Assembly (NCBI GenBank): GCA_023256215.1
Contig: JAGDXB010000053.1
Span: 9,192 to 59,933 of the forward strand
Direction: 5' to 3'
Length of the DNA stretch: 50,742 nucleotides
Source: Vulcanisaeta sp.
GTDB taxonomy: Archaea; Thermoproteota; Thermoprotei; Thermoproteales; Thermocladiaceae
The translations under genes were made by a program, and so were the position numbers. Of the stretch, positions 1-50,742 are shown one piece after another; positions within the stretch are counted from its first letter, which is position 1, and every line of letters begins with the position of its first letter. Under the pieces are notes generated by a model, which made no database searches, was not told the origin of the DNA, and worked only from the letters and a program-made list of their open reading frames with translations.

Positions 1-935
1 AGCCTAGCCATTGATGTGAAGCCACCCTGGGCATAATCAACACCCTCAAACCTAACAACGGCCTCCTCACCACTAATCTTGCCCCTAGCCTCGACCATCG
101 TTATTGAAAGATCATTAACGCCAGGCCTCAATAACCTGGAGAAGATGAACTTAGCCGTCTCCAGATCATTTAGTAGCCCCAACTCCTTAAGTGTCCTCAC
201 CACCTCAAGATGCCTCCTCCACCTAACAGTCCTCTCATAGGCATTCCTCAATGTCCTGAAGTACCTCGGTAATGTGACCAGTAGCGTGCTTAAACCATCA
301 GTGTAGAACTCGGCGAAATCGCCATTAACGAGCCACGTCTGGAATGGGTATACCTCCGCAAGGGGCTCAACGCTGACTACCTTACCATCCCTAATAATTG
401 TCGCCGGCCTAACATACTCATCAGCAGTGCTCTCGAGGGAGAAGAGGAGCTCGTAGTAAAGCGGTGGCTTGGGATCAATGGGGTTACCACCAACGTGAAT
501 ACCAACCTCCTCAACCTCACCCAACTCGCTTGCCGCTGCCATGGCGAGTATGTTGGTCAAACCCGGAGCCCAACCGCAGGCTGGGACGATAATGGGCCCA
601 CTGCCTAGTTTATGTGCAAGCTCCTCATCGTACTTCCACATGAATATTAGGTCGATCACCGGTTTACCGAGCTCGTGCAATCTAAGGACTACTTGATCAG
701 CGATTGACTGGGGGACAGCACTGACAACCACATCATTCTCATTGGCAATGCGCCTTAGGTCCTCATACTTCGTGACATCCGCCTTAATGGCATTGTTAAC
801 ACCAATCCTCCTAGCCTCATTAATAGCCACATCATTGACATCATAACCATTAACAACATGGCCAGTATGCTTAACCAGGAAATACGCAATCGCACGACCC
901 ATAGGACCCAAACCAACAACACCAATGGAAACCAC
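1..935 (-). CDS. Saccharopine dehydrogenase family oxidoreductase (lysine dehydrogenase-like), 3' end cut by window
   Basis: My own translation of the minus strand from a GTG at 933-935 runs open to the window edge (311 codons, no stop seen). It starts with a Rossmann nucleotide-binding loop (VSIGVVGLGPMGRAIAY) and continues with VVSAVPQSIADQVVLRL and PIIVPACGWAPGLTNI, the pattern of the saccharopine dehydrogenase/lysine 6-dehydrogenase family, which oxidises lysine-type amino acids with NAD(P). An in-frame stop lies at 957-959, so only a TTG (954-956) or this GTG can start the gene. An AT-rich TATA-like box near 961-969 favours the GTG on a leaderless mRNA. The exact substrate cannot be told: lysine dehydrogenase, saccharopine reductase and related opine enzymes share this fold. 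It runs in the same direction as ABCE1, 36 nt behind it. Confidence 0.75.
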   Translation of the reverse strand, partial: MVSIGVVGLGPMGRAIAYFLVKHTGHVVNGYDVNDVAINEARRIGVNNAIKADVTKYEDLRRIANENDVVVSAVPQSIADQVVLRLHELGKPVIDLIFMWKYDEELAHKLGSGPIIVPACGWAPGLTNILAMAAASELGEVEEVGIHVGGNPIDPKPPLYYELLFSLESTADEYVRPATIIRDGKVVSVEPLAEVYPFQTWLVNGDFAEFYTDGLSTLLVTLPRYFRTLRNAYERTVRWRRHLEVVRTLKELGLLNDLETAKFIFSRLLRPGVNDLSITMVEARGKISGEEAVVRFEGVDYAQGGFTSMAR

Positions 936-971
936 GATATATGGTCTGAACCGCAATTAATAATATTTAAC

Positions 972-2798
972 CTATTCTAGTTTCTCCGTTTCTTCAGTAC
1001 TTATGTAGTAATAGTACTCACCAATCTCCCTCTGTAACCTATCCAGGTAGGAATTCTTCTTATTTATCCTAGGCCTACCGACCTGCGGTTCTCTCCTAAA
1101 CGTCACGTCCTGGTTCCTTAAGAACTCGTTCATGCCGGTCCTAAGATCGGTGGGTGGTTGGGCAACACCATGCTTACCTGGTTCACCTAAGAATACCATT
1201 ACTGTGGTACTCAGGTAATCAATCATTGTTATATCATGTTCAATCACTAGAGCCACTACATCTCTTTCCTCGATAATCCTCCTAATCACAGATGCAACCC
1301 TAACCCTCTGCTCAATGTCTAGATAAGCCATCGGCTCATCGAGTAGATAAACCTCGGCATCTCTCAATAGCGAACCGGCCACAACAACCCTCTGTAATTC
1401 ACCACCGCTTAGGCTCGATAATTCTCTATCCATTAATGGCGTTAATGATAATCCATTGGCGAGATCAGGCCACACCACCTTTGCGCTGAAGTCGCTGCCG
1501 GCGGTCATGGCTAAGTACTCCCTGACTGTCTTATCACCGTACTTAACTGCCAGATCCCTGACGTACTGTGGTTTGTAGCTTATCCTAACCTCACCATGCG
1601 GAATAACCACACCTGAATCCGGTTCTAGTTCATTAACAATAAGTCTCGCGAACGTTGTTTTTCCAATGCCATTAGGACCTAATACGCCAATGACCTCACC
1701 TCTATGGATACTGCCGGCCTTGACCTCTAATTCAAAATCACCAAGTTTCTTTACAATGTCGGTCCACTCAAGTAATACCTTTTCCTTATGGGCGGGTCTT
1801 GGGGCCGGCTTTACTCTAAACTTAATGGGTTCTCTCCTAATTAGCATGTTCTCGCTAGTTAAGTAACCGTTTAAGTACTCATTAATTCCCTCCCTGGCGC
1901 CCCGTATGTGCGATACAATACCGTAAGCGCCAGGTTTTCCGTAAAGAATAACAACCTGGTCAGCTAAGTAATCAAGAACTGCTAGGTCGTGGTCTATGAC
2001 AATCACGTACCTGTTCTCCCCAGTAATATCCTTAATGGCCTCAGCCACCCTTAATCGCTCAATAATGTCTAGGTGAGTAGTTGGTTCATCAAATATGTAA
2101 GTATCAGCCCTCCTAAGTAATGCCGCAGCGACAGCCAGCCTCTGTAATTCGCCACCGCTTAACTTATCAACATCTCTATTGAGGAGATGGGTTAGGTTCA
2201 ATTTCTCAGAAATCCTCCTCACCTCATCCTCATTATTACTTATTTTTAATAATACGTCCTTGACCGTGCCCTTAACATACATAGGTATTAACTCAATATA
2301 TTGAGGTTTATGCACTACCTTTACCTCACCCTTGTAAAGTTTCGTTAAGTACGGCTGTAGTTCAGTGCCCCTAAAGAATCTAATAATGTCTTCAGTGGGT
2401 ACTTGATTGTTCGTACATAGGTTTGGCTTTAACTCGTTGGCGAGTATTTTTGCAATAGTGGTTTTACCCATTGCGTTCTGCCCAATTATTCCAAGGACCT
2501 TACCTGGCTTAGGCATTGGTAGTCGAAATAGTTTAAAGCCGCTTGGTCCGTACTGATGAACGCATTCCTCACCGAGCTCGCTAGGTAAGTTAACAATGGT
2601 AATTGCCTCAAAGGGGCACTTCCTGACGCATATTCCGCAGGCTGTGCATAAATCAGTGATTACAGGGTGCCCTAGCTGCTCATCCATATATATGGCCCTC
2701 TTTCCGCCTCTGACTATTGGGCAAAATCTAATGCATTCTTGGCTGCATTTTCTTGGTTGGCATAGGTCCTTATCAACAACGGCAATCCTAATGGGCAT
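972..2798 (-). CDS. ABCE1/RLI ribosome recycling ATPase
   Basis: This is the twin-ABC ATPase that splits ribosomes after termination, a cytosolic and essential archaeal protein. From the chosen start it has 608 residues. The N-terminal ferredoxin domain has two 4Fe-4S motifs (Cys13, 18, 22, 26 and Cys51, 54, 57, 61). Two ABC domains follow, each with the LSGGELQR signature and a Walker B (YIFDEPTTHLD, YLLDEPMAYLD). The first P-loop reads GQNAMGKTT (106-114), a departure from the usual NGxGK; the second is the regular GPNGIGKTT. The reading frame stays open to 2921, but the MPIRIAVVDKD start at 2798 is the one conserved in the family, avoids overlap with the divergent PAP2 gene, and has a TATA-like stretch at about 2823-2830. 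Confidence 0.96.
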   Translation of the reverse strand: MPIRIAVVDKDLCQPRKCSQECIRFCPIVRGGKRAIYMDEQLGHPVITDLCTACGICVRKCPFEAITIVNLPSELGEECVHQYGPSGFKLFRLPMPKPGKVLGIIGQNAMGKTTIAKILANELKPNLCTNNQVPTEDIIRFFRGTELQPYLTKLYKGEVKVVHKPQYIELIPMYVKGTVKDVLLKISNNEDEVRRISEKLNLTHLLNRDVDKLSGGELQRLAVAAALLRRADTYIFDEPTTHLDIIERLRVAEAIKDITGENRYVIVIDHDLAVLDYLADQVVILYGKPGAYGIVSHIRGAREGINEYLNGYLTSENMLIRREPIKFRVKPAPRPAHKEKVLLEWTDIVKKLGDFELEVKAGSIHRGEVIGVLGPNGIGKTTFARLIVNELEPDSGVVIPHGEVRISYKPQYVRDLAVKYGDKTVREYLAMTAGSDFSAKVVWPDLANGLSLTPLMDRELSSLSGGELQRVVVAGSLLRDAEVYLLDEPMAYLDIEQRVRVASVIRRIIEERDVVALVIEHDITMIDYLSTTVMVFLGEPGKHGVAQPPTDLRTGMNEFLRNQDVTFRREPQVGRPRINKKNSYLDRLQREIGEYYYYISTEETEKLE

Positions 2799-2865
2799 TG
2801 ATCGTTGATATGGTAAATAAGCAAAATTAAACCTTATGCCTAAACGCTCTCGTTGTGAGTAATGC

Positions 2866-2873
2866 ATATTAAT
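2866..2873 (+). promoter_or_regulatory. TATA-like box of the PAP2 phosphatase gene
   Basis: ATATTAAT is centred about 26 nt before the ATG at 2895, matching the spacing seen at most genes in the window. It lies inside the longer reading frame that begins at 2862, which argues against that upstream start. Confidence 0.5.
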
Positions 2874-2894
2874 CATGCAGTACGGTATCAACCA

Positions 2895-3578
2895 ATGAAA
2901 TTGAAGGTTGTACGTAAGCACCTATACACGGCATTAGCACTATACTTAGTGTATGTCGTATTGACGATATACGTAATTGCGAGTACAGAGGACAACCCCA
3001 TAAATATAGCTGCATTTTTCGCAGTATTTAATAACAAGATACCTCCATTGACGCCACTTATCTCAGTAATAAGTACGGACGATTATGGCAGAGCCTTCTT
3101 CTGGATACCTGTAGCCTTAATACTTTGGTACCTTGGCGGTAAGTATAGAAGGGCAAGTGTGGTTATGGTCTCAGCCTTCATAATTAGCCTAGTACTTGGT
3201 GAGTTAATGAAGCACGTACTCTACGAGCCAAGACCATTCCTAGTCCTTCACATAACGCCTCTGATTCACGAGCAACCTGATTCATCGTATCCGTCTGGAC
3301 ACGCATTGATTGTTGGTACGGGGGCCTTCTCAGCCGTAGCGACATTGCCCTGGTACATTTCATTACCACTTACAATAGAGGCTTTACTTGTGTCCTATGG
3401 TAGGGTGTATGTTGGTGTTCACTGGCCTCTTGATGTAGTTGCGGGTTGGGTGTTAGGCATAGCCAATGTGGAGCTAACATTAGCATTACCGCAATATCAG
3501 GAGTTTATTTACTCAATAATGAGGAGCTTACTTGGCTGGCTCGGTCGTGGTTCTCAAGGTCCTTCTACTAATTATTAA
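2895..3578 (+). CDS. PAP2-family membrane lipid phosphatase
   Basis: An integral membrane acid phosphatase of the PAP2 superfamily, likely acting on phosphatidic-acid-like or polyprenyl pyrophosphate substrates. All three motifs are visible: K-x6-RP (KHVLYEPRPF), PSGH (SYPSGHA), and the SRxxxxxHxxxD type motif as SYGRVYVGVHWPLD. Several hydrophobic segments surround them, including one near the N-terminus (LYTALALYLVYVVLTIYVIA). An ATG at 2862 is also in frame, but the TATA-like box at 2866-2873 points to 2895, giving 227 residues. The 3' end overlaps the convergent TrmI gene by 51 nt, the longest convergent overlap in the window. The substrate cannot be inferred from sequence. Confidence 0.85.
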   Translation: MKLKVVRKHLYTALALYLVYVVLTIYVIASTEDNPINIAAFFAVFNNKIPPLTPLISVISTDDYGRAFFWIPVALILWYLGGKYRRASVVMVSAFIISLVLGELMKHVLYEPRPFLVLHITPLIHEQPDSSYPSGHALIVGTGAFSAVATLPWYISLPLTIEALLVSYGRVYVGVHWPLDVVAGWVLGIANVELTLALPQYQEFIYSIMRSLLGWLGRGSQGPSTNY

Positions 3579-4319
3579 GTAGCCGGTATGGGCATTAACC
3601 CAGGTCTGCGGTCTAATTTCGCTTGGTTCGGTCTTCCATTCCCTAACCGTAACGTCCACCATCTTAACATCTACGTAACCAACCTCATGGAGTGTATTCA
3701 GGACTTTTATTACCTGGTTTATGGTTGGTACATATACTATGAGAACACCGTCTGGCCTTAACGCCCTTGTGGCGTTGGGTATCGCATTCCATGGATCACC
3801 CATATCAAGTATTACGGCATCTAGATCATTCTCCAGGAAACCCTCAGTACTCACATCCCTTAGGCGTAACTCGACCCACTCGAGTAGCCCAAGCATTTCA
3901 AGGTTCTTTCTGGCAATCCTGATAGCATCATCCCTCTTATCATAACCATACACCCTACCGGTGGGTCTCACGTAATAGGCGAGCATAGCCGTCATAAAGC
4001 CACTACCAACACCGGCATCCGCAACCCTACTGCCAGGTCCTATACCCGAACTCACTATTATCTGTGCCGCATCCTTTGGGTAAATGACCTGCGTAACCCT
4101 ATCAGCTCTCTCAAGAAGCATGTCAGTAATTAGGGGCCTTAACACAGCGATCTCGTAACCTAGGTTTGTTCTGACGGTGGAACCATACTCAAGACCAATG
4201 ATACTGTCGGCATTGATTACACCCCTTATGGTACTAACCCTAGAGCCCCTGGTAACCTTAATAACGGACCTAACGCCATCACCAACCAGCAATACGTAAT
4301 CCCCATCCCTAATGGGCAT
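3528..4319 (-). CDS. trmI: tRNA (adenine-N1)-methyltransferase TrmI
   Basis: A class I SAM methyltransferase of 263 residues, the length usual for archaeal TrmI, which methylates N1 of A57/A58 in the tRNA T loop as a tetramer. The family-specific block QVIYPKDAAQIIV lies just before SAM motif I (VADAGVGSGFMTAML, about residues 99-112), with the acidic YGYDKRDDA end of strand 2, and LDMGDPWNAI, where TrmI enzymes carry the active-site Asp-Pro-Trp. A small N-terminal beta domain precedes them. A TATA-like stretch at about 4342-4350 lies 27 nt before the ATG. The C-terminal codons overlap the convergent PAP2 gene by 51 nt. Confidence 0.92.
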   Translation of the reverse strand: MPIRDGDYVLLVGDGVRSVIKVTRGSRVSTIRGVINADSIIGLEYGSTVRTNLGYEIAVLRPLITDMLLERADRVTQVIYPKDAAQIIVSSGIGPGSRVADAGVGSGFMTAMLAYYVRPTGRVYGYDKRDDAIRIARKNLEMLGLLEWVELRLRDVSTEGFLENDLDAVILDMGDPWNAIPNATRALRPDGVLIVYVPTINQVIKVLNTLHEVGYVDVKMVDVTVREWKTEPSEIRPQTWVNAHTGYLIISRRTLRTTTEPAK

Positions 4320-4346
4320 TGATTTTTAGCAACCTAACGGTTGTAT

Positions 4347-4949
4347 TTATGGGTTTTTATTACGTATATAATCACCAACAACCCTCTCTATGTAGCTGAA
4401 GAACTCCTCAATAGTACCCCTACCACCCTTACCAACAGTGTTATTCCACTCCTCAACAATCTTCCTAAACTCAGCCTTAGCACTTACCGTATCCCCTATC
4501 GATGATATCTCAATTTTAAACGTCGCATATCCACCCCTATTAAGTCCTGGACAATAATTAAGCGCTTTATCATAAACCTCGAACTTTACGACACCACCAT
4601 CAAGCCAATAGATGAATGGGTAATACCTACACACATTAGGCTTTACTGGGTGTATCGAACACACGAGCTTTCCATTAACCCACTTATTGAATATGCACGT
4701 GCCATCAAGCCTCTTCTTAAGCACTAGGTAATACTCACCTCCCCCAATCTTTATAACAGGCTCATCCCAATCAGCAGCCATCTCTCTTGGAAATAGGGCT
4801 AAGAAATCCCTAGGTCTCATACCTGTGTACTCCACAATCCTAGCAATATCCCTATGCGTAACCGGTATCCAATAACGTCGGCAACACTCACCACACATTA
4901 CACATGAAAACCTAACCCTCGGAAATTCGACCTTCACATCTATGCCCAT
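4347..4949 (-). CDS. YkgJ-type cysteine cluster protein (probable Zn or Fe-S binding)
   Basis: A 200-residue protein with the CxxCGxCC arrangement near the N-terminus (CVMCGECCRRYW) and a second half-site CSIHPVKPNVCRYYPF, the signature of the YkgJ/UPF0153 family. Members are assumed to bind zinc or an iron-sulfur cluster, but their reaction is unknown. The remainder is alpha/beta with no membrane segment. A TATA-like tract at about 4972-4985 precedes the ATG by 27-30 nt, so it probably has its own leaderless transcript. The trmI start lies 27 nt beyond its stop, so the trmI promoter sits at this gene's 3' end. Confidence 0.8.
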   Translation of the reverse strand: MGIDVKVEFPRVRFSCVMCGECCRRYWIPVTHRDIARIVEYTGMRPRDFLALFPREMAADWDEPVIKIGGGEYYLVLKKRLDGTCIFNKWVNGKLVCSIHPVKPNVCRYYPFIYWLDGGVVKFEVYDKALNYCPGLNRGGYATFKIEISSIGDTVSAKAEFRKIVEEWNNTVGKGGRGTIEEFFSYIERVVGDYIRNKNP

Positions 4950-5028
4950 GCCCCATGTAAATCATTGTAAGTACTATTTTATTTTTTAATCCCACAATAC
5001 TTAAAATGAGAATTCAATAAGACAAGGT

Positions 5029-7224
5029 ATGCCCCGTTATATTGGGCAAAGGATTAAGAGGATTGAGGATCCTAAGGTCCTGCTTGGCACAGCTAAGTAC
5101 GTCGATGACCTAGAATTCCCAGGGACACTATACCTAGCAATACTAAGGAGTCCGGTGGCACACGCTAGGTTGCTTAAGGTTGATTATAGTGATGCCTTGA
5201 AAATGCCCGGCGTTGTGTCGGTGATAACGGGACTCAACATAGCTGTTGAGAATAGGCCTAGGAATTTCCCGATGGCTAAGGATGAAATTCTATACGTAGG
5301 TCACCCAATAGCTGCGGTGGTTGCTGAGGATAGATATAAAGCCTTTGATGCCCTTGAACGTATACAGTTTGATTATGAGCCGCTGCCTGCCGTTGTAGAT
5401 CCGGAGGATGCGTTGAAGGATGAGGTTAAGGCTGTTGAGGGTATGAGTAATATTGGTTATAGGAAAACCTATAGGGCGGGTAATCCTGAGGATGCCCTTT
5501 CAAGGAGTGATGTTGTAATTGAGACTAAGCTGGAGATATCCAGGGTATATCCAGCCGCCATGGAACCGCGAGGGTTATTATCCGTTTATCAGGGCGGTAG
5601 GTTAACGGTATATGCATCGACACAAGCACCTCACTTCATGAGGAGGTTTCTCAAGAACGCCTTTGGTAATCTCGTTAGCGATATTAGGGTTGTGCAAGCT
5701 GATGTTGGTGGTGCCTTTGGTTCTAAAATGTTCCCGTACCCCGAGGACTATATAACAGTTTACGCCAGTATAATGCTTAGGAGACCTGTTAAGTGGGTTA
5801 ATACCAGGAGAGATGATTTAATGAGTACGTACCATAGCAGGGGGCAAATACACAGGTTAAGGGCTGGTTTTACAAGGGATGGTGAGTGGAGGGCCCTAAT
5901 AGATGACCTGGTAATTGATTTAGGCGCGGCTACTCATGGTTATTACCTGGCTGATATAACGGCAACACTAATAAGCGGTCCATATAAGGTTAGGGATATA
6001 CTTGTCGAGGTTTACGGCGTTAGGACAAATAAGACGCCCCTGGATCAATACCGTGGCGCTGGCCGTCCAGAGGCGGCCTTTGTTTATGAGAGGATAATGG
6101 ATATTGCAGCCGATGAGTTGGGGATGGATCCCGTGGAGATCAGGAGGAGGAACTTAATAACGCAGTTACCGTACACAAACCCATTTGGTCACCATTATGA
6201 CAGTGGCAATTATATTAAATTGCTGAGCTTTGCTGAGCAGTACTATAGGGATTTTGAGAAGAGGGCTGAGGAGCTTAGGAAGCAGGGTAGGAGGGTTGGT
6301 GTTGGTTTATCATTTTACATAGAGCAGAATAACTTTGGTCCATGGGAGTCAGCGTCAGTTAGAGTTAAGTCTGATGGTAAGGTTCTCGTCATAATAGGCG
6401 CGGCACCGCATGGTCAGGGTGATGCAACGGCCATAGCGCAGATAGTCGCTGATGAGTTGGGCATCGATATTGACCAGGTAGAGGTTTCTTGGGGTGATAC
6501 CGAGCTTATTGGTGAGGGTTTTGGTACGTATGGTAGTCGTACATTGACCCTGGCAGGTAACGCTGCATTACTTGCTGCTAGGGGTCTTAAGGAGAGGTTG
6601 AGGGTGCTTGGTGCTCAATTAATGGGTGTTAACGTTGAGGAGGTTGATTATAGGGATGGTAGAGTAGTTCACCTAAGGAGCGGTAAGTCCATGAGCATAC
6701 AGGAAATAGCCAATGCGGTCACTAGTAATGTGGGTGGTACGTGGGGGTACAGAGCGGAACCTAAGCTTGAGGAGACCGCGTATTTCGGGCTTAAGGATTA
6801 CACATATCCCTATGGATCACATGTGGCGCTTGTTGAGGTTACTGAGGAGGGTTTGGTTAAGGTGCTTGATTATGTGGCTATTGATGATATTGGTTTTGTG
6901 GTTAATCCAATGCTCGCCGAAGGTCAGGTGATTGGTGGTGTTATTCAGGGCTTTGGTGAGGTCGTGCTTGAGGAGGTTAAGTATGATGAGTCAGGTAATC
7001 TATTGACGCAATCATTCGGCGAGTATTGGTTACCTTCTGCCATGGAGTCGTTTAAAGTTAAGTGGATATACCTTGAGGATGGTAAGTCAGACGCCCCTAT
7101 CCCAAGTAAGGGTATTGCTGAGGGTCCGTTAATAGGGGTTTTACCTGCCCTGACACGCGCAATAGAGCGTGCAGTTAATAAGAGAATAACGAAAATACCT
7201 GTTGATGTTAAATTGCTCATTTAA
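5029..7224 (+). CDS. Molybdopterin-binding large subunit, xanthine dehydrogenase/aldehyde oxidoreductase family
   Basis: A 731-residue large (molybdenum cofactor) subunit of the xanthine oxidase family, which hydroxylates aldehydes, purines or aromatic substrates with water. Visible landmarks are the N-terminal GQRIKRIEDPKVLLGTAKY, the cofactor loops GGAFGSKMFPYPED and DQYRGAGRPEAAFVYER, APHGQGDATAIAQIVADELG, and KGIAEGPLIG near the C-terminus, where the catalytic Glu is expected (about residue 698). The CO-dehydrogenase loop AYxCSFR is absent, so an aldehyde oxidoreductase-type role is more likely. The FAD and 2Fe-2S subunits that normally sit beside it are missing. A TATA-like ACTTAAAATG at 4998-5007 lies 27 nt before the ATG. 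It converges on psmA with a 20-nt gap. Confidence 0.9.
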   Translation: MPRYIGQRIKRIEDPKVLLGTAKYVDDLEFPGTLYLAILRSPVAHARLLKVDYSDALKMPGVVSVITGLNIAVENRPRNFPMAKDEILYVGHPIAAVVAEDRYKAFDALERIQFDYEPLPAVVDPEDALKDEVKAVEGMSNIGYRKTYRAGNPEDALSRSDVVIETKLEISRVYPAAMEPRGLLSVYQGGRLTVYASTQAPHFMRRFLKNAFGNLVSDIRVVQADVGGAFGSKMFPYPEDYITVYASIMLRRPVKWVNTRRDDLMSTYHSRGQIHRLRAGFTRDGEWRALIDDLVIDLGAATHGYYLADITATLISGPYKVRDILVEVYGVRTNKTPLDQYRGAGRPEAAFVYERIMDIAADELGMDPVEIRRRNLITQLPYTNPFGHHYDSGNYIKLLSFAEQYYRDFEKRAEELRKQGRRVGVGLSFYIEQNNFGPWESASVRVKSDGKVLVIIGAAPHGQGDATAIAQIVADELGIDIDQVEVSWGDTELIGEGFGTYGSRTLTLAGNAALLAARGLKERLRVLGAQLMGVNVEEVDYRDGRVVHLRSGKSMSIQEIANAVTSNVGGTWGYRAEPKLEETAYFGLKDYTYPYGSHVALVEVTEEGLVKVLDYVAIDDIGFVVNPMLAEGQVIGGVIQGFGEVVLEEVKYDESGNLLTQSFGEYWLPSAMESFKVKWIYLEDGKSDAPIPSKGIAEGPLIGVLPALTRAIERAVNKRITKIPVDVKLLI

Positions 7225-7244
7225 TCATTAAATCTACATTAGGA

Positions 7245-7982
7245 TTATGAAGTTGATGCGCCCGTGCCCTTGACCTCCTGCAGGTATTTACTTACCTCAT
7301 CAGAAGTCAATTTCCTGAACTGCTTAGTCTTTACATCAATAACACCAATCTCCAATCTATCAGGCTCTAGTGCTTCAAGAACGAGACTTAAGGCCCTTAT
7401 GGCTAGCTTTACGCAATCATCCATGTTCAAATCGTATTTATACTCCTTCTCAAGGAACTCTGTTATTCTCGTGGATTCGGCACCCATGGCTACTGCGTAA
7501 AAGCCGAAGTAAATTCCGCCTGGATCTGTTTGGAAGAGTCTTGGTCCATGCTTATCAACACCACCAACTATTAATGCTGCACCGAAGGGTCTGACACCTC
7601 CGTACTGCGTATGCATTTGCTTTAGGTCGCTAATTCTCTTTGTTAATAACTCGACATCTATTGGTTCATCATACAATAACTTGTGGGTCTGGGCCTCCTG
7701 CCTTGCGTACTCAATGAGTACCCTGGCATCTGATAATAGGCCTGAGGCTGCTATGCCTATGTGGTCATCAATCATGTATACCTTTTCAATGCTTTCCAGG
7801 TCAATTAACGCGCTGACTTTCCTTTTTTCCGCCGCCAGTACAACACCATCCACGCACCTAATGCCTACCGTAGCCCAGCCCCTCTTAACAGCCTCTCCAG
7901 CGTACCTAACCTGGTATAGCTCGCCCTCTGGTGAGAATATTGTTATGGCTCTATCATATCCATATATCTGTGGTGAGAACAT
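7245..7982 (-). CDS. psmA: Proteasome alpha subunit
   Basis: The alpha-type subunit of the 20S proteasome. It forms the outer gated rings and carries no N-terminal Thr nucleophile. The archaeal alpha opening is clear: FSPQIYGYDRAITIFSPEG, with the H0 gate helix and YDR motif, then QVRYAGEAVKRGWATVGIRC and GIYFGFYAVAMGAES. A frame eight codons longer (TTG at 8006) exists, but the TATA box at 8011-8019 would leave only a few bases before it, while it sits about 33 nt before the ATG at 7982. The ATG gives the expected MFxPQxxGYDRA N-terminus and 245 residues. The gene stands apart from SBDS and the exosome genes with which archaea often group it. Confidence 0.96.
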   Translation of the reverse strand: MFSPQIYGYDRAITIFSPEGELYQVRYAGEAVKRGWATVGIRCVDGVVLAAEKRKVSALIDLESIEKVYMIDDHIGIAASGLLSDARVLIEYARQEAQTHKLLYDEPIDVELLTKRISDLKQMHTQYGGVRPFGAALIVGGVDKHGPRLFQTDPGGIYFGFYAVAMGAESTRITEFLEKEYKYDLNMDDCVKLAIRALSLVLEALEPDRLEIGVIDVKTKQFRKLTSDEVSKYLQEVKGTGASTS

Positions 7983-8010
7983 GCTTATCAAAGATGCTCC
8001 CTCCAAAGGG

Positions 8011-8019
8011 CTTTTTAAG
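8011..8019 (-). promoter_or_regulatory. TATA box of psmA
   Basis: Read on the minus strand the box is CTTAAAAAG. Its spacing rules out the TTG at 8006 and supports the ATG at 7982 with a leader of a few bases. Confidence 0.6.
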
Positions 8020-8082
8020 TCAAACCTACTGCTATTATTTAATGCTGGCTGGCGAGTAACCTTTATTAATTAGTAATCAATT

Positions 8083-8092
8083 CCGATATCGG
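8083..8092. promoter_or_regulatory. Perfect 10-bp palindrome just upstream of the NifX-methyltransferase gene
   Basis: CCGATATCGG is its own reverse complement and ends 2 nt before the ATG at 8095. A TATA-like TTTATTAAT at 8062-8070 lies upstream, so the palindrome falls in the initiation region, where a bound repressor would block transcription. The operator role is inference. Confidence 0.35.
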
Positions 8093-8094
8093 TT

Positions 8095-8970
8095 ATGAAA
8101 ATAGCGATATCTGTCAGCAATGGGTATGTGGCTGGACCGGGGGAGGGCGACGAGGTTTGGATCGTTGATGCTAAGGCTGACGGTTCCTATGAGGTCATTG
8201 ATCGTTATGAGAATCCCGCAAGGTATGCGCAGCAGGTTAGGGGTGTATTTATGCTTAGGAGTGTGCTTGAGCGCGGGGTCAATACCGTTATTTTATCGGA
8301 AATAGGTCCTCCTGGTTATAGATGGGCTGTTGCTAATGGAATTAAGGTCTACATATTCAATGGTAGCGTTGGCGATGCAATAAGGGCGTTTATTAATGGC
8401 AAGCTTCAAGAGGCATCTGGCCCTACCCACGCTGAACATCATCATGGTCATCACACGCATGGCCATAGGCATGTTGAGGGTTTGGGTAATTATGATTTTT
8501 TAAGGCCCTTCGTTGTTAATGGTATGGTTATAGCTGATTTGGGTTGTGGCGATGGTTATTACTGTAATTTCTTCAAGGATTATGCATCTAGACTCTACTG
8601 TGTTGATATTGATGAGTTGGTGATTGAGGAGGTTAGGAGGAAATTTGGTGGTTATGGTAATGTTACTGTTCTTAATGAGGACATTGTAAGGACATCAATA
8701 CCAACGGCAAGCGTAGATCTGGCATTCATGTCAAATGTTTTTCATGACATTGAAGATAAGGAGTCGGCGGTTAAGGAGGTAAGGAGGATGTTAAAGCCGA
8801 ATGGTAGGATATTGATAATAGAGTTTAAGGAGGACACGCCGTTTGGCCCACCATTCAAGTTAAGTCCGGATGAGGTTGAGCGGTATTTCATTAAGGAGGG
8901 CTTCATTAAGGAGCAATTATTGGATGTATCTCCTTATCACTACATGCTTGTGCTTAAAAAGATTGCATAG
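8095..8970 (+). CDS. NifX/NifB-like metallocofactor domain fused by a His-rich linker to a SAM methyltransferase
   Basis: The protein has 291 residues in three parts. Residues 1-105 match the dinitrogenase iron-molybdenum cofactor (NifX/NifB C-terminal) fold: MKIAISVSNGYVAGPGEGDE, then an alpha/beta pattern ending in VGDAIRAFINGKL. Residues 112-126 form a histidine-rich stretch (9 His in 15 residues), a likely metal-binding linker. Residues 133-291 are a class I methyltransferase with motif I VIADLGCGDGYYCN (145-158), LYCVDIDELVI, and VDLAFMSNVFHDIEDK. No nitrogenase genes are seen nearby, so the first domain is probably a general metal or cofactor binder. The natural reading is a metal- or cofactor-responsive methyltransferase acting on a small molecule, but neither substrate nor metal can be named. 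Confidence 0.82.
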   Translation: MKIAISVSNGYVAGPGEGDEVWIVDAKADGSYEVIDRYENPARYAQQVRGVFMLRSVLERGVNTVILSEIGPPGYRWAVANGIKVYIFNGSVGDAIRAFINGKLQEASGPTHAEHHHGHHTHGHRHVEGLGNYDFLRPFVVNGMVIADLGCGDGYYCNFFKDYASRLYCVDIDELVIEEVRRKFGGYGNVTVLNEDIVRTSIPTASVDLAFMSNVFHDIEDKESAVKEVRRMLKPNGRILIIEFKEDTPFGPPFKLSPDEVERYFIKEGFIKEQLLDVSPYHYMLVLKKIA

Positions 8971-9039
8971 AATGCATATGTAGTATATTCTGCTATGGTT
9001 TAAATATAGGAATCTATAGATTACCTTAGGTGAGGATTT

Positions 9040-9699
9040 ATGAATGAACCACCGTGGATTAATAAATATAGGGACGTCATTAATAAACTAAGGCTTGTAT
9101 TGTATAAATTCGAGTTTGATAATATTGACATTCAATCATTCATTAATGAGATAAATAAATCACTAGTTAACTGTGGATATGATCCAGTCAAATTCATAGT
9201 ATCAGACCTCATGACTGAGTTATTTGGGGCTTATTCAGTATACTCACCGTCAAAGCCCATTCCTAGGATTTACGTATCCACGGAATTATTAGGGAAGCCA
9301 AAGGCATTATTAGGTAGGGTTATAATGCATGAGGTTTTTCATCACGTACTTTATCAAAGACCACCAACATTCTTATTTAAATTGGCGCCCAAAAGGACCG
9401 AGCCCTTAATCCTCATATCCATACCCCTTTTCATTTTAGCAATAATGGCTACTATCTTAGGCTCATCACATGGCGCATTACCTTATATAATCGCTGCCTC
9501 ATCTATTACGATGGCAATAATCACAGCCCTGTTAATAAAGGCTTTAAATAACCATGAGTTGGTGGCCACAGCGCTCGTTATTTACCTGATAACCGGTTTA
9601 TGGGTTAAGGATTGGACCTATTATCGTGATGATAGGGCCCTAATGGGCATTGAGTGGAGTGACGATGTAAAGCCCAGGATTATAGAGGTGCAAAGGTAA
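9040..9699 (+). CDS. Membrane-associated HExxH metallopeptidase-like protein
   Basis: A 219-residue protein with a zinc-peptidase motif HEVFHH (97-102) in VIMHEVFHHVLY. Two hydrophobic segments follow (about 121-142 and 146-168), then NNHELVATALVIY, whose Glu173 sits where M48 peptidases carry the third zinc ligand of ExxAD. This suggests a small, divergent M48-like membrane protease facing the cytosol. The soluble N-terminal 90 residues are not recognised. A GGTGAGG site (about 9029-9035) lies 4 nt before the ATG, so this gene may combine a short leader with a ribosome binding site. It does not match any M48 subfamily well enough to name. Confidence 0.6.
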   Translation: MNEPPWINKYRDVINKLRLVLYKFEFDNIDIQSFINEINKSLVNCGYDPVKFIVSDLMTELFGAYSVYSPSKPIPRIYVSTELLGKPKALLGRVIMHEVFHHVLYQRPPTFLFKLAPKRTEPLILISIPLFILAIMATILGSSHGALPYIIAASSITMAIITALLIKALNNHELVATALVIYLITGLWVKDWTYYRDDRALMGIEWSDDVKPRIIEVQR

Positions 9700-9729
9700 A
9701 TTAAGTCCTTAATTCTCAGTCCTGTCTTG

Positions 9730-10437
9730 ATGGTAAAGCTCGTGCTTCTAGACATAGACGGTACCTTAACTAGGGATAGAAATACAGAGGCCCTAGAGCC
9801 TGAGGCCGTAGCCGCCATTCAAGAGGTTGTTAATAGGTACGTGGTCGGTCTTGTTACTGGTAATGCCCTAGTGGTCACACAGGCACTCGCGCGGTATATT
9901 GGATTACCTAAAGGATCCCCCCTTATCGCAGAAAATGGGTGCTTCTTAGATTATAATAATGAGGTTCATGAATTATGTGAAGACTTAAATCTAAGGAATG
10001 TTGCCCTGGAACTTATGAGAATTATACCGGGTCTAAGACCTACTTACCAATTTAATTATAGGAGGTTTGACATAACTCTTTGGGCGCCTAAGGATCCTCA
10101 CGAATTGGTGACTATCGTGAGGAGGGAGCTGGAGAGAATGGGCATTGATGGGAAGGTTAGGGTTTCGCATAGTGGCTATGCTCTTCATCTCCAACCGATT
10201 AATTCAAGCAAGGCCGTTGCAGTTAAGCACCTTTGTAAATTAATGGGTATTTCATGTAATGATGTAGTTTACGTTGGTGATAGTGATACAGATATTGATG
10301 TAATGGATGTTGTTGGTTATGGAGTTGCCGTATCAAACGCCGTTGAAGAGCTTAAAAGAAAGGCTAAGATAGTGCTGCCTAAACCCAGTGGTAAAGGTGT
10401 GGCGGACTTTCTTAGGTATTACTTGCCTAAACTGTGA
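9730..10437 (+). CDS. Phosphoglycolate phosphatase, archaeal HAD-IIB type
   Basis: A 235-residue HAD hydrolase. Motif I is LLDIDGTLT near the N-terminus, motif II VVGLVTGNA, and motif IV VVYVGDSDTDIDVMDVVGYGVAVSNA, with a cap of the Cof type between them. This arrangement and length match archaeal phosphoglycolate phosphatase, which clears 2-phosphoglycolate. Other small phosphosugars remain possible. A TTG at 9727 precedes the ATG, but a TATA-like GGTAAATTAAG (9695-9705) is spaced 27-30 nt from 9730. It converges with the next gene, 22 nt away. Confidence 0.82.
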   Translation: MVKLVLLDIDGTLTRDRNTEALEPEAVAAIQEVVNRYVVGLVTGNALVVTQALARYIGLPKGSPLIAENGCFLDYNNEVHELCEDLNLRNVALELMRIIPGLRPTYQFNYRRFDITLWAPKDPHELVTIVRRELERMGIDGKVRVSHSGYALHLQPINSSKAVAVKHLCKLMGISCNDVVYVGDSDTDIDVMDVVGYGVAVSNAVEELKRKAKIVLPKPSGKGVADFLRYYLPKL

Positions 10438-10459
10438 TAATTTCATTCAATTAAGATAA

Positions 10460-11182
10460 TTAAGAGGGTGTCTTTCGAAACAGCATCAATAAGTAGTTAT
10501 ACGTATTTTCAGCGTTAAAGTTATTCCTAACGAAGTCCCTGAAATCATCATACTTCCTTAGGAAATCATTATTTACATTTTTTGTAACTTCACCCCACAA
10601 AGCTCTGCCCAGACCCATGTTTCCAGACAGCTCTATGCTCAGTGGTACATCGAGAGCTAATGCCGTTATTGCGCAATCAATAGTTGATTGGCAGGTTAAT
10701 AGTATATTCCTTAGTTCATCCTTATTAAAGGCGGCTATTAAATGCTGTATTAATGATGAAGATTGCGCAATTATAAGATCAACAACCCTCCTTAATAATG
10801 CCAATGACACTCTATGGATTATTGGGTCATTCACATTTGGCGGCGCATTCCAAATGCTTATGAGCGTTGGGTCGCTCATGACCCTCATGAGAGCCACTTC
10901 ACGTAAAATCATGATATTCCTTGTCTCATCACTTAATTGCATCAATCTATCTGGTACTATGGATATTATATTCATATCCTCAACATTCATATACTTTATG
11001 GGCCATTCCTCATGGGTTGTTTTTTCAATTCCTAAGGCCTCCCTCACCCTATTATGGTCATCAGTTATGTAAATAATTACGTCAGTATCCAATATCCCAA
11101 GTTCCTTTAGGGCCCATTTAATGAGTCTCTCTATATTATTCAATTCCTCATTCGTGATATTTATTAATTGAATAATTTCCAT
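10460..11182 (-). CDS. Hypothetical protein, function unknown
   Basis: A 240-residue soluble protein that I do not recognise. It is rich in Ile, Leu and Asn and looks mostly helical, with a short alpha/beta start (VIIYITDDHNRVREALGI). The segment RNIMILREVALMRVM has the spacing of a zinc-peptidase helix but lacks the two histidines, so a dead peptidase is one speculative idea. The frame opens further upstream with a TTG at 11257, but the AATAATAAA box at 11205-11213 (minus strand) lies 27 nt before the ATG at 11182, which I chose. It is divergent from the radical SAM gene. Confidence 0.6.
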   Translation of the reverse strand: MEIIQLINITNEELNNIERLIKWALKELGILDTDVIIYITDDHNRVREALGIEKTTHEEWPIKYMNVEDMNIISIVPDRLMQLSDETRNIMILREVALMRVMSDPTLISIWNAPPNVNDPIIHRVSLALLRRVVDLIIAQSSSLIQHLIAAFNKDELRNILLTCQSTIDCAITALALDVPLSIELSGNMGLGRALWGEVTKNVNNDFLRKYDDFRDFVRNNFNAENTYNYLLMLFRKTPS

Positions 11183-11204
11183 ACAAAAATCTAACCCTAA
11201 GGAG

Positions 11205-11213
11205 TTTATTATT
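11205..11213 (-). promoter_or_regulatory. TATA-like box of the unknown gene at 10460-11182
   Basis: On the minus strand it reads AATAATAAA, centred 27 nt before the ATG at 11182. It lies inside the longer reading frame, which favours the shorter protein. Confidence 0.45.
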
Positions 11214-11283
11214 CTTACGATATGTACTATGCATAGCTTAGAACGATAGTAATACAAATCAGATTCTTAACTGGTGGTAAAAG

Positions 11284-11292
11284 CTTTTAAAG
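11284..11292 (+). promoter_or_regulatory. TATA box of the radical SAM gene
   Basis: CTTTTAAAG is centred 28 nt before the ATG at 11316 and inside the longer frame that starts at 11274, so the first 14 codons of that frame are probably not translated. Confidence 0.55.
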
Positions 11293-11315
11293 GATTCGCT
11301 TCCCTGCATTCATTA

Positions 11316-12947
11316 ATGGTATTACCAAAGTACGATGTAGTGCTAACAACAGATCGTTCAATGATGAGTAATTATCACGGCAAGGAGTTTCTAGGTTTCG
11401 TAACAACAGGCCCCCTATTCATAACAGTGGGACCATTTAAGAAACTGGGCGAGTGGATTCATGAGTATATTGCAATGCCAAAAATGAAGACTGATAGGTA
11501 TGGCAGGCCTTACCAGGCACCGTATGGTATGAGGAAGATAGAGGCCGCGTTATTAGATGCAGGTATAAACGCCGCCATCATAGATCCTGACCACGTGCAT
11601 AAGTATATACCAACCGCGAAGGTGCTTATGCTCAGTCACCATGATTATTTCGGACTTAATCCTCCCTCCTCAACCTGGTCAGCTATAGTTGGTAAGGAAT
11701 CACTAAACGCCTATTCGTTTAGGAGGTTTATGATGAGGATAAGGCCTTACATAATGGAGGCTAAGGACAAGAATGGTTTAAGGGTTGTTGTTGGCGGTCC
11801 CTCGGCATGGCAATGGCTCTATTTGCCGGAGTTGATGGAATTCTTTGGTGTTGACACTGTGTTTGATGGTGAGGGCGAGAAACTCGTTGTTGATTTGGTT
11901 AAGAGGATTCTAAATAATGAGCCTGTGCCTAGGTATATATATGTCGGTGTTAATGACGTGCCGAGTATTAATGAGATACCTACGATTAAATACCCGGCAA
12001 TTAATGGTTTTATTGAAATAGGTAGGGGTTGTCCAAGGGGATGCGCTTTCTGTCCAGTCACAATAAGACCACTTAGGTGGTATCCCCTTGAGAAGATTGA
12101 GGAGGAATTGAAATTACACGTGAAGTACGGTATAGTGCATGGGCTAATACACTCCGATGACGTGCCACTTTATGGTTCAACGGGTGTTGACCTTAACCCT
12201 GATAAGTTAATTAAGTTACATCAATTGGTAAAGAGGTATTACCTAACAATAGCCTGGAGCCACACGACACTGGCATCAGTGTTAACGGCAGAAAAGAAAT
12301 ATAATAGATTAGCCACGAAGATCGCAGAAATAATAGAGGACGAACACCAAGACTGGTGGGGCGCACAGGTCGGGCTCGAGACCGGCTCTAGGAGGCTTGC
12401 CAAGGCCATAATGCCGGGCAAGGCGGCTCCATTTAAGATTGAGGATTGGTGGGACGTGGTTGAGGAGGCCCTGGGCGTTATGCATGATATTAAGCTCATA
12501 CCTGCCCTAACCGTCATTGTGGGCTTGCCGGGTGAGACTGAGGATGATGTTATGGAGACGATAGAGCTGCTTGATAGGATAAAGCCATACAGGAGTTTGG
12601 TGGTGCCTATGTTCTACGTGCCTATGAACCACATAAGAGCTGAGAAGGATGGTTGGATAGTTAAGTATAACTTAATGCCAGAGCATATAGAGCTTCTAAA
12701 GAAGATGTTTGAACACAGTATTTACTGGGCTAAGGACATTGTGAACCACTTCTATCTAAGGGGTCCGCAGTACTGGCCCGTTAGGGTTGCCGTTAATTAC
12801 TTCATTAATTATGTTGAGAAGAGAGTTAAGGCGCTGTATGGCAAGCTTGACCAAATAGCCGCTGAAATACAACATAAGAGACTCATGACTAAGGTTGAAG
12901 CGCCCAAATTAGTGGAGCTTCACAGACTCTCAGAGGATCAGGATTAA
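11316..12947 (+). CDS. Radical SAM protein with N-terminal B12-binding-like domain
   Basis: A 543-residue enzyme. The N-terminal half has a Rossmann-like pattern ending in LRVVVGGPSAWQWLY and VFDGEGEKLVVDLV, the layout of cobalamin-binding domains in the B12-radical SAM class. The radical SAM core carries the 4Fe-4S triad Cys239, Cys243, Cys246 in GRGCPRGCAFCP, then GAQVGLETGSRRLAK and VIVGLPGETEDDV, both typical Elp3/MiaB-like strands. Chemistry could be methylation, methylthiolation or ring formation; the substrate is unknown. The start comes from the TATA box at 11284-11292, which excludes the longer frame from 11274. Its stop codon interlocks with that of the convergent phosphoribosyltransferase (4-nt overlap). 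Confidence 0.85.
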   Translation: MVLPKYDVVLTTDRSMMSNYHGKEFLGFVTTGPLFITVGPFKKLGEWIHEYIAMPKMKTDRYGRPYQAPYGMRKIEAALLDAGINAAIIDPDHVHKYIPTAKVLMLSHHDYFGLNPPSSTWSAIVGKESLNAYSFRRFMMRIRPYIMEAKDKNGLRVVVGGPSAWQWLYLPELMEFFGVDTVFDGEGEKLVVDLVKRILNNEPVPRYIYVGVNDVPSINEIPTIKYPAINGFIEIGRGCPRGCAFCPVTIRPLRWYPLEKIEEELKLHVKYGIVHGLIHSDDVPLYGSTGVDLNPDKLIKLHQLVKRYYLTIAWSHTTLASVLTAEKKYNRLATKIAEIIEDEHQDWWGAQVGLETGSRRLAKAIMPGKAAPFKIEDWWDVVEEALGVMHDIKLIPALTVIVGLPGETEDDVMETIELLDRIKPYRSLVVPMFYVPMNHIRAEKDGWIVKYNLMPEHIELLKKMFEHSIYWAKDIVNHFYLRGPQYWPVRVAVNYFINYVEKRVKALYGKLDQIAAEIQHKRLMTKVEAPKLVELHRLSEDQD

Positions 12948-13498
12948 GCAGTAACTCTTCTGTCCACTAATTCCTGCATTTTTGATAGTTCGTACTCCGT
13001 AAATATTACCTTGGCGTCTATCGTATTGAGATTCCTAAAGGCCTCAATACTCTCCCATGGATAAATAATGTATACCCACCTCACCCACTTAAAGGCGTAG
13101 TAGTCAGGTACATAAATGCTTGATAATACCTTATAATCTAAGACCGCGGTTTTAACGTTCTTAGCACCCATGCGTGCCAACTCCTCCTTGGCCGTTTTGA
13201 GGGTTTGGCCGGTATCGCTTACGTCGTCGACTATAAGTACGTTGAGACCCTCAATGTTAAGTGACGGCCTATACTTAGTTACCACCTTATTCTCAGCCTT
13301 ACCAAAGCCCCAATGAGACAACTGCATCAAGTCAACCGGAACATTGATCATGTCGGATATCATCGATGCAATAATTACGCCACCCTTAGATATTCCTATT
13401 ATTACGTCGGGTTGAAAATCACTCCTTAATATATCCTGGACCAATTTTAAGGAACCCCTTTCAATATCTTCCCATCTATACCGGTGATATGTCGCCAT
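12944..13498 (-). CDS. Phosphoribosyltransferase (purine salvage type)
   Basis: A 184-residue type I phosphoribosyltransferase. The PRPP-binding signature VLIVDDVSDTGQT lies at about residues 87-99, after DVIIGISKGGVIIASM (the loop binding pyrophosphate) and the flexible-loop region LSHWGFGKAENKV. It resembles the Gpt/hypoxanthine-xanthine group rather than orotate or adenine enzymes, so it probably makes nucleotides from PRPP and 6-oxopurines. The frame can extend to 13555, but GTTTTATAAA at 13521-13530 (minus strand) is spaced 27 nt from the ATG at 13498. Confidence 0.85.
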   Translation of the reverse strand: MATYHRYRWEDIERGSLKLVQDILRSDFQPDVIIGISKGGVIIASMISDMINVPVDLMQLSHWGFGKAENKVVTKYRPSLNIEGLNVLIVDDVSDTGQTLKTAKEELARMGAKNVKTAVLDYKVLSSIYVPDYYAFKWVRWVYIIYPWESIEAFRNLNTIDAKVIFTEYELSKMQELVDRRVTA

Positions 13499-13520
13499 TA
13501 TGTCTCGTAGAAAGGCTGGG

Positions 13521-13530
13521 TTTATAAAAC
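13521..13530 (-). promoter_or_regulatory. TATA box of the phosphoribosyltransferase gene
   Basis: GTTTTATAAA on the minus strand, centred 27 nt before the ATG at 13498. It is a strong consensus-like box and decides the start. Confidence 0.6.
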
Positions 13531-13597
13531 CATCTGCTAAATATGATAATGGCAAGGCTTAAGTTTTAGTGACAGTTGTGTTGCTAAATAATGATAA

Positions 13598-14107
13598 ATG
13601 ATAAGTAAGTACCAAGCATTGATGTACGTGGGGATAATACTCATAGTTATCTCGATAATCCTCATGTATCGTGCCCACCAATTATCATCTTTATCGTATA
13701 ATCATGTGAATGCAACGACATGCTTAACGGTATTGAAGGCGATTGTTAATGGGTCACTTGCAGGTACGAGAATAAATAGTCTTATTGATTCCTTAGAGCA
13801 ATCACTTATAGTGTCGATTGAGGTTCATATAAACTATATTAATGGTTCAAGCATAAAATATGGTTACTACATACCCATTGGTCCATCTGGCGTTTTTATA
13901 ACGCCAATAAGTTCAGGCAATTATGAGATTTTTGGTAGGTCTTACTGTGCCTATGTAGGCAATGGTTATACCATCAGCGTATTCATTGGTGAATATCCGC
14001 AACCCATCTATCTATTTTCATTTAGTGTTGCTATGTTGATTGTAGGTTTTGTCTTGATAGCAATTGGTGATTATTTTAAGGATAGAAGGATGCATATGAC
14101 GCACTAG
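13598..14107 (+). CDS. Hypothetical two-span membrane protein
   Basis: 169 residues with one membrane segment near each end (about 8-25 and 135-158) and a roughly 110-residue polar loop between them. The arrangement puts the loop, which has two Cys and several Asn-x-Ser/Thr sites, probably outside the cell. The short C-terminal tail DYFKDRRMHMTH is basic and likely cytosolic. No enzyme motif is visible and I do not recognise the family. It lies upstream of the stomatin-NfeD pair on the same strand with an 86-nt gap, so it may be functionally linked, but a separate promoter for stomatin is likely. Confidence 0.55.
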   Translation: MISKYQALMYVGIILIVISIILMYRAHQLSSLSYNHVNATTCLTVLKAIVNGSLAGTRINSLIDSLEQSLIVSIEVHINYINGSSIKYGYYIPIGPSGVFITPISSGNYEIFGRSYCAYVGNGYTISVFIGEYPQPIYLFSFSVAMLIVGFVLIAIGDYFKDRRMHMTH

Positions 14108-14193
14108 TTGAGTCTCTGAACAAAGTGTGATGCGTTTGGGAATGGGTAGGTAAATAGGTTTATTAATGCTTTATAGAGGTAAAATTGATATAC

Positions 14194-15027
14194 ATGCAGC
14201 TACCGCTTCAGATCCTGCTTCAGGTGGGCACGTTAATAGTAGCAATAGTGTTAGCCATAATATTGTTAATAATCATAATTTCAATATTGGCATACTCCAT
14301 TAGGATAGTTCCTGAGTACCAGAGGATAGTCAAGCTTAGGCTCGGTAAGTATAAAGGTATCTATGGACCTGGCATTGTGTTCATAATACCTGTTATTGAT
14401 AGGCCAATAACAATCGACCTAAGGGTAATTTCAATTGATTTATCGAGCCAGAGGGCCTTGACTAAGGATAATGTTGAGGTCACGATAGATGCCGCGGTCT
14501 ATATGAGGGTTATCGACGCATCTAAGGCCGTGCTCTCAGTGGCCGATTACAGAAGTGCCACGGCCACGCTTGGTGCGGCTGTTCTAAGGGATGTAATTGG
14601 AATGGTTGACCTAGACACACTGCTTACGCAGAGGGAGGAGGTTGCTAAGAAAATAGCCTCAATAATTGACGAGCACGTCAGTCCGTGGGGCGTTAAGGTA
14701 ACGGCAGTCGCGATAAAGGACATAAAGCTGCCCGACACCTTAATCAGAGCCATGGCCGCTCAGGCAGAGGCCGAGAGAATGAGGAGGGCTAAGGTTATCC
14801 TAGCTCAGGCAGATTATGAAGCCTCACAGATGTATCTGAAAGCCGCCGAGACTTATACCAAAAACCCAATATCATTAACGCTTAGACAGCTTGACACATT
14901 GCTTGAAGTCGCTAAGGAACACAACCTAATACTTGTTGTACCCAGCTCTCTCGAGGTTACTACATTGTCAACCCTAGCCGCAGCCGCATTAAAGAGGCAG
15001 CAGGAGGGTTCAAGTGCAACGCAGTGA
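14194..15027 (+). CDS. Stomatin-like SPFH/Band 7 membrane protein (slipin)
   Basis: 277 residues: an N-terminal membrane segment (about 8-35) followed by the SPFH core, with VPEYQRIVKLRLGKYKGIYGPGI and SIDLSSQRALTKDNVEVTIDA, and a helical C-terminus (QAEAERMRRAKVILAQAD). Stomatins oligomerise on the membrane and, in archaea, are substrates of the NfeD protease encoded next to them, as here. A TTG at 14185 precedes the ATG, but the TATA-like stretch TTTATTAAT at about 14159-14167 fits the ATG at 14194. The stop overlaps the NfeD start as TGATG. Confidence 0.9.
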   Translation: MQLPLQILLQVGTLIVAIVLAIILLIIIISILAYSIRIVPEYQRIVKLRLGKYKGIYGPGIVFIIPVIDRPITIDLRVISIDLSSQRALTKDNVEVTIDAAVYMRVIDASKAVLSVADYRSATATLGAAVLRDVIGMVDLDTLLTQREEVAKKIASIIDEHVSPWGVKVTAVAIKDIKLPDTLIRAMAAQAEAERMRRAKVILAQADYEASQMYLKAAETYTKNPISLTLRQLDTLLEVAKEHNLILVVPSSLEVTTLSTLAAAALKRQQEGSSATQ

Positions 15028-16370
15028 TGGGTGCGGTCATGGCATCAAGAAGTTTAACCTTGCTCTTAATAATAACAATTCTATTTTCATTAATTGTTTC
15101 CCATGTGGTACTTGGTGGACCCAATGCTTATGTCATTCATGAGATCTACGTATTTAACCTAAATGGTGAGATTACAGACCTAACATACACCGAGCTACAA
15201 AATGCATTACAACTTGCCGAGTCAACACCGAATTCGGCATTACTAATAATACTCCAAACGCCAGGCGGTGAATTGGATGCTGCATTAAATATAGTGTCAG
15301 CGATCGAGAATGCCAAGATACCAGTTATAGGTTTCGTCTACCCCACGGGTTCCTACGCATGGTCCGCGGGTACTCTGGTTCTCTTATCAACAAGTATAGC
15401 CGCCATGGCGCCAGGTACGGTAATAGGCTCCTGCCAGCCCGTGGAGATAAACCCAATAACAGGTCAGGAGATATTCATAAATGAGAGCAAGATACTCAAT
15501 GCCATTAGTCAGTACTTTGTGGAGGTCGCCGAGTTTAGAGGTAGAAATGCAACGTTTGCACATGACTGCGTATTCTACAACACAAACCTAGGACCTAACG
15601 AGGCACTTCGTTATGGAGTTATTAACTTCATAGCTAGTGATGTAAACTCCTTGCTCAGCGAGATAAACGGTAGTACCATAAATGGTGTTACATACTACGT
15701 AATAAATCCCGTGATAACCTATTACCAGCCAGGTATTGGTTACCAAGTGTACGAGGCTTTACTTAACCCGACGATACAGGATCTGCTCAGTGGATTGGGA
15801 TTATTGCTTGCAATAATTGGGTTTGCCACGAGGCATTACTACTTAGCTGGTGTTGGTGTATTGTTAATGTTACTGCCATTATTGACGGGACTACCCATCA
15901 ACTGGCTCGGTCTGGCCTTATTGATAATAGGTTTGGCTGCCATAGCTATTGACGTGCATGCAGGCTTCACCACACACGCGGCATTATTCATCGTGGGTTT
16001 GGTGCTTGCTGCCCTAGGCATTGTGCTGCTGCAGCCCACATATACTCCTCAATCGTGGTTAATATCCATAAATCAGGTTGAGGCTAAGATAGTCCTTTAC
16101 ACATTGATCGCCTTTGCCGGTGGTTTTGGCGGCTTTATAGCCGCCAAGGTCATAGGTATAATAAGGACTAGACCTCTTTCTGAGCGGCTTTATTGGCCCA
16201 TCAATGACGTTGGTATTGCTGTTGATGATATTAATAAGGATGATGTTGGTTATATCAAGGTTAGAGGTGAGTACTGGAGGGCTAAGGCTCTTGAGAGTGT
16301 TAAGAGGGGTTCGAAAGTGCTTATTGTTGGCATTGAAAACGATGTGCTGCTCATCAAGCCGTTGAGTTAG
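15027..16370 (+). CDS. NfeD-family membrane serine protease (stomatin operon partner)
   Basis: About 447 residues. A signal-anchor (SLTLLLIITILFSLIVSHVV) is followed by a ClpP-like protease domain with LLIILQTPGGELDAALNIV and PTGSYAWSAGT, which holds the nucleophile Ser; a Lys in ESKILNAISQYF is a candidate general base for the Ser-Lys dyad. Four to five membrane segments (about 250-365) come next, then a C-terminal OB fold (VGYIKVRGEYWRAKA). The long NfeD form is known to cleave the C-terminus of the adjacent stomatin. The ATG overlaps the stomatin stop by one base, with GGAGGG at about 15003-15008 upstream. An ATG at 15039 is an alternative start. Confidence 0.92.
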   Translation: MGAVMASRSLTLLLIITILFSLIVSHVVLGGPNAYVIHEIYVFNLNGEITDLTYTELQNALQLAESTPNSALLIILQTPGGELDAALNIVSAIENAKIPVIGFVYPTGSYAWSAGTLVLLSTSIAAMAPGTVIGSCQPVEINPITGQEIFINESKILNAISQYFVEVAEFRGRNATFAHDCVFYNTNLGPNEALRYGVINFIASDVNSLLSEINGSTINGVTYYVINPVITYYQPGIGYQVYEALLNPTIQDLLSGLGLLLAIIGFATRHYYLAGVGVLLMLLPLLTGLPINWLGLALLIIGLAAIAIDVHAGFTTHAALFIVGLVLAALGIVLLQPTYTPQSWLISINQVEAKIVLYTLIAFAGGFGGFIAAKVIGIIRTRPLSERLYWPINDVGIAVDDINKDDVGYIKVRGEYWRAKALESVKRGSKVLIVGIENDVLLIKPLS

Positions 16371-16374
16371 TTAC

Positions 16375-16384
16375 GTTTATTAAG
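16375..16384 (+). promoter_or_regulatory. TATA box of the DUF1614-like gene
   Basis: GTTTATTAAG is centred 28 nt before the ATG at 16408, and supports it over the ATG at 16396 in the same frame. Confidence 0.5.
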
Positions 16385-16407
16385 TATGCCCTTAATTGCC
16401 ACTAATC

Positions 16408-17139
16408 ATGTCTTATAGATACGATATAAAGCCCAGGATCGGTGTTAGATTCTCACTCCCTATGAACATCCTCCTCTTCATAGGCTTCTTAGTGATATCA
16501 CCCCTATTACTATTCACGTTTTTAGTGCTCATCAGCATAGGTATTAACCCATTAATTGCATTGGCATTAACGTTAGGTTCACTTTTAACAAGCTACATAA
16601 ATATAACGATACTTGAGGTTACGTACTACGTACCCTTCAACCCCTTTATGGATTTCATGAAGTTCTTTCCAATACCAATTATCATACAGAGGGTTGATAA
16701 GCTATTTCTGGAGCTAAACATTGGTGGTGCTGTAATACCAATCATCACCTCAATATACCTAATACTAACATATCTGGCAAATAACGCGGTGGTGATCACG
16801 GTCTTCTTAGTATCGCTGATCATATCATCAATAGTGATTTGGCAAAGCTCAAGAATCATACCAGGTATTGGAATTACCTTACCAACGGCACTGCCCGTAT
16901 TAATAACCCTACTATTCACATTAATAGCCACAGCACTGCTACATACAAATCCCTTGGCCTTCTCGTACAGCCTAGGCTCCTTATCAACACTGATTGGGGC
17001 AGACATAATGAATACCAAGAAGGTTTTACAATCAATGAGGGGTTATGTCGCCATTGGAGGAGCCGGCGTATTTGACGGAATCTACATTACAGGCTTAACA
17101 TCATTAATACTGGCCTCTCTTTATAAAGTCCTCATTTAA
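16408..17139 (+). CDS. DUF1614-type polytopic membrane protein
   Basis: A 243-residue, very hydrophobic protein with about seven membrane segments. The order resembles the DUF1614/COG4089 family: the first spans, then a conserved loop VTYYVPFNPFMDFMKFFPIP, then GGAVIPIITSIYL, and near the end SLSTLIGADIMNTKK and IGGAGVFDGIYITGL, where small residues and Asp in the membrane suggest an enzymatic or transport site. The function of that family is not established. The TATA box at 16375-16384 supports this start. It may be transcribed separately from NfeD, which ends 37 nt upstream. Confidence 0.7.
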   Translation: MSYRYDIKPRIGVRFSLPMNILLFIGFLVISPLLLFTFLVLISIGINPLIALALTLGSLLTSYINITILEVTYYVPFNPFMDFMKFFPIPIIIQRVDKLFLELNIGGAVIPIITSIYLILTYLANNAVVITVFLVSLIISSIVIWQSSRIIPGIGITLPTALPVLITLLFTLIATALLHTNPLAFSYSLGSLSTLIGADIMNTKKVLQSMRGYVAIGGAGVFDGIYITGLTSLILASLYKVLI

Positions 17140-17154
17140 TGGGTAAGGAACAAG

Positions 17155-17163
17155 CTTTATAAT
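17155..17163 (+). promoter_or_regulatory. TATA box of the HAD phosphatase gene
   Basis: CTTTATAAT is centred 27 nt before GTG 17186 and 30 nt before ATG 17189, but only 15 nt before the first ATG at 17174, which is therefore unlikely to be used. Confidence 0.5.
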
Positions 17164-17188
17164 TTAGGATCTCATGAGATTTGATGTG

Positions 17189-17869
17189 ATGAATTACAGG
17201 TCTTCGGATCATAATGAAGATGCCTTGCTGGCTGATAGGAAGTTAAGGGCTATAGCCTTCGATCTTGATGGAACATTGGTAAATACGGTACCATTACATG
17301 CTCTGTCCTGGATAGAGACGTGCAGGAGATTAGGGCTTCCCGCGCCTTCTATGGATTATGTATTGACACTAATGGGGCTTAGGGCTTTGGATATTGCCAG
17401 AAAATTGTGTGGAGATGAAAATGCTGAAAAGGGGCTTAAGGTTAAGAACGAAATCTATCTATCATTGCTTAATAATGCTAGGGCGATTGATGGTGCCCCT
17501 GAGGTTTTAAGGGTTCTCAAGGATAAGGGTTTCATGATAGGTATTGTTACATCAAGCTCTAGGCACGTAGCATTGAGGGTTCTTGAGGTTACGGGGCTTC
17601 TTAAATACATAGATGCCGTAATCGCTGGTGATGATGTTGATAAAGGTAAGCCTGACCCTGAGCCATTAATCAAACTGCTCACTATATTTGGTCTAGGTGT
17701 TGATGAGGTTGCTGTTGTTGGTGATTCTAAGTATGATGTTGAGATGGCAATTAATGCTGGTGTTAGGATTATTTTCTTCCTCGGTGATTCCTGGGACCCT
17801 CGGGTAATAAGTATTAAAGATTTAAGGGATGTGGTAAGATATTTAGATATCAATTCAATTCTCCATTAA
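17189..17869 (+). CDS. HAD-superfamily phosphatase, beta-phosphoglucomutase/Gph-like
   Basis: A 226-residue HAD subfamily IA hydrolase. Motif I is IAFDLDGTLVNT, a helical cap follows (PLHALSWIETCRRLG), then motif II MIGIVTSSSRH, motif III Lys in DKGKPDPEPLI, and motif IV VAVVGDSKYDVEMAINAGV. These features match beta-phosphoglucomutase and phosphoglycolate phosphatase relatives; the exact phosphosugar cannot be assigned. The frame opens at ATG 17174, but the TATA box is too close to it, so the GTG 17186 or ATG 17189 is more likely. The next gene follows 39 nt later with its own promoter. Confidence 0.82.
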   Translation: MNYRSSDHNEDALLADRKLRAIAFDLDGTLVNTVPLHALSWIETCRRLGLPAPSMDYVLTLMGLRALDIARKLCGDENAEKGLKVKNEIYLSLLNNARAIDGAPEVLRVLKDKGFMIGIVTSSSRHVALRVLEVTGLLKYIDAVIAGDDVDKGKPDPEPLIKLLTIFGLGVDEVAVVGDSKYDVEMAINAGVRIIFFLGDSWDPRVISIKDLRDVVRYLDINSILH

Positions 17870-17876
17870 GCATTAA

Positions 17877-17886
17877 TTTTATTAAT
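17877..17886 (+). promoter_or_regulatory. TATA box of the anchored coiled-coil gene
   Basis: TTTTATTAAT is centred 27 nt before the ATG at 17909, one of the clearest leaderless spacings in the window. Confidence 0.5.
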
Positions 17887-17908
17887 TTTCTCATCATCTA
17901 TATTGATA

Positions 17909-18715
17909 ATGGTAACTTTGCAGTTGGGAGGATCTGCGGAGATTACGATAATAGCTGTAATGATAGTAATAGTGGTAATAGCCATAATTTTAGCGGTAAT
18001 GTACCGACTAGGTTATTTCAGAGGTAGACGTAGAGAGGACTATAGTGAAGGTGGCGTGGGTCAGTTCACCTCTGCGGCAGAACCATTGCCTCGGCAACAA
18101 AGAGCAAACACTTCGCAGTATCCCTCAGAGTCTCGAGAAGTACCGACAGGGCAGGGAGGTAGGGTATTACTCATCGAGAGTAGGCCTGTTGAGGTCAAGC
18201 CATTGCAAAGGCCTGAGCGGTCTGTGGATATGGAGAGGATTGAGAAGCTCATTAGGGGTCTTGAGAATGAGTTAGTCCAAGTTCTTAAGCAAACCTCTGC
18301 GGAAACCGCTGATCAGATTCTTTCACGGATAGGTGAACTTAAGAACTCGATTGATCAGTTAATGAAGCAGTGCTCATCGCAATCTCCATCATTTATTCAG
18401 TTGGGTTACGTACCATCGAGCATTCCCGAGTTTAAGGACCTATTTAGGGCATCCTTCGTTGCATTATTCAAGAACGGCGATATGTTGGAGTACACGGGTG
18501 ATACGAGTATTAGTGATGAAGTAATACGGTCGCTTCTTAATTATGATAGTGACTTCATAGTACTTTACCACAAAAATGAGTACGCATACTTAATAAAGTA
18601 TAATGATTATTCCCTGATCCTAACGACCAATGAGTATCTAGATCCGATAAGTAGTGGTTTTGCTAAGTTATTATTTAGGAGATTTATTGACGAAGTCTTT
18701 AAGTCACAAAGCTAG
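17909..18715 (+). CDS. Membrane-anchored coiled-coil protein with unrecognised C-terminal domain
   Basis: 268 residues. A single N-terminal membrane anchor (ITIIAVMIVIVVIAIILAVMY) is followed by a basic stop-transfer RGRRRED, a polar low-complexity stretch, a likely coiled coil around residues 105-155 (MERIEKLIRGLENELVQVLKQ), and a C-terminal alpha/beta domain of about 90 residues (FVALFKNGDMLEYTGD and YAYLIKYNDYSLILTT). That strand pattern recalls Roadblock/LC7 modules used in small-GTPase control, but this is only a resemblance by eye. The topology puts the C-terminal domain in the cytosol. Its last 17 nt overlap the convergent PHP gene. Confidence 0.6.
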   Translation: MVTLQLGGSAEITIIAVMIVIVVIAIILAVMYRLGYFRGRRREDYSEGGVGQFTSAAEPLPRQQRANTSQYPSESREVPTGQGGRVLLIESRPVEVKPLQRPERSVDMERIEKLIRGLENELVQVLKQTSAETADQILSRIGELKNSIDQLMKQCSSQSPSFIQLGYVPSSIPEFKDLFRASFVALFKNGDMLEYTGDTSISDEVIRSLLNYDSDFIVLYHKNEYAYLIKYNDYSLILTTNEYLDPISSGFAKLLFRRFIDEVFKSQS

Positions 18716-19391
18716 ATATTCTACGCGTAATCGACCAGGAAAACCTCTTAATAAGTAATTCGAGACCTGGATACCGAGCCACGGGCCTTACTCGACCATT
18801 AATTAACGCCTTAAACGCGGATTCTACGGTCAAATCCTCGACCTCAAACAATGTATATGCAACACCCACGAGGTCAGGCACGTGTGCATCACTATTCGCA
18901 ATGCCTGGTATTCCGAGTTTACGTACTAGTCCGGCTGCTTTCCAATTAAATATCGGCAGTGCGCCTGCATTGAATACCTCTATGGCTTGCCATTTATATA
19001 ACCGTACCTTATTACCAATCCCACGCCTGAAAATATCGAATGGATGGGCTGGTACGGCTATACAATTATTCGCGATAGTCCAATCAATGAGTTCAGGTAT
19101 TGATCTTGGTATATCGTCAGTTCCTGGATATTCTCTACAAAGTACCAATACGTCACCGTCAATGGTCCTAACCTCATTACCAATTATAAAAATTAAATCG
19201 TTACTCAGGGATTTGTCGCCATTATTTAGAATCTCCAACGCCTTAAGCGATCCCTTGAATGTATTATGATCGGTGATCGATAATAACCGTATGTTTCTAT
19301 TTAACGCCATCATTATTATGTCCTTTGGATCGCCACTTCCATCACTGTATATACTGTGTGTATGTAAATCAGCCCTCACTTGTAATGGCAT
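18699..19391 (-). CDS. PHP-domain metal-dependent phosphoesterase
   Basis: 230 residues of the PHP family, which hydrolyses phosphoesters with two or three metal ions. All usual ligand blocks are present: DLHTHSIYSDGSG, ITDHNTFKG, CIAVPAHPFD and GIANSDAHVPDLVGV. It lacks polymerase or other added domains, so it is the stand-alone type; substrates of such enzymes include 3',5'-bisphosphates and RNA ends, and this one cannot be assigned. The ATG lies inside the end of the AMMECR1 gene (23-nt overlap), which makes translational coupling likely. It is the last gene of a three-gene operon starting at 20251. Confidence 0.85.
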   Translation of the reverse strand: MPLQVRADLHTHSIYSDGSGDPKDIIMMALNRNIRLLSITDHNTFKGSLKALEILNNGDKSLSNDLIFIIGNEVRTIDGDVLVLCREYPGTDDIPRSIPELIDWTIANNCIAVPAHPFDIFRRGIGNKVRLYKWQAIEVFNAGALPIFNWKAAGLVRKLGIPGIANSDAHVPDLVGVAYTLFEVEDLTVESAFKALINGRVRPVARYPGLELLIKRFSWSITRRISSFVT

Positions 19392-20040
19392 TCTTACACC
19401 CTTTTAACTCCTCAACTAGGTCTCTCTCGACAATTTCGCCTTTAGGCTCAACCTCTTTGAATATTTGAGCCTCATAAATCAATACCGAAGTATCCTCATC
19501 CAACCAACAATCAGGTGGCAAAAAGGCCTTCATACAACCCTCATTAAGAAATGTCATTGAATCCCAACAATACTCAACAGGTACTTGCGGAAGCAATAAA
19601 CCAGAGTAGTAACCCTTCTGAATCACGATTCCATGCCTACCAACAACAATCTTATTTGGGTAACTCCTCGGATCTCCAGGCTCAAGGAGTTCCAAGGGAC
19701 TTAATATCGAGACTTCGAACGTTACGTTATTAAGCTCATCAACCCTCATAGGCTCAAACCTAGGATCCTCGACCGCAGCTGCAATGGCGCTTCTAATGAC
19801 GCCATTTGCGGTGTTATAAACAGCCTCTGGAAAACCAATACAACCCCTCAACTCACCCCTCCTATCTTTACCCATGAATACCTCTATGGTCGTGAAGACC
19901 CCATACTTATCCTTAAGCAACCTCGCAGGTGTTTCTGGCGGTGGCTGGATTATTTTACCATTACGTAGGTACTCCTCAACAGCCAACCTAGCCAATCTAA
20001 CGAGGAACTTGCCCTCCTCAATACTGTACGGTTTGAACAT
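19369..20040 (-). CDS. AMMECR1-domain protein
   Basis: 223 residues, nearly all AMMECR1 domain. The invariant LRGCIGF motif is present (GELRGCIGFPEAV), with VEDPRFEPM, EVSILSPLE and GYYSGLLLPQVPVEYCWD. The fold is conserved from archaea to human; recent annotation links it to the radical-SAM/MEMO1 family neighbourhood, but its reaction is not established. The frame extends to 20049 with GTG codons, but the family starts near the ATG at 20040 (MFKPYSIEEG). GTGGTGGT just before this ATG could serve as ribosome binding site. It overlaps both neighbours by 23 nt, upstream with the small membrane protein and downstream with PHP. Confidence 0.88.
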   Translation of the reverse strand: MFKPYSIEEGKFLVRLARLAVEEYLRNGKIIQPPPETPARLLKDKYGVFTTIEVFMGKDRRGELRGCIGFPEAVYNTANGVIRSAIAAAVEDPRFEPMRVDELNNVTFEVSILSPLELLEPGDPRSYPNKIVVGRHGIVIQKGYYSGLLLPQVPVEYCWDSMTFLNEGCMKAFLPPDCWLDEDTSVLIYEAQIFKEVEPKGEIVERDLVEELKGCKNAITSEG

Positions 20041-20251
20041 TACCACCACTTTTCTCTATTTTAGAGCTAAATAAATACACTATGCCTACGATAATCCCTG
20101 AAACTACAACGAGAGAAAGCATTAAGGCATCTAGAGCCTTGTTCGTGTTTCCAACTAGGAATTGTCCATGATCTACAGAAACAGCGTAGTACACTAGTAT
20201 TATGACGGTTACTAAGAACAATGCTATTGAAAGTATCACAGTGTACCTCAT
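20018..20251 (-). CDS. Small two-span membrane protein
   Basis: 77 residues with two clear membrane helices (about 3-23 and 42-62) joined by a short polar loop, and a charged C-terminal tail. I do not recognise it. It is probably real because a strong TATA box (20275-20285, minus strand) sits 29 nt before its ATG and because its end overlaps the AMMECR1 start by 23 nt, making it the first gene of the operon. Both termini should be on the same side of the membrane, so it may tether or accompany the AMMECR1 and PHP proteins; this is inference from order only. Confidence 0.6.
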   Translation of the reverse strand: MRYTVILSIALFLVTVIILVYYAVSVDHGQFLVGNTNKALDALMLSLVVVSGIIVGIVYLFSSKIEKSGGNVQTVQY

Positions 20252-20274
20252 TAGATCCCTTCGCCAAAGCGAAA

Positions 20275-20285
20275 TTATATAAAAG
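20275..20285 (-). promoter_or_regulatory. TATA box of the small membrane protein-AMMECR1-PHP operon
   Basis: The minus strand reads CTTTTATATAA, spaced 29 nt from the ATG at 20251. Between box and start is a short hairpin-capable sequence (arms TTCGC 20260-20264 and GCGAA 20269-20273). Confidence 0.6.
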
Positions 20286-20297
20286 TTATTGTCCTCA

Positions 20298-20858
20298 TTA
20301 CTTAATTAACGTATTTATCTTATCATTTACATTCCTAAACACCTGGACATTGCTCAGGAATATTAGATGTGCTATGTACTTATTTAATTGATTAAGCATA
20401 CCAATAAGCTCACGCACATTATTACTTGGTAAATTCTCATCATCAAGAAGCCTAACAGCCGTCCTCTCCGCCTCCCTAGCCTTAACCCTGAGTAAGTTCA
20501 ATAACGCCGTCCTCTTATCACCAGGTATGAACCACCCCAACTCCTTACTATCCACCTCGCATGACTTATTGATTAGATCCCTAATGGGCTTAAGCCACGA
20601 AGCATTACCCGTAGCTAAGTAGGTATTTAATGCCGCAGCCATGGCGGCGATGTTCGTGAACTCCTCACCACCCATCTCGGTAATTCCCCACTCAGCCATA
20701 GCCTCGAGCTCGTCAAGCCTGCCCATAAGCTCTATGGCTGGGTGATCCTTCCTAAGTTTAATGTGTCTCCCAAACACAATTACGTCGCTAAATCCCCCAT
20801 CTCCTGGGCACCTTATTACGCCATCCATCTTTAAGCAGTCCACAAATACGTTAGTCAT
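20298..20858 (-). CDS. Divergent PduO-type cobalamin adenosyltransferase-like protein
   Basis: 186 residues. The N-terminal part has GDGGFSDVIVFGRHIKLRKDHP followed by MGRLDELEAMAEW, which lines up with the TGDxGxT...GxxDEL block of PduO-type ATP:cob(I)alamin adenosyltransferases. The C-terminal half has RVKAREAERTAVRL and LNQLNKYIAHLIF, equivalent to the RxxxRxAER and NxLSDxLF helices that bind ATP. The match is partial: the TKTGDxGxTxL loop is altered and the C-terminal Arg after LSD-like helix is missing, so activity is uncertain. A TTG two codons upstream is less likely than the ATG at 20858. An active enzyme would supply adenosylcobalamin. Confidence 0.6.
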   Translation of the reverse strand: MTNVFVDCLKMDGVIRCPGDGGFSDVIVFGRHIKLRKDHPAIELMGRLDELEAMAEWGITEMGGEEFTNIAAMAAALNTYLATGNASWLKPIRDLINKSCEVDSKELGWFIPGDKRTALLNLLRVKAREAERTAVRLLDDENLPSNNVRELIGMLNQLNKYIAHLIFLSNVQVFRNVNDKINTLIK

Positions 20859-20958
20859 AATCAAAACATGTTATTCCTCAATGGGGAAATTAATATATGT
20901 AGTAGTTAATTTACTGACACAGTAGCTTTAAAGGGTATAAAGGGAGAGGTGGGTGAAA

Positions 20959-21192
20959 ATGAGTTTCACATGCAGTATATGCGGAAGGCGCATATCATTT
21001 TGGGAGGTTGCGTATATAGGCAACTCACTTATCATATGTAAGAATTGCTACCCTGAATATTACATAAAGCGCTGCCCGCTGATTAGGCGTAGGTTGAATG
21101 GCGAAGCTCCACAATCATGTAACTACTGTCTCTACCGTAATAAATGCGATGCATACATAAAGACACAACAAACTATATCAACAACGAAGTAA
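20959..21192 (+). CDS. Small zinc-binding protein with two CxxC-type sites
   Basis: 77 residues with eight cysteines: CSICGRR and CKNC form a four-Cys zinc knuckle in the first half, and CPLIRRRL, CNYCLYRNKC another cysteine group in the second. This looks like two zinc ribbons, such as nucleic-acid-binding or protein-binding adaptors of archaea; no named family is recognised. GTG at 20953 is in frame, but GCTTTAAAGG (20925-20934) is about 29 nt before the ATG at 20959. The following 133 nt (21193-21325) are the longest non-coding stretch in the window and hold only the promoter of the next gene. Confidence 0.6.
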   Translation: MSFTCSICGRRISFWEVAYIGNSLIICKNCYPEYYIKRCPLIRRRLNGEAPQSCNYCLYRNKCDAYIKTQQTISTTK

Positions 21193-21292
21193 CACAGTTA
21201 TAAATTGGTTCAGGAGGTTTCTGTTAAAGCACGGCATTACACTTAGCAAATGAATGGCTCCAATATTGTTATGAGAAAGCACTAATAGACAA

Positions 21293-21302
21293 AATTTAAT
21301 AA
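21293..21302 (+). promoter_or_regulatory. TATA box of the amine dehydrogenase operon
   Basis: AATTTAATAA is centred 28 nt before the ATG at 21326. It supports translation of the unusual N-terminal extension of the alpha subunit. Confidence 0.5.
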
Positions 21303-21325
21303 CATGCAGTGTCTATTGGACAAGG

Positions 21326-23128
21326 ATGAGTAAGCGGCCATGGATAATTGAAGAGCTTAATCGCGGTAATTACGGCGTTATGCGCAGTTCGAGGTATGGT
21401 GAGACTAGGGGTTTTATATGCTGTGAGTGGTGGTGCGAGGGTTATTGGGCATCATCCGGCTATTACAATTTATGCGGTGATAAGCCAACAAGGCCGAGTA
21501 AAGTTAGCAGTGTTCCTGCACCATTCAAGGGTTTAGCTAGTCCATCCTCCTTTCCCCGAAGCAGGTTATTAATACTACTATGGCCGTTTATACGTGAAAG
21601 AATTCGGTCATCCCTAAATAGGATTTCTGCGAACGAGTTACCTGGCGTTATGGCTACCGCGGTACATACTAAGGTCTCAACCGATGTGCTTATTGTTGGT
21701 GGTGGTGTGGCAGGTCTGTCTGTGGCTAAGGAGTTAGCTAAGCTTGGATTTAAGGTAGTTATTGTCGAGGGTGAGGATTACCTTGGTGGTCATTTGGTTA
21801 TTGATGATACTGAGGTTAAGGATTTAGGCCGTGGCAGCGAATTCATTGGCAAATTGAGTAAGGAAGTGGAGAGCCTGGTCACGGTATATAGGGGGGTTAT
21901 TTTTGACGGCTTTTTAGAGGATGCGGTGATCGGGCACTCCAGGGATTTCACGAAGCTACTCATATTCAATTATAGGTATTTAGTGCTGGCTCAGGGCTTT
22001 AGGGAGGTTCCTCTCGTCTTTCCTGGAAATAATACGCCACGTATGATGACGGGATTAACAATACTGAAGTTCGTTAAATGGTGGGGCTTTAAGCCGAGGA
22101 GGGTTTTGGTTTGGGGTAGTGATGATTGGGGGGTTAGGGTTGCCATGAATTTAGCGCAGCTAGGTGTTGAGGTTTATCTTGGTGATAATTCTGTAACTAT
22201 CAGGAGTGACTTATATAGGGACAAGGTTGCTTCGTCGGGTATTAGGACCTTTATTGGTATGAATATCGTTGATTCGAAGGATACGGGTGATGGGTTAAGG
22301 CTTGTTCTCGAGAATTTAAGGGGTAAAAAGGCTAAGATAAGGAGAAGGGAGGAGGTTACGGTAGACGTCATTGTAAGTGCTGCTAGGATACCCGTTATCG
22401 ACTTACCAGCACAATTGAATGCCCAAATTGTGTATGCGCCTGAGATTGGTGGGCTTACGCCTAGGAGGGGTTTTACTGGGGATCTTGGTCTTGGTAATGT
22501 GTATGTTGTTGGTGACGCAGGTGGTTTACTACCTGAGCACTTAATTGTTAGGCAGGCTAGGGTTACGGCAATGAGCATTGGTGTTAAGGAGGGTTTGATT
22601 GGGCAGGACGTACTTGATAGGGAGTTGGCTGAGTTTAAGAGGGATTTGGTCACTACGAATTCTTCGTACTACAATGTAATACTTAGGTTTGAGCAGGGGC
22701 TTCAGGGTAGTGGTTATTATGCGGAGCCTAATGTGAATTACGTGCCTATGTGGGCGACTGCCGGCACTGTCGAGGACGTGGAGAATGCTATAAAGAGTGC
22801 GGATAGGCAATATTTGTGTTTCTGTGAGGATATTACGCTTAGGGACGTTATTGAGGCAATCAAGGTGCTCATGCATGGTAAGGAGGTAAAGGTGAAGATC
22901 CTGCACGGTGAGGAGGAGGAATACAAGTCCCTTAAGATACCCAGCATGGAGAGGATCAAGAGGGTTATTGGATTAGGAACTGGTCCCTGTCAGGGTAAGT
23001 TCTGTCTAGTCAGTACAAACCTAATACTTAGCTTTATATATCAAAAGAAGCCCAATGAGATCGGCCTACCTAGGATTAGGTTCCCAGAGTCACCAATACC
23101 AATGGGAGTGCTCGCAGGTGGTGAGTAA
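21326..23128 (+). CDS. FAD/BFD-type alpha subunit of a sarcosine oxidase/proline dehydrogenase-like amine dehydrogenase
   Basis: 600 residues. From about 118 on it is a FAD/NAD(P) disulfide-oxidoreductase-type protein: dinucleotide loop DVLIVGGGVAGLSVAKELA, a second nucleotide region RVLVWGSDDWGVRVAMNLA, GNVYVVGDAGGLLPEH, and near the C-terminus CFCEDITLRDVIEAI and GTGPCQGKFC, four Cys arranged as a BFD-like 2Fe-2S site. This matches the alpha subunits of heteromeric sarcosine oxidase, opine/cyanide-forming enzymes and dye-linked L-proline dehydrogenases. The first 115 residues are odd: Trp/Cys-rich (CCEWWCEGYW) where relatives carry a ferredoxin-like fold. The stop overlaps the beta subunit start as TAATG, with GGTGAG just before it. 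Confidence 0.8.
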   Translation: MSKRPWIIEELNRGNYGVMRSSRYGETRGFICCEWWCEGYWASSGYYNLCGDKPTRPSKVSSVPAPFKGLASPSSFPRSRLLILLWPFIRERIRSSLNRISANELPGVMATAVHTKVSTDVLIVGGGVAGLSVAKELAKLGFKVVIVEGEDYLGGHLVIDDTEVKDLGRGSEFIGKLSKEVESLVTVYRGVIFDGFLEDAVIGHSRDFTKLLIFNYRYLVLAQGFREVPLVFPGNNTPRMMTGLTILKFVKWWGFKPRRVLVWGSDDWGVRVAMNLAQLGVEVYLGDNSVTIRSDLYRDKVASSGIRTFIGMNIVDSKDTGDGLRLVLENLRGKKAKIRRREEVTVDVIVSAARIPVIDLPAQLNAQIVYAPEIGGLTPRRGFTGDLGLGNVYVVGDAGGLLPEHLIVRQARVTAMSIGVKEGLIGQDVLDRELAEFKRDLVTTNSSYYNVILRFEQGLQGSGYYAEPNVNYVPMWATAGTVEDVENAIKSADRQYLCFCEDITLRDVIEAIKVLMHGKEVKVKILHGEEEEYKSLKIPSMERIKRVIGLGTGPCQGKFCLVSTNLILSFIYQKKPNEIGLPRIRFPESPIPMGVLAGGE

Positions 23129-24297
23129 TGAGTGAAGGTCGTGGCTTGATATCCCTATCCGCAGATGCTGTGGTTGTTGGGGCTGGGATAGTTGGCCTGG
23201 CCGTGGCTTATTACCTAGCACGCAGAGGCTTGTCCGTGGTTGTCTTCGATAAGGGCTACGTTGGTGGTGGTAGCTCAACAAGAAACGCAGGCAGATACAG
23301 GGTTCACTTTGGGAATAGGGAGAATACGGAATTTGCAATTAGGGCTATAAGGAAACTTGAATCGCTAAGTAATGAGCTTGGCTGGAACGGTATTTTCGAA
23401 AGACCTGGTTACCTATGGCTCACTAGGCGTAAAGAGGTTCTCGAGAGCTACGAAAGGCTTAATGAGCAGCTATGGAAGCCTCTCGGCATACCCGTCCAGA
23501 TCCTCACTACTGATGAGTTAAAGGATAGATTCCCCTACATAAATACTAAAGGAATAATTGGTGCAGTATTTGGACCTCAGGATGGTGCCTTCCACCATGA
23601 TTACATAATCATGGGTTACTACACCAAGGCCCTAGATCTTGGGGTTAAGATATTCGAGTTCTCCGAGGTTAAGAATGTGGGGATCGAGTCAGGTAGAGTT
23701 GTTAGTGTTTCTTCGAGCGGGGTCTTCGCTAGGACGAGGAATGTGGTCTTTGCGGCTGGTGCCTGGACGGGTGAGTTAATGAGGGAGTTGCTTGGTATAG
23801 ATTTACCAATAAGGCCCGTTAGGAGGGAAATAGGGATTACCGAGCCCGTTAGGCCGTTAATCAATACGTACATAATAGATGCAGAGACAAACCTATATAT
23901 TGGTCAAACAATGAGAGGGGAGATCCTGGGCAGTATTGAACTTGAAGGTGGTGAGGGGTTCTTACCGTATGGAAATACGCTTAGTTGGTTAACCGCCTGG
24001 GCGCGGGAGGCAGTTAAGTTAATTCCCAGTCTCAGGAACATCAGGGTCATGAGGATTTGGTCTGGTTATTACGAGATGACTCCCGATCACAGTCACATAA
24101 TGGGTAGGTTAGACACGTGGCCTGAGGGTGTGTACGTATTATCCGGTTTCTCAGGGCATGGCTTTATGTTTGGTCCGTACGCCGCCGAGCTATTAGTGAA
24201 ATATATGCTGGATGGCGTGGTTGATCCTTTGATGAAGCCCTTCCTGCCTGATAGATTTATTACTGGTAATTTAATTAAGGAGCTCTTGGTTATTTAA
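23128..24297 (+). CDS. FAD-dependent amine/amino acid dehydrogenase beta subunit (DAO family)
   Basis: 389 residues of the D-amino-acid oxidase fold. It opens with AVVVGAGIVGLAVAYYLARRG, then the flavin loop GGGSSTRNAGRYRVHFG, VVFAAGAWTGELM, and the C-terminal GVYVLSGFSGHGFMFGP that closes the FAD site. In sarcosine oxidase and archaeal proline dehydrogenases this subunit oxidises the amine substrate and passes electrons to the alpha subunit, encoded directly upstream here with a one-base overlap. The substrate may be proline, sarcosine, hydroxyproline or a D-amino acid; the sequence alone does not decide. No small gamma or delta subunit follows, so the complex may be a simple alpha-beta form. 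Confidence 0.88.
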   Translation: MSEGRGLISLSADAVVVGAGIVGLAVAYYLARRGLSVVVFDKGYVGGGSSTRNAGRYRVHFGNRENTEFAIRAIRKLESLSNELGWNGIFERPGYLWLTRRKEVLESYERLNEQLWKPLGIPVQILTTDELKDRFPYINTKGIIGAVFGPQDGAFHHDYIIMGYYTKALDLGVKIFEFSEVKNVGIESGRVVSVSSSGVFARTRNVVFAAGAWTGELMRELLGIDLPIRPVRREIGITEPVRPLINTYIIDAETNLYIGQTMRGEILGSIELEGGEGFLPYGNTLSWLTAWAREAVKLIPSLRNIRVMRIWSGYYEMTPDHSHIMGRLDTWPEGVYVLSGFSGHGFMFGPYAAELLVKYMLDGVVDPLMKPFLPDRFITGNLIKELLVI

Positions 24298-24388
24298 AGT
24301 GGAGTATCGTATTTATTTGTGTGTGATTTATGAAGTATCGCTTAATTAATGCGTTGGTTAATTATTAATCGTAATTAATCTCTTAATC

Positions 24389-24820
24389 ATGACGGCAGAG
24401 CAAAACACGACAGATATAGCAGTTAGTGTGAGTAAGGTGGAGTCTGGGATGAATGAGTTGATCAGTAAGTTGGCTACTGTGGTTGATCCAAGGCTAGTAA
24501 CTAGGGAGCCGCCAATAGATATTTTCGATAATGGGGACTCAATAATAATACTTGCCGATCTGCCTGGCGTTAAGAAGGAGAGTATTAAGGTCAGGGTTGG
24601 TGGCAACTATGTGGAGATAATGGCTGAACCGCAAGCATCGCCAACAGTTGGTAAGGTTGCGAGGATAGAGAGGTTGAGTAACTTTAGGGTGTATAGGAAG
24701 GTTGAGCTTGGCGTGAGGTTTAAGGTTGATGGTGCTAAGGCGGCGTACAGGGACGGTGTATTGCAAGTAATTATTCCTAAATTAGGTAGTATAGCTGAGA
24801 CGGAGGTTTCAATAGAATAG
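24389..24820 (+). CDS. Hsp20/alpha-crystallin small heat shock protein
   Basis: 143 residues. A short N-terminal arm is followed by the alpha-crystallin domain from about residue 45: PPIDIFDNGDSIIILADLPGVKKESIKV, RLSNFRVYRKVELG (the conserved F-R-R/K-V block) and AAYRDGVLQVIIPK (the A-x-x-x-x-GVL motif). The tail TEVSIE gives only a weak V-x-I anchor. Such proteins form oligomers that hold unfolding proteins. AT-rich sequence ATTATTAAT (24361-24369) lies about 24 nt before the ATG. The 112 nt after the gene are AT-rich and hold the promoter of the PhoU gene. Confidence 0.93.
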   Translation: MTAEQNTTDIAVSVSKVESGMNELISKLATVVDPRLVTREPPIDIFDNGDSIIILADLPGVKKESIKVRVGGNYVEIMAEPQASPTVGKVARIERLSNFRVYRKVELGVRFKVDGAKAAYRDGVLQVIIPKLGSIAETEVSIE

Positions 24821-24932
24821 TTATGATAATGGCATAGATATTTCACCTCTAAAAATCAAATAAGTAATCATAATTAATAATTAGTGATTTATTAGGATAA
24901 GGTATTTATAGGGGTCTAATTATTAGGCTGTG

Positions 24933-25988
24933 ATGTCTATAGTGAAATTTGAACCGGAAACTAGAAGGGTACAATTAACTGGCGGTGCAACACTAATAGT
25001 TTCACTGCCTAAGGAGTGGACGAGACAGGTAGATCTCAAACCGGGTGATGAGGTCTTGGTAATACCACAGCCAGACCTGTCGCTATTGGTTGTTCCTAAG
25101 AAGATGGTTAAGGCTCCATTACTTGAGTCCTCAATAAATGTTAATCAAGACCTATCAAATATCGATCACCTCGAGAGATTCCTCCTCGCCCATTACCTCT
25201 CTGGTTATGATGTTTTTAGGCTTAATTTCGATATATCGACCCTAAACCTAAAGAAGCAGGTTAAGGATATTGTACGGAGAAAGCTCACCGGTGTTGAGAT
25301 TATAGAGGAGGGTAGGAATACATTGGTGATACAAAACCTGGTTAATGTGCCGGACATAAACATTAGGGATATAATCATAAAGCTCGTGAGGACTGTCGTG
25401 GGGATGATCGATGATTTAAGGACACCAATAGAAAACGGTGATAAGTCAATAGCTACTGACATAATTGAGAGGGATAATGAGGTAGATAAATTCTATTGGC
25501 TTCTAAATAGGCAGTTAAAGAGGGTCCTGGTTAGTAAGCATGCCCTCAGTCTATCTGGAATTCAGGATCCGAGGAGTATAATTGAGTACGCAATAATCAA
25601 TAAGTCCCTCGAGAGGGCAGCGGATCACGCAGTTAAGATAGCTAAGGAAGTCCTAAACCTAGGGGATAAGTATATCCTATTGATTCCGCAGGAGCTCAGG
25701 CAGCGCTTTAGTGAATTGCTCAGTAAGGATTCGATGATAATGAATAATGTCGGTAAGGCAATGACGGATAAACCCGACATTAAAGAGGTTAATTATATAA
25801 TCGATACTGTTAAGTACGAGATACGGACAACCATTGACTCACTTGATACATCACTAACCAATTATAACCTTAACACGCAAGCCGCCGCATCGGCTAGATT
25901 AATACTTGATAGTATCTATAGGATTGCTGAGTACGCCTCAGACGTAGGCGAGGCATTACTTAACCTCTCCATTGAGCAGATCAGCTGA
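24933..25988 (+). CDS. AbrB-PhoU phosphate uptake regulator-like protein
   Basis: 351 residues in two parts. Residues 1-55 form a SpoVT/AbrB-type swapped-hairpin DNA-binding domain (VQLTGGATLIVSLPKEWTRQ, LKPGDEVLVIPQPD). Residues from about 130 on are two PhoU-like three-helix bundles (IIERDNEVDKFYWLLNRQLKRV and IINKSLERAADHAVKIAKEV), the E-x-x-D metal-binding pattern of PhoU being visible. This domain pair is common in archaea beside phosphate transporters; none is encoded here. GTATTTATAGG at about 24902-24912 supports ATG 24933 over the GTG one codon earlier. The gene ends in an 8-nt overlap with the convergent HemK-like gene. Confidence 0.85.
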   Translation: MSIVKFEPETRRVQLTGGATLIVSLPKEWTRQVDLKPGDEVLVIPQPDLSLLVVPKKMVKAPLLESSINVNQDLSNIDHLERFLLAHYLSGYDVFRLNFDISTLNLKKQVKDIVRRKLTGVEIIEEGRNTLVIQNLVNVPDINIRDIIIKLVRTVVGMIDDLRTPIENGDKSIATDIIERDNEVDKFYWLLNRQLKRVLVSKHALSLSGIQDPRSIIEYAIINKSLERAADHAVKIAKEVLNLGDKYILLIPQELRQRFSELLSKDSMIMNNVGKAMTDKPDIKEVNYIIDTVKYEIRTTIDSLDTSLTNYNLNTQAAASARLILDSIYRIAEYASDVGEALLNLSIEQIS

Positions 25989-26583
25989 TTATAAAAACTA
26001 TCGTAATAATATCTTCAAAAAAGTAATGTCCTGAATACATAACCACCAACTTATAATTGCAATCTCTAAGTAGTTTTATCACCTCTTCCCAATCTGATAA
26101 CGATGATAATGTCAGCACGACAATATCGGCTTTGTTGCCTATACATACCTCATTTACTAACCGCTTAGCAATCTCAATACCACCTAACCCACCGAATATC
26201 CTCCAATCCTCACTCCAATCACCGGGTAAGTAAGGAGGATTACTAACGATAATATTAAAGTGTGCATTATCCCTAATTGCATCAAGAGTGCTTGTTGAAA
26301 CCACATCAACATACTCATAAAGGTTATTGTTCACCAGGTTAAGTTTCGTGTTTGTTGCAGCTAAGTAATCATGGTCTATGGCTAATACCCACACTCCCAC
26401 GTTGTTTTTTAGGGATTCGCTCACTGCCGTCAGCGTTAAGACGCCCGAACCTGAACCCACATCAACTATCTTCAGCATGGTGCTGTTTCCTGCAAGGTGT
26501 TTTACGACCCAGCTAAGGATCCTTGCAGTTTGCCAAGAATCCTCGGCGGGAGGATAGACGCCGTCTAGTATCACTAATTTCAT
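25981..26583 (-). CDS. HemK/Mtq2-family protein-glutamine methyltransferase
   Basis: 200 residues. The N-terminus VYPPAEDSWQTARIL is the hallmark of the Mtq2/archaeal HemK group, motif I is KIVDVGSGSGVLTLTAV, and the catalytic IVSNPPYLPGDW holds the NPPY loop used for glutamine N5 methylation. The likely target is the GGQ glutamine of aRF1; eukaryotic and archaeal members work with a Trm112 partner, which is not in this window. The gene begins 3 nt after the winged-helix membrane gene and shows no own TATA at the right distance, so the two are probably co-transcribed. Confidence 0.87.
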   Translation of the reverse strand: MKLVILDGVYPPAEDSWQTARILSWVVKHLAGNSTMLKIVDVGSGSGVLTLTAVSESLKNNVGVWVLAIDHDYLAATNTKLNLVNNNLYEYVDVVSTSTLDAIRDNAHFNIIVSNPPYLPGDWSEDWRIFGGLGGIEIAKRLVNEVCIGNKADIVVLTLSSLSDWEEVIKLLRDCNYKLVVMYSGHYFFEDIITIVFIIS

Positions 26584-26586
26584 AGT

Positions 26587-27405
26587 TTACTTAAATAGCA
26601 GTATGTAAATAATCACCGATGGTATTAGGAGGAGTATTGTTTCGAAGAGTAGGGAGTATTCCATGGGTTTTCCAGAGGATATTGAGAGTACTGTGGCCAG
26701 TATTATTAGGCTGACTAGTGGTAATAATGCCTTTAGTAATGCATCTATTATTGATAGCGGAAATGGTGGGATCCAGGGCGTTATTACTGTTATGATCGTT
26801 GGATAAAGCATCGTGGGTATTAATGACGTAAGAATCCCACTTAATAATTTAATATCGATTATTTCACTACCAAGCAAATATCTATAAATAAAGAGTGCTA
26901 TACCTATGTAGGCGAGTATTGACATTACGGTTATACCTATAGGCATTAAGTAACTCCCCTCCACAAATACCAAGAGGAATAGCTCATAACTCTGTAAAAA
27001 CGATATGACCAAGCCTAAGGTTATTATTACTATTGAGTAAAGAAGGAGCACGTTAGCGCCAAGCCTATACATGTTCATTGTTAATGGTCTCATGAGTAAT
27101 ATATCCGTTAACTCCTCAGTTCTTGTGCCAACCCTCTCCTCACCCTGACTGGCACTCAATAACCCATCTACTTTTTCCATGAGCATCCTGCCCTTGCTTG
27201 TTATTTTTACGTAGGGACCGTCCCTGATTATAAGGCCGTTAGCCCTTAATATCTCGATATCGTAATAAACAGAGGATGCTGGTATATTTAGTATTTTTCT
27301 TAGGTCCGATATTCTCATCGTGCCTTGTTCCATTAGTATTCTAAGGATCTGCACCCTCCTTGGTCTTAGCAATATGTTGCTAAAGTCATCAAAATCCCTA
27401 CTCAT
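26587..27405 (-). CDS. Membrane-tethered winged-helix transcription regulator
   Basis: 272 residues. The first 75 form a winged helix of the ArsR/PadR kind (LLRPRRVQILRILMEQGTMRISDLRKILNIPASSVYYDIEILR shortened: the recognition helix is around IPASSVYYDIEIL), followed by a linker with charged residues and about five membrane helices from residue 108 to the end. Such one-piece membrane regulators sense an envelope signal directly. The effector is unknown. Its promoter is a TATA box shared with the divergent gene at 27459, so this protein could regulate both its own and that gene's transcription. HemK/Mtq2 follows 3 nt downstream. Confidence 0.75.
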   Translation of the reverse strand: MSRDFDDFSNILLRPRRVQILRILMEQGTMRISDLRKILNIPASSVYYDIEILRANGLIIRDGPYVKITSKGRMLMEKVDGLLSASQGEERVGTRTEELTDILLMRPLTMNMYRLGANVLLLYSIVIITLGLVISFLQSYELFLLVFVEGSYLMPIGITVMSILAYIGIALFIYRYLLGSEIIDIKLLSGILTSLIPTMLYPTIITVITPWIPPFPLSIIDALLKALLPLVSLIILATVLSISSGKPMEYSLLFETILLLIPSVIIYILLFK

Positions 27406-27427
27406 TACAGCAATACTTATAGAGTAA

Positions 27428-27436
27428 GTATAAAAG
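27428..27436. promoter_or_regulatory. Single TATA box serving two divergent leaderless genes
   Basis: GTATAAAAG, or CTTTTATAC on the other strand, is centred at 27432: exactly 27 nt before the ATG at 27405 (minus) and 27 nt before the GTG at 27459 (plus). I see no second box at a proper distance for either gene. Confidence 0.6.
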
Positions 27437-27458
27437 AGTTCTTTTCGGAGAGATTACT

Positions 27459-28349
27459 GTGGTTAACTTTGAGGATTTAAAGGTGATGCTGAGCACGTAC
27501 ATAGTAAGGAACAGGAAGGTTTCCTATCAGGATTTATTAAAGTGGTCATCAAGTAATAGGGTTGGTAACACGCTGCTCTACTTAATTATTAAGGAATTGA
27601 TTCGTGAAAAGAGGTTTAAAGCATCTGGGGAATACGTGATTGGAACTATAAGGGTGGGCGACAATGATATTAAATTGTCAATACCCATGTACATAGAGGT
27701 TGCTGGAACCACCGCAAAATCCGTGGGTGTGGCTAAACGCCAAGTTAAGCAAAGACCTGCTAAAAGTGCTAGTATACTTGATACCATAGGTAAGGAGGAG
27801 CAGGAAGGCTCTAGTGGCGTTAAAGGTGAGGAAAGAACAAAGGAGAAGGCAACGCTTGAAAAGACGGAAAAGCCTGTATCTACATCAGAACCGAGTAATA
27901 CTGAGGAGAGGCATAATGAAGGTATTAATGAGACCGAAAATAAGATTGAAGAAAAAACTACTGAAGGTAAAGTAGAGGTCATAACCGAACCGGAGAATAC
28001 TCTAAGCCTCGCTGATTATTCATCAATTTCAACTGATAGTTTCATGACGCTATTGAGAAATGCAGTTAGCGAGGAGGTACCGCAGAACAGGGAGGAGGCG
28101 TTTAAGATAGCTGTGGCTATGTTGGCATACTTATCGAAGTATTGGAGTGTTGGGGAGTTGAGACTAAAGCTTGATGTTGCCAGGCAGTTTGGTGGTGTTA
28201 ATGAGAACACCCTGAGGATTGAGGATGGGGTATTACGGGCTCTTAGAAAGATGGGCTTAGTAGAGGTTGTGGAACCTGGTGTGGTTAATAGGGTTAAGGA
28301 GTTGCCTAAGGATTTTATTAAGGTAAGGCTTGATTCGCTATTTACATAA
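27459..28349 (+). CDS. Hypothetical charged protein with winged-helix-like ends
   Basis: 296 residues in three parts. Residues 1-80 look like a small helical domain with a two-strand end (VSYQDLLKWSSSN, LIIKELIREKRFKASGEYVIG), compatible with a winged helix. Residues about 90-185 are low-complexity, rich in Glu, Lys, Ser and Thr, and probably disordered. Residues 190-296 are helical again with ALRKMGLVEVVEPGVVNRV, another winged-helix-like end. I do not recognise the family. It starts with GTG, fixed by the shared TATA box. Paired divergence with a membrane regulator suggests a common signal; a chromatin or transcription role is a guess. Confidence 0.6.
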   Translation: MVNFEDLKVMLSTYIVRNRKVSYQDLLKWSSSNRVGNTLLYLIIKELIREKRFKASGEYVIGTIRVGDNDIKLSIPMYIEVAGTTAKSVGVAKRQVKQRPAKSASILDTIGKEEQEGSSGVKGEERTKEKATLEKTEKPVSTSEPSNTEERHNEGINETENKIEEKTTEGKVEVITEPENTLSLADYSSISTDSFMTLLRNAVSEEVPQNREEAFKIAVAMLAYLSKYWSVGELRLKLDVARQFGGVNENTLRIEDGVLRALRKMGLVEVVEPGVVNRVKELPKDFIKVRLDSLFT

Positions 28350-28360
28350 TAAGATCTTTA

Positions 28361-28711
28361 TTACGCAGCCAGTTGCTTGATTCTATTAGGCGTCGTATAC
28401 ACCTCAGTCCTGTGACCCTTAGAGACAAGTACTAAGGCGCCCTTGCTGGCTAATGCCCTTAATATTTGATATGCTGTACTAATCTTAGTATTAAACCTGC
28501 TAGCCACCAGGTATGGTGTTACGTACTCCCATTTAGTGACTTCCTTCTCAACATCGCTTAATAGTTTAGGATCTACCAACGATGCCTTTGCTGTTTGTCT
28601 CTCCTCAGTGGTGGGTTTTTTACCCTTAGCAGTTGGTTTTGCCTGGGCTGCCTGCTGTTTCTCCTGTTTCTTAGCTAATTGTGATAACGTTGGTTTCTTC
28701 TTTCCACCCAT
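28361..28711 (-). CDS. Small ribosomal subunit protein eS25
   Basis: 116 residues. The N-terminal third is a Lys/Ala/Gln-rich tail (KKQEKQQAAQAK) of the kind found in archaeal and eukaryotic eS25; the rest is the conserved winged-helix fold with VEKEVTKWEYVTPYLVASRF and STAYQILRALASKGALVLVS. eS25 is part of the 30S head in Thermoproteota and eukaryotes and is missing in Euryarchaeota, which supports the taxonomic call. A TTG three codons upstream is in frame, but the family-typical MGGKKKP start at 28711 is better placed behind TTTATAAATTA (28740-28750). It is divergent from TBP. Confidence 0.9.
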   Translation of the reverse strand: MGGKKKPTLSQLAKKQEKQQAAQAKPTAKGKKPTTEERQTAKASLVDPKLLSDVEKEVTKWEYVTPYLVASRFNTKISTAYQILRALASKGALVLVSKGHRTEVYTTPNRIKQLAA

Positions 28712-28834
28712 GCTGATCAAGTATACGTAGCATCCCGACTTTATAAATTATTCTTTGTGGCTCAGTACATTAGAGGTAATATAATTGCAGCTGTATCGGA
28801 AAGGCTTTTTAAGTGCTTTTTTAAATCATGAATG

Positions 28835-29416
28835 ATGCCAAATCCCACTTATCGTATTGAGAATATCGTTGCTACGGTAAACCTCGGCGTCGATTTAGAC
28901 CTAGATAAACTCGCCGAAAGACTTCATGCTGCTGAGTATAATCCTGAGCAGTTTCCTGGGCTTATCCTTAGGCTACAGAGGCCTAAGATATCGGCATTAA
29001 TATTCAGGACGGGTAAGATGGTGTGTACAGGTGCCAAGAGTGAGAATGAGCTTAAGAGGGCTGTTAAGGAATTGGTCAGACTACTCAATGAGCATGGCGC
29101 CGATGTACCGTTGACCCCGGAGATACAGGTGCAGAATATAGTTGCCTCAGGCAATCTGCATGCCGAGGTTGATATTGAGAAGTCAGCCCTAATGCTTGAG
29201 AATTCTATGTATGAGCCCGAGCAATTCCCTGGGCTCATTTATAGAATGGATGATCCAAAAGTCGTTTTGCTAATATTCAGTTCCGGCAAGATAGTATGCA
29301 CGGGCGCTAAGAAGGAGGCCCAGGTTAAGGATGCCGTCTTTAAGATACATGATGTCCTTAAGGACATAGGAGCCCTGTACGAGGAAGAGGTTAGTAAGGA
29401 AGAGGAGGAGATTTGA
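28835..29416 (+). CDS. tbp: TATA-binding protein
   Basis: About 193 residues, the single-domain archaeal TBP that nucleates transcription initiation with TFB. The internal duplication is plain: EQFPGLILRL...GKMVCTGAK in the first half and EQFPGLIYRM...GKIVCTGAK in the second, each with the intercalating Phe residues in the LIF strands (ALIFRTGK, LLIFSSGK). The C-terminal tail is acidic (EEEVSKEEEEI), as in many archaeal TBPs. ATG codons at 28832 and 28835 are both possible; a TTTTTAAG box near 28805-28813 fits either. Two genes follow with 3-nt and 1-nt gaps, forming an operon with an unknown protein and Hjc. Confidence 0.96.
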   Translation: MPNPTYRIENIVATVNLGVDLDLDKLAERLHAAEYNPEQFPGLILRLQRPKISALIFRTGKMVCTGAKSENELKRAVKELVRLLNEHGADVPLTPEIQVQNIVASGNLHAEVDIEKSALMLENSMYEPEQFPGLIYRMDDPKVVLLIFSSGKIVCTGAKKEAQVKDAVFKIHDVLKDIGALYEEEVSKEEEEI

Positions 29417-29419
29417 TTT

Positions 29420-30112
29420 ATGTTTCCTGAGGCAGTGCCCATAATAACACGGGGTATTAAGCACATACCTAAGTTGGTATTTACGAGTAAATTAGCCCTG
29501 GAGCTCAATAATGACATGGACTTTAGAATTATCAAGAGAATAAAATCATTGGGCAAGGAGGTATTTGGCATAGCTAGAATTAATAACGAGCTGAACGCAA
29601 GGATACCAAAGACCCTGGATCAATTCGATAAGGCAATAATAATACTAAACTCTAGGGTTGGGATGTCATGGATTAGGTACATAATGGGTCTCGTAAATAC
29701 GACTATTGGCCTGACACTTGATGCATTAATGAAGTTCATAGAGTTGAAGCCGCATTTACTTAACCTGCCCAATGAACTGTTGATAGATCCAATAATAGAT
29801 GATGGTGTTCAAATACTACCGAAGGATTTATCGAAACAAGTAATTGAATGGCTCATGGACTATGTCGATTCAGGAGGCGACCTCTATATATTGGTTAGGG
29901 ATGGCTCATTAAATAACATTGATTTGATTTCGCACTCAAGTCTGGTGTTTTCGTACGATATTAAAATAGCGGAGGTTTACAATAGTATTGTCAAAGGTAA
30001 TTTAGGAAATACCGTAAGGGCTAATTGCGATTTTTGTGGTGGCTCACCCAGCCCAATATGCGTATTATTATGTCCGAATATCGAGATCATTAAGGAGTTG
30101 AGGGTTGAGTAG
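29420..30112 (+). CDS. Hypothetical protein in TBP operon with C-terminal cysteine cluster
   Basis: 230 residues. The main part is alpha/beta with a conserved-looking hydrophobic core and acidic turns (IIDDGVQILPKDLSKQV, SGGDLYILVRDGS) and no membrane span. The C-terminus carries CDFCGGSPSPICVLLCP, four Cys in about 15 residues, a likely zinc or Fe-S site. I do not recognise the family. It starts 3 nt after TBP, with GGAGG at about 29405-29410 as ribosome binding site, and ends one base before Hjc, so it is translated from the same mRNA. A transcription- or DNA-repair-related role is suggested only by this context. Confidence 0.65.
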   Translation: MFPEAVPIITRGIKHIPKLVFTSKLALELNNDMDFRIIKRIKSLGKEVFGIARINNELNARIPKTLDQFDKAIIILNSRVGMSWIRYIMGLVNTTIGLTLDALMKFIELKPHLLNLPNELLIDPIIDDGVQILPKDLSKQVIEWLMDYVDSGGDLYILVRDGSLNNIDLISHSSLVFSYDIKIAEVYNSIVKGNLGNTVRANCDFCGGSPSPICVLLCPNIEIIKELRVE

Positions 30113-30113
30113 T

Positions 30114-30533
30114 ATGAGCCTACCTAAAAGGAAGGGTTCTGCGCATGAGAGGGCTTTAGCAAATAAGCTGTGGGATATGGGCCTTGCCGTCCTTAGGGGT
30201 TGCTCATCAGGTGGCGGTGTTAGGAAGAGGTTCGTCCCAGATATTGTTGCTATGGGACCTGGCTTTATCCTCGTTCTAGAGGTTAAATATAGGTCTGAAA
30301 GAGGCACCATTAGAATTGAGGAGGAGAAGATCGTGAAGCTTCTCGAATTTGCTGAGAGGGCTAAGGGTGATGCTTATGTCGCAATTAAATTTAGGGGTGA
30401 CGATTGGCGCTTCATACCTGTCACGAATAAGTCAAGCCTCTTAATAAGGCCTGAGGATCTAGGTAATGCCTTTACCCTTGAGCAATTAATTAATAAATAT
30501 ATGAGTAAATCATTAATGGAGTATTTAAAGTAA
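30114..30533 (+). CDS. hjc: Holliday junction resolvase Hjc
   Basis: 139 residues, the usual size of archaeal Hjc, a dimeric type II restriction-like endonuclease that cuts four-way DNA junctions. The catalytic residues are all visible: Glu in SAHERALANKLWDMG, Asp in RFVPDIVAM, and the ExK pair in LVLEVKYRS; the basic N-terminal PKRKGSAHER and the Gly/Ser-rich CSSGGGVRKR loop contact DNA. A TTG at 30105 would overlap the preceding gene; the ATG at 30114 (1-nt gap) fits the family start. It is the last gene of the TBP operon. Confidence 0.93.
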   Translation: MSLPKRKGSAHERALANKLWDMGLAVLRGCSSGGGVRKRFVPDIVAMGPGFILVLEVKYRSERGTIRIEEEKIVKLLEFAERAKGDAYVAIKFRGDDWRFIPVTNKSSLLIRPEDLGNAFTLEQLINKYMSKSLMEYLK

Positions 30534-30570
30534 TTCTATTCTACAACGCTTAACCATGACTATATTGAAA

Positions 30571-30608
30571 AACCATTAATCTTTAATATTTGCTTATACT
30601 TAATGGTT
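30571..30608. repeat. Inverted repeat flanking the promoter of a small gene
   Basis: Two perfect 9-nt arms, AACCATTAA at 30571-30579 and TTAATGGTT at 30600-30608, are about 29 nt apart centre to centre and bracket the TATA-like CTTTAATAT (30581-30589). It could be an operator for a regulator binding two sites, or chance in AT-rich DNA. Confidence 0.35.
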
Positions 30609-30614
30609 AATGCA

Positions 30615-30899
30615 ATGTCATCATCCATTCAACGCGAACTAAAGACCTTGGTAGATCAATCTCTTAAGAGTCTAGAGGCGAGATCCTTAAGATTTACGCG
30701 GGTTAGCGTTAAGGAGCTTAATGTAGGTTTTGAGGTAAACGTGAAGATATACCTTGATCGACCAATAAAATTTAATAGTGTCTATGAATTATCGAAAAAG
30801 ATAGCGGATAAATATAACCTATCACTCAATGATATAATGATATATGCGCCACATACACGGGCATTAAGACTCCACTTTATAATTAGTAAGAAGAGGTGA
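30615..30899 (+). CDS. Small hypothetical protein
   Basis: 94 residues with alternating strands and helices (SLRFTRVSVKELNVGFEVNVKIYL, ELSKKIADKYNLSLNDIMIY) and a charged C-terminus (RLHFIISKKR). The pattern is a beta-alpha-beta fold of ferredoxin-like type; no active-site motif is visible and I do not recognise it. An in-frame ATG at 30603 precedes it, but the TATA-like box 30581-30589 is about 29 nt from 30615. An inverted repeat brackets this promoter, so regulation by a DNA-binding protein is possible. The UPF0173 gene follows after 45 nt with its own promoter. Confidence 0.55.
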   Translation: MSSSIQRELKTLVDQSLKSLEARSLRFTRVSVKELNVGFEVNVKIYLDRPIKFNSVYELSKKIADKYNLSLNDIMIYAPHTRALRLHFIISKKR

Positions 30900-30910
30900 A
30901 AAATTCCGAA

Positions 30911-30920
30911 AAATTAATTA
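30911..30920 (+). promoter_or_regulatory. TATA-like box of the UPF0173 gene
   Basis: AAATTAATTA is centred 29 nt before the ATG at 30945 and immediately abuts the ATG at 30921, so it supports the later start. Confidence 0.45.
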
Positions 30921-30944
30921 ATGTTAAACGCTTTGGAAGAATTA

Positions 30945-31634
30945 ATGGGCACGCAATCCTACATTAAATGGCTTGGTCATGCAGCCTTCGAAATATCACT
31001 AAGCGGTAAAAAGATATTGATAGATCCATGGATATCGAACCCACTATCACCTGTAACACTAAATGAGATATCTAATGTGGACTTCATACTTGTAACGCAT
31101 GATCACTTTGATCATTTGGGAGAGACTGTAGATATAGCAAAAAAGACCAATGCCACGGTAGTTGGTGTCTTCGAACTTGTTAACTACCTAAGTGAGCAGG
31201 GCGTTAAGAACACCATAGGTATGAACGTCGGCGGCTCCGTCAAGCTTACAAGCGAGATTGAGGTTTATGTAACACCGGCAATACATAGTTCAAGCAGGGG
31301 TGTGCCCGTTGGTTTCATAGTAAAGGCGCCCGAGGCGACAATATACCATGCAGGGGATACGGGTTTATTTAGCGAGATGGATTTACTTGGTAGATTGTTT
31401 AAGATCGACGTTGCAATGCTACCAATAGGTAGCCTGTTCACGATGGATCCTAGACAAGCAGCCTACGCATTGACACTATTAAGGCCAAAGGCCGTTATAC
31501 CAATGCATTACAACACATTCCCCGATATTAAGCAGGATCCTCAGCAATTTAAGGAGCTTGCTGAATCAATGCTTCCGGATGTGAAGGTATATATACTTAA
31601 ACCTGGCGAAACTTTACAATTGCCAATTAAGTAA
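30945..31634 (+). CDS. UPF0173 metallo-beta-lactamase-fold hydrolase
   Basis: 229 residues of the metallo-beta-lactamase fold. It begins with IKWLGHAAFEISLSGKKILIDPW, the UPF0173 opening, and carries the metal-binding THDHFDHLGE, then TPAIHSSS, TIYHAGDTGLFSEMD and VIPMHYNTFP. This set of ligands predicts a two-metal hydrolase of RNA ends, esters or thioesters; the physiological substrate is unknown. An ATG at 30921 is in frame, but the promoter box and the family start near WLGHAAF favour 30945. Confidence 0.87.
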   Translation: MGTQSYIKWLGHAAFEISLSGKKILIDPWISNPLSPVTLNEISNVDFILVTHDHFDHLGETVDIAKKTNATVVGVFELVNYLSEQGVKNTIGMNVGGSVKLTSEIEVYVTPAIHSSSRGVPVGFIVKAPEATIYHAGDTGLFSEMDLLGRLFKIDVAMLPIGSLFTMDPRQAAYALTLLRPKAVIPMHYNTFPDIKQDPQQFKELAESMLPDVKVYILKPGETLQLPIK

Positions 31635-31689
31635 TTAATTCCTGACAGGCCCTTAATCTTTAAAATCCTTCTTATGCATCGTTACAGGT

Positions 31690-33066
31690 ATGGAGAATTT
31701 CGATGTCATAGTGATTGGCGCAGGTTCTGGCGGTTCCTACGCATCTTACCTACTTGCCAAGGCTGGACTTAATGTGGCACTTGTGGAAATGAAGAAGAGA
31801 GATAAGGTGTTTAAAGTCACGGGCGATGCAATCGGCATTCACCATATTGAAAGGATGGCTATTAAACCACCGAGTTACGTATTTACAATAAAATATGAAG
31901 GGGCCGAGCTATATAGCCCCGACCTTTCTGTAAAGTACGTGGTTCTTGGTAAGGGTTTCGGCTTAGATATGGCTAAGTGGGCTCAATGGCTTATAGGTGA
32001 AGCTGAATCTGCAGGGGTTCAGGTATTTGATAATCATAAGGTCCAAGGTCCAATAATAGAGAATGGCAAGGTCTCGGGGGTTAAGGTGCTGAAGCCTGAT
32101 GGCTCCACTGAGGAGTTTAGGGCTAAGGTTATTATTGACGCCAGTGGCGTTGGTGCGGTTGTTAGGAGTAGGTTACCCCGTGAATGGTGGGTCTCAGAAC
32201 CATTACTACCTGAGGATGCATCACATGCATATAGAGAGATAATTGAAGTTGATTACGACATTGAGAGACCGGAGTACATAAAGATCTATTTAGACGCGAA
32301 TATAGCCCCTGGTGGTTATTGGTGGTTATTCCCAAAGAGCCGTAACACGATGAACATAGGGCTAGGTCTATGGGGCAAACTCAGCGAGGAACAGGGATTA
32401 AATCCTAGGCACAATTATGATAAGTACCTAGCCAATAGTCAATACACGAGGGGTAGAAAAGTAATACATGCAGGTGGTGGTATTGTACCAACACGTAGGC
32501 CGTTACCATCACTTGTAGCCGACGGTTTTCTAGCTGTTGGTGATGCCGCGGTAACGGTGAATCCTGTACATGGTGGTGGTATAGGGCCTGCCCTACTTTC
32601 GGCTGAGTTGGCATCTAAGGCCGTGATAGAGGCCTTCGAAAAGGGAGACTTCTCGGAGAAGGGTTTATGGAAGTACAATATTGAGTACCTAAGGGCTTAC
32701 GGAATTAAGCAGGCAATGCTCGACGTTTTTAGGCTTATGCTTCAAACACTCACCAATGATCAATTAAATAGGGGTTTAAGGGCTAGGATACTCACTGAGG
32801 ATGAGGTGCTAGAGATTTCTGAAAAGGGTTATATGGAGCTATCACTAATTGATAAGTTGAAAGTAGGTTTACGCCTAATGAAAGTTCCCGACGTGGCATC
32901 GAAATTAAGATTAGCATTGAGGTACATGAACGAGGTCAAGTCGTTATACGAGACCTACCCAGTAGATCCAAGTGGTTTATCTGGCTGGTACGGTAGGTTA
33001 GTGAGTGTTTATCGTGATTATGCAAATAAGCTCGGAATATCACTGAAATGGTTACTCAACGCCTAA
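31690..33066 (+). CDS. Geranylgeranyl reductase family flavoprotein
   Basis: 458 residues. FAD loop [21 protein letters not shown] at the N-terminus (shorter reading: [14 protein letters not shown]), [12 protein letters not shown] in the middle, the substrate-cavity motif [17 protein letters not shown] (family form PxxYxWxFP) and [19 protein letters not shown] for the second FAD contact. Archaeal members hydrogenate the double bonds of geranylgeranyl chains in membrane lipids. The family also reduces free isoprenoids, so the target is not certain. TTTAAAATCC (about 31659-31668) is spaced 27 nt from the ATG. The 3' end overlaps the convergent mtnA-like gene by 15 nt. Confidence 0.88.
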
Positions 33067-34152
33067 AACCTTAGGCACATTCTTCTCAAAGGGTGGGTAA
33101 ATAATACCCTTCTCTGTTATTAATGCAGTTACGTACTTAGGAGGCGTTACGTCAAATACCGGGTTGAAAACACGCACACCCTCCAGCGTTATTGGCACAC
33201 CCCTTATCTTCCTTACCTCGTCTGGATCCCTCTCCTCAATCTTAACATCATTTACAGTACTCTTAAGGTCGAATGTTGATGAAGGAGCTATTGCGTAAAA
33301 TGGTATACCAAGCTCATGAGCTATCACGGCCTCCTTAAATGTACCTATCTTATTATAGACATGACCATCCCTCAATATCCTATCGGCACCAACCATTACG
33401 CTACTCACCATTCCTTTATACATGACGTAACCCACTGCAGTATCTGTTATCAATGTGACAGGGATCCCATCGGCCATTAATTCGTAAACCGTCAATCTAG
33501 CACCCTGAAGCCAAGGTCTTGTCTCGGGAGCAATTACGGAGACCCTAATACCCAGTGCATGTGCAACCCTTACTGGGGCTGTGGCGGTACCAATACCAGT
33601 ACCAGTCGCTAAACCACCTGCATTACACTGAGTTAGTATGGTGTCTCCATCGCTAATTTTTTCAAGACCGTAGACACCCATCTTTAGCTCAGCCTCAAAC
33701 TCCTCATCGAAGATAGCCCTAGCCTCAGCCTTTAGCTCATCCACAAGCTCCTTAATTGACTTGACGTAGCCATTATGTATTAACTGTTCGGCCTTATTAT
33801 ACATTCTATTGGTAGCCCAGAAAAGATTTTGAGCCGTTGGTCTGGCCGCGTTCAGTACGTTTCTCGCTTTAGATAGTTCATTAAGCGCCTCCTCGAGTGA
33901 GGAAACGTTGCTATGGGCGACAGCGAGAACCATTCCGTAAGCCGCAGTTATACCTATGGCCGGCGCACCCCTAACGATCATCTGCTTAATAGCATCAGCT
34001 GTGGATACAGGATCTCTTAGCTCGACATAAACCTCCTCAAACGGTAATTTTCTTTGGTCGAGCAATATTAATGTATTGTCTTCATCACGCCATATTATTG
34101 GTCTTAATTTAGGTTTTATTTTATTTTTCAATTCCTCAAGATCTATCCTCAT
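33052..34152 (-). CDS. mtnA: S-methyl-5-thioribose-1-phosphate isomerase (MtnA)
   Basis: 366 residues of the aIF2B/MtnA fold. Diagnostic blocks: [42 protein letters not shown] with the catalytic Cys, [16 protein letters not shown], and [19 protein letters not shown] with the catalytic Asp. MtnA converts methylthioribose-1-phosphate to the ribulose form in methionine salvage; the closely related ribose-1,5-bisphosphate isomerase of the AMP pathway is the main alternative, but the GAPAIGI start and RPxxQG motif point to MtnA. CTTAAAAAATATG on the minus strand (34172-34184) lies about 27 nt before the ATG. Confidence 0.88.
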
Positions 34153-34197
34153 AACCTCTCTAGAGAATTATCATATTTTTTAAGTCTTTTGCATTAC

Positions 34198-35664
34198 CTA
34201 TCCGCCCAGGTACTTTTCACGTAAATAATTCAATAAGTAATCCGGGTTATACGTATCATTGAACGCCCTCATCAATAATTCCTTAGGTGGGTATATGGCG
34301 CCATGCCTACAAATTCTATCTCTCAAGAACTCCCTGATCTCATTAAACCTTCTATTAATCACCTTATCCTTAAGTTGAGGTAATTTGGCATATATCATGC
34401 CAGCAATAACATTGCCCAGGGTGTATGTTGGGAAGTAACCAAAGGACCCCTGTGACCAATGAATATCCTGAAGAACACCCTCAGCATCATTCCTAGGCCT
34501 AACCCCCAGGTATTTATCCATGAAGTCATTCCACAGTGATGGCAGATCAGAAACACTAAGCTTATTTGCAATTAACCCCTTCTCAATCTCATAACGAAGG
34601 GCGATGTGGAAGTTGTACGTAACCTCATCAGCATCAACCCTTATCAAACTCGGCCTAACAATGTTAAAGTATCTATACACATCATCCTCACTATAATCCT
34701 TAAGGAACGGCAACCTCTCCTTAAGTAATGGATATATCAAATGCACGAATTCTCTACTCCTACCAATTATGTTTTCCCAGAACCTAGATTGACTTTCGTG
34801 AACGCCCATGGAAACACCACGCCCAACGGGCGTCATCTCCAGGGACGGGTCTATCATTAATTCATACATTGCATGGCCGCTCTCGTGAATCACCGAAAAC
34901 ATTGTCGCACGGAAGTCCTTACCCTCATACCTGGTGGTGATCCTAACGTCATTCACGGACATACTTATCGTAAATGGATGCGCAGAGACATCCATCCTAA
35001 ACCTACTCCCTACGGGCATCTCCAGGATCTTTAACAACTCCTCGTTTATAGACCTCATTACATTCACATCGTAAGGCACCTCCTCAAGCGGATGCCGTTC
35101 TGGGAATCTGCCCTCGCTCCTTATTTTCTCGAGTATCGTCTTTAAATTCGGAAGGAGCTTGTTAAAGACGCTATCGGCATCATTAACCGTGAATCCCTCC
35201 TCATATAAATCAAGAAGTGCATTATACGGATGTCCCTCATAACCAAGTCTGTCCGCGATTGTTTGCTCCAGCTCTACTATCTTCGTTAGATAAGGCTTAA
35301 ACTTTTCAAAATTAGATTCCTTCTTAGCCTCTCTCCAGACAACAGCGGCCTTCGTAGTAGTTCTGTCCAACTCCTCAAGTATTTCTGGAGGTATTGATGT
35401 GTAGTATTTCAATTCTCTCCTCAAAACCCTAATAACGCCCCTCTCAAGGTCATTAAGGTCCTTGGATTCTTCGTACTTATCAACCAAATCCTTAAGCCTA
35501 AGTAGGTACTCCCTACGAATCAGCGTTAACCGTGCCAATGCCTCACCACGGGCAGCAGCCCCCTCGACAGGCATATTAACCTCCAAATCCCATTCGAGTA
35601 ATGACCTCGCATGATCAAGGGCCCACACTGACCTGTACTCCCTCAGTAAGTCGTCAATTCTCAT
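34198..35664 (-). CDS. M32 family metallocarboxypeptidase
   Basis: 488 residues, a length typical of the Taq/Pfu carboxypeptidases, mostly helical. The M32 pattern is complete: HPFTISMSVNDVRITTRY, then zinc motif HESGH at 260-264 in VIHESGHAMYE, GVHESQSRFWEN with the third ligand Glu and the family-specific HES, and IRVDADEVTYNFHI. The enzyme removes C-terminal residues from peptides in the cytosol with a cobalt or zinc ion. The promoter (GCTTAATAG, about 35688-35696 on the minus strand) lies inside the last codons of the upstream nuclease gene, so the two genes may be transcribed separately despite the 26-nt gap. Confidence 0.93.
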   Translation of the reverse strand: MRIDDLLREYRSVWALDHARSLLEWDLEVNMPVEGAAARGEALARLTLIRREYLLRLKDLVDKYEESKDLNDLERGVIRVLRRELKYYTSIPPEILEELDRTTTKAAVVWREAKKESNFEKFKPYLTKIVELEQTIADRLGYEGHPYNALLDLYEEGFTVNDADSVFNKLLPNLKTILEKIRSEGRFPERHPLEEVPYDVNVMRSINEELLKILEMPVGSRFRMDVSAHPFTISMSVNDVRITTRYEGKDFRATMFSVIHESGHAMYELMIDPSLEMTPVGRGVSMGVHESQSRFWENIIGRSREFVHLIYPLLKERLPFLKDYSEDDVYRYFNIVRPSLIRVDADEVTYNFHIALRYEIEKGLIANKLSVSDLPSLWNDFMDKYLGVRPRNDAEGVLQDIHWSQGSFGYFPTYTLGNVIAGMIYAKLPQLKDKVINRRFNEIREFLRDRICRHGAIYPPKELLMRAFNDTYNPDYLLNYLREKYLGG

Positions 35665-35690
35665 TCACGTTGTTTATATTTCACGATCTA

Positions 35691-36347
35691 TTAAGCATTT
35701 CCCTTATTACAAGACCCTAACAATAACGATACTAGGTTATATAGCCGAACGGCAGTCCTTAACTTACTAAGTGATAAATTACCAAGTCCTAGTTCCCTCC
35801 GTACATCACTTATTAATGAACCACAGTCATTATTACTAACGCCGAGTCTTTCACAGACACAATTCCAATCATTACAACTAAGTACTGCGCCCATTATGTT
35901 TCTAATCCTTGAGTCACACGATTTTGCCGCTAGCGTGAAAACCGTGTTTATTAAATCCCCAATCGCCTCATAAATTACATTTTCAATGACAGTCCTTAAC
36001 TCGTCTATCGTAAGCACCACGGCATCCTCAAGATTAACCACGGAGACACCAAGCTCCTCCGCCAATGCCTTACTTGAATCATTGCTAAACCCCCTCGAAA
36101 TAATCATTGGTTTTGCATTTAGGACCTTAGCATTTACGTAGGCCTGCCTAATGGCACTAACATCAACCTTGCCAGACTTAACCTCAATGGCATACCTAAC
36201 CCCATTACTATCCTCAGCCACGATATCAACCTCGCCAACCTCGACACCATTTACCGTGGCCTTAACCCTCCTACCAAGGATCTTAAACCCAAGCCTACTC
36301 AATAATTCGGCTACATAGTCCTCAAACCTAATTCCAACGTTAGCCAC
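35691..36347 (-). CDS. PD-(D/E)XK nuclease-like protein
   Basis: 218 residues. The N-terminal 115 show the restriction-endonuclease fold of the RecB/YraN type: RFEDYVAELLSRLGFKILGRR, then EVGEVDIVAED with the catalytic Asp, YAIEVKSGKVDVSAIRQAY with the ExK pair, and AKPMIISRGFS. The rest is helical with several Cys and no recognised domain. Such proteins may cut branched DNA or act in repair; no partner lies next to it. The start is a GTG, chosen because TTAATTAAT on the minus strand (about 36368-36376) is 25 nt upstream and because GIRFEDYV is the family N-terminus. Confidence 0.72.
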   Translation of the reverse strand: MANVGIRFEDYVAELLSRLGFKILGRRVKATVNGVEVGEVDIVAEDSNGVRYAIEVKSGKVDVSAIRQAYVNAKVLNAKPMIISRGFSNDSSKALAEELGVSVVNLEDAVVLTIDELRTVIENVIYEAIGDLINTVFTLAAKSCDSRIRNIMGAVLSCNDWNCVCERLGVSNNDCGSLISDVRRELGLGNLSLSKLRTAVRLYNLVSLLLGSCNKGNA

Positions 36348-36452
36348 TATAATCCGTAGCGCAAGCCTATTAATTAACTTTAGAGTATTGCCTTTGGTGA
36401 TGAGAGTCTGCAGCGCCTAATTAATGACGAGACCGCTGATAACTGACTTTTG

Positions 36453-37304
36453 CTAAAGTTTCAATTCCGTCGACGGGTTTCTCATCGCATTTATTATTAA
36501 ATCCTTAAGCCTTGCGTATTGGTTGGTGGAATTATTAATCATGTAATTAATCTCATCCCTTGTAAAGGCACCCATGACTTTCTGTATGGCGACCACATTA
36601 CCCCCAGCCACGCCCACTATGTACGTGCCATCGGATAGATCCTCCTCGTCACGTGTAGGGTCTATCAATAGTATATTACCCATCTTTATGTGCGTTATTG
36701 TTAATGGTAATTTATCCGTATTGAGCGTCAATGGCGCCCTACTACTCTTATCTATTTTTATTATGTTTCCTGAAGGATCAAGCTCCACCTTAGGCAAGGC
36801 AGTATTCATTAATGCTGTTACTGCGGCTATTGTTGACGCATCAACCAGATTACCATCATGATTGAGTACGTAGACATCAACCCAAAGGAACCATGCATGC
36901 TTACCACTGACTATCGATAGGGTCTTGAAATCTAGAAATCCACTATGCCTTATCGTCCTATCAACAACCCTGGCAATCTCTATTGCATTTTCGTCTGGTG
37001 GTCCGGGTTCCACATCCGGCGAGGCTGTTGGTGCGATTTCTAGGTTTACAATTAATGCGCCTTCGTCTGGAGTGTCCTCAAAGGGCTTGCCTACCTCAAC
37101 CTTTACGCCAGCAATGACCTTAGTATTGCCAAGAGTCACGAGGGAACTTCCATCAGCTGTCTTTACAACACCAACGCTGATGCTTAGCTTTCTGTAATCA
37201 TTTAGCCCTCTACCATCAATTCTAACGCCCTGTTCAACCATCTTCTTCATAACCTCCTGCTTCAACTTAGGTATAACACTCCTCTCCTGGGTTACGCTCA
37301 ACAT
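36453..37304 (-). CDS. rrp42: Exosome subunit Rrp42 (inactive RNase PH-like)
   Basis: 283 residues of the RNase PH fold, the non-catalytic partner of Rrp41 in the archaeal exosome hexamer ring. The Rrp42 signature is clear: RIDGRGLNDYRKLSISVG, GSSLVTLGNTKVIAGVKVEV, EGALIVNLEIAPTASPDVEPGPP and VVDRTIRHSGFLD. The position where Rrp41 has its catalytic Asp cluster reads DPTRDEEDLSDGTYIVGV, consistent with lost catalysis but retained RNA path. It follows rrp41 after 60 nt, with an AT-rich stretch (37329-37342) that could give it a promoter of its own. Together they form the ring that degrades RNA from the 3' end. Confidence 0.94.
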   Translation of the reverse strand: MLSVTQERSVIPKLKQEVMKKMVEQGVRIDGRGLNDYRKLSISVGVVKTADGSSLVTLGNTKVIAGVKVEVGKPFEDTPDEGALIVNLEIAPTASPDVEPGPPDENAIEIARVVDRTIRHSGFLDFKTLSIVSGKHAWFLWVDVYVLNHDGNLVDASTIAAVTALMNTALPKVELDPSGNIIKIDKSSRAPLTLNTDKLPLTITHIKMGNILLIDPTRDEEDLSDGTYIVGVAGGNVVAIQKVMGAFTRDEINYMINNSTNQYARLKDLIINAMRNPSTELKL

Positions 37305-37364
37305 TTAGTAGGGAGTGGGCGCCAGGCCTTTTAATTTTTTATTTAATTTCGTTGTCAATCGTTA

Positions 37365-38105
37365 TTATGTCAATAATGATATTGAGGACTCAACATACTT
37401 ACTCTTAAGGGTGTCCTTCTGCAACCTGTATATTTGCTCAGCAGCCTTAAACGCCATTTCAATCGCCTGACCTATTTCTCCCGGTGTCCACTCACCATCA
37501 GCCTGCATTAACGTTATCAATCCACGCCCATACATTATTGCGAATGGCATATCACCCTCACCGTATTGATCCTCAAGCTGGTTTAAATCAACGACTATAG
37601 TACCCGAGACCTTACCAATAGATACACCGACCAAGAGATCCCTCATGGGTATCCCAGCATCGGCAAGGGCTAGGGACGCAGCCGTGATCCCAGTCACTCT
37701 AGTGCTACCATCGGCCTGCAGAACCTCTATGTACACATCTATAGTCGTTCTTGGAAACCTCTCAAGGATCACCACAGGTTCTAACGCCATCCTAATGACC
37801 TTCGAGATCTCGATCTCCCTCCTAGACGGTGTTGGGCTCTTTCTGCCCTCGGAGGTACTGAATGGTGCCATGTGGTACCTGACCCTCAGTATCGCCTTGT
37901 CAGGTAACTCAAGGTGCTTTTGTGGCACCTCCCTAGGTCCATAGACCGCGGCGAGTATTACGGTATTACCATAAGCAACCAATGCACTACCCTCGGCATT
38001 GTTTATCACGCCAACCTCCATCCTTACGGGTCTATGCTCATTAGGTAACCTACCATCGCTCCTCCTGCCGTTAATTAGTAAAGGTACCGGCGGTTGCTTA
38101 CCCAT
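37365..38105 (-). CDS. rrp41: Exosome catalytic subunit Rrp41
   Basis: 246 residues of the RNase PH fold. Rrp41 carries the phosphorolytic active site of the exosome: [18 protein letters not shown] at the N-terminus, [18 protein letters not shown], the phosphate- and RNA-contacting Arg residues in [17 protein letters not shown], and the catalytic acid region [19 protein letters not shown]. The frame opens at 38138, but the TATA box (38126-38135) is 26 nt from the ATG at 38105, and [10 protein letters not shown] matches the short archaeal start. It is divergent from the GNAT gene with 64 nt between the starts and two separate, nearly touching TATA boxes. Confidence 0.95.
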
Positions 38106-38125
38106 TAGCACCCCTGTAATTTTTT

Positions 38126-38135
38126 GATATAAAAG
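38126..38135 (-). promoter_or_regulatory. TATA box of rrp41
   Basis: CTTTTATATC on the minus strand, centred 26 nt before the ATG at 38105 and inside the longer frame that starts at 38138. Confidence 0.6.
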
Positions 38136-38136
38136 C

Positions 38137-38145
38137 ATTTTTAAG
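38137..38145 (+). promoter_or_regulatory. TATA-like box of the GNAT gene
   Basis: ATTTTTAAG is centred 29 nt before the ATG at 38170. It lies 1 bp beyond the oppositely directed rrp41 box, so initiation complexes at the two genes could exclude each other. Confidence 0.5.
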
Positions 38146-38169
38146 ACAAGTTGTTATTAGTCCCTTAGT

Positions 38170-38637
38170 ATGGTCACAATAAGGGAAGCCCGTGAGGGGG
38201 ATGTGGAATACCTCGTTGATCTTGTGGTCAGGTTAAAAAGGTTAAATAGCGAGTTTGACCCGCTATTTAGCGCAAGGAGCGACTGTGCTGAGCGTGCCAG
38301 GGAGTACTTATTGAATGCCATACGTGATAATAAGAATCACCTAATACTCGTTGCCGAGGACATGGGCAAGATCGTCGGTGTTCTTAAGGCAGACATTAGG
38401 GAAAGACTGTTCTATTCACCATCGATTGAGGGCGCCATCGTTGATTTTTACGTAATGCCTGAATACAGACGTAAAGGCTTAGGGAGACAAATGCTTGAAA
38501 GGGCCATAACAATACTTCGTGAAAGGGGTGCCCAATTAATAACGGCTGAATTTCCTACGCAGAACCAGATAGCTATAAACTTCTACAATAAGATGGGCTT
38601 TAGATCCCTCGTAAGTATTTATGCCAGAGAAACCTAG
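38170..38637 (+). CDS. GNAT family N-acetyltransferase
   Basis: 155 residues of the GNAT fold. The acetyl-CoA loop is PEYRRKGLGRQMLERA (motif A, Q/RxxGxG/A), preceded by GAIVDFYVMP (strand 4) and followed by AQLITAEFPTQNQIAINFYNKMGFR, the motif B strand ending in FYxKxGF. The enzyme acetylates an amine of a protein or small molecule; the RimI group has a related but not identical N-terminus, so no substrate is named. It ends 3 nt from the convergent gene at 38641. Confidence 0.88.
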   Translation: MVTIREAREGDVEYLVDLVVRLKRLNSEFDPLFSARSDCAERAREYLLNAIRDNKNHLILVAEDMGKIVGVLKADIRERLFYSPSIEGAIVDFYVMPEYRRKGLGRQMLERAITILRERGAQLITAEFPTQNQIAINFYNKMGFRSLVSIYARET

Positions 38638-38640
38638 GAT

Positions 38641-39726
38641 TTAGGGTATATCAAAAACCCTGGCAACCCAATCATCGGTTTTATTACCAACCATCACGTA
38701 CACCTTCATTCTCGAGCAGCCATCCTTTATAATTATTGGTACGATAATCACAGTGAGCATTAAGTTGTTAATTTTCATTATTTTAGCGGCAACAGGTTCA
38801 AGCCTATCTACGGTCTCCCTAGCCTTAGGCGCATAGTTACTACTAGTTGTTATGAAATCGCCCATGAGAACTCCAATGGGCTTATTGCCCTGCATTATCA
38901 ACGCATAGTTATCGTTTAATTGAATGGTTATTGCGTTGAGATTCACTGTAACATCAACATCGCTTAAGAGACCAGCCATGTGAAAGCTCCTATTACTTAC
39001 TAGGTAATTAAATACGGTAATTACCTGCTCTAAGACGCAGTTTCTTGGCAGCTCGGAATCCGTGAAGCAGCCACCATTCCTTAAGTAGTTGCTTAGGGCT
39101 TTGGAGTAGCGGAGACACTTAAACTCGTCACTGCCCATTATGATCTCCAACAGGTTATTCGTATAATTTATCTCATCCCTCCTTGTTAGGCCCATGGATT
39201 TAACGACATCATCCATAGGGACACCCTCAGCCAGTTTATCAATAGCGTCTTTCAGCACACAATTCCTAATAGCCAACCTATACAGTAAACTAGGTAATTC
39301 GGAACTTCCCTCCATCACAGCCTTACCTAATTCCTCAGCCTCTCTTGTTAAGCCTCCCTGCCTCCAAAGACCTAGTGCTGATAATGTTGGTACAATGACC
39401 CTATAATTCGACCTGCTAAGTCCATGTGTATCGAGATAACGCATTAGGTTGTCAGTTGGGTCTCCCTGGTTATTCTTGACGAGGTATGCCACAATATCGA
39501 GCAATTTCATGATAGGTAGTCTTATGTACCAACCCCTCAATACACATGGGCTTGCTTTAAGTGACTCCGTATCCTCCCTTGCTGTTAATAGTTCCCTGAT
39601 CTCATTGTTTAGTGATTTTATGAGTTCGTCTATTGTCCGTGCCTTAATAATTCTCGTTAATCCATCACCCTCAATGATTACCTGATACTCCTCACTTTCC
39701 TGAATTATTTTAATACTTAAATCCAC
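38641..39726 (-). CDS. Hypothetical protein, function unknown
   Basis: 361 residues that I do not recognise. Residues 1-50 form a small alpha/beta unit (IKIIQESEEYQVIIEGDG, RTIDELIKSLNNEIRELL). Residues about 65-210 are helical with a region like a replicated winged helix (VPTLSALGLWRQGGLTREAEELGKAV), and the last 120 residues form another alpha/beta part ending in LMLTVIIVPIIIKDGCSRMKVYVMVG. There is no membrane segment and no enzyme motif. A TATA-like TTTAAATAT (about 39746-39755, minus strand) sits 25-27 nt before the ATG. Two conserved-looking Cys pairs (NCVLKD, CFTDSELPRNCVL) may bind metal or form disulfides. Confidence 0.6.
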   Translation of the reverse strand: MDLSIKIIQESEEYQVIIEGDGLTRIIKARTIDELIKSLNNEIRELLTAREDTESLKASPCVLRGWYIRLPIMKLLDIVAYLVKNNQGDPTDNLMRYLDTHGLSRSNYRVIVPTLSALGLWRQGGLTREAEELGKAVMEGSSELPSLLYRLAIRNCVLKDAIDKLAEGVPMDDVVKSMGLTRRDEINYTNNLLEIIMGSDEFKCLRYSKALSNYLRNGGCFTDSELPRNCVLEQVITVFNYLVSNRSFHMAGLLSDVDVTVNLNAITIQLNDNYALIMQGNKPIGVLMGDFITTSSNYAPKARETVDRLEPVAAKIMKINNLMLTVIIVPIIIKDGCSRMKVYVMVGNKTDDWVARVFDIP

Positions 39727-39830
39727 GATTAATGATTAATCCTTAGATATTTAAAATACTCATTTTCTCCATTACAAGTATTATCTCCCACGATTTAATG
39801 TTTGCACGTCTGCATTAACGTCAATAAAAA

Positions 39831-39840
39831 TACTTTAAAT
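39831..39840 (+). promoter_or_regulatory. TATA-like box of the GT2 gene
   Basis: TACTTTAAAT is centred 29 nt before the ATG at 39865 and lies within the longer frame from 39802, which argues against the earliest start. Confidence 0.4.
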
Positions 39841-39864
39841 TACTTAAATATAGACATGCATAGT

Positions 39865-41049
39865 ATGTTGACTGGCACCATTACAGTACTAGAGTTATTA
39901 ATCTTAATAGGTACATCGTTATGGATAATACAGTATTTAGTATCTAGGAAGGTTAATGTTTACGAAAAGCCAGCATTAACTAACGCACAAATCGAGAACT
40001 TGCCCAAGGTATCTATAGTGGTTCCCGTTCATAAGGAGAAAAAACAAAGTATTGAGAAAACCCTCGAGAGCCTCGCATCCCAGAATTACCCAAAGAATTT
40101 GATGGAAGTATTTATCGTGGTTGATAGGGATGATGAAGACACACTGAATGAGGTATTTAGGGCCATGGATAGGTTCATAGGTTCGTTAAACATTAAGGTA
40201 ATAACTAATGAATTTACTGGACGTAGGCTTAAGGCTATTGCCATGAATACCGCAATGAGGCATGTGAGCGGTTTAATTGTTGGTTTTTATGACGCTGATG
40301 ATGTGTTTCCAAATGACCAGGTGCTTAACGCAGTTCTTCTAATGATGGATAAGAACTACGTTGCTGTGGGCACTAGGGTATATAGGTTTAGGAGTACTGT
40401 GCTTGGCGGTTTAATGTATCTTGAATCAATAATTTGGTATAATACTATCATTCCATTTCTAAGATCCACAGTTAAGATAACGCCGTTGTCAGGCGAGGGA
40501 TTATTCATTAGGAGGGATGTCGTTAACGCAATACCAGAAAGTATGGCTGAGGACGCGCTACTTTCCCTTAAATTGTCAAGGCAGGGCTATAATGTTGGCT
40601 TGCTTGACTCATACGTGTATGAATTAGCGCCATTAAACATAGTCAGTTTCGTAAAACAGAGAATAAGGTGGAATAAGGGTTACGCCCAGAACTTCTTCAT
40701 AATACTTAAGCAGGGCGTACAGGTAGGCTATGCCCTGAGGGTCTTTACACTATACCTACTAATTGTGCTACCCCCTGCGTTACTCCTGGTTTCTGTTATT
40801 GGTTTCTTCATTATAGCCTACATGTCCGTAGTGATAAAGATGTACGCGCTTGGCGTGGTTTACCAGTTGGTGTTCGCTATAATCATTTCAGAAATGATGG
40901 TCCTATACATGATGAGGGATTTCATACGCGAGAGTATAGGTATGGGTAAATCAATGGTATTGTTACCAATCTATTGGTTATTACTAGGTACGGTGACCAT
41001 AACATCGCCCCTAATACCAATTAATAACTGGTTAAAAACAGTTCGTTAA
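39865..41049 (+). CDS. Membrane glycosyltransferase family 2 protein
   Basis: 394 residues from the chosen ATG. An N-terminal membrane helix (TVLELLILIGTSLWIIQYLV) precedes a GT-A domain: VSIVVPVHKEKKQSIEKTLE, GFYDADDVFP with the metal-binding acidic motif, AEDALLSLKLSRQGY for the acceptor-side Asp, and QRIRWNKGYAQNF, the QxxRW motif of processive cellulose-synthase-like enzymes. About three C-terminal membrane helices follow. It probably builds or extends a surface polysaccharide, lipid-linked glycan or glycolipid. ATGs at 39856 and 39802 are in frame; the promoter box favours 39865, but 39856 stays possible. Its last 4 nt overlap the convergent ATPase gene. Confidence 0.85.
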   Translation: MLTGTITVLELLILIGTSLWIIQYLVSRKVNVYEKPALTNAQIENLPKVSIVVPVHKEKKQSIEKTLESLASQNYPKNLMEVFIVVDRDDEDTLNEVFRAMDRFIGSLNIKVITNEFTGRRLKAIAMNTAMRHVSGLIVGFYDADDVFPNDQVLNAVLLMMDKNYVAVGTRVYRFRSTVLGGLMYLESIIWYNTIIPFLRSTVKITPLSGEGLFIRRDVVNAIPESMAEDALLSLKLSRQGYNVGLLDSYVYELAPLNIVSFVKQRIRWNKGYAQNFFIILKQGVQVGYALRVFTLYLLIVLPPALLLVSVIGFFIIAYMSVVIKMYALGVVYQLVFAIIISEMMVLYMMRDFIRESIGMGKSMVLLPIYWLLLGTVTITSPLIPINNWLKTVR

Positions 41050-42119
41050 ATATACACAATACTAACAGGACCCCGTCTCGGCGCAGTTTTACTGCTCATG
41101 ATTACTTGATACCCAACCTTCCTAGCTATCCTATCCACTATGTCTATTACTGTCTCAAGCTCCTCCACTGTGAGCCCTAGATCAACACTATCTATCATTA
41201 GCACAGAGCCAGGGGGCGTAAGCACTAGCTGAACTATTATTGGCAGTAAGGCCTTGAACTTAAGACCAGCGTGATACATCGGAACCCACTTATTGCCGAT
41301 CTTTACGTATCCTGAAATCCTCTTGGGCTCAGTAAAGCCTGCCTTGATCCCCTCCACGCCGAGATCCCTTATTAAGTTCAGGACCTCATTATAGACTTCC
41401 TCGTATTCAGGTCTCGTTTCGATTACGGAGAGCTGATGTACCGTGTATTGCCCATCGGATCCCACAGAGTTCATGGGCAGATCCACCGTAGTCTCGTAAT
41501 CCCTCTTCCACCAACAAGTCCTACCCTCACCAAGGTAATAGAATTTATTCTTTAACATGTTCCTAAGGATAAAGGCTAATGCGTAAGCCATCCTTGTTTG
41601 TTCACCATCGCAGGCCATGAACGCATCCTCACTCATTACGTGGGTAGGCGCGATGCAGAGCTTTGTACTTACAGGATGTGTAACCACACCACTATTACCA
41701 ACCTTCTCTACAACGGCAATTAACTCATCGTTCAGATATATCTCCTGCCTAACCCAATAATCACTAAGCCTGAAACTGTAGTGATACCCTATGATAGATC
41801 CTTTGTTAATATTAACACCGAGACTTCGGCCGAGGCCCTCACCATCATTATCGACCTCATAATGGACACCTATCGTTATAGTCTCATTGGGATTAAGTCC
41901 ATAAACCATATCAGTTGGTTCATGAATAACCAACAAATTGCCTTCAAGGACAATCCACTCCTCACCCCTACTCTGCATTAAGAGCGCCAGGGCTTCCATC
42001 AAGCTCGTCTTCCCTGAACCACTACGCCCAACAATCAGGGTATTGCCACTGAACTTAACCATCAATTCCTTACCTATGCCCTTAAACCCCTTAACCACTG
42101 CCTTTACGAGTTTCGTCAT
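41046..42119 (-). CDS. P-loop ATPase of SMC/ABC type with atypical Walker B
   Basis: 357 residues. An SMC-like N-terminal arrangement (MVKFSGNTLIVGRSGSGKTSLMEALA) places the Walker A at about 31-39. The far C-terminus has GSVLMIDSVDLGLTVEELETV, a Walker B where the residue after the Asp is Ser rather than the usual catalytic Glu, then VIMSSKTAP as a possible D- or H-loop region. The intervening 250 residues are unrecognised and include AAA-like strands and a Cys-Trp-Trp group. No ABC signature LSGG is visible; it may hydrolyse ATP slowly or act as a switch. The frame extends to 42143; I chose ATG 42119 because GGTTGATGGGG precedes it. It overlaps the small upstream gene by 29 nt. Confidence 0.7.
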   Translation of the reverse strand: MTKLVKAVVKGFKGIGKELMVKFSGNTLIVGRSGSGKTSLMEALALLMQSRGEEWIVLEGNLLVIHEPTDMVYGLNPNETITIGVHYEVDNDGEGLGRSLGVNINKGSIIGYHYSFRLSDYWVRQEIYLNDELIAVVEKVGNSGVVTHPVSTKLCIAPTHVMSEDAFMACDGEQTRMAYALAFILRNMLKNKFYYLGEGRTCWWKRDYETTVDLPMNSVGSDGQYTVHQLSVIETRPEYEEVYNEVLNLIRDLGVEGIKAGFTEPKRISGYVKIGNKWVPMYHAGLKFKALLPIIVQLVLTPPGSVLMIDSVDLGLTVEELETVIDIVDRIARKVGYQVIMSSKTAPRRGPVSIVYI

Positions 42120-42363
42120 CCCCATCAACCAAGGCATAAGCAATTATTAATATTCCCCCAACGTTACCAAGATTCACATTATTAATACTAATACCGACCT
42201 GCTTAATACTACGTGATCCAGCAACACTCTCTAGCTCGCTTAAGGCCTTATTCAATGCATCATCCAGCCTATTCAGGGCAACCTCGAACTCCACACCCCT
42301 AGTTAGTTGACCGACACTGACATTAAGTGGTATGAACTTCCTAACGTGGATTATCCTAGTCAT
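42091..42363 (-). CDS. Small hypothetical protein coupled to the P-loop ATPase
   Basis: 90 residues: a strand-rich first third (IIHVRKFIPLNVSVGQLTRG), an amphipathic helix (LNRLDDALNKALSELESVAG), and another strand pair (VGISINNVNLGNVGGILIIAYALVDG). I do not recognise it. It is likely real because a TATA-like GTATTTTTATT (about 42384-42394 on the minus strand) is 25-27 nt before its ATG and the downstream ATPase start lies inside its last codons, a strong sign of coupled translation. It could be a subunit or regulator of that ATPase. Confidence 0.6.
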   Translation of the reverse strand: MTRIIHVRKFIPLNVSVGQLTRGVEFEVALNRLDDALNKALSELESVAGSRSIKQVGISINNVNLGNVGGILIIAYALVDGDDETRKGSG

Positions 42364-42444
42364 TGTTGCTTAAACCCTCATGAGAATAAAAATACCTTTC
42401 CGCAGGGATAAGCTTATTTTTCTTACATTAAAAAGTGATTCGTA

Positions 42445-42942
42445 ATGGAGATAGTCTTTACACCATGGCGATGGACCTACATAAAGTCAACAAACAATAA
42501 GGGGTCAGGTTGCGCATTGTGTGCGTATTTACATGGTGATGATGGATTAGTCGTTTACAGGGGTAGGTATTGCTTTATAGTTATGAATAAGTATCCGTAC
42601 AATATCGGTCATGTCATGATCGTACCCAATAGGCATGTACCATCGATTACGGACCTAAGTACTGAAGAAATACAGGAGTGCTCGGCACTTTTGGTGGCTA
42701 TTGTTAAGGCATTGATGGAGGTTCTTGGTATTGATTATGAAGATTTCGACATAGGGATAAACATAGGTAGGGTTGCTGGGGCCGGTATTGAGGAGCATAT
42801 GCACATACACGTTGTTCCAAAACCATCGGCCATAAGGTTCACGGTTACTGATCCCGACTCTGTCGCTAACCAAACTAGAGAAATAGCTGCTAGGTTAAGA
42901 AGTACTTTGCGTCTCATGAAGGTACAGGTTATAAACACTTAA
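42445..42942 (+). CDS. HIT family hydrolase/AP4A-type protein
   Basis: 165 residues of the histidine triad family. The active-site triad is HMHIHVV (EEHMHIHVVPKP), with NIGHVMIVPNRHVPSITDL upstream, as in Fhit-like and AP4A-phosphorylase-like enzymes. Near the N-terminus GCALCAYL holds a CxxC that in several HIT proteins binds zinc. The enzyme likely cleaves a nucleotide phosphoanhydride or phosphoramidate; the natural substrate is open. CTTATTTTT (42413-42421) is about 28 nt from the ATG. The next gene follows after only 14 nt. Confidence 0.9.
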   Translation: MEIVFTPWRWTYIKSTNNKGSGCALCAYLHGDDGLVVYRGRYCFIVMNKYPYNIGHVMIVPNRHVPSITDLSTEEIQECSALLVAIVKALMEVLGIDYEDFDIGINIGRVAGAGIEEHMHIHVVPKPSAIRFTVTDPDSVANQTREIAARLRSTLRLMKVQVINT

Positions 42943-42956
42943 TACGCAAAGTTCAT

Positions 42957-43856
42957 GTGCCATTCACCGGGGAGCCCTTTAAGGCATTGCTTACGGAGAT
43001 AGTGACACCTAGGTACGCATACTCATTAATGGATTCATTAAAATGCGGGTCATTGATAAACAGGGAGCCGCTGATTATATCCATAGGAACTGGGGTTAGG
43101 CGTATTGCCATAATAACCGGCTTCTCGTTGAACGACTACAAAATAAGCAACTCACTCCTATACATGTTGTTAAGCAGATGTACTGGCGACGCCTACACAA
43201 TACCGACATTTAGTGCTCCACAGCTTTCTAAATGGACCATAAACATAGTGCCCATGGCTAATCCCTGGCCCTTTAATTCATGGGAGATAATCCGCGGAAA
43301 GGATTCCTTTTACTTAATGGATGATGAGGGTGTTCTCGTGAGATACGACGCATTGGCACTTAAGAGTAGGTACTCGATTAAGCTTCATAATTCAATTAAT
43401 GAAATAAAGCCTGAGCTTATAATAATGCTTGAAGGTTCGGATAGGTGGTCCACGGTAGTGCCCGAACCATTCATCATAGATAATTACGAATCCATGAAGT
43501 CCGATCCTGCCGATTTCCTAAGCCATTTCTCCTACGAGGGTTATCCCACAATAATCGTCTCAATACCTCGGGATGCCAATCATCGTGAGATATCAAACAC
43601 AATAATACAGCTGATTAGGGATCACGAAATTAGAAAGCAGGAGATGAAGCCCCTCGAGTTGGTTGTTAAGGTTAATGGCGATATTAATAATATCATAAAT
43701 ATACTTAGGGTACATGGCTTATTAATTGGTGTTGATGGCAATAAATTAATCATTAGGGCTAGCGACAGATCGCAGGCATTACTAAATGCCCTAATAGATA
43801 ATAACCTGGTTGAGCATTACTTCAATGTTGAAATTACTGAGATACATCTTCAATAG
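42957..43856 (+). CDS. Hypothetical protein, possibly a degenerate M14/AstE-like domain
   Basis: 299 residues beginning with GTG, for which TTATAAAC at about 42930-42937 is a suitable TATA-like box. The order IAIITGFSLNDYKISNSLLYMLLSR then INIVPMANPWPFNSW resembles the zinc carboxypeptidase/AstE pattern in which a GxHGxE motif is followed by a NPxG strand, but the His and Glu of the zinc site are absent here. The C-terminal 90 residues are a separate alpha/beta unit. If the resemblance is true, this is a catalytically dead relative; it may equally be an unrelated fold. It follows the HIT gene by 14 nt. Confidence 0.5.
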   Translation: MPFTGEPFKALLTEIVTPRYAYSLMDSLKCGSLINREPLIISIGTGVRRIAIITGFSLNDYKISNSLLYMLLSRCTGDAYTIPTFSAPQLSKWTINIVPMANPWPFNSWEIIRGKDSFYLMDDEGVLVRYDALALKSRYSIKLHNSINEIKPELIIMLEGSDRWSTVVPEPFIIDNYESMKSDPADFLSHFSYEGYPTIIVSIPRDANHREISNTIIQLIRDHEIRKQEMKPLELVVKVNGDINNIINILRVHGLLIGVDGNKLIIRASDRSQALLNALIDNNLVEHYFNVEITEIHLQ

Positions 43857-43934
43857 TCCTAAAGTCCTAAATTAACTACCTTTGTAAGTGGGAAGAAAAG
43901 GTTAATTACATAAAAATTGAGACTATTTAAAATT

Positions 43935-44993
43935 ATGGAGAAGCTCGTACTTGCATATTCGGATAAATACTTGAATTACAACTTTGGCGCATGGCATCCC
44001 TTCAAACCATACAGAGAAAGAGAGTTAGTGGAATTGGTAAGGAGACATGGCTTATTAGGTACTTATGTCGATATTGTTGAACCTGAACCTGCGTCAGATG
44101 AGGATTTACTGCTTGTCCACACGAGGGATTACCTAGATTTTGTGAAGAGGGCCAGTGAAAGTGGTGTTGGTTATTTGGATTACGGAGATACTCCGGCCTT
44201 TAAGGGCGTTCATGAGGCTGCTGCCATTAGGGTTGGAGGTACGTTATTAGTTACGAAATTAGTCCTTGAGGGTAAGTATTTACATGGCTTTAACCCAGGA
44301 GGAGGTTTTCACCATGCGAAACCCAGCGAGGCGGCAGGTTTTTGCGTATATAATGATATTGCGGTAGCCATTAGGTGGCTTAGGAAGAATGGTGTTAGGC
44401 GTGTTGCCGTGGTTGACGTGGACGTTCATCACGCAGACGGTACACAGGAGATATTTAATAATGAGGACGTACTCCTGATCTCTACCCATGGTTATGATGG
44501 ACGTTTTTATCCAGGTACCGGGTGGATTGATGAGGATGGTGTAGGTGCTGGTAAGGGTCTTAAGGTAAACATACCATTACCTCCACGTACTGGTGATGAT
44601 ATCTATTCCATGGTAATTGATGAGATAATAAGACCAATGCTCGAGAAGTACTCGCCCGAATTCGTGATACTTCAGTTCGGCATTGATGCACATGCTGGCG
44701 ATGAGTTAGGAATACTGAATTTAACAACAACATCCTACATCAAGATCATAAATACTGTCCATGAAATAGCCCATAGGTACTCTAACGGTAAACTCGTACT
44801 AACTGGCGGTGGTGGTTACGACGTTTGGAATACTGTTAAAACCTGGTTCCTGGCCGTGATCCTACTTACGGAGCCTAGCAATATCAATAGATATAGTGAT
44901 TACATGGATAAGGAACCCACAGCAACACCTGGTCGTTACTATGAGGAGGCCCTATACGTAATAGATGCGGTAAAGGAGAGATTCGGCATTTAA
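43935..44993 (+). CDS. Histone deacetylase-family amidohydrolase (AcuC-like)
   Basis: 352 residues of the arginase/deacetylase fold. All HDAC motifs are present: LVHTRDYLDFVKRA, GGGFHHAKPSEAAGFCVYND with the paired catalytic His, VDVDVHHADGTQEIFN (zinc Asp and His), LISTHGYDGRFYPG, LQFGIDAHAGDELG with the second zinc Asp, and LTGGGGYDVWN. Bacterial and archaeal members act on acetylated small molecules, acetyl-polyamines or proteins such as Alba; the target here cannot be deduced. A TTG at 43917 opens the frame; the ATG at 43935 lies about 24 nt from TTACATAAAA (43906-43915), and MEKLVLAYSDKY fits the family start. Confidence 0.92.
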   Translation: MEKLVLAYSDKYLNYNFGAWHPFKPYRERELVELVRRHGLLGTYVDIVEPEPASDEDLLLVHTRDYLDFVKRASESGVGYLDYGDTPAFKGVHEAAAIRVGGTLLVTKLVLEGKYLHGFNPGGGFHHAKPSEAAGFCVYNDIAVAIRWLRKNGVRRVAVVDVDVHHADGTQEIFNNEDVLLISTHGYDGRFYPGTGWIDEDGVGAGKGLKVNIPLPPRTGDDIYSMVIDEIIRPMLEKYSPEFVILQFGIDAHAGDELGILNLTTTSYIKIINTVHEIAHRYSNGKLVLTGGGGYDVWNTVKTWFLAVILLTEPSNINRYSDYMDKEPTATPGRYYEEALYVIDAVKERFGI

Positions 44994-45008
44994 TGCGGGG
45001 TAGATCAT

Positions 45009-45251
45009 TTATTCAATACGTGATATTCTCTTTGTCTGGAAGGATCTGACCTTAACTATTATCCTATAACCGCAGTACGGGCAGTGAACGCCCGGCGTTA
45101 TCATATCCTCAAGTGAGAATACTCTACCACACCTAAGGCACATGTAGGTTTTTCTACCAGCAATCCCACCACCAGCCGCTTCCTCACCACCCTCACCCGG
45201 TACACTAGTTGGCGCCTCTTCACCACCTTCTTCGAAGAATTCCTCGCTCAC
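45009..45251 (-). CDS. rpo12: RNA polymerase subunit Rpo12 (RpoP) with acidic N-terminal extension
   Basis: 80 residues. The C-terminal 46 are the archaeal RpoP/Rpo12 zinc ribbon: YMCLRCGRVFSLEDM with CxxC, HCPYCGYRIIVKVRS with the second CxxC. The subunit bridges the large RNA polymerase core subunits and is essential. Unlike the usual 45-50 residue protein, it starts with about 32 residues rich in Glu and Gly (EEFFEEGGEEAPTSVPGEGG), which I see as an extension. It begins with GTG, fixed by CTTAAATTA (45274-45282, read on the minus strand as TAATTTAAG) 27 nt upstream. nadM lies upstream on the same strand. Confidence 0.92.
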   Translation of the reverse strand: MSEEFFEEGGEEAPTSVPGEGGEEAAGGGIAGRKTYMCLRCGRVFSLEDMITPGVHCPYCGYRIIVKVRSFQTKRISRIE

Positions 45252-45273
45252 GTAATACCGATGGCACTACCCC

Positions 45274-45282
45274 CTTAAATTA
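45274..45282 (-). promoter_or_regulatory. TATA-like box of rpo12
   Basis: TAATTTAAG on the minus strand, centred 27 nt before the GTG at 45251. Its position supports translation of the whole acidic extension. It lies across the stop region of nadM (stop at 45280). Confidence 0.5.
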
Positions 45283-45795
45283 TTTTTGCATTATTCGCCT
45301 AACCCTCTCCTCAGCATTTATTTTATCTAACACAGGTAAAACCCCACTTGCGACTAAATCCCGCCATGACCTATCACCCGCAGCCATCAACTCCCTTATC
45401 CTAGTACCGCTATAGACCTCCTTATTGAAGAGCGGTGTGTTGAAGACCTTAATACCACCATACTCAAGGCATAGTTTAGTAAACTCGTCGTTAGTATATG
45501 CTAGGTCAAATGATGGGCAGTGTTCACGTACATATGCAAACCACAGAGCCGAATCGCCCTTGGTATCAGGTACTGCACAGTACATAACCCTATCCAACAA
45601 ATGCAATTCCTTAAGCATGGAGTAAAGCATCTCAATTCTCTCACCAACAGTGAAGGGATTCCTCGGCGTGAAGGATTCATTGGATGAGCCAATAGCCACC
45701 ACCAACTCCTCATACTTACTCAGCAACCACTTAATGACCTCCTCATGCCCCCTATGCAGTGGTTGAAATCTACCAACAAATAACGCCCTCACCAT
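45280..45795 (-). CDS. nadM: Archaeal NMN adenylyltransferase NadM
   Basis: 171 residues, the normal length of archaeal NadM, which joins NMN and ATP to NAD. The nucleotidyltransferase motif GRFQPLHRGHEEVI (with HxGH as HRGH) lies at the N-terminus, then IGSSNESFTPRNPFTVGERIEM for ribose and nicotinamide binding, and VYSGTRIRELMAAG, the second signature (ISSTxIR-like). The ATG at 45807 also starts the frame; AGATAAAAT (about 45818-45826 on the minus strand) fits ATG 45795 better, which gives the family-like MVRALFVGRFQP. It is read before rpo12 with 28 nt between them. Confidence 0.93.
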   Translation of the reverse strand: MVRALFVGRFQPLHRGHEEVIKWLLSKYEELVVAIGSSNESFTPRNPFTVGERIEMLYSMLKELHLLDRVMYCAVPDTKGDSALWFAYVREHCPSFDLAYTNDEFTKLCLEYGGIKVFNTPLFNKEVYSGTRIRELMAAGDRSWRDLVASGVLPVLDKINAEERVRRIMQK

Positions 45796-45869
45796 ATGAT
45801 TATCCATGTGGGAGGATCATTTTATCTATTTCCCACTTAATCCTTAAATGACTAAGTTTAGGGATTTAG

Positions 45870-46850
45870 ATGATTATGGTTACAATTAAGGATACCGAGG
45901 TTACGCTTGTGGAGGCCGTACAACCATTCGACATAAACTCGCTGGGGAACCTCTTTGGCGGCCGTATGCTTGAGTGGATGGCCAATATTGGGACGGTGGC
46001 GGCAACGCGGTTTTCAGGTGGTCCGGCAGTGCTCGCTTACTTAGATAGGCATTTCTTCATTAGGCCTGTTAGGCTTGGTGAGTTTGTAATACTTAAGGCT
46101 AGGGTTGAGTACGTGGGTACGTCCTCCATGGAGGTCAGGATAGAGGCTTGGAGGGAGGGTTTAGGCGGTAAGCAGGCTTTGGTTACTATGACTACTGCTT
46201 CGTACGTCGCTGTTGACGAGTATGGCGTCCCAAGGCCAATAAATAATAGGCTTGAGCCTTCAAGTGACGAGGTGCAGATTTATGAGGAGGCGAGGCGGAG
46301 GTATGAAGATAGGAAGAGAAAGATTGAGGATAGGAAGTTTAAGCGTTTTGACCTAACGGACCCAACAGTAGGTCTTAGGTGGCGTGTTGAGTCTAGTCGG
46401 TGGGCAACACCGTCAGATGCCTTTGTTGGTAATCTCGTGTCTGGTGGTAGGTTGTTGGCATGGCTAGACGAGATAGCAGGCCTATTGGCGGCTAGGTATT
46501 CAGGCGGTATAGCTGTGACAGGCTCAGTTGATGAGACGGCCTTCTACTCGCCAATTAGGGTTGGTGATATTGTGACTGTGAGGGCCGGCATTACGTACGT
46601 GGGCAAGTCATCAATGGAAATACTACTTGATGTAATTGCTCAGGGCGCCTTCGGCCACGCCAGGCACGTATGCACTGCATATTATACATACGTTCATGTA
46701 GATAGTTCGGGAAGACCCGTACCTGTTCCTGAGTACGTGCCCAGCAATGACTATGAGAGGAAGCTATTCGCGGAAGGTGAAAGGAGGAGGCAGGTTAGGG
46801 ATGAGGAGTTGTTAAGGATAAAGAGGATGTGGGGTGTTAGCGAGGCTTAG
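45870..46850 (+). CDS. Double-hotdog acyl-CoA thioesterase
   Basis: 326 residues formed by two hotdog domains in tandem. Each half has the acyl-CoA thioesterase pattern: NSLGNLFGGRMLEWMANIGTVAA and AYLDRHFFIRPVRLGEFV in the first, GNLVSGGRLLAWLDEIAGLLAA and TAFYSPIRVGDIVTVRAG in the second. The catalytic Asn/Asp positions differ between halves: N-x-x-G in the first, GN-x-x-S in the second. The two halves are joined by a basic helix (RRRYEDRKRKIEDRK). Such enzymes release free acyl groups from CoA in the cytosol. ATGs at 45870 and 45876 are equally compatible with CTTAAATG upstream. The end overlaps the convergent rrp4 by 14 nt. Confidence 0.85.
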   Translation: MIMVTIKDTEVTLVEAVQPFDINSLGNLFGGRMLEWMANIGTVAATRFSGGPAVLAYLDRHFFIRPVRLGEFVILKARVEYVGTSSMEVRIEAWREGLGGKQALVTMTTASYVAVDEYGVPRPINNRLEPSSDEVQIYEEARRRYEDRKRKIEDRKFKRFDLTDPTVGLRWRVESSRWATPSDAFVGNLVSGGRLLAWLDEIAGLLAARYSGGIAVTGSVDETAFYSPIRVGDIVTVRAGITYVGKSSMEILLDVIAQGAFGHARHVCTAYYTYVHVDSSGRPVPVPEYVPSNDYERKLFAEGERRRQVRDEELLRIKRMWGVSEA

Positions 46851-47562
46851 TGGTGCTCGTTGTTTTACTGCCCTTGTATTGGGAAACCATCGACCTAACC
46901 CTATCGGTTAAACCACTGGTGTGGCTTTCAGCTTCTATGAACTTAATAACCCTAGCAACGAAGGATTCATCCTTAGGATCCCTGCATCTAATCCATATTC
47001 TCCCATTCTGGCCCACGGTCACGTCACAGCCAAGCTCCTCACTGAAGATACCCACCATAGAGCCCCTCCTGCCAATAACCCTAGCCACCTTACTAGCGTC
47101 AATCTCAACGAGCGTACCACCCTCAATCCTGCCCAACCTAGCCTCCTTAAGCGTTAATGTGACTGGAGTATCCTTAGTTAGGTTGAAGTCTATTATTCTC
47201 GCAAGCACTATATCGCCAATATTCAATAAGCTCTTTAGGTCAACCATCGTTAGATCAACAGGCTTAAGCGTTGCCTCCTGAATAGGTAGGTAGGCTGGGT
47301 AGGGGGAATTTATATCCACAACCCATCCAGTGAGCCCAATATCTGTTATGTAGCCAATCACAATATCGCCAGTCCTGGGCTTGTAAATACCACTCAGCGG
47401 TATCACCTCAATATCGCGCTCGCCCTTAATACTAACGAGACCAACCACTGCGGAGTAGGCGGCGTCGCCATCCCAGTAGATACTACCTGTCACATTATAA
47501 TCCCTAGTGGCTATAATATCGCCAGGCAGCACTATCTGTTTATCACTCACGTATAGAGGCAT
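46837..47562 (-). CDS. rrp4: Exosome RNA-binding cap subunit Rrp4
   Basis: 241 residues. The Rrp4 order is intact: an N-terminal domain (VSDKQIVLPGDIIATR), an S1 domain in the middle (GDIVIGYITDIGLTGWVVDINSP, ending in LKSLLNIGDIVLARI), and a KH domain with the GxxG loop in ARVIGRRGSMVGIFSEELGC, then VGQNGRIWIRC. Rrp4 trimers cap the Rrp41-Rrp42 ring and bring RNA to it. ATG 47568 is two codons earlier; MPLYVSDKQIVLPG at 47562 matches the family. TTTATTTTTAATCC upstream (47587-47600) is AT-rich and may drive it. It follows SBDS after 50 nt on the same strand. Confidence 0.94.
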   Translation of the reverse strand: MPLYVSDKQIVLPGDIIATRDYNVTGSIYWDGDAAYSAVVGLVSIKGERDIEVIPLSGIYKPRTGDIVIGYITDIGLTGWVVDINSPYPAYLPIQEATLKPVDLTMVDLKSLLNIGDIVLARIIDFNLTKDTPVTLTLKEARLGRIEGGTLVEIDASKVARVIGRRGSMVGIFSEELGCDVTVGQNGRIWIRCRDPKDESFVARVIKFIEAESHTSGLTDRVRSMVSQYKGSKTTSTTKPR

Positions 47563-47612
47563 AATCAATAAGCCAACAGACTTAATTTATTTATTTTTAA
47601 TCCTCGTGCCGC

Positions 47613-48311
47613 CTACGACGTAGATATTATCTTAACATCACCAGTACCGTGCGTCAGCTCATTAACCTTAGCTATTATCGTATCCTGAAGGCCAGCAGGC
47701 ACCTCCAACTGCATAACCAAGGATCCATCGCCCTCAAATCTCTCCTTAATCACCCTACCCATTCTAGACAGGTTGCTCCTAACCTTATGCGCATGCTCAG
47801 CAGGAGCCCTGACCTCGAGAACACTAATAGCAACCTTAAGCGGCAACACCCTCTGCAGGGCCTTTATTATGGCGTTGACCTGCTCCTCCACAGGTTTGAA
47901 CGGGTCTATGGCAACATCCACCTGCTGCATCGCAGCCTCAACCCTCTGTGGCGGTACTGGAGTCCTGGTCCTAGTATCAATACAGTTCCTACTAATCCAA
48001 TCAATTATTTGCTTCCTCTTCTGCTCAATCAACCTCCTCCTCTGCTCAGCAGTTAATGGTAACTCGCCATTCTTAACAATGAATTCGGCTACCTTCCTAG
48101 GGTCCGTGGTCTTGAAAACCCTCATTAAAGACTCCTCACTAGCCCTAAGCCCCTTCCTCGCATCCTTATATATTGTGTCCGTGATCAAGACCTTATCAAT
48201 ACCTATAGGCTTACCAAGCCTCATCTCGAGCGCCGCATCAGGATCCACAAGTATCTCAAAGACATAGCCCTCCTTCTCATACCTAGCAATGACATAATTC
48301 CTCTTGCTCAT
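47613..48311 (-). CDS. sbds: Ribosome maturation factor SBDS/Sdo1
   Basis: 232 residues with the three SBDS domains: N-terminal FYSH (YVIARYEKEGYVFEILVDPDAAL, ITDTIYKDARKGLRAS), a helical middle (TAEQRRRLIEQKRKQIIDWISRNCID, PQRVEAAMQQV) and a ferredoxin-like C-terminal domain (LPLKVAISVLEVRAPAEHAHKV). SBDS helps release aIF6 from the large subunit. In many archaea it sits between psmA and the exosome genes; here only rrp4 is next to it. GGAATTAAAACTCCC (48331-48345, minus strand) is centred 27 nt before the ATG and gives a leaderless start. Confidence 0.96.
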   Translation of the reverse strand: MSKRNYVIARYEKEGYVFEILVDPDAALEMRLGKPIGIDKVLITDTIYKDARKGLRASEESLMRVFKTTDPRKVAEFIVKNGELPLTAEQRRRLIEQKRKQIIDWISRNCIDTRTRTPVPPQRVEAAMQQVDVAIDPFKPVEEQVNAIIKALQRVLPLKVAISVLEVRAPAEHAHKVRSNLSRMGRVIKERFEGDGSLVMQLEVPAGLQDTIIAKVNELTHGTGDVKIISTS

Positions 48312-48368
48312 GCCAAGTAAGCCCTAGGCAGGGAGTTTTAATTCCTTACCACAATCACCGCATAATTG

Positions 48369-49127
48369 TCACAACGACCTCCACCTAGCAACCTTCAATG
48401 TAAGTACAGTGCCGATCACGCACCAAACAATCTCAGAAACATAGGCCAGGGCAAGCTGGAACGATGAGTAATGAGCTATACCTAAGATACCCTGCAGCAC
48501 CATGGCGCTCGAGGACGTAGGCACTAGGTAAGCAACCCACCACATGCTCCACAGGTACGTGGCTGGATAATAAACCGGTGGTAGAATCCCAAGTACTAAG
48601 GTCATTAGACTCACCACAGCCCAGGTATAGCGTATGTACGTGAACAGTGTTGAGGAGTAGAAGGCTACCGACGATACCGCATACCACAAAAGGACTAAGG
48701 ATAGGGCGATTTCCAAGGCCCCTTCCGCACTAATGGCCGACTTGATCACGAGCAATACCGAGAACAATACAATGCCAGGCAAGGTAAACACAACCTCACT
48801 TAACGCTAATCCAACAGCATAGGCCAATGGGTTTGTCGGCGTTGCAACAATCATCTGCTGAAACTTAAGCTCAAGCCTATAGTAGGCTGCATCGCCAATT
48901 AAGGCCGTACCACTTGATAACATGGTCCACACTAAACCACCAACGATACCCATCATCAGGCCCATACCCTTATACAGAATAGTTAGCAATATGAGCAGTG
49001 ACACAGGCATGGCCAACGTCGAGATGGTCCAGAGGGGTGACCTAAATATCGGCAATAAACCATTTAACCAGGCAAGCACCAATACAGCCCTTAATTGATG
49101 CCGCAGGCCACCCCTAACCCTCCTCAT
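48369..49127 (-). CDS. ABC-2 type transporter permease
   Basis: 252 residues with about six membrane helices: LRAVLVLAWLNGLLPIF, ISTLAMPVSLLILLTILY, GIVGGLVWTMLSSGTALI, AVGLALSEVVFTLPGIVLFSVLLVIK, LEIALSLVLLWYAVSSVAFYSS, and the last spans up to LALAYVSEIVWCVIGTVLTL. The cytosolic loop LELKFQQMIVATPTNPLAYAVGLALSE is the typical coupling region of ABC-2 permeases. With the ATPase encoded just upstream it forms an exporter of drugs, polysaccharide or lipid; the substrate is unknown. The frame reaches 49163, but the ATG at 49127 follows GGTGAGGGT and leaves only a 14-nt overlap with the ATPase. Confidence 0.85.
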   Translation of the reverse strand: MRRVRGGLRHQLRAVLVLAWLNGLLPIFRSPLWTISTLAMPVSLLILLTILYKGMGLMMGIVGGLVWTMLSSGTALIGDAAYYRLELKFQQMIVATPTNPLAYAVGLALSEVVFTLPGIVLFSVLLVIKSAISAEGALEIALSLVLLWYAVSSVAFYSSTLFTYIRYTWAVVSLMTLVLGILPPVYYPATYLWSMWWVAYLVPTSSSAMVLQGILGIAHYSSFQLALAYVSEIVWCVIGTVLTLKVARWRSL

Positions 49128-49983
49128 TACCCTCACCCCACGACTTAATGGTAACCAATACATAATGCTCCAGGGATTTAGGCGAAACCCTCAACGCATC
49201 CTTACCAACCTCATTGAGCGAATCAACAAAGGATAGGCAGGAGGTACCAACCCTAATGCATGAATTATTGTTTACGGAGGCTGGGTACTCAACCACGTAC
49301 TTGCCCGGTAGGCTATTCACGAGATCCCTAGGCCTACCCCTACTCACTATTGAGCCATTGTCTATTAGGAACACAACATCTGATATTTGTTCAGCCTCAT
49401 CTATGTAGTGTGTGGTCAGGAATATGGTGGCGCCACCACTACTATAACGCCTTAAAGAATTCCACACAACCCTCCTGGAAACGGCATCGAGACCAACCGT
49501 GGGTTCATCAAGAAATACTATCTCAGCATTTGAAGCAAGTACCGCCGCCACCAACGTTCTCCTAACCATACCACCCGATAATTGATAGATAGGCACGCCC
49601 CTAAGTTCCCATAGACCGAGCTCCTCGAGAGATTCCCTAGCGGCTTTTCTTGCATCGCCTCTGGACAAACCCCGGAGGAGTAGGTATGAGTAGACGAACT
49701 CATAGGGCGTCATGTAGGAAATCGGTCTGGCGTCCTGGGGTATGACGGCGATTCTACGCCTAACCTCACCGGCTTGCTTAACCACGTCGTAACCAGCCAC
49801 ATAGGCCTCACCGCCATGAGGCATTAATTCCGTGGTTAATATCCTAATCAGCGTCGTCTTTCCGGCGCCGTTGGGGCCCAGTAATGTTGCTATTACTCCA
49901 TAATCAACATCTAGATCAATGCCCCTCAGAACCTCCCTATCGCCAAAGCTTCTCCTTAGTTTCCTCGCCACTATAGCCTGCAT
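49114..49983 (-). CDS. ABC transporter ATP-binding protein
   Basis: 289 residues. The ABC domain has Walker A GPNGAGKTTLIRIL, the Q-loop in AVIPQDARPISYMTPYEF, signature QLSGGMVRRTLVAAVLASN, Walker B IVFLDEPTVGLDAVSRR and the switch His in FLTTHYIDEAEQ. The last 60 residues form a small extra domain. This is the drug/antibiotic exporter (DrrA/Nod-like) group, matching the ABC-2 permease that follows with a 14-nt overlap. The start is divergent from uS4, and the AT-rich tract between them (about 50007-50020) probably holds overlapping promoters for both. Confidence 0.92.
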   Translation of the reverse strand: MQAIVARKLRRSFGDREVLRGIDLDVDYGVIATLLGPNGAGKTTLIRILTTELMPHGGEAYVAGYDVVKQAGEVRRRIAVIPQDARPISYMTPYEFVYSYLLLRGLSRGDARKAARESLEELGLWELRGVPIYQLSGGMVRRTLVAAVLASNAEIVFLDEPTVGLDAVSRRVVWNSLRRYSSGGATIFLTTHYIDEAEQISDVVFLIDNGSIVSRGRPRDLVNSLPGKYVVEYPASVNNNSCIRVGTSCLSFVDSLNEVGKDALRVSPKSLEHYVLVTIKSWGEGNEEG

Positions 49984-50006
49984 TCCTCATACACCAACTA
50001 CAGACT

Positions 50007-50020
50007 ACAAATTTAAAAAG
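50007..50020. promoter_or_regulatory. Overlapping divergent TATA boxes between ABC exporter and uS4
   Basis: An AT-rich tract ACAAATTTAAAAAG, with the self-complementary core AAATTTAAA-like, lies about 28 nt before uS4 (50043, plus) and about 31 nt before the ATPase ATG (49983, minus). The two promoters share most of their bases. Confidence 0.45.
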
Positions 50021-50042
50021 GGTTTCATAACCAATGCCTTGA

Positions 50043-50585
50043 ATGGGCGATCCAAAGAAATCAAGGAAGAAGTACATAGGTGGTAAACCCAGGAGGCTTT
50101 GGAGCAGACAGTTGCTTGAGGAGGAGCTTAGGCTCATTGGTGAGTACGGGCTTAGGAACAAGAGGGAGCTTTGGCTTGCGAAGACCATGCTTAGGGAGAT
50201 AAAGCATAGGGCAAGGTCACTACTCTCAATGCCAGCCGAGCAAAGGGCTAAGTTGGAGACTGAGTTTAAGGCGAGACTATTCAAGGCGGGCTTCATACCC
50301 GAGCAGGATATACCACTTGATGCTGTATTATCATTAGACGTAAGGGCCATACTGGATAGGAGACTTCAGACCATAGTCTATAGGAGGGGCCTCGCCAGGA
50401 CTATTTACGAGGCGAGGCAGTTGGTGACCCACGGGCACATAGCAGTTGATGGTAGGGTGGTCAAGTCACCGGGTTATCTAGTTCCTAGGGAGCTTGAGGA
50501 CAGGGTGACCTACGCAATAACAAGCCCAATACTAAAGAGATTAATGACGCAGCCGCAGCAAGCACAGCAAGGCCAACCTGCCTAA
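50043..50585 (+). CDS. rps4: Small ribosomal subunit protein uS4
   Basis: 180 residues, archaeal uS4. The N-terminal [25 protein letters not shown] is the basic archaeal opening; the S4 RNA-binding domain is [37 protein letters not shown] in shorter landmarks [12 protein letters not shown] and [16 protein letters not shown]. uS4 nucleates 30S assembly by binding 16S rRNA. In most archaea it sits in a uS13-uS4-uS11-RpoD cluster; here none of these are next to it in the window. The C-terminal tail is Gln/Ala-rich ([12 protein letters not shown]-like). The promoter is at 50007-50020, giving a leaderless start. Confidence 0.95.
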
Positions 50586-50621
50586 GGAAGGTTTTTATTC
50601 AAGCCCATTGAACACTCATTG

Positions 50622-50742
50622 ATGGACATATCAGTAATCCTGGGCATTGTTGGGCCGATAGTTACCATAGTTACGATTTTGGGTACCACGCTTTATTGGC
50701 TTGGTGGTAAGTTTAGGGAGATTGACATGAGGTTTCAACAGA
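50622..50742 (+). CDS. Membrane protein, N-terminal fragment only
   Basis: From the ATG at 50622 the frame is open to the window edge (40 codons), reading MDISVILGIVGPIVTIVTIL and continuing GTTLYWLGGKFREIDMRFQQ. One membrane helix is followed by a charged segment that looks like the start of an amphipathic or coiled-coil region. GTTTTTATTC (50591-50600) is centred 26-27 nt before this ATG, so a leaderless transcript is likely. Function cannot be judged from the fragment. Confidence 0.55.
   Translation, partial: MDISVILGIVGPIVTIVTILGTTLYWLGGKFREIDMRFQQ

Follow-up and report, generated by a model that had tools for sequence, protein, structure and literature searches.

Why should a domain of the NifX family be joined, through a run of histidines, to a methyltransferase? 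The question is raised by one gene of the window, by which we mean the whole 50,742-nucleotide stretch of Vulcanisaeta sp. DNA analysed here (contig JAGDXB010000053.1, positions 9,192 to 59,933). In an initial annotation made from the sequence alone, the gene product was read as a metal- or cofactor-gated methyltransferase, perhaps acting on thiols, metalloids or a cofactor. Both domains and the linker of that reading held, whereas its reasoning from a metal cluster was weakened, as described below. The features of the fused gene, which has its own candidate TATA-like box (assigned by eye), are collected in Table 1.

Table 1 Features of the fused gene in the window and of the regulator found beside NifX genes in other loci.
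Feature	Position	Strand	Basis
Fused protein CDS, 291 aa	8095..8970	+	One unbroken ORF, ATG to stop, stop included
NifX-fold domain, residues 1-111, divergent GPGE branch	8095..8427	+	PF02579, 2re2 match, without Cys or His
His-rich stretch, residues 112-126, 9 His in 15, the first being the His of the PTH motif	8428..8472	+	Sequence
Predicted disordered tether, residues 114-131	8434..8487	+	pLDDT <50, deeper AlphaFold model
Class I SAM methyltransferase domain, residues 133-291	8491..8967	+	PF08241, 3i9f match
SAM motif I ADLGCGDGYYC, residues 147-157, including Cys157; later Cys169 in YCVD	8533..8565	+	Sequence
Candidate TATA-like box TTTATTAATT, ~24 bases 5' of ATG	8062..8071	+	By eye
PadR-type regulator, His-containing N-terminus	L033, L035, L037, L039, L040, L041, L042		Just upstream of NifX gene

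The two halves of the fused protein

The N-terminal half scored above the cut-off (26.3 bits) of the Nitro_FeMo-Co model PF02579, with 33.4 bits for the whole protein and 36.9 bits for the N-terminal part alone. Among solved structures, it is closest to Ta1041 of Thermoplasma acidophilum (2re2; E 2.6e-23), which matched it over 113 residues with a Z of 21.3 and an rmsd of 1.6 (Foldseek target TM 0.89; 44% identity in the fold match). We thus confirmed the NifX-like domain of the initial annotation, with an extent here of residues 1-111. This region holds not a single Cys or His. After the first strand, [HRE]FG is the usual motif of ordinary NifX-like proteins, present in 21 of 25 rows (10 HFG, 9 RFG, 2 EFG, 4 none; counted by eye at the N-terminal site only, with HFG in C-terminal tails left out). 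The protein and its close relatives have GxGE there, mostly GPGE, which places them outside the HFG type. Glu17, Asn40, Pro41, Arg49, Glu69 and the PTH motif are invariant in the 22 rows of this GPGE branch. The absence of nitrogenase genes, already noted for the window, extended to the genomes carrying the NifX half: the nitrogenase component PF00148 was above its cut-off in 0/32, with one sub-threshold match of 17.9 bits (genome G135), and the same search detected the component in 4/14 reference genomes used as a control. For these three reasons, a metal cluster within the NifX fold appears unlikely, and the His tail would be the plausible metal site. Elsewhere, a NifX family protein of Cuniculiplasma is given as 1.18-fold up in cold in the available part of PMC7285479, and NEQ386 is entered as a NifX family protein in the Nanoarchaeum equitans protein table in that of PMC3149612.

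The C-terminal half was confirmed as a class I SAM methyltransferase, as annotated, by its match to Methyltransf_11 (PF08241; E 3.5e-20) and by the presence of GCGDG within the motif DLGCGDGYYCN. Its nearest solved relative by sequence is 3i9f of Sulfolobus solfataricus (E 5.5e-32; 38% identity), and the structural match between the two covers 153 residues (Z 22.2, rmsd 1.7). A profile search found no close NifX half in the genome holding a sequence identical to 3i9f (G393). Among 128 aligned methyltransferase rows, in which some loci are counted twice under differing labels, Asp171 is present in all; Cys157 and Cys169 occur together in 43, neither is present in 80 and Cys169 stands alone in 5. 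Both Cys are missing in the Thermoplasmatota methyltransferases, and their co-occurrence may reflect a disulfide or shared descent. A second methyltransferase copy in a Caldivirga genome (L069:6013-6534) has kept Cys169 and lacks Cys157.

A His-rich linker resembling two joined tails

The His-rich linker pointed out in the initial annotation, with 9 His in 15 residues, stands out in its surroundings: none of the other 55 non-overlapping window ORFs of at least 90 aa exceeded 3 in 15. Across 60 loci, at least 6 His in 15 were found in 22 of 812 ORFs, 20 of which are members of the family and 2 the adjoining PadR-type regulator of Sulfolobaceae. The linkers of 13 other fused proteins were similarly dense, 12 of them having 5 to 9 His per 15 residues and the remaining one (L011) only 3.

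Matching tails were found on the separate proteins. Lone NifX proteins of Thermoproteota carried a C-terminal PTH in 18/18 cases and at least 3 His in 17/18, and those of Thermoplasmatota (n = 20) had PTH in 8, [PAS][TS]H in 16 and at least 3 His in 16. Lone methyltransferases bore their His at the start: within the first 14 residues, 20 of 21 distinct proteins had at least one His and 17 at least two (L082, with an over-long start codon, was scored as without His), compared to 83 and 14, respectively, of 440 other ORFs taken as background. Length and order of the tails vary, and both separate proteins stay His-rich. The fused linker opens with PTHxEHH as the lone NifX tails do and then runs into the start of the methyltransferase, so that it looks like the sum of two older tails joined.

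Two AlphaFold models (12 and 41 aligned sequences) gave two confident domains and a disordered tether with pLDDT below 50, at residues 113-131 in the first model and as listed in Table 1 in the deeper one. The deeper alignment raised the mean pLDDT from 86.3 to 92.5, and pTM was 0.59-0.60 in both models. With a pTM of about 0.6, no fixed contact between the domains is predicted in either.

Distribution of the fusion and of its separate counterparts

The full fusion was found in 11/11 Vulcanisaeta and 6/6 Thermoproteus genomes in a search of 398 Thermoproteota genomes, 284 of which matched in some way, most often through the widespread methyltransferase fold. It was unbroken in 14 of the 17, and the 3 broken copies were all from Vulcanisaeta. 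A join of two genes made by the assembly was considered and rejected, as the fusion recurs in 17/17 genomes of two genera. Natural fission was considered for the split copies (G363, G371 and G383), but sequencing error is likelier because other conserved genes nearby, such as an ABCE1-like ATPase or a radical SAM gene, are also broken in all three assemblies; in G395, the fusion is intact though adjoining genes are broken. Many genes of the region are broken, probably by sequencing errors, in the Vulcanisaeta assemblies L056, L057, L058 and L062, two of which are JCM 14467 and JCM 11217.

Caldivirga, Thermocladium and Sulfolobaceae carry the two halves as separate, unlinked genes. Profile searches of 397 Thermoproteota genomes (thresholds of at least 100 bits for a close NifX half and at least 159 bits for a close methyltransferase) detected the NifX half in 38, one copy having 8 in-frame stops, and the methyltransferase in 42; both were present in 37 of the 38. 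The one miss (G359) is a genome 67% complete, and the methyltransferase was found without the NifX half in 5 Sulfolobaceae genomes. Among 243 Thermoplasmatota genomes (thresholds of at least 97 and 130 bits, respectively), the NifX half was present in 20 and the methyltransferase in 4, all 4 within the 20, the other 16 having no close methyltransferase. The pair is linked in Thermoproteota and is not obligate. When methyltransferase loci elsewhere were followed to their genomes, ten in all, a close NifX half was found in one, a Thermocladium, and with ten genomes searched for other phyla, the close NifX half was confined to Thermoproteales, Sulfolobaceae and Thermoplasmatota.

Nanoarchaeota with genomes of 0.4-0.6 Mb (Nanopusillus and Nanobsidianus) carry the methyltransferase half (L079:5986-6519, L080:5932-6462, L083:5932-6462), and the NifX half was not found in them. 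Their 73-77% identity to the Caldivirga sp. MU80 copy suggests a recent gene transfer. In the methyltransferase tree, every fused row falls in one clade (94/97). In the NifX tree, the separate Caldivirga and Thermocladium proteins fall among the fused ones, but the test did not reject a single clade of fused proteins (p-AU 0.333). The trees are compatible with a single fusion that later split, with two fusions and with a transfer.

Gene neighbourhood

No neighbour common to Vulcanisaeta and Thermoproteus loci was found among clusters of at least 3 loci, and at nine Thermoplasmatota NifX loci no neighbour was kept outside close relatives. In 7/13 fetched Sulfolobaceae loci, a PadR-type regulator lies immediately upstream of the NifX gene, and the two genes overlap by 4 bases in 6 of the 7; the PadR assignment is by PF03551 (one of 7 regulators tested). 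The His count near the N-terminus of these regulators reaches 6 or 7 in 15 in two and is lower in the others. Such neighbours point only faintly towards a metal/His reading, because His/Gly-rich starts are common among PadR proteins.

Around the fused gene itself, window positions 5029-7224 (+) encode the large subunit of a molybdopterin-binding aldehyde/xanthine dehydrogenase, which sits between genes adjacent to each other in other Vulcanisaeta loci and lies outside the neighbour clusters of at least 3 loci. Downstream, positions 9040-9699 (+) encode a membrane protein that contains the motif HEVFHH and has no Pfam match; it is found at the same place in 8/8 other Vulcanisaeta loci.

Proposed mechanism and alternatives

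We consider it possible, though somewhat short of an even chance, that the protein is a two-part methyltransferase in which a metal-loaded His tether holds the domains together and gates the enzyme, with the same happening in trans where the proteins are separate. The C-terminal domain would bind SAM and methylate an acceptor, and the NifX-fold domain would be its partner without an internal metal cluster, a ligand being recognised at the GPGE/NPA/RG/SEIG residues. The metal bound by the tether would be divalent, of the Ni, Co, Zn or Cu class, and the loaded tether would keep the two domains together and thereby gate the enzyme. With separate genes, a single metal ion would be bound jointly in trans by two His tails, one at the C-terminus of the NifX protein and one at the N-terminus of the methyltransferase, and the fusion would have turned this metal-bridged contact permanent. 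There is precedent for a methyltransferase with a small activator partner in Trm112 with Hvo_0019, whose structure (6f5z) is a fold match of the methyltransferase half. The recurrence of the fusion throughout both genera, the matching His tails, the co-occurrence of the halves, the flexible tether and the PadR-type neighbour all argue for this two-part methyltransferase. Against it stand the halves found alone in Sulfolobaceae, Thermoplasmatota and Nanoarchaeota, the unlinked position of the separate genes, the His-poor L011 linker, the pTM of about 0.6 and the commonness of His/Gly-rich PadR starts.

SlyD and HypB have His tails that store or buffer metal ions, and the tails described here could do only that, leaving the joined methyltransferase ungated. 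Tails that differ in length and order yet stay His-rich on both separate proteins would fit such a buffer, as would the occurrence of each half alone; however, the choice of this particular methyltransferase for the fusion and the co-occurrence in 37/38 genomes would be left unexplained, and we regard this explanation as doubtful, though not far-fetched. It is also conceivable, but quite improbable, that the His run is an acid sensor that titrates near cytosolic pH and alters the docking of the two domains with no need for metal. The cytosolic pH of thermoacidophiles is slightly acid, and the three lineages to which the close NifX half is confined are mostly acid-loving and heat-loving, but Thermoproteus is only mildly acidophilic.

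The substrates proposed in the initial annotation lead to two further explanations. A thiol or metalloid methyltransferase, to whose SAM domain the NifX domain and His tail deliver a toxic substrate (sulfide, arsenite, selenite or tellurite), would agree with the Cys157 and Cys169 conserved in the subfamily, with the distant fold relationship to arsenic methyltransferases (4fr0, E 1.4e-6) and with the fold match of the bacillithiol methyltransferase NmbA (9ri2). Yet Thermoplasma members have neither Cys, the paired loss equally fits a disulfide, and arsenite is unsupported as a substrate because the arsenite methyltransferase model ArsM gave 31 bits, far below its cut-off of 263; we think an enzyme of this kind unlikely. 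Very unlikely, in our assessment, is the maturation of a cofactor, in which the methyltransferase would modify a Mo/Fe/S cluster carried by the NifX domain. Membership in PF02579 speaks for it, as does the distant relationship in fold and sequence to ORP (2wfb, E 2.6e-5), which binds a Mo-Cu cluster, but residues 1-111 without Cys or His, GxGE in place of [HRE]FG and the lack of a nitrogenase component above cut-off in the 32 genomes all speak against it. There is, last, a very slight chance that the methyltransferase modifies the imidazoles of its own His tether or tail, as METTL9 does on HxH. The enzyme and the His tails are the parts common to the fused and separate forms, the window linker contains HGH, HTH and HGH, and METTL9, according to the available part of PMC12269839, prefers HxH with a small middle residue, its substrates including zinc transporters. 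However, 6 of the 13 other fused proteins have no HxH with a small middle residue, the DREV model (METTL9 family) gave 11.5 bits with a cut-off of 26, and the Thermoplasmatota NifX half is often found without the enzyme; METTL9 was not among the matches listed for the best 50 structures, an absence that proves nothing. On this equally slight chance, the fusion would unite a prokaryotic protein-histidine methyltransferase with the tail that serves as its substrate, and in relatives the enzyme would act on the tail carried by the separate NifX protein; the metal affinity or pKa of the tail would be set in this way, and SAM status would be coupled to metal or acid load.

Comparison with known systems

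Each half is a member of a known family in which the solved proteins have no stated function. In the open-access literature, which leaves subscription journals mostly outside coverage, no paper was found that deals with the fusion, with 3i9f or with Ta1041 as a protein. The occurrence of the same two pieces separately in relatives, each with its own His tail, may point to a metal- or acid-responsive enzyme that has so far gone unstudied. Some Sulfolobaceae, a family with the separate-gene version, are genetically modifiable.

METTL9, a human protein-histidine methyltransferase, is tied to HxH-rich, zinc-related sequences (PMC12269839, in the part available) as the fused protein is to its His tether, but shows no family-level similarity to the fused methyltransferase. 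CDF cation-efflux transporters carrying a NifX-like domain at their C-terminus, found in Thermoplasmatota and Thermoproteota (L187:1327-2541 by Pfam; L188:616-1851 and L233:90-1346 by eye), are a second metal-related use of the NifX fold. They resemble the window protein in that the NifX-like domain is fused to a functional module and differ from it in being membrane transporters of the ordinary NifX branch without a His tether. The remaining counterparts are the two solved relatives. 3i9f, a putative type 11 methyltransferase, belongs to the same subfamily as the fused half and, like it, has Cys157/169, the residues FHD and GPP and a start rich in His, but stands alone. Ta1041, in PF02579, has the NifX fold, GPGE, PTH and the His tail in common with the fused protein and is likewise a stand-alone protein, without the methyltransferase fusion. 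The GPGE/PTH-His branch of the NifX fold to which it belongs is set apart by these features, and nitrogen fixation cannot explain it. The fusion and the facing His tails tie together Ta1041 and 3i9f, two structural-genomics proteins without a stated function, and each of them gains a concrete testable partner.

Follow-up and report, generated by a model that had tools for sequence, protein, structure and literature searches.

In a window of 50,742 nucleotides from Vulcanisaeta sp., by which we mean the whole stretch of DNA that was analysed (genome G000), two divergent protein genes, here called gene m and gene p, likely share one TATA box, as judged from the sequence. The spacer of 53 nt between them (TACAGCAATACTTATAGAGTAAGTATAAAAGAGTTCTTTTCGGAGAGATTACT) is, with good probability, one bidirectional BRE-TATA-BRE core promoter from which two leaderless mRNAs would arise, with gene p perhaps transcribed from a second box as well. 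In fact the centre of the box lies exactly midway between the two genes, just as the original prediction had it, being 27 nt from the A of the ATG (27405, -) and 27 nt from the G of the GTG (27459, +). This geometry is conserved in the genus, the motif is two-sided, and divergent starts at the same spacing recur genome-wide.

The two genes and their common spacer

The features of the locus are collected in Table 1. In both genes the start codon is the first possible one of the frame, and the alignment of each product with its relatives begins at the chosen start codon. For gene m, the ArsR-type winged helix covers residues 15-59, and a low-confidence model places long hydrophobic helices after it, which fits a membrane-tethered regulator, the role that had been ascribed to one of the two genes; its named relatives all belong to Vulcanisaeta. 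For gene p, no match of weight was obtained from Pfam, NCBIfam or the PDB, and a fold search with a low-confidence model returned nothing at E <= 0.001. In gene p the N-terminal part forms a compact helix-strand domain that has no significant match in the PDB, and the linker is charged and variable (27459-28349; L009, L011, L012, L013); moreover, its frame is seemingly broken in four draft genomes (G002, G003, G005 and G008), perhaps by sequencing error. About 0.5 kb past gene p there is a gene for the TATA-binding protein, with that of ribosomal protein S25e between the two. As for RNA elements, Rfam gave no match in 26000-29500.

Table 1. Coordinates of the genes and of the sequence features discussed in the text
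Feature	Position	Strand	Remarks
Gene m	26587..27405	-	272 aa, ATG start; ArsR-type winged-helix domain and predicted membrane helices
Second BRE+TATA-like site, AGCAATACTTATAGAGTA	27409..27426	+	13 nt upstream of the shared box register; 8.7 bits
Inverted repeat ATACTTA-N5-TAAGTAT	27413..27431		Overlaps the putative shared box; possible operator, weak
BRE-like AGTAAG, rightward	27423..27428	+	Genome BRE consensus AGWAA; unchanged in 12/12 genomes
Putative shared TATA box	27429..27435		TATAAAA on +, TTTTATA on -; centre 27432
BRE-like AAGAACTC, leftward (GAGTTCTT on +)	27436..27443	-	Its AA falls at -35/-34, where the genome consensus also has it
Gene p	27459..28349	+	296 aa, starts with GTG; both the N- and the C-terminal part conserved, variable linker between
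Ribosomal protein S25e	28361..28720	-	Between gene p and the TATA-binding protein gene
TATA-binding protein gene	28832..29416	+	Downstream of gene p

A BRE-like stretch stands on each side of the box, with its AA pair in the usual place or no more than one base away from it, both matches being partial. When a BRE+TATA matrix trained on the complete Vulcanisaeta genome G004 is applied, the box gives 5.6 bits leftward and 3.2 bits rightward; for gene m this is the best-scoring site, and no other box is seen. Each start codon is about 27 nt from the TATA centre and has no conserved Shine-Dalgarno sequence before it, as is expected of leaderless genes; the GGAG found 8 nt before the GTG of gene p in the window species is not conserved.

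All 12 Vulcanisaeta genomes examined contain the gene pair. The start-to-start distance is 54-55 nt in eleven of them and 57 nt in G011, and the starts always flank a single central box, at 27 nt on each side in the window. The box itself is identical in 11/12 genomes, with TATTTAAA in the remaining one, while an 18-mer around it (GTAAGTATAAAAGAGTTC) is identical in eleven and reads GTAAGTATTTAAAGGTTC in G011. This 18-mer occurs once in each of the eleven genomes, by which a regulon built on it as a repeated operator is ruled out. In the 12-way alignment AGTAAGTAT is unchanged throughout and the flanks drift on both sides, and the GAGTTC of the leftward BRE-like stretch is the same in 11 of the 12. 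The conserved footprint consists of the box with one BRE-sized stretch on each side, and the central box is the sole promoter element common to all twelve genomes. Considering that over the same genomes the protein identity to the window is only 57-78% in the case of gene m, and 44-62% in that of gene p, the block is strongly constrained.

A second rightward box and other readings of the spacer

It had also been claimed that neither gene has any other suitable box, a condition that the published definition of such bidirectional promoters does not contain. This holds for gene m, where the shared box is the best site, and is not borne out for gene p, for which the G004-trained matrix gives 8.7 bits to a rightward site at 27409-27426, more than to the shared box in the same direction. 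The second site reaches 8.7 bits in seven of the twelve genomes and 5.3 bits in two, and it is missing in three (G009, G006 and G011; loci L007, L008 and L010), which retain gene p, its GTG, the spacing and the central block. The leader predicted from this site has about 12 nt (GGAGAGATTACT). With a better-scoring box 13 nt upstream in 9/12 genomes, the reading as a shared promoter is weakened for gene p.

The spacer might then hold two overlapping one-way promoters, with the central box serving gene m and 27415-27422 (AGCAATACTTATAG) serving gene p, whose mRNA would have the short leader just mentioned and a weak GGAG. The higher score of the upstream site (8.7 against 3.2 bits) speaks for such an arrangement, as does the fact that the leader would open with GGAGAG in the window species. 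However, the site is lost at L007, L008 and L010 despite the preservation of gene p, the leader sequence is not conserved, and the AGTAAG on the + side of the central box stays unchanged in all twelve genomes, so that we regard this arrangement as unlikely. Still less probable is that the block is mainly an operator, at which the winged-helix regulator encoded by gene m would bind ATACTTA-N5-TAAGTAT over the box and repress both genes. The 7+7 inverted repeat is perfect and overlaps the TATA box, and gene m does encode a DNA-binding domain; but the left arm of the repeat is lost at L007 and L008 where the box block is retained, such a repeat is present in 9% of shuffled spacers, and the block has a single copy per genome, hence no regulon is built on it. 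Moreover, an operator is compatible with a shared promoter and does not exclude it. As for mere coincidence, the spacer is AT-rich and TATA-like words are common, and gene spacing together with an AT-rich stretch could in principle put a box midway by chance; yet the position, the spacing and the sequence are conserved in 12 species and the genome has an excess of pairs at the identical start spacing, which makes this explanation very hard to believe.

Divergent starts near 54 nt in the genome and in relatives

In the complete genome G004, the genes were called by a coding-only rule that ignores promoters. In the mean upstream profile the start codons are immediately preceded by a TATA box whose centre is near -27, with an A-rich BRE farther out, at about -38 to -34; leaderless starts with a box at 27 nt are therefore the usual form in the genus. 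Among the 404 divergent pairs of this genome, a count of starts 53-55 nt apart, which had been proposed at the outset, gives 15 pairs (8 of them at 54 nt) against 3.6 expected from the neighbouring distances of 40-52 and 56-80 nt (Poisson P 7e-6). The P value is 0.002 when the denser range of 56-130 nt is taken as the baseline. The excess becomes smaller under cruder start rules, which give 10 to 15 pairs against 4.5 to 5.8 expected, and 17 divergent pairs fall in a different window of 3 nt, namely 98-100 nt. A second cluster of divergent start spacing is found at 97-101 nt (22 pairs in G004; L037-L151), and it may represent two back-to-back promoters at a preferred distance. In G028, from genus g5 of the order, a small sample of 400 kb contains 69 divergent pairs, of which 4 have starts spaced by 54-55 nt and 5 have starts spaced by 45-50 nt.

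In nearly all of the 53-55 nt pairs in G004, the TATA box at the centre of the spacer is in register with the one gene as well as with the other, and altogether the arrangement recurs at some 15-20 further pairs of this genome. For divergent pairs of 50-58 nt, the median antisense score at the box is 6.9 bits, compared with 3.3 bits in head-to-tail promoters of similar sense score (P 4e-11), a comparison slightly biased by the training of the matrix on all G004 promoters, divergent pairs included. The higher antisense scores therefore indicate that these spacers are built for both directions.

Four further divergent pairs, with domain names from Pfam, were traced across the genus. For HMG-CoA reductase and thiolase, which plausibly belong to one pathway, the starts are 53-56 nt apart around one box in 12/12 Vulcanisaeta (G004 L149:4386-6848; L172-L183), and GTGAAGTTTTTAA and ATTCCCT in the spacer are unchanged. 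The pair of Dph5 and isocitrate dehydrogenase has a spacing of 52-55 nt, likewise around one box, in most Vulcanisaeta genomes; for DUF371 and tyrosyl-tRNA synthetase the same 52-55 nt, again with one box, is found in nine and lost in two, where the spacer has grown to 118-125 nt; and the translin and MOFRL pair has 52-55 nt in eight and a different spacing in others. Since the spacing is kept or lost in this way, shared boxes persist over genus-level time and are sometimes replaced. In deeper relatives of gene m and gene p, genus g3 of the family (L014, L015, L016, L018) has a single box in the spacer, the starts being 61-64 nt apart, while genus g2 (L019-L023) has a related box for gene p, AAGTAAGTTTTA, and a separate box for gene m about 25 nt away. 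The shared design is therefore not essential but changeable, the family having either acquired or lost the shared box in the course of its evolution.

Possible mechanism, meaning and comparison with known systems

On the preferred reading of a shared promoter, TBP would bind the near-symmetric TATAAAA, and TFB would dock on either of the BREs and in this way set the direction. RNA polymerase would then start about 27 nt from the box centre, either way, at the start codon itself, and produce leaderless mRNAs of gene m and gene p; in the window species and eight others, gene p may have an extra start from the second rightward box with a leader of about 12 nt. The original idea that the promoter fires both ways gains from the conservation in 12/12 genomes, from the excess at 53-55 nt, from the BRE-like AA on both sides and from the precedent in PMC6640164, and is weakened for gene p by the second box. 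We infer further that two pre-initiation complexes would exclude each other, as one box could hardly carry both at once, and by purely steric logic competition between the gene m and gene p transcripts is possible in principle. More generally, we see about an even chance that Vulcanisaeta has some 15-20 selected single-TATA promoters, each with two leaderless protein genes, at which TFB orientation fixes the mRNA ratio.

Archaeal bidirectional promoters have so far been described mostly as a source of antisense noise. If the present reading is true, the conserved set of mRNA-mRNA cases, which often involve housekeeping genes, would mean that cells also employ shared TATA boxes for gene expression and preserve them for this purpose, and that mRNA ratios are set at one TBP-DNA complex, for example between HMG-CoA reductase and thiolase or between a membrane-linked regulator and its neighbour. 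Such spacers would also offer short natural templates for the orientation choice of TFB and for competition between directions. That a single TATA box of an archaeon can start transcription both ways has already been shown in Pyrococcus furiosus (PMC6640164); the present analysis adds a genome-wide set of putative mRNA-mRNA cases in which the spacing is fixed near 54 nt.

The Vulcanisaeta spacer resembles the BRE-TATA-BRE promoters of P. furiosus, in which a BRE flanks the single TATA box on either side and the starts lie on opposite strands (PMC6640164); for TBP/TFB orientation, the classical basis cited there is Cox 1997 and Bell 1999. Transcripts in both directions were obtained in vitro from one P. 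furiosus box, 49 bp apart, the starts in general being about 49-50 bp apart with in vitro confirmation for the PF1918 promoter (PMC6640164), whereas the starts of the Vulcanisaeta pair are 54 nt apart. Moreover, the clear cases of P. furiosus combine an mRNA with a presumed non-functional antisense RNA, while in Vulcanisaeta both sides are conserved protein genes that are apparently leaderless. A near-symmetric core element that accepts the polymerase in either orientation is likewise the feature of the bidirectional promoters known from bacteria and archaea (Warman et al. 2021, Nat Microbiol, as cited in PMC10268837; PMC12825309 as the follow-up in E. coli), which in the E. coli and Salmonella chromosomes are placed most often between divergent genes. 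The bacterial ones described there share a -10 element with starts 18 bp apart, in contrast to the putative shared TATA box and starts 54 nt apart in Vulcanisaeta, and in E. coli competition occurs only with one direction strongly activated (PMC12825309). Finally, taken singly, either half of the spacer agrees in its distances and in the order of its motifs with the ordinary leaderless crenarchaeal promoter, which has a BRE and a TATA near -27, and it differs from the latter in that one box would serve two genes.
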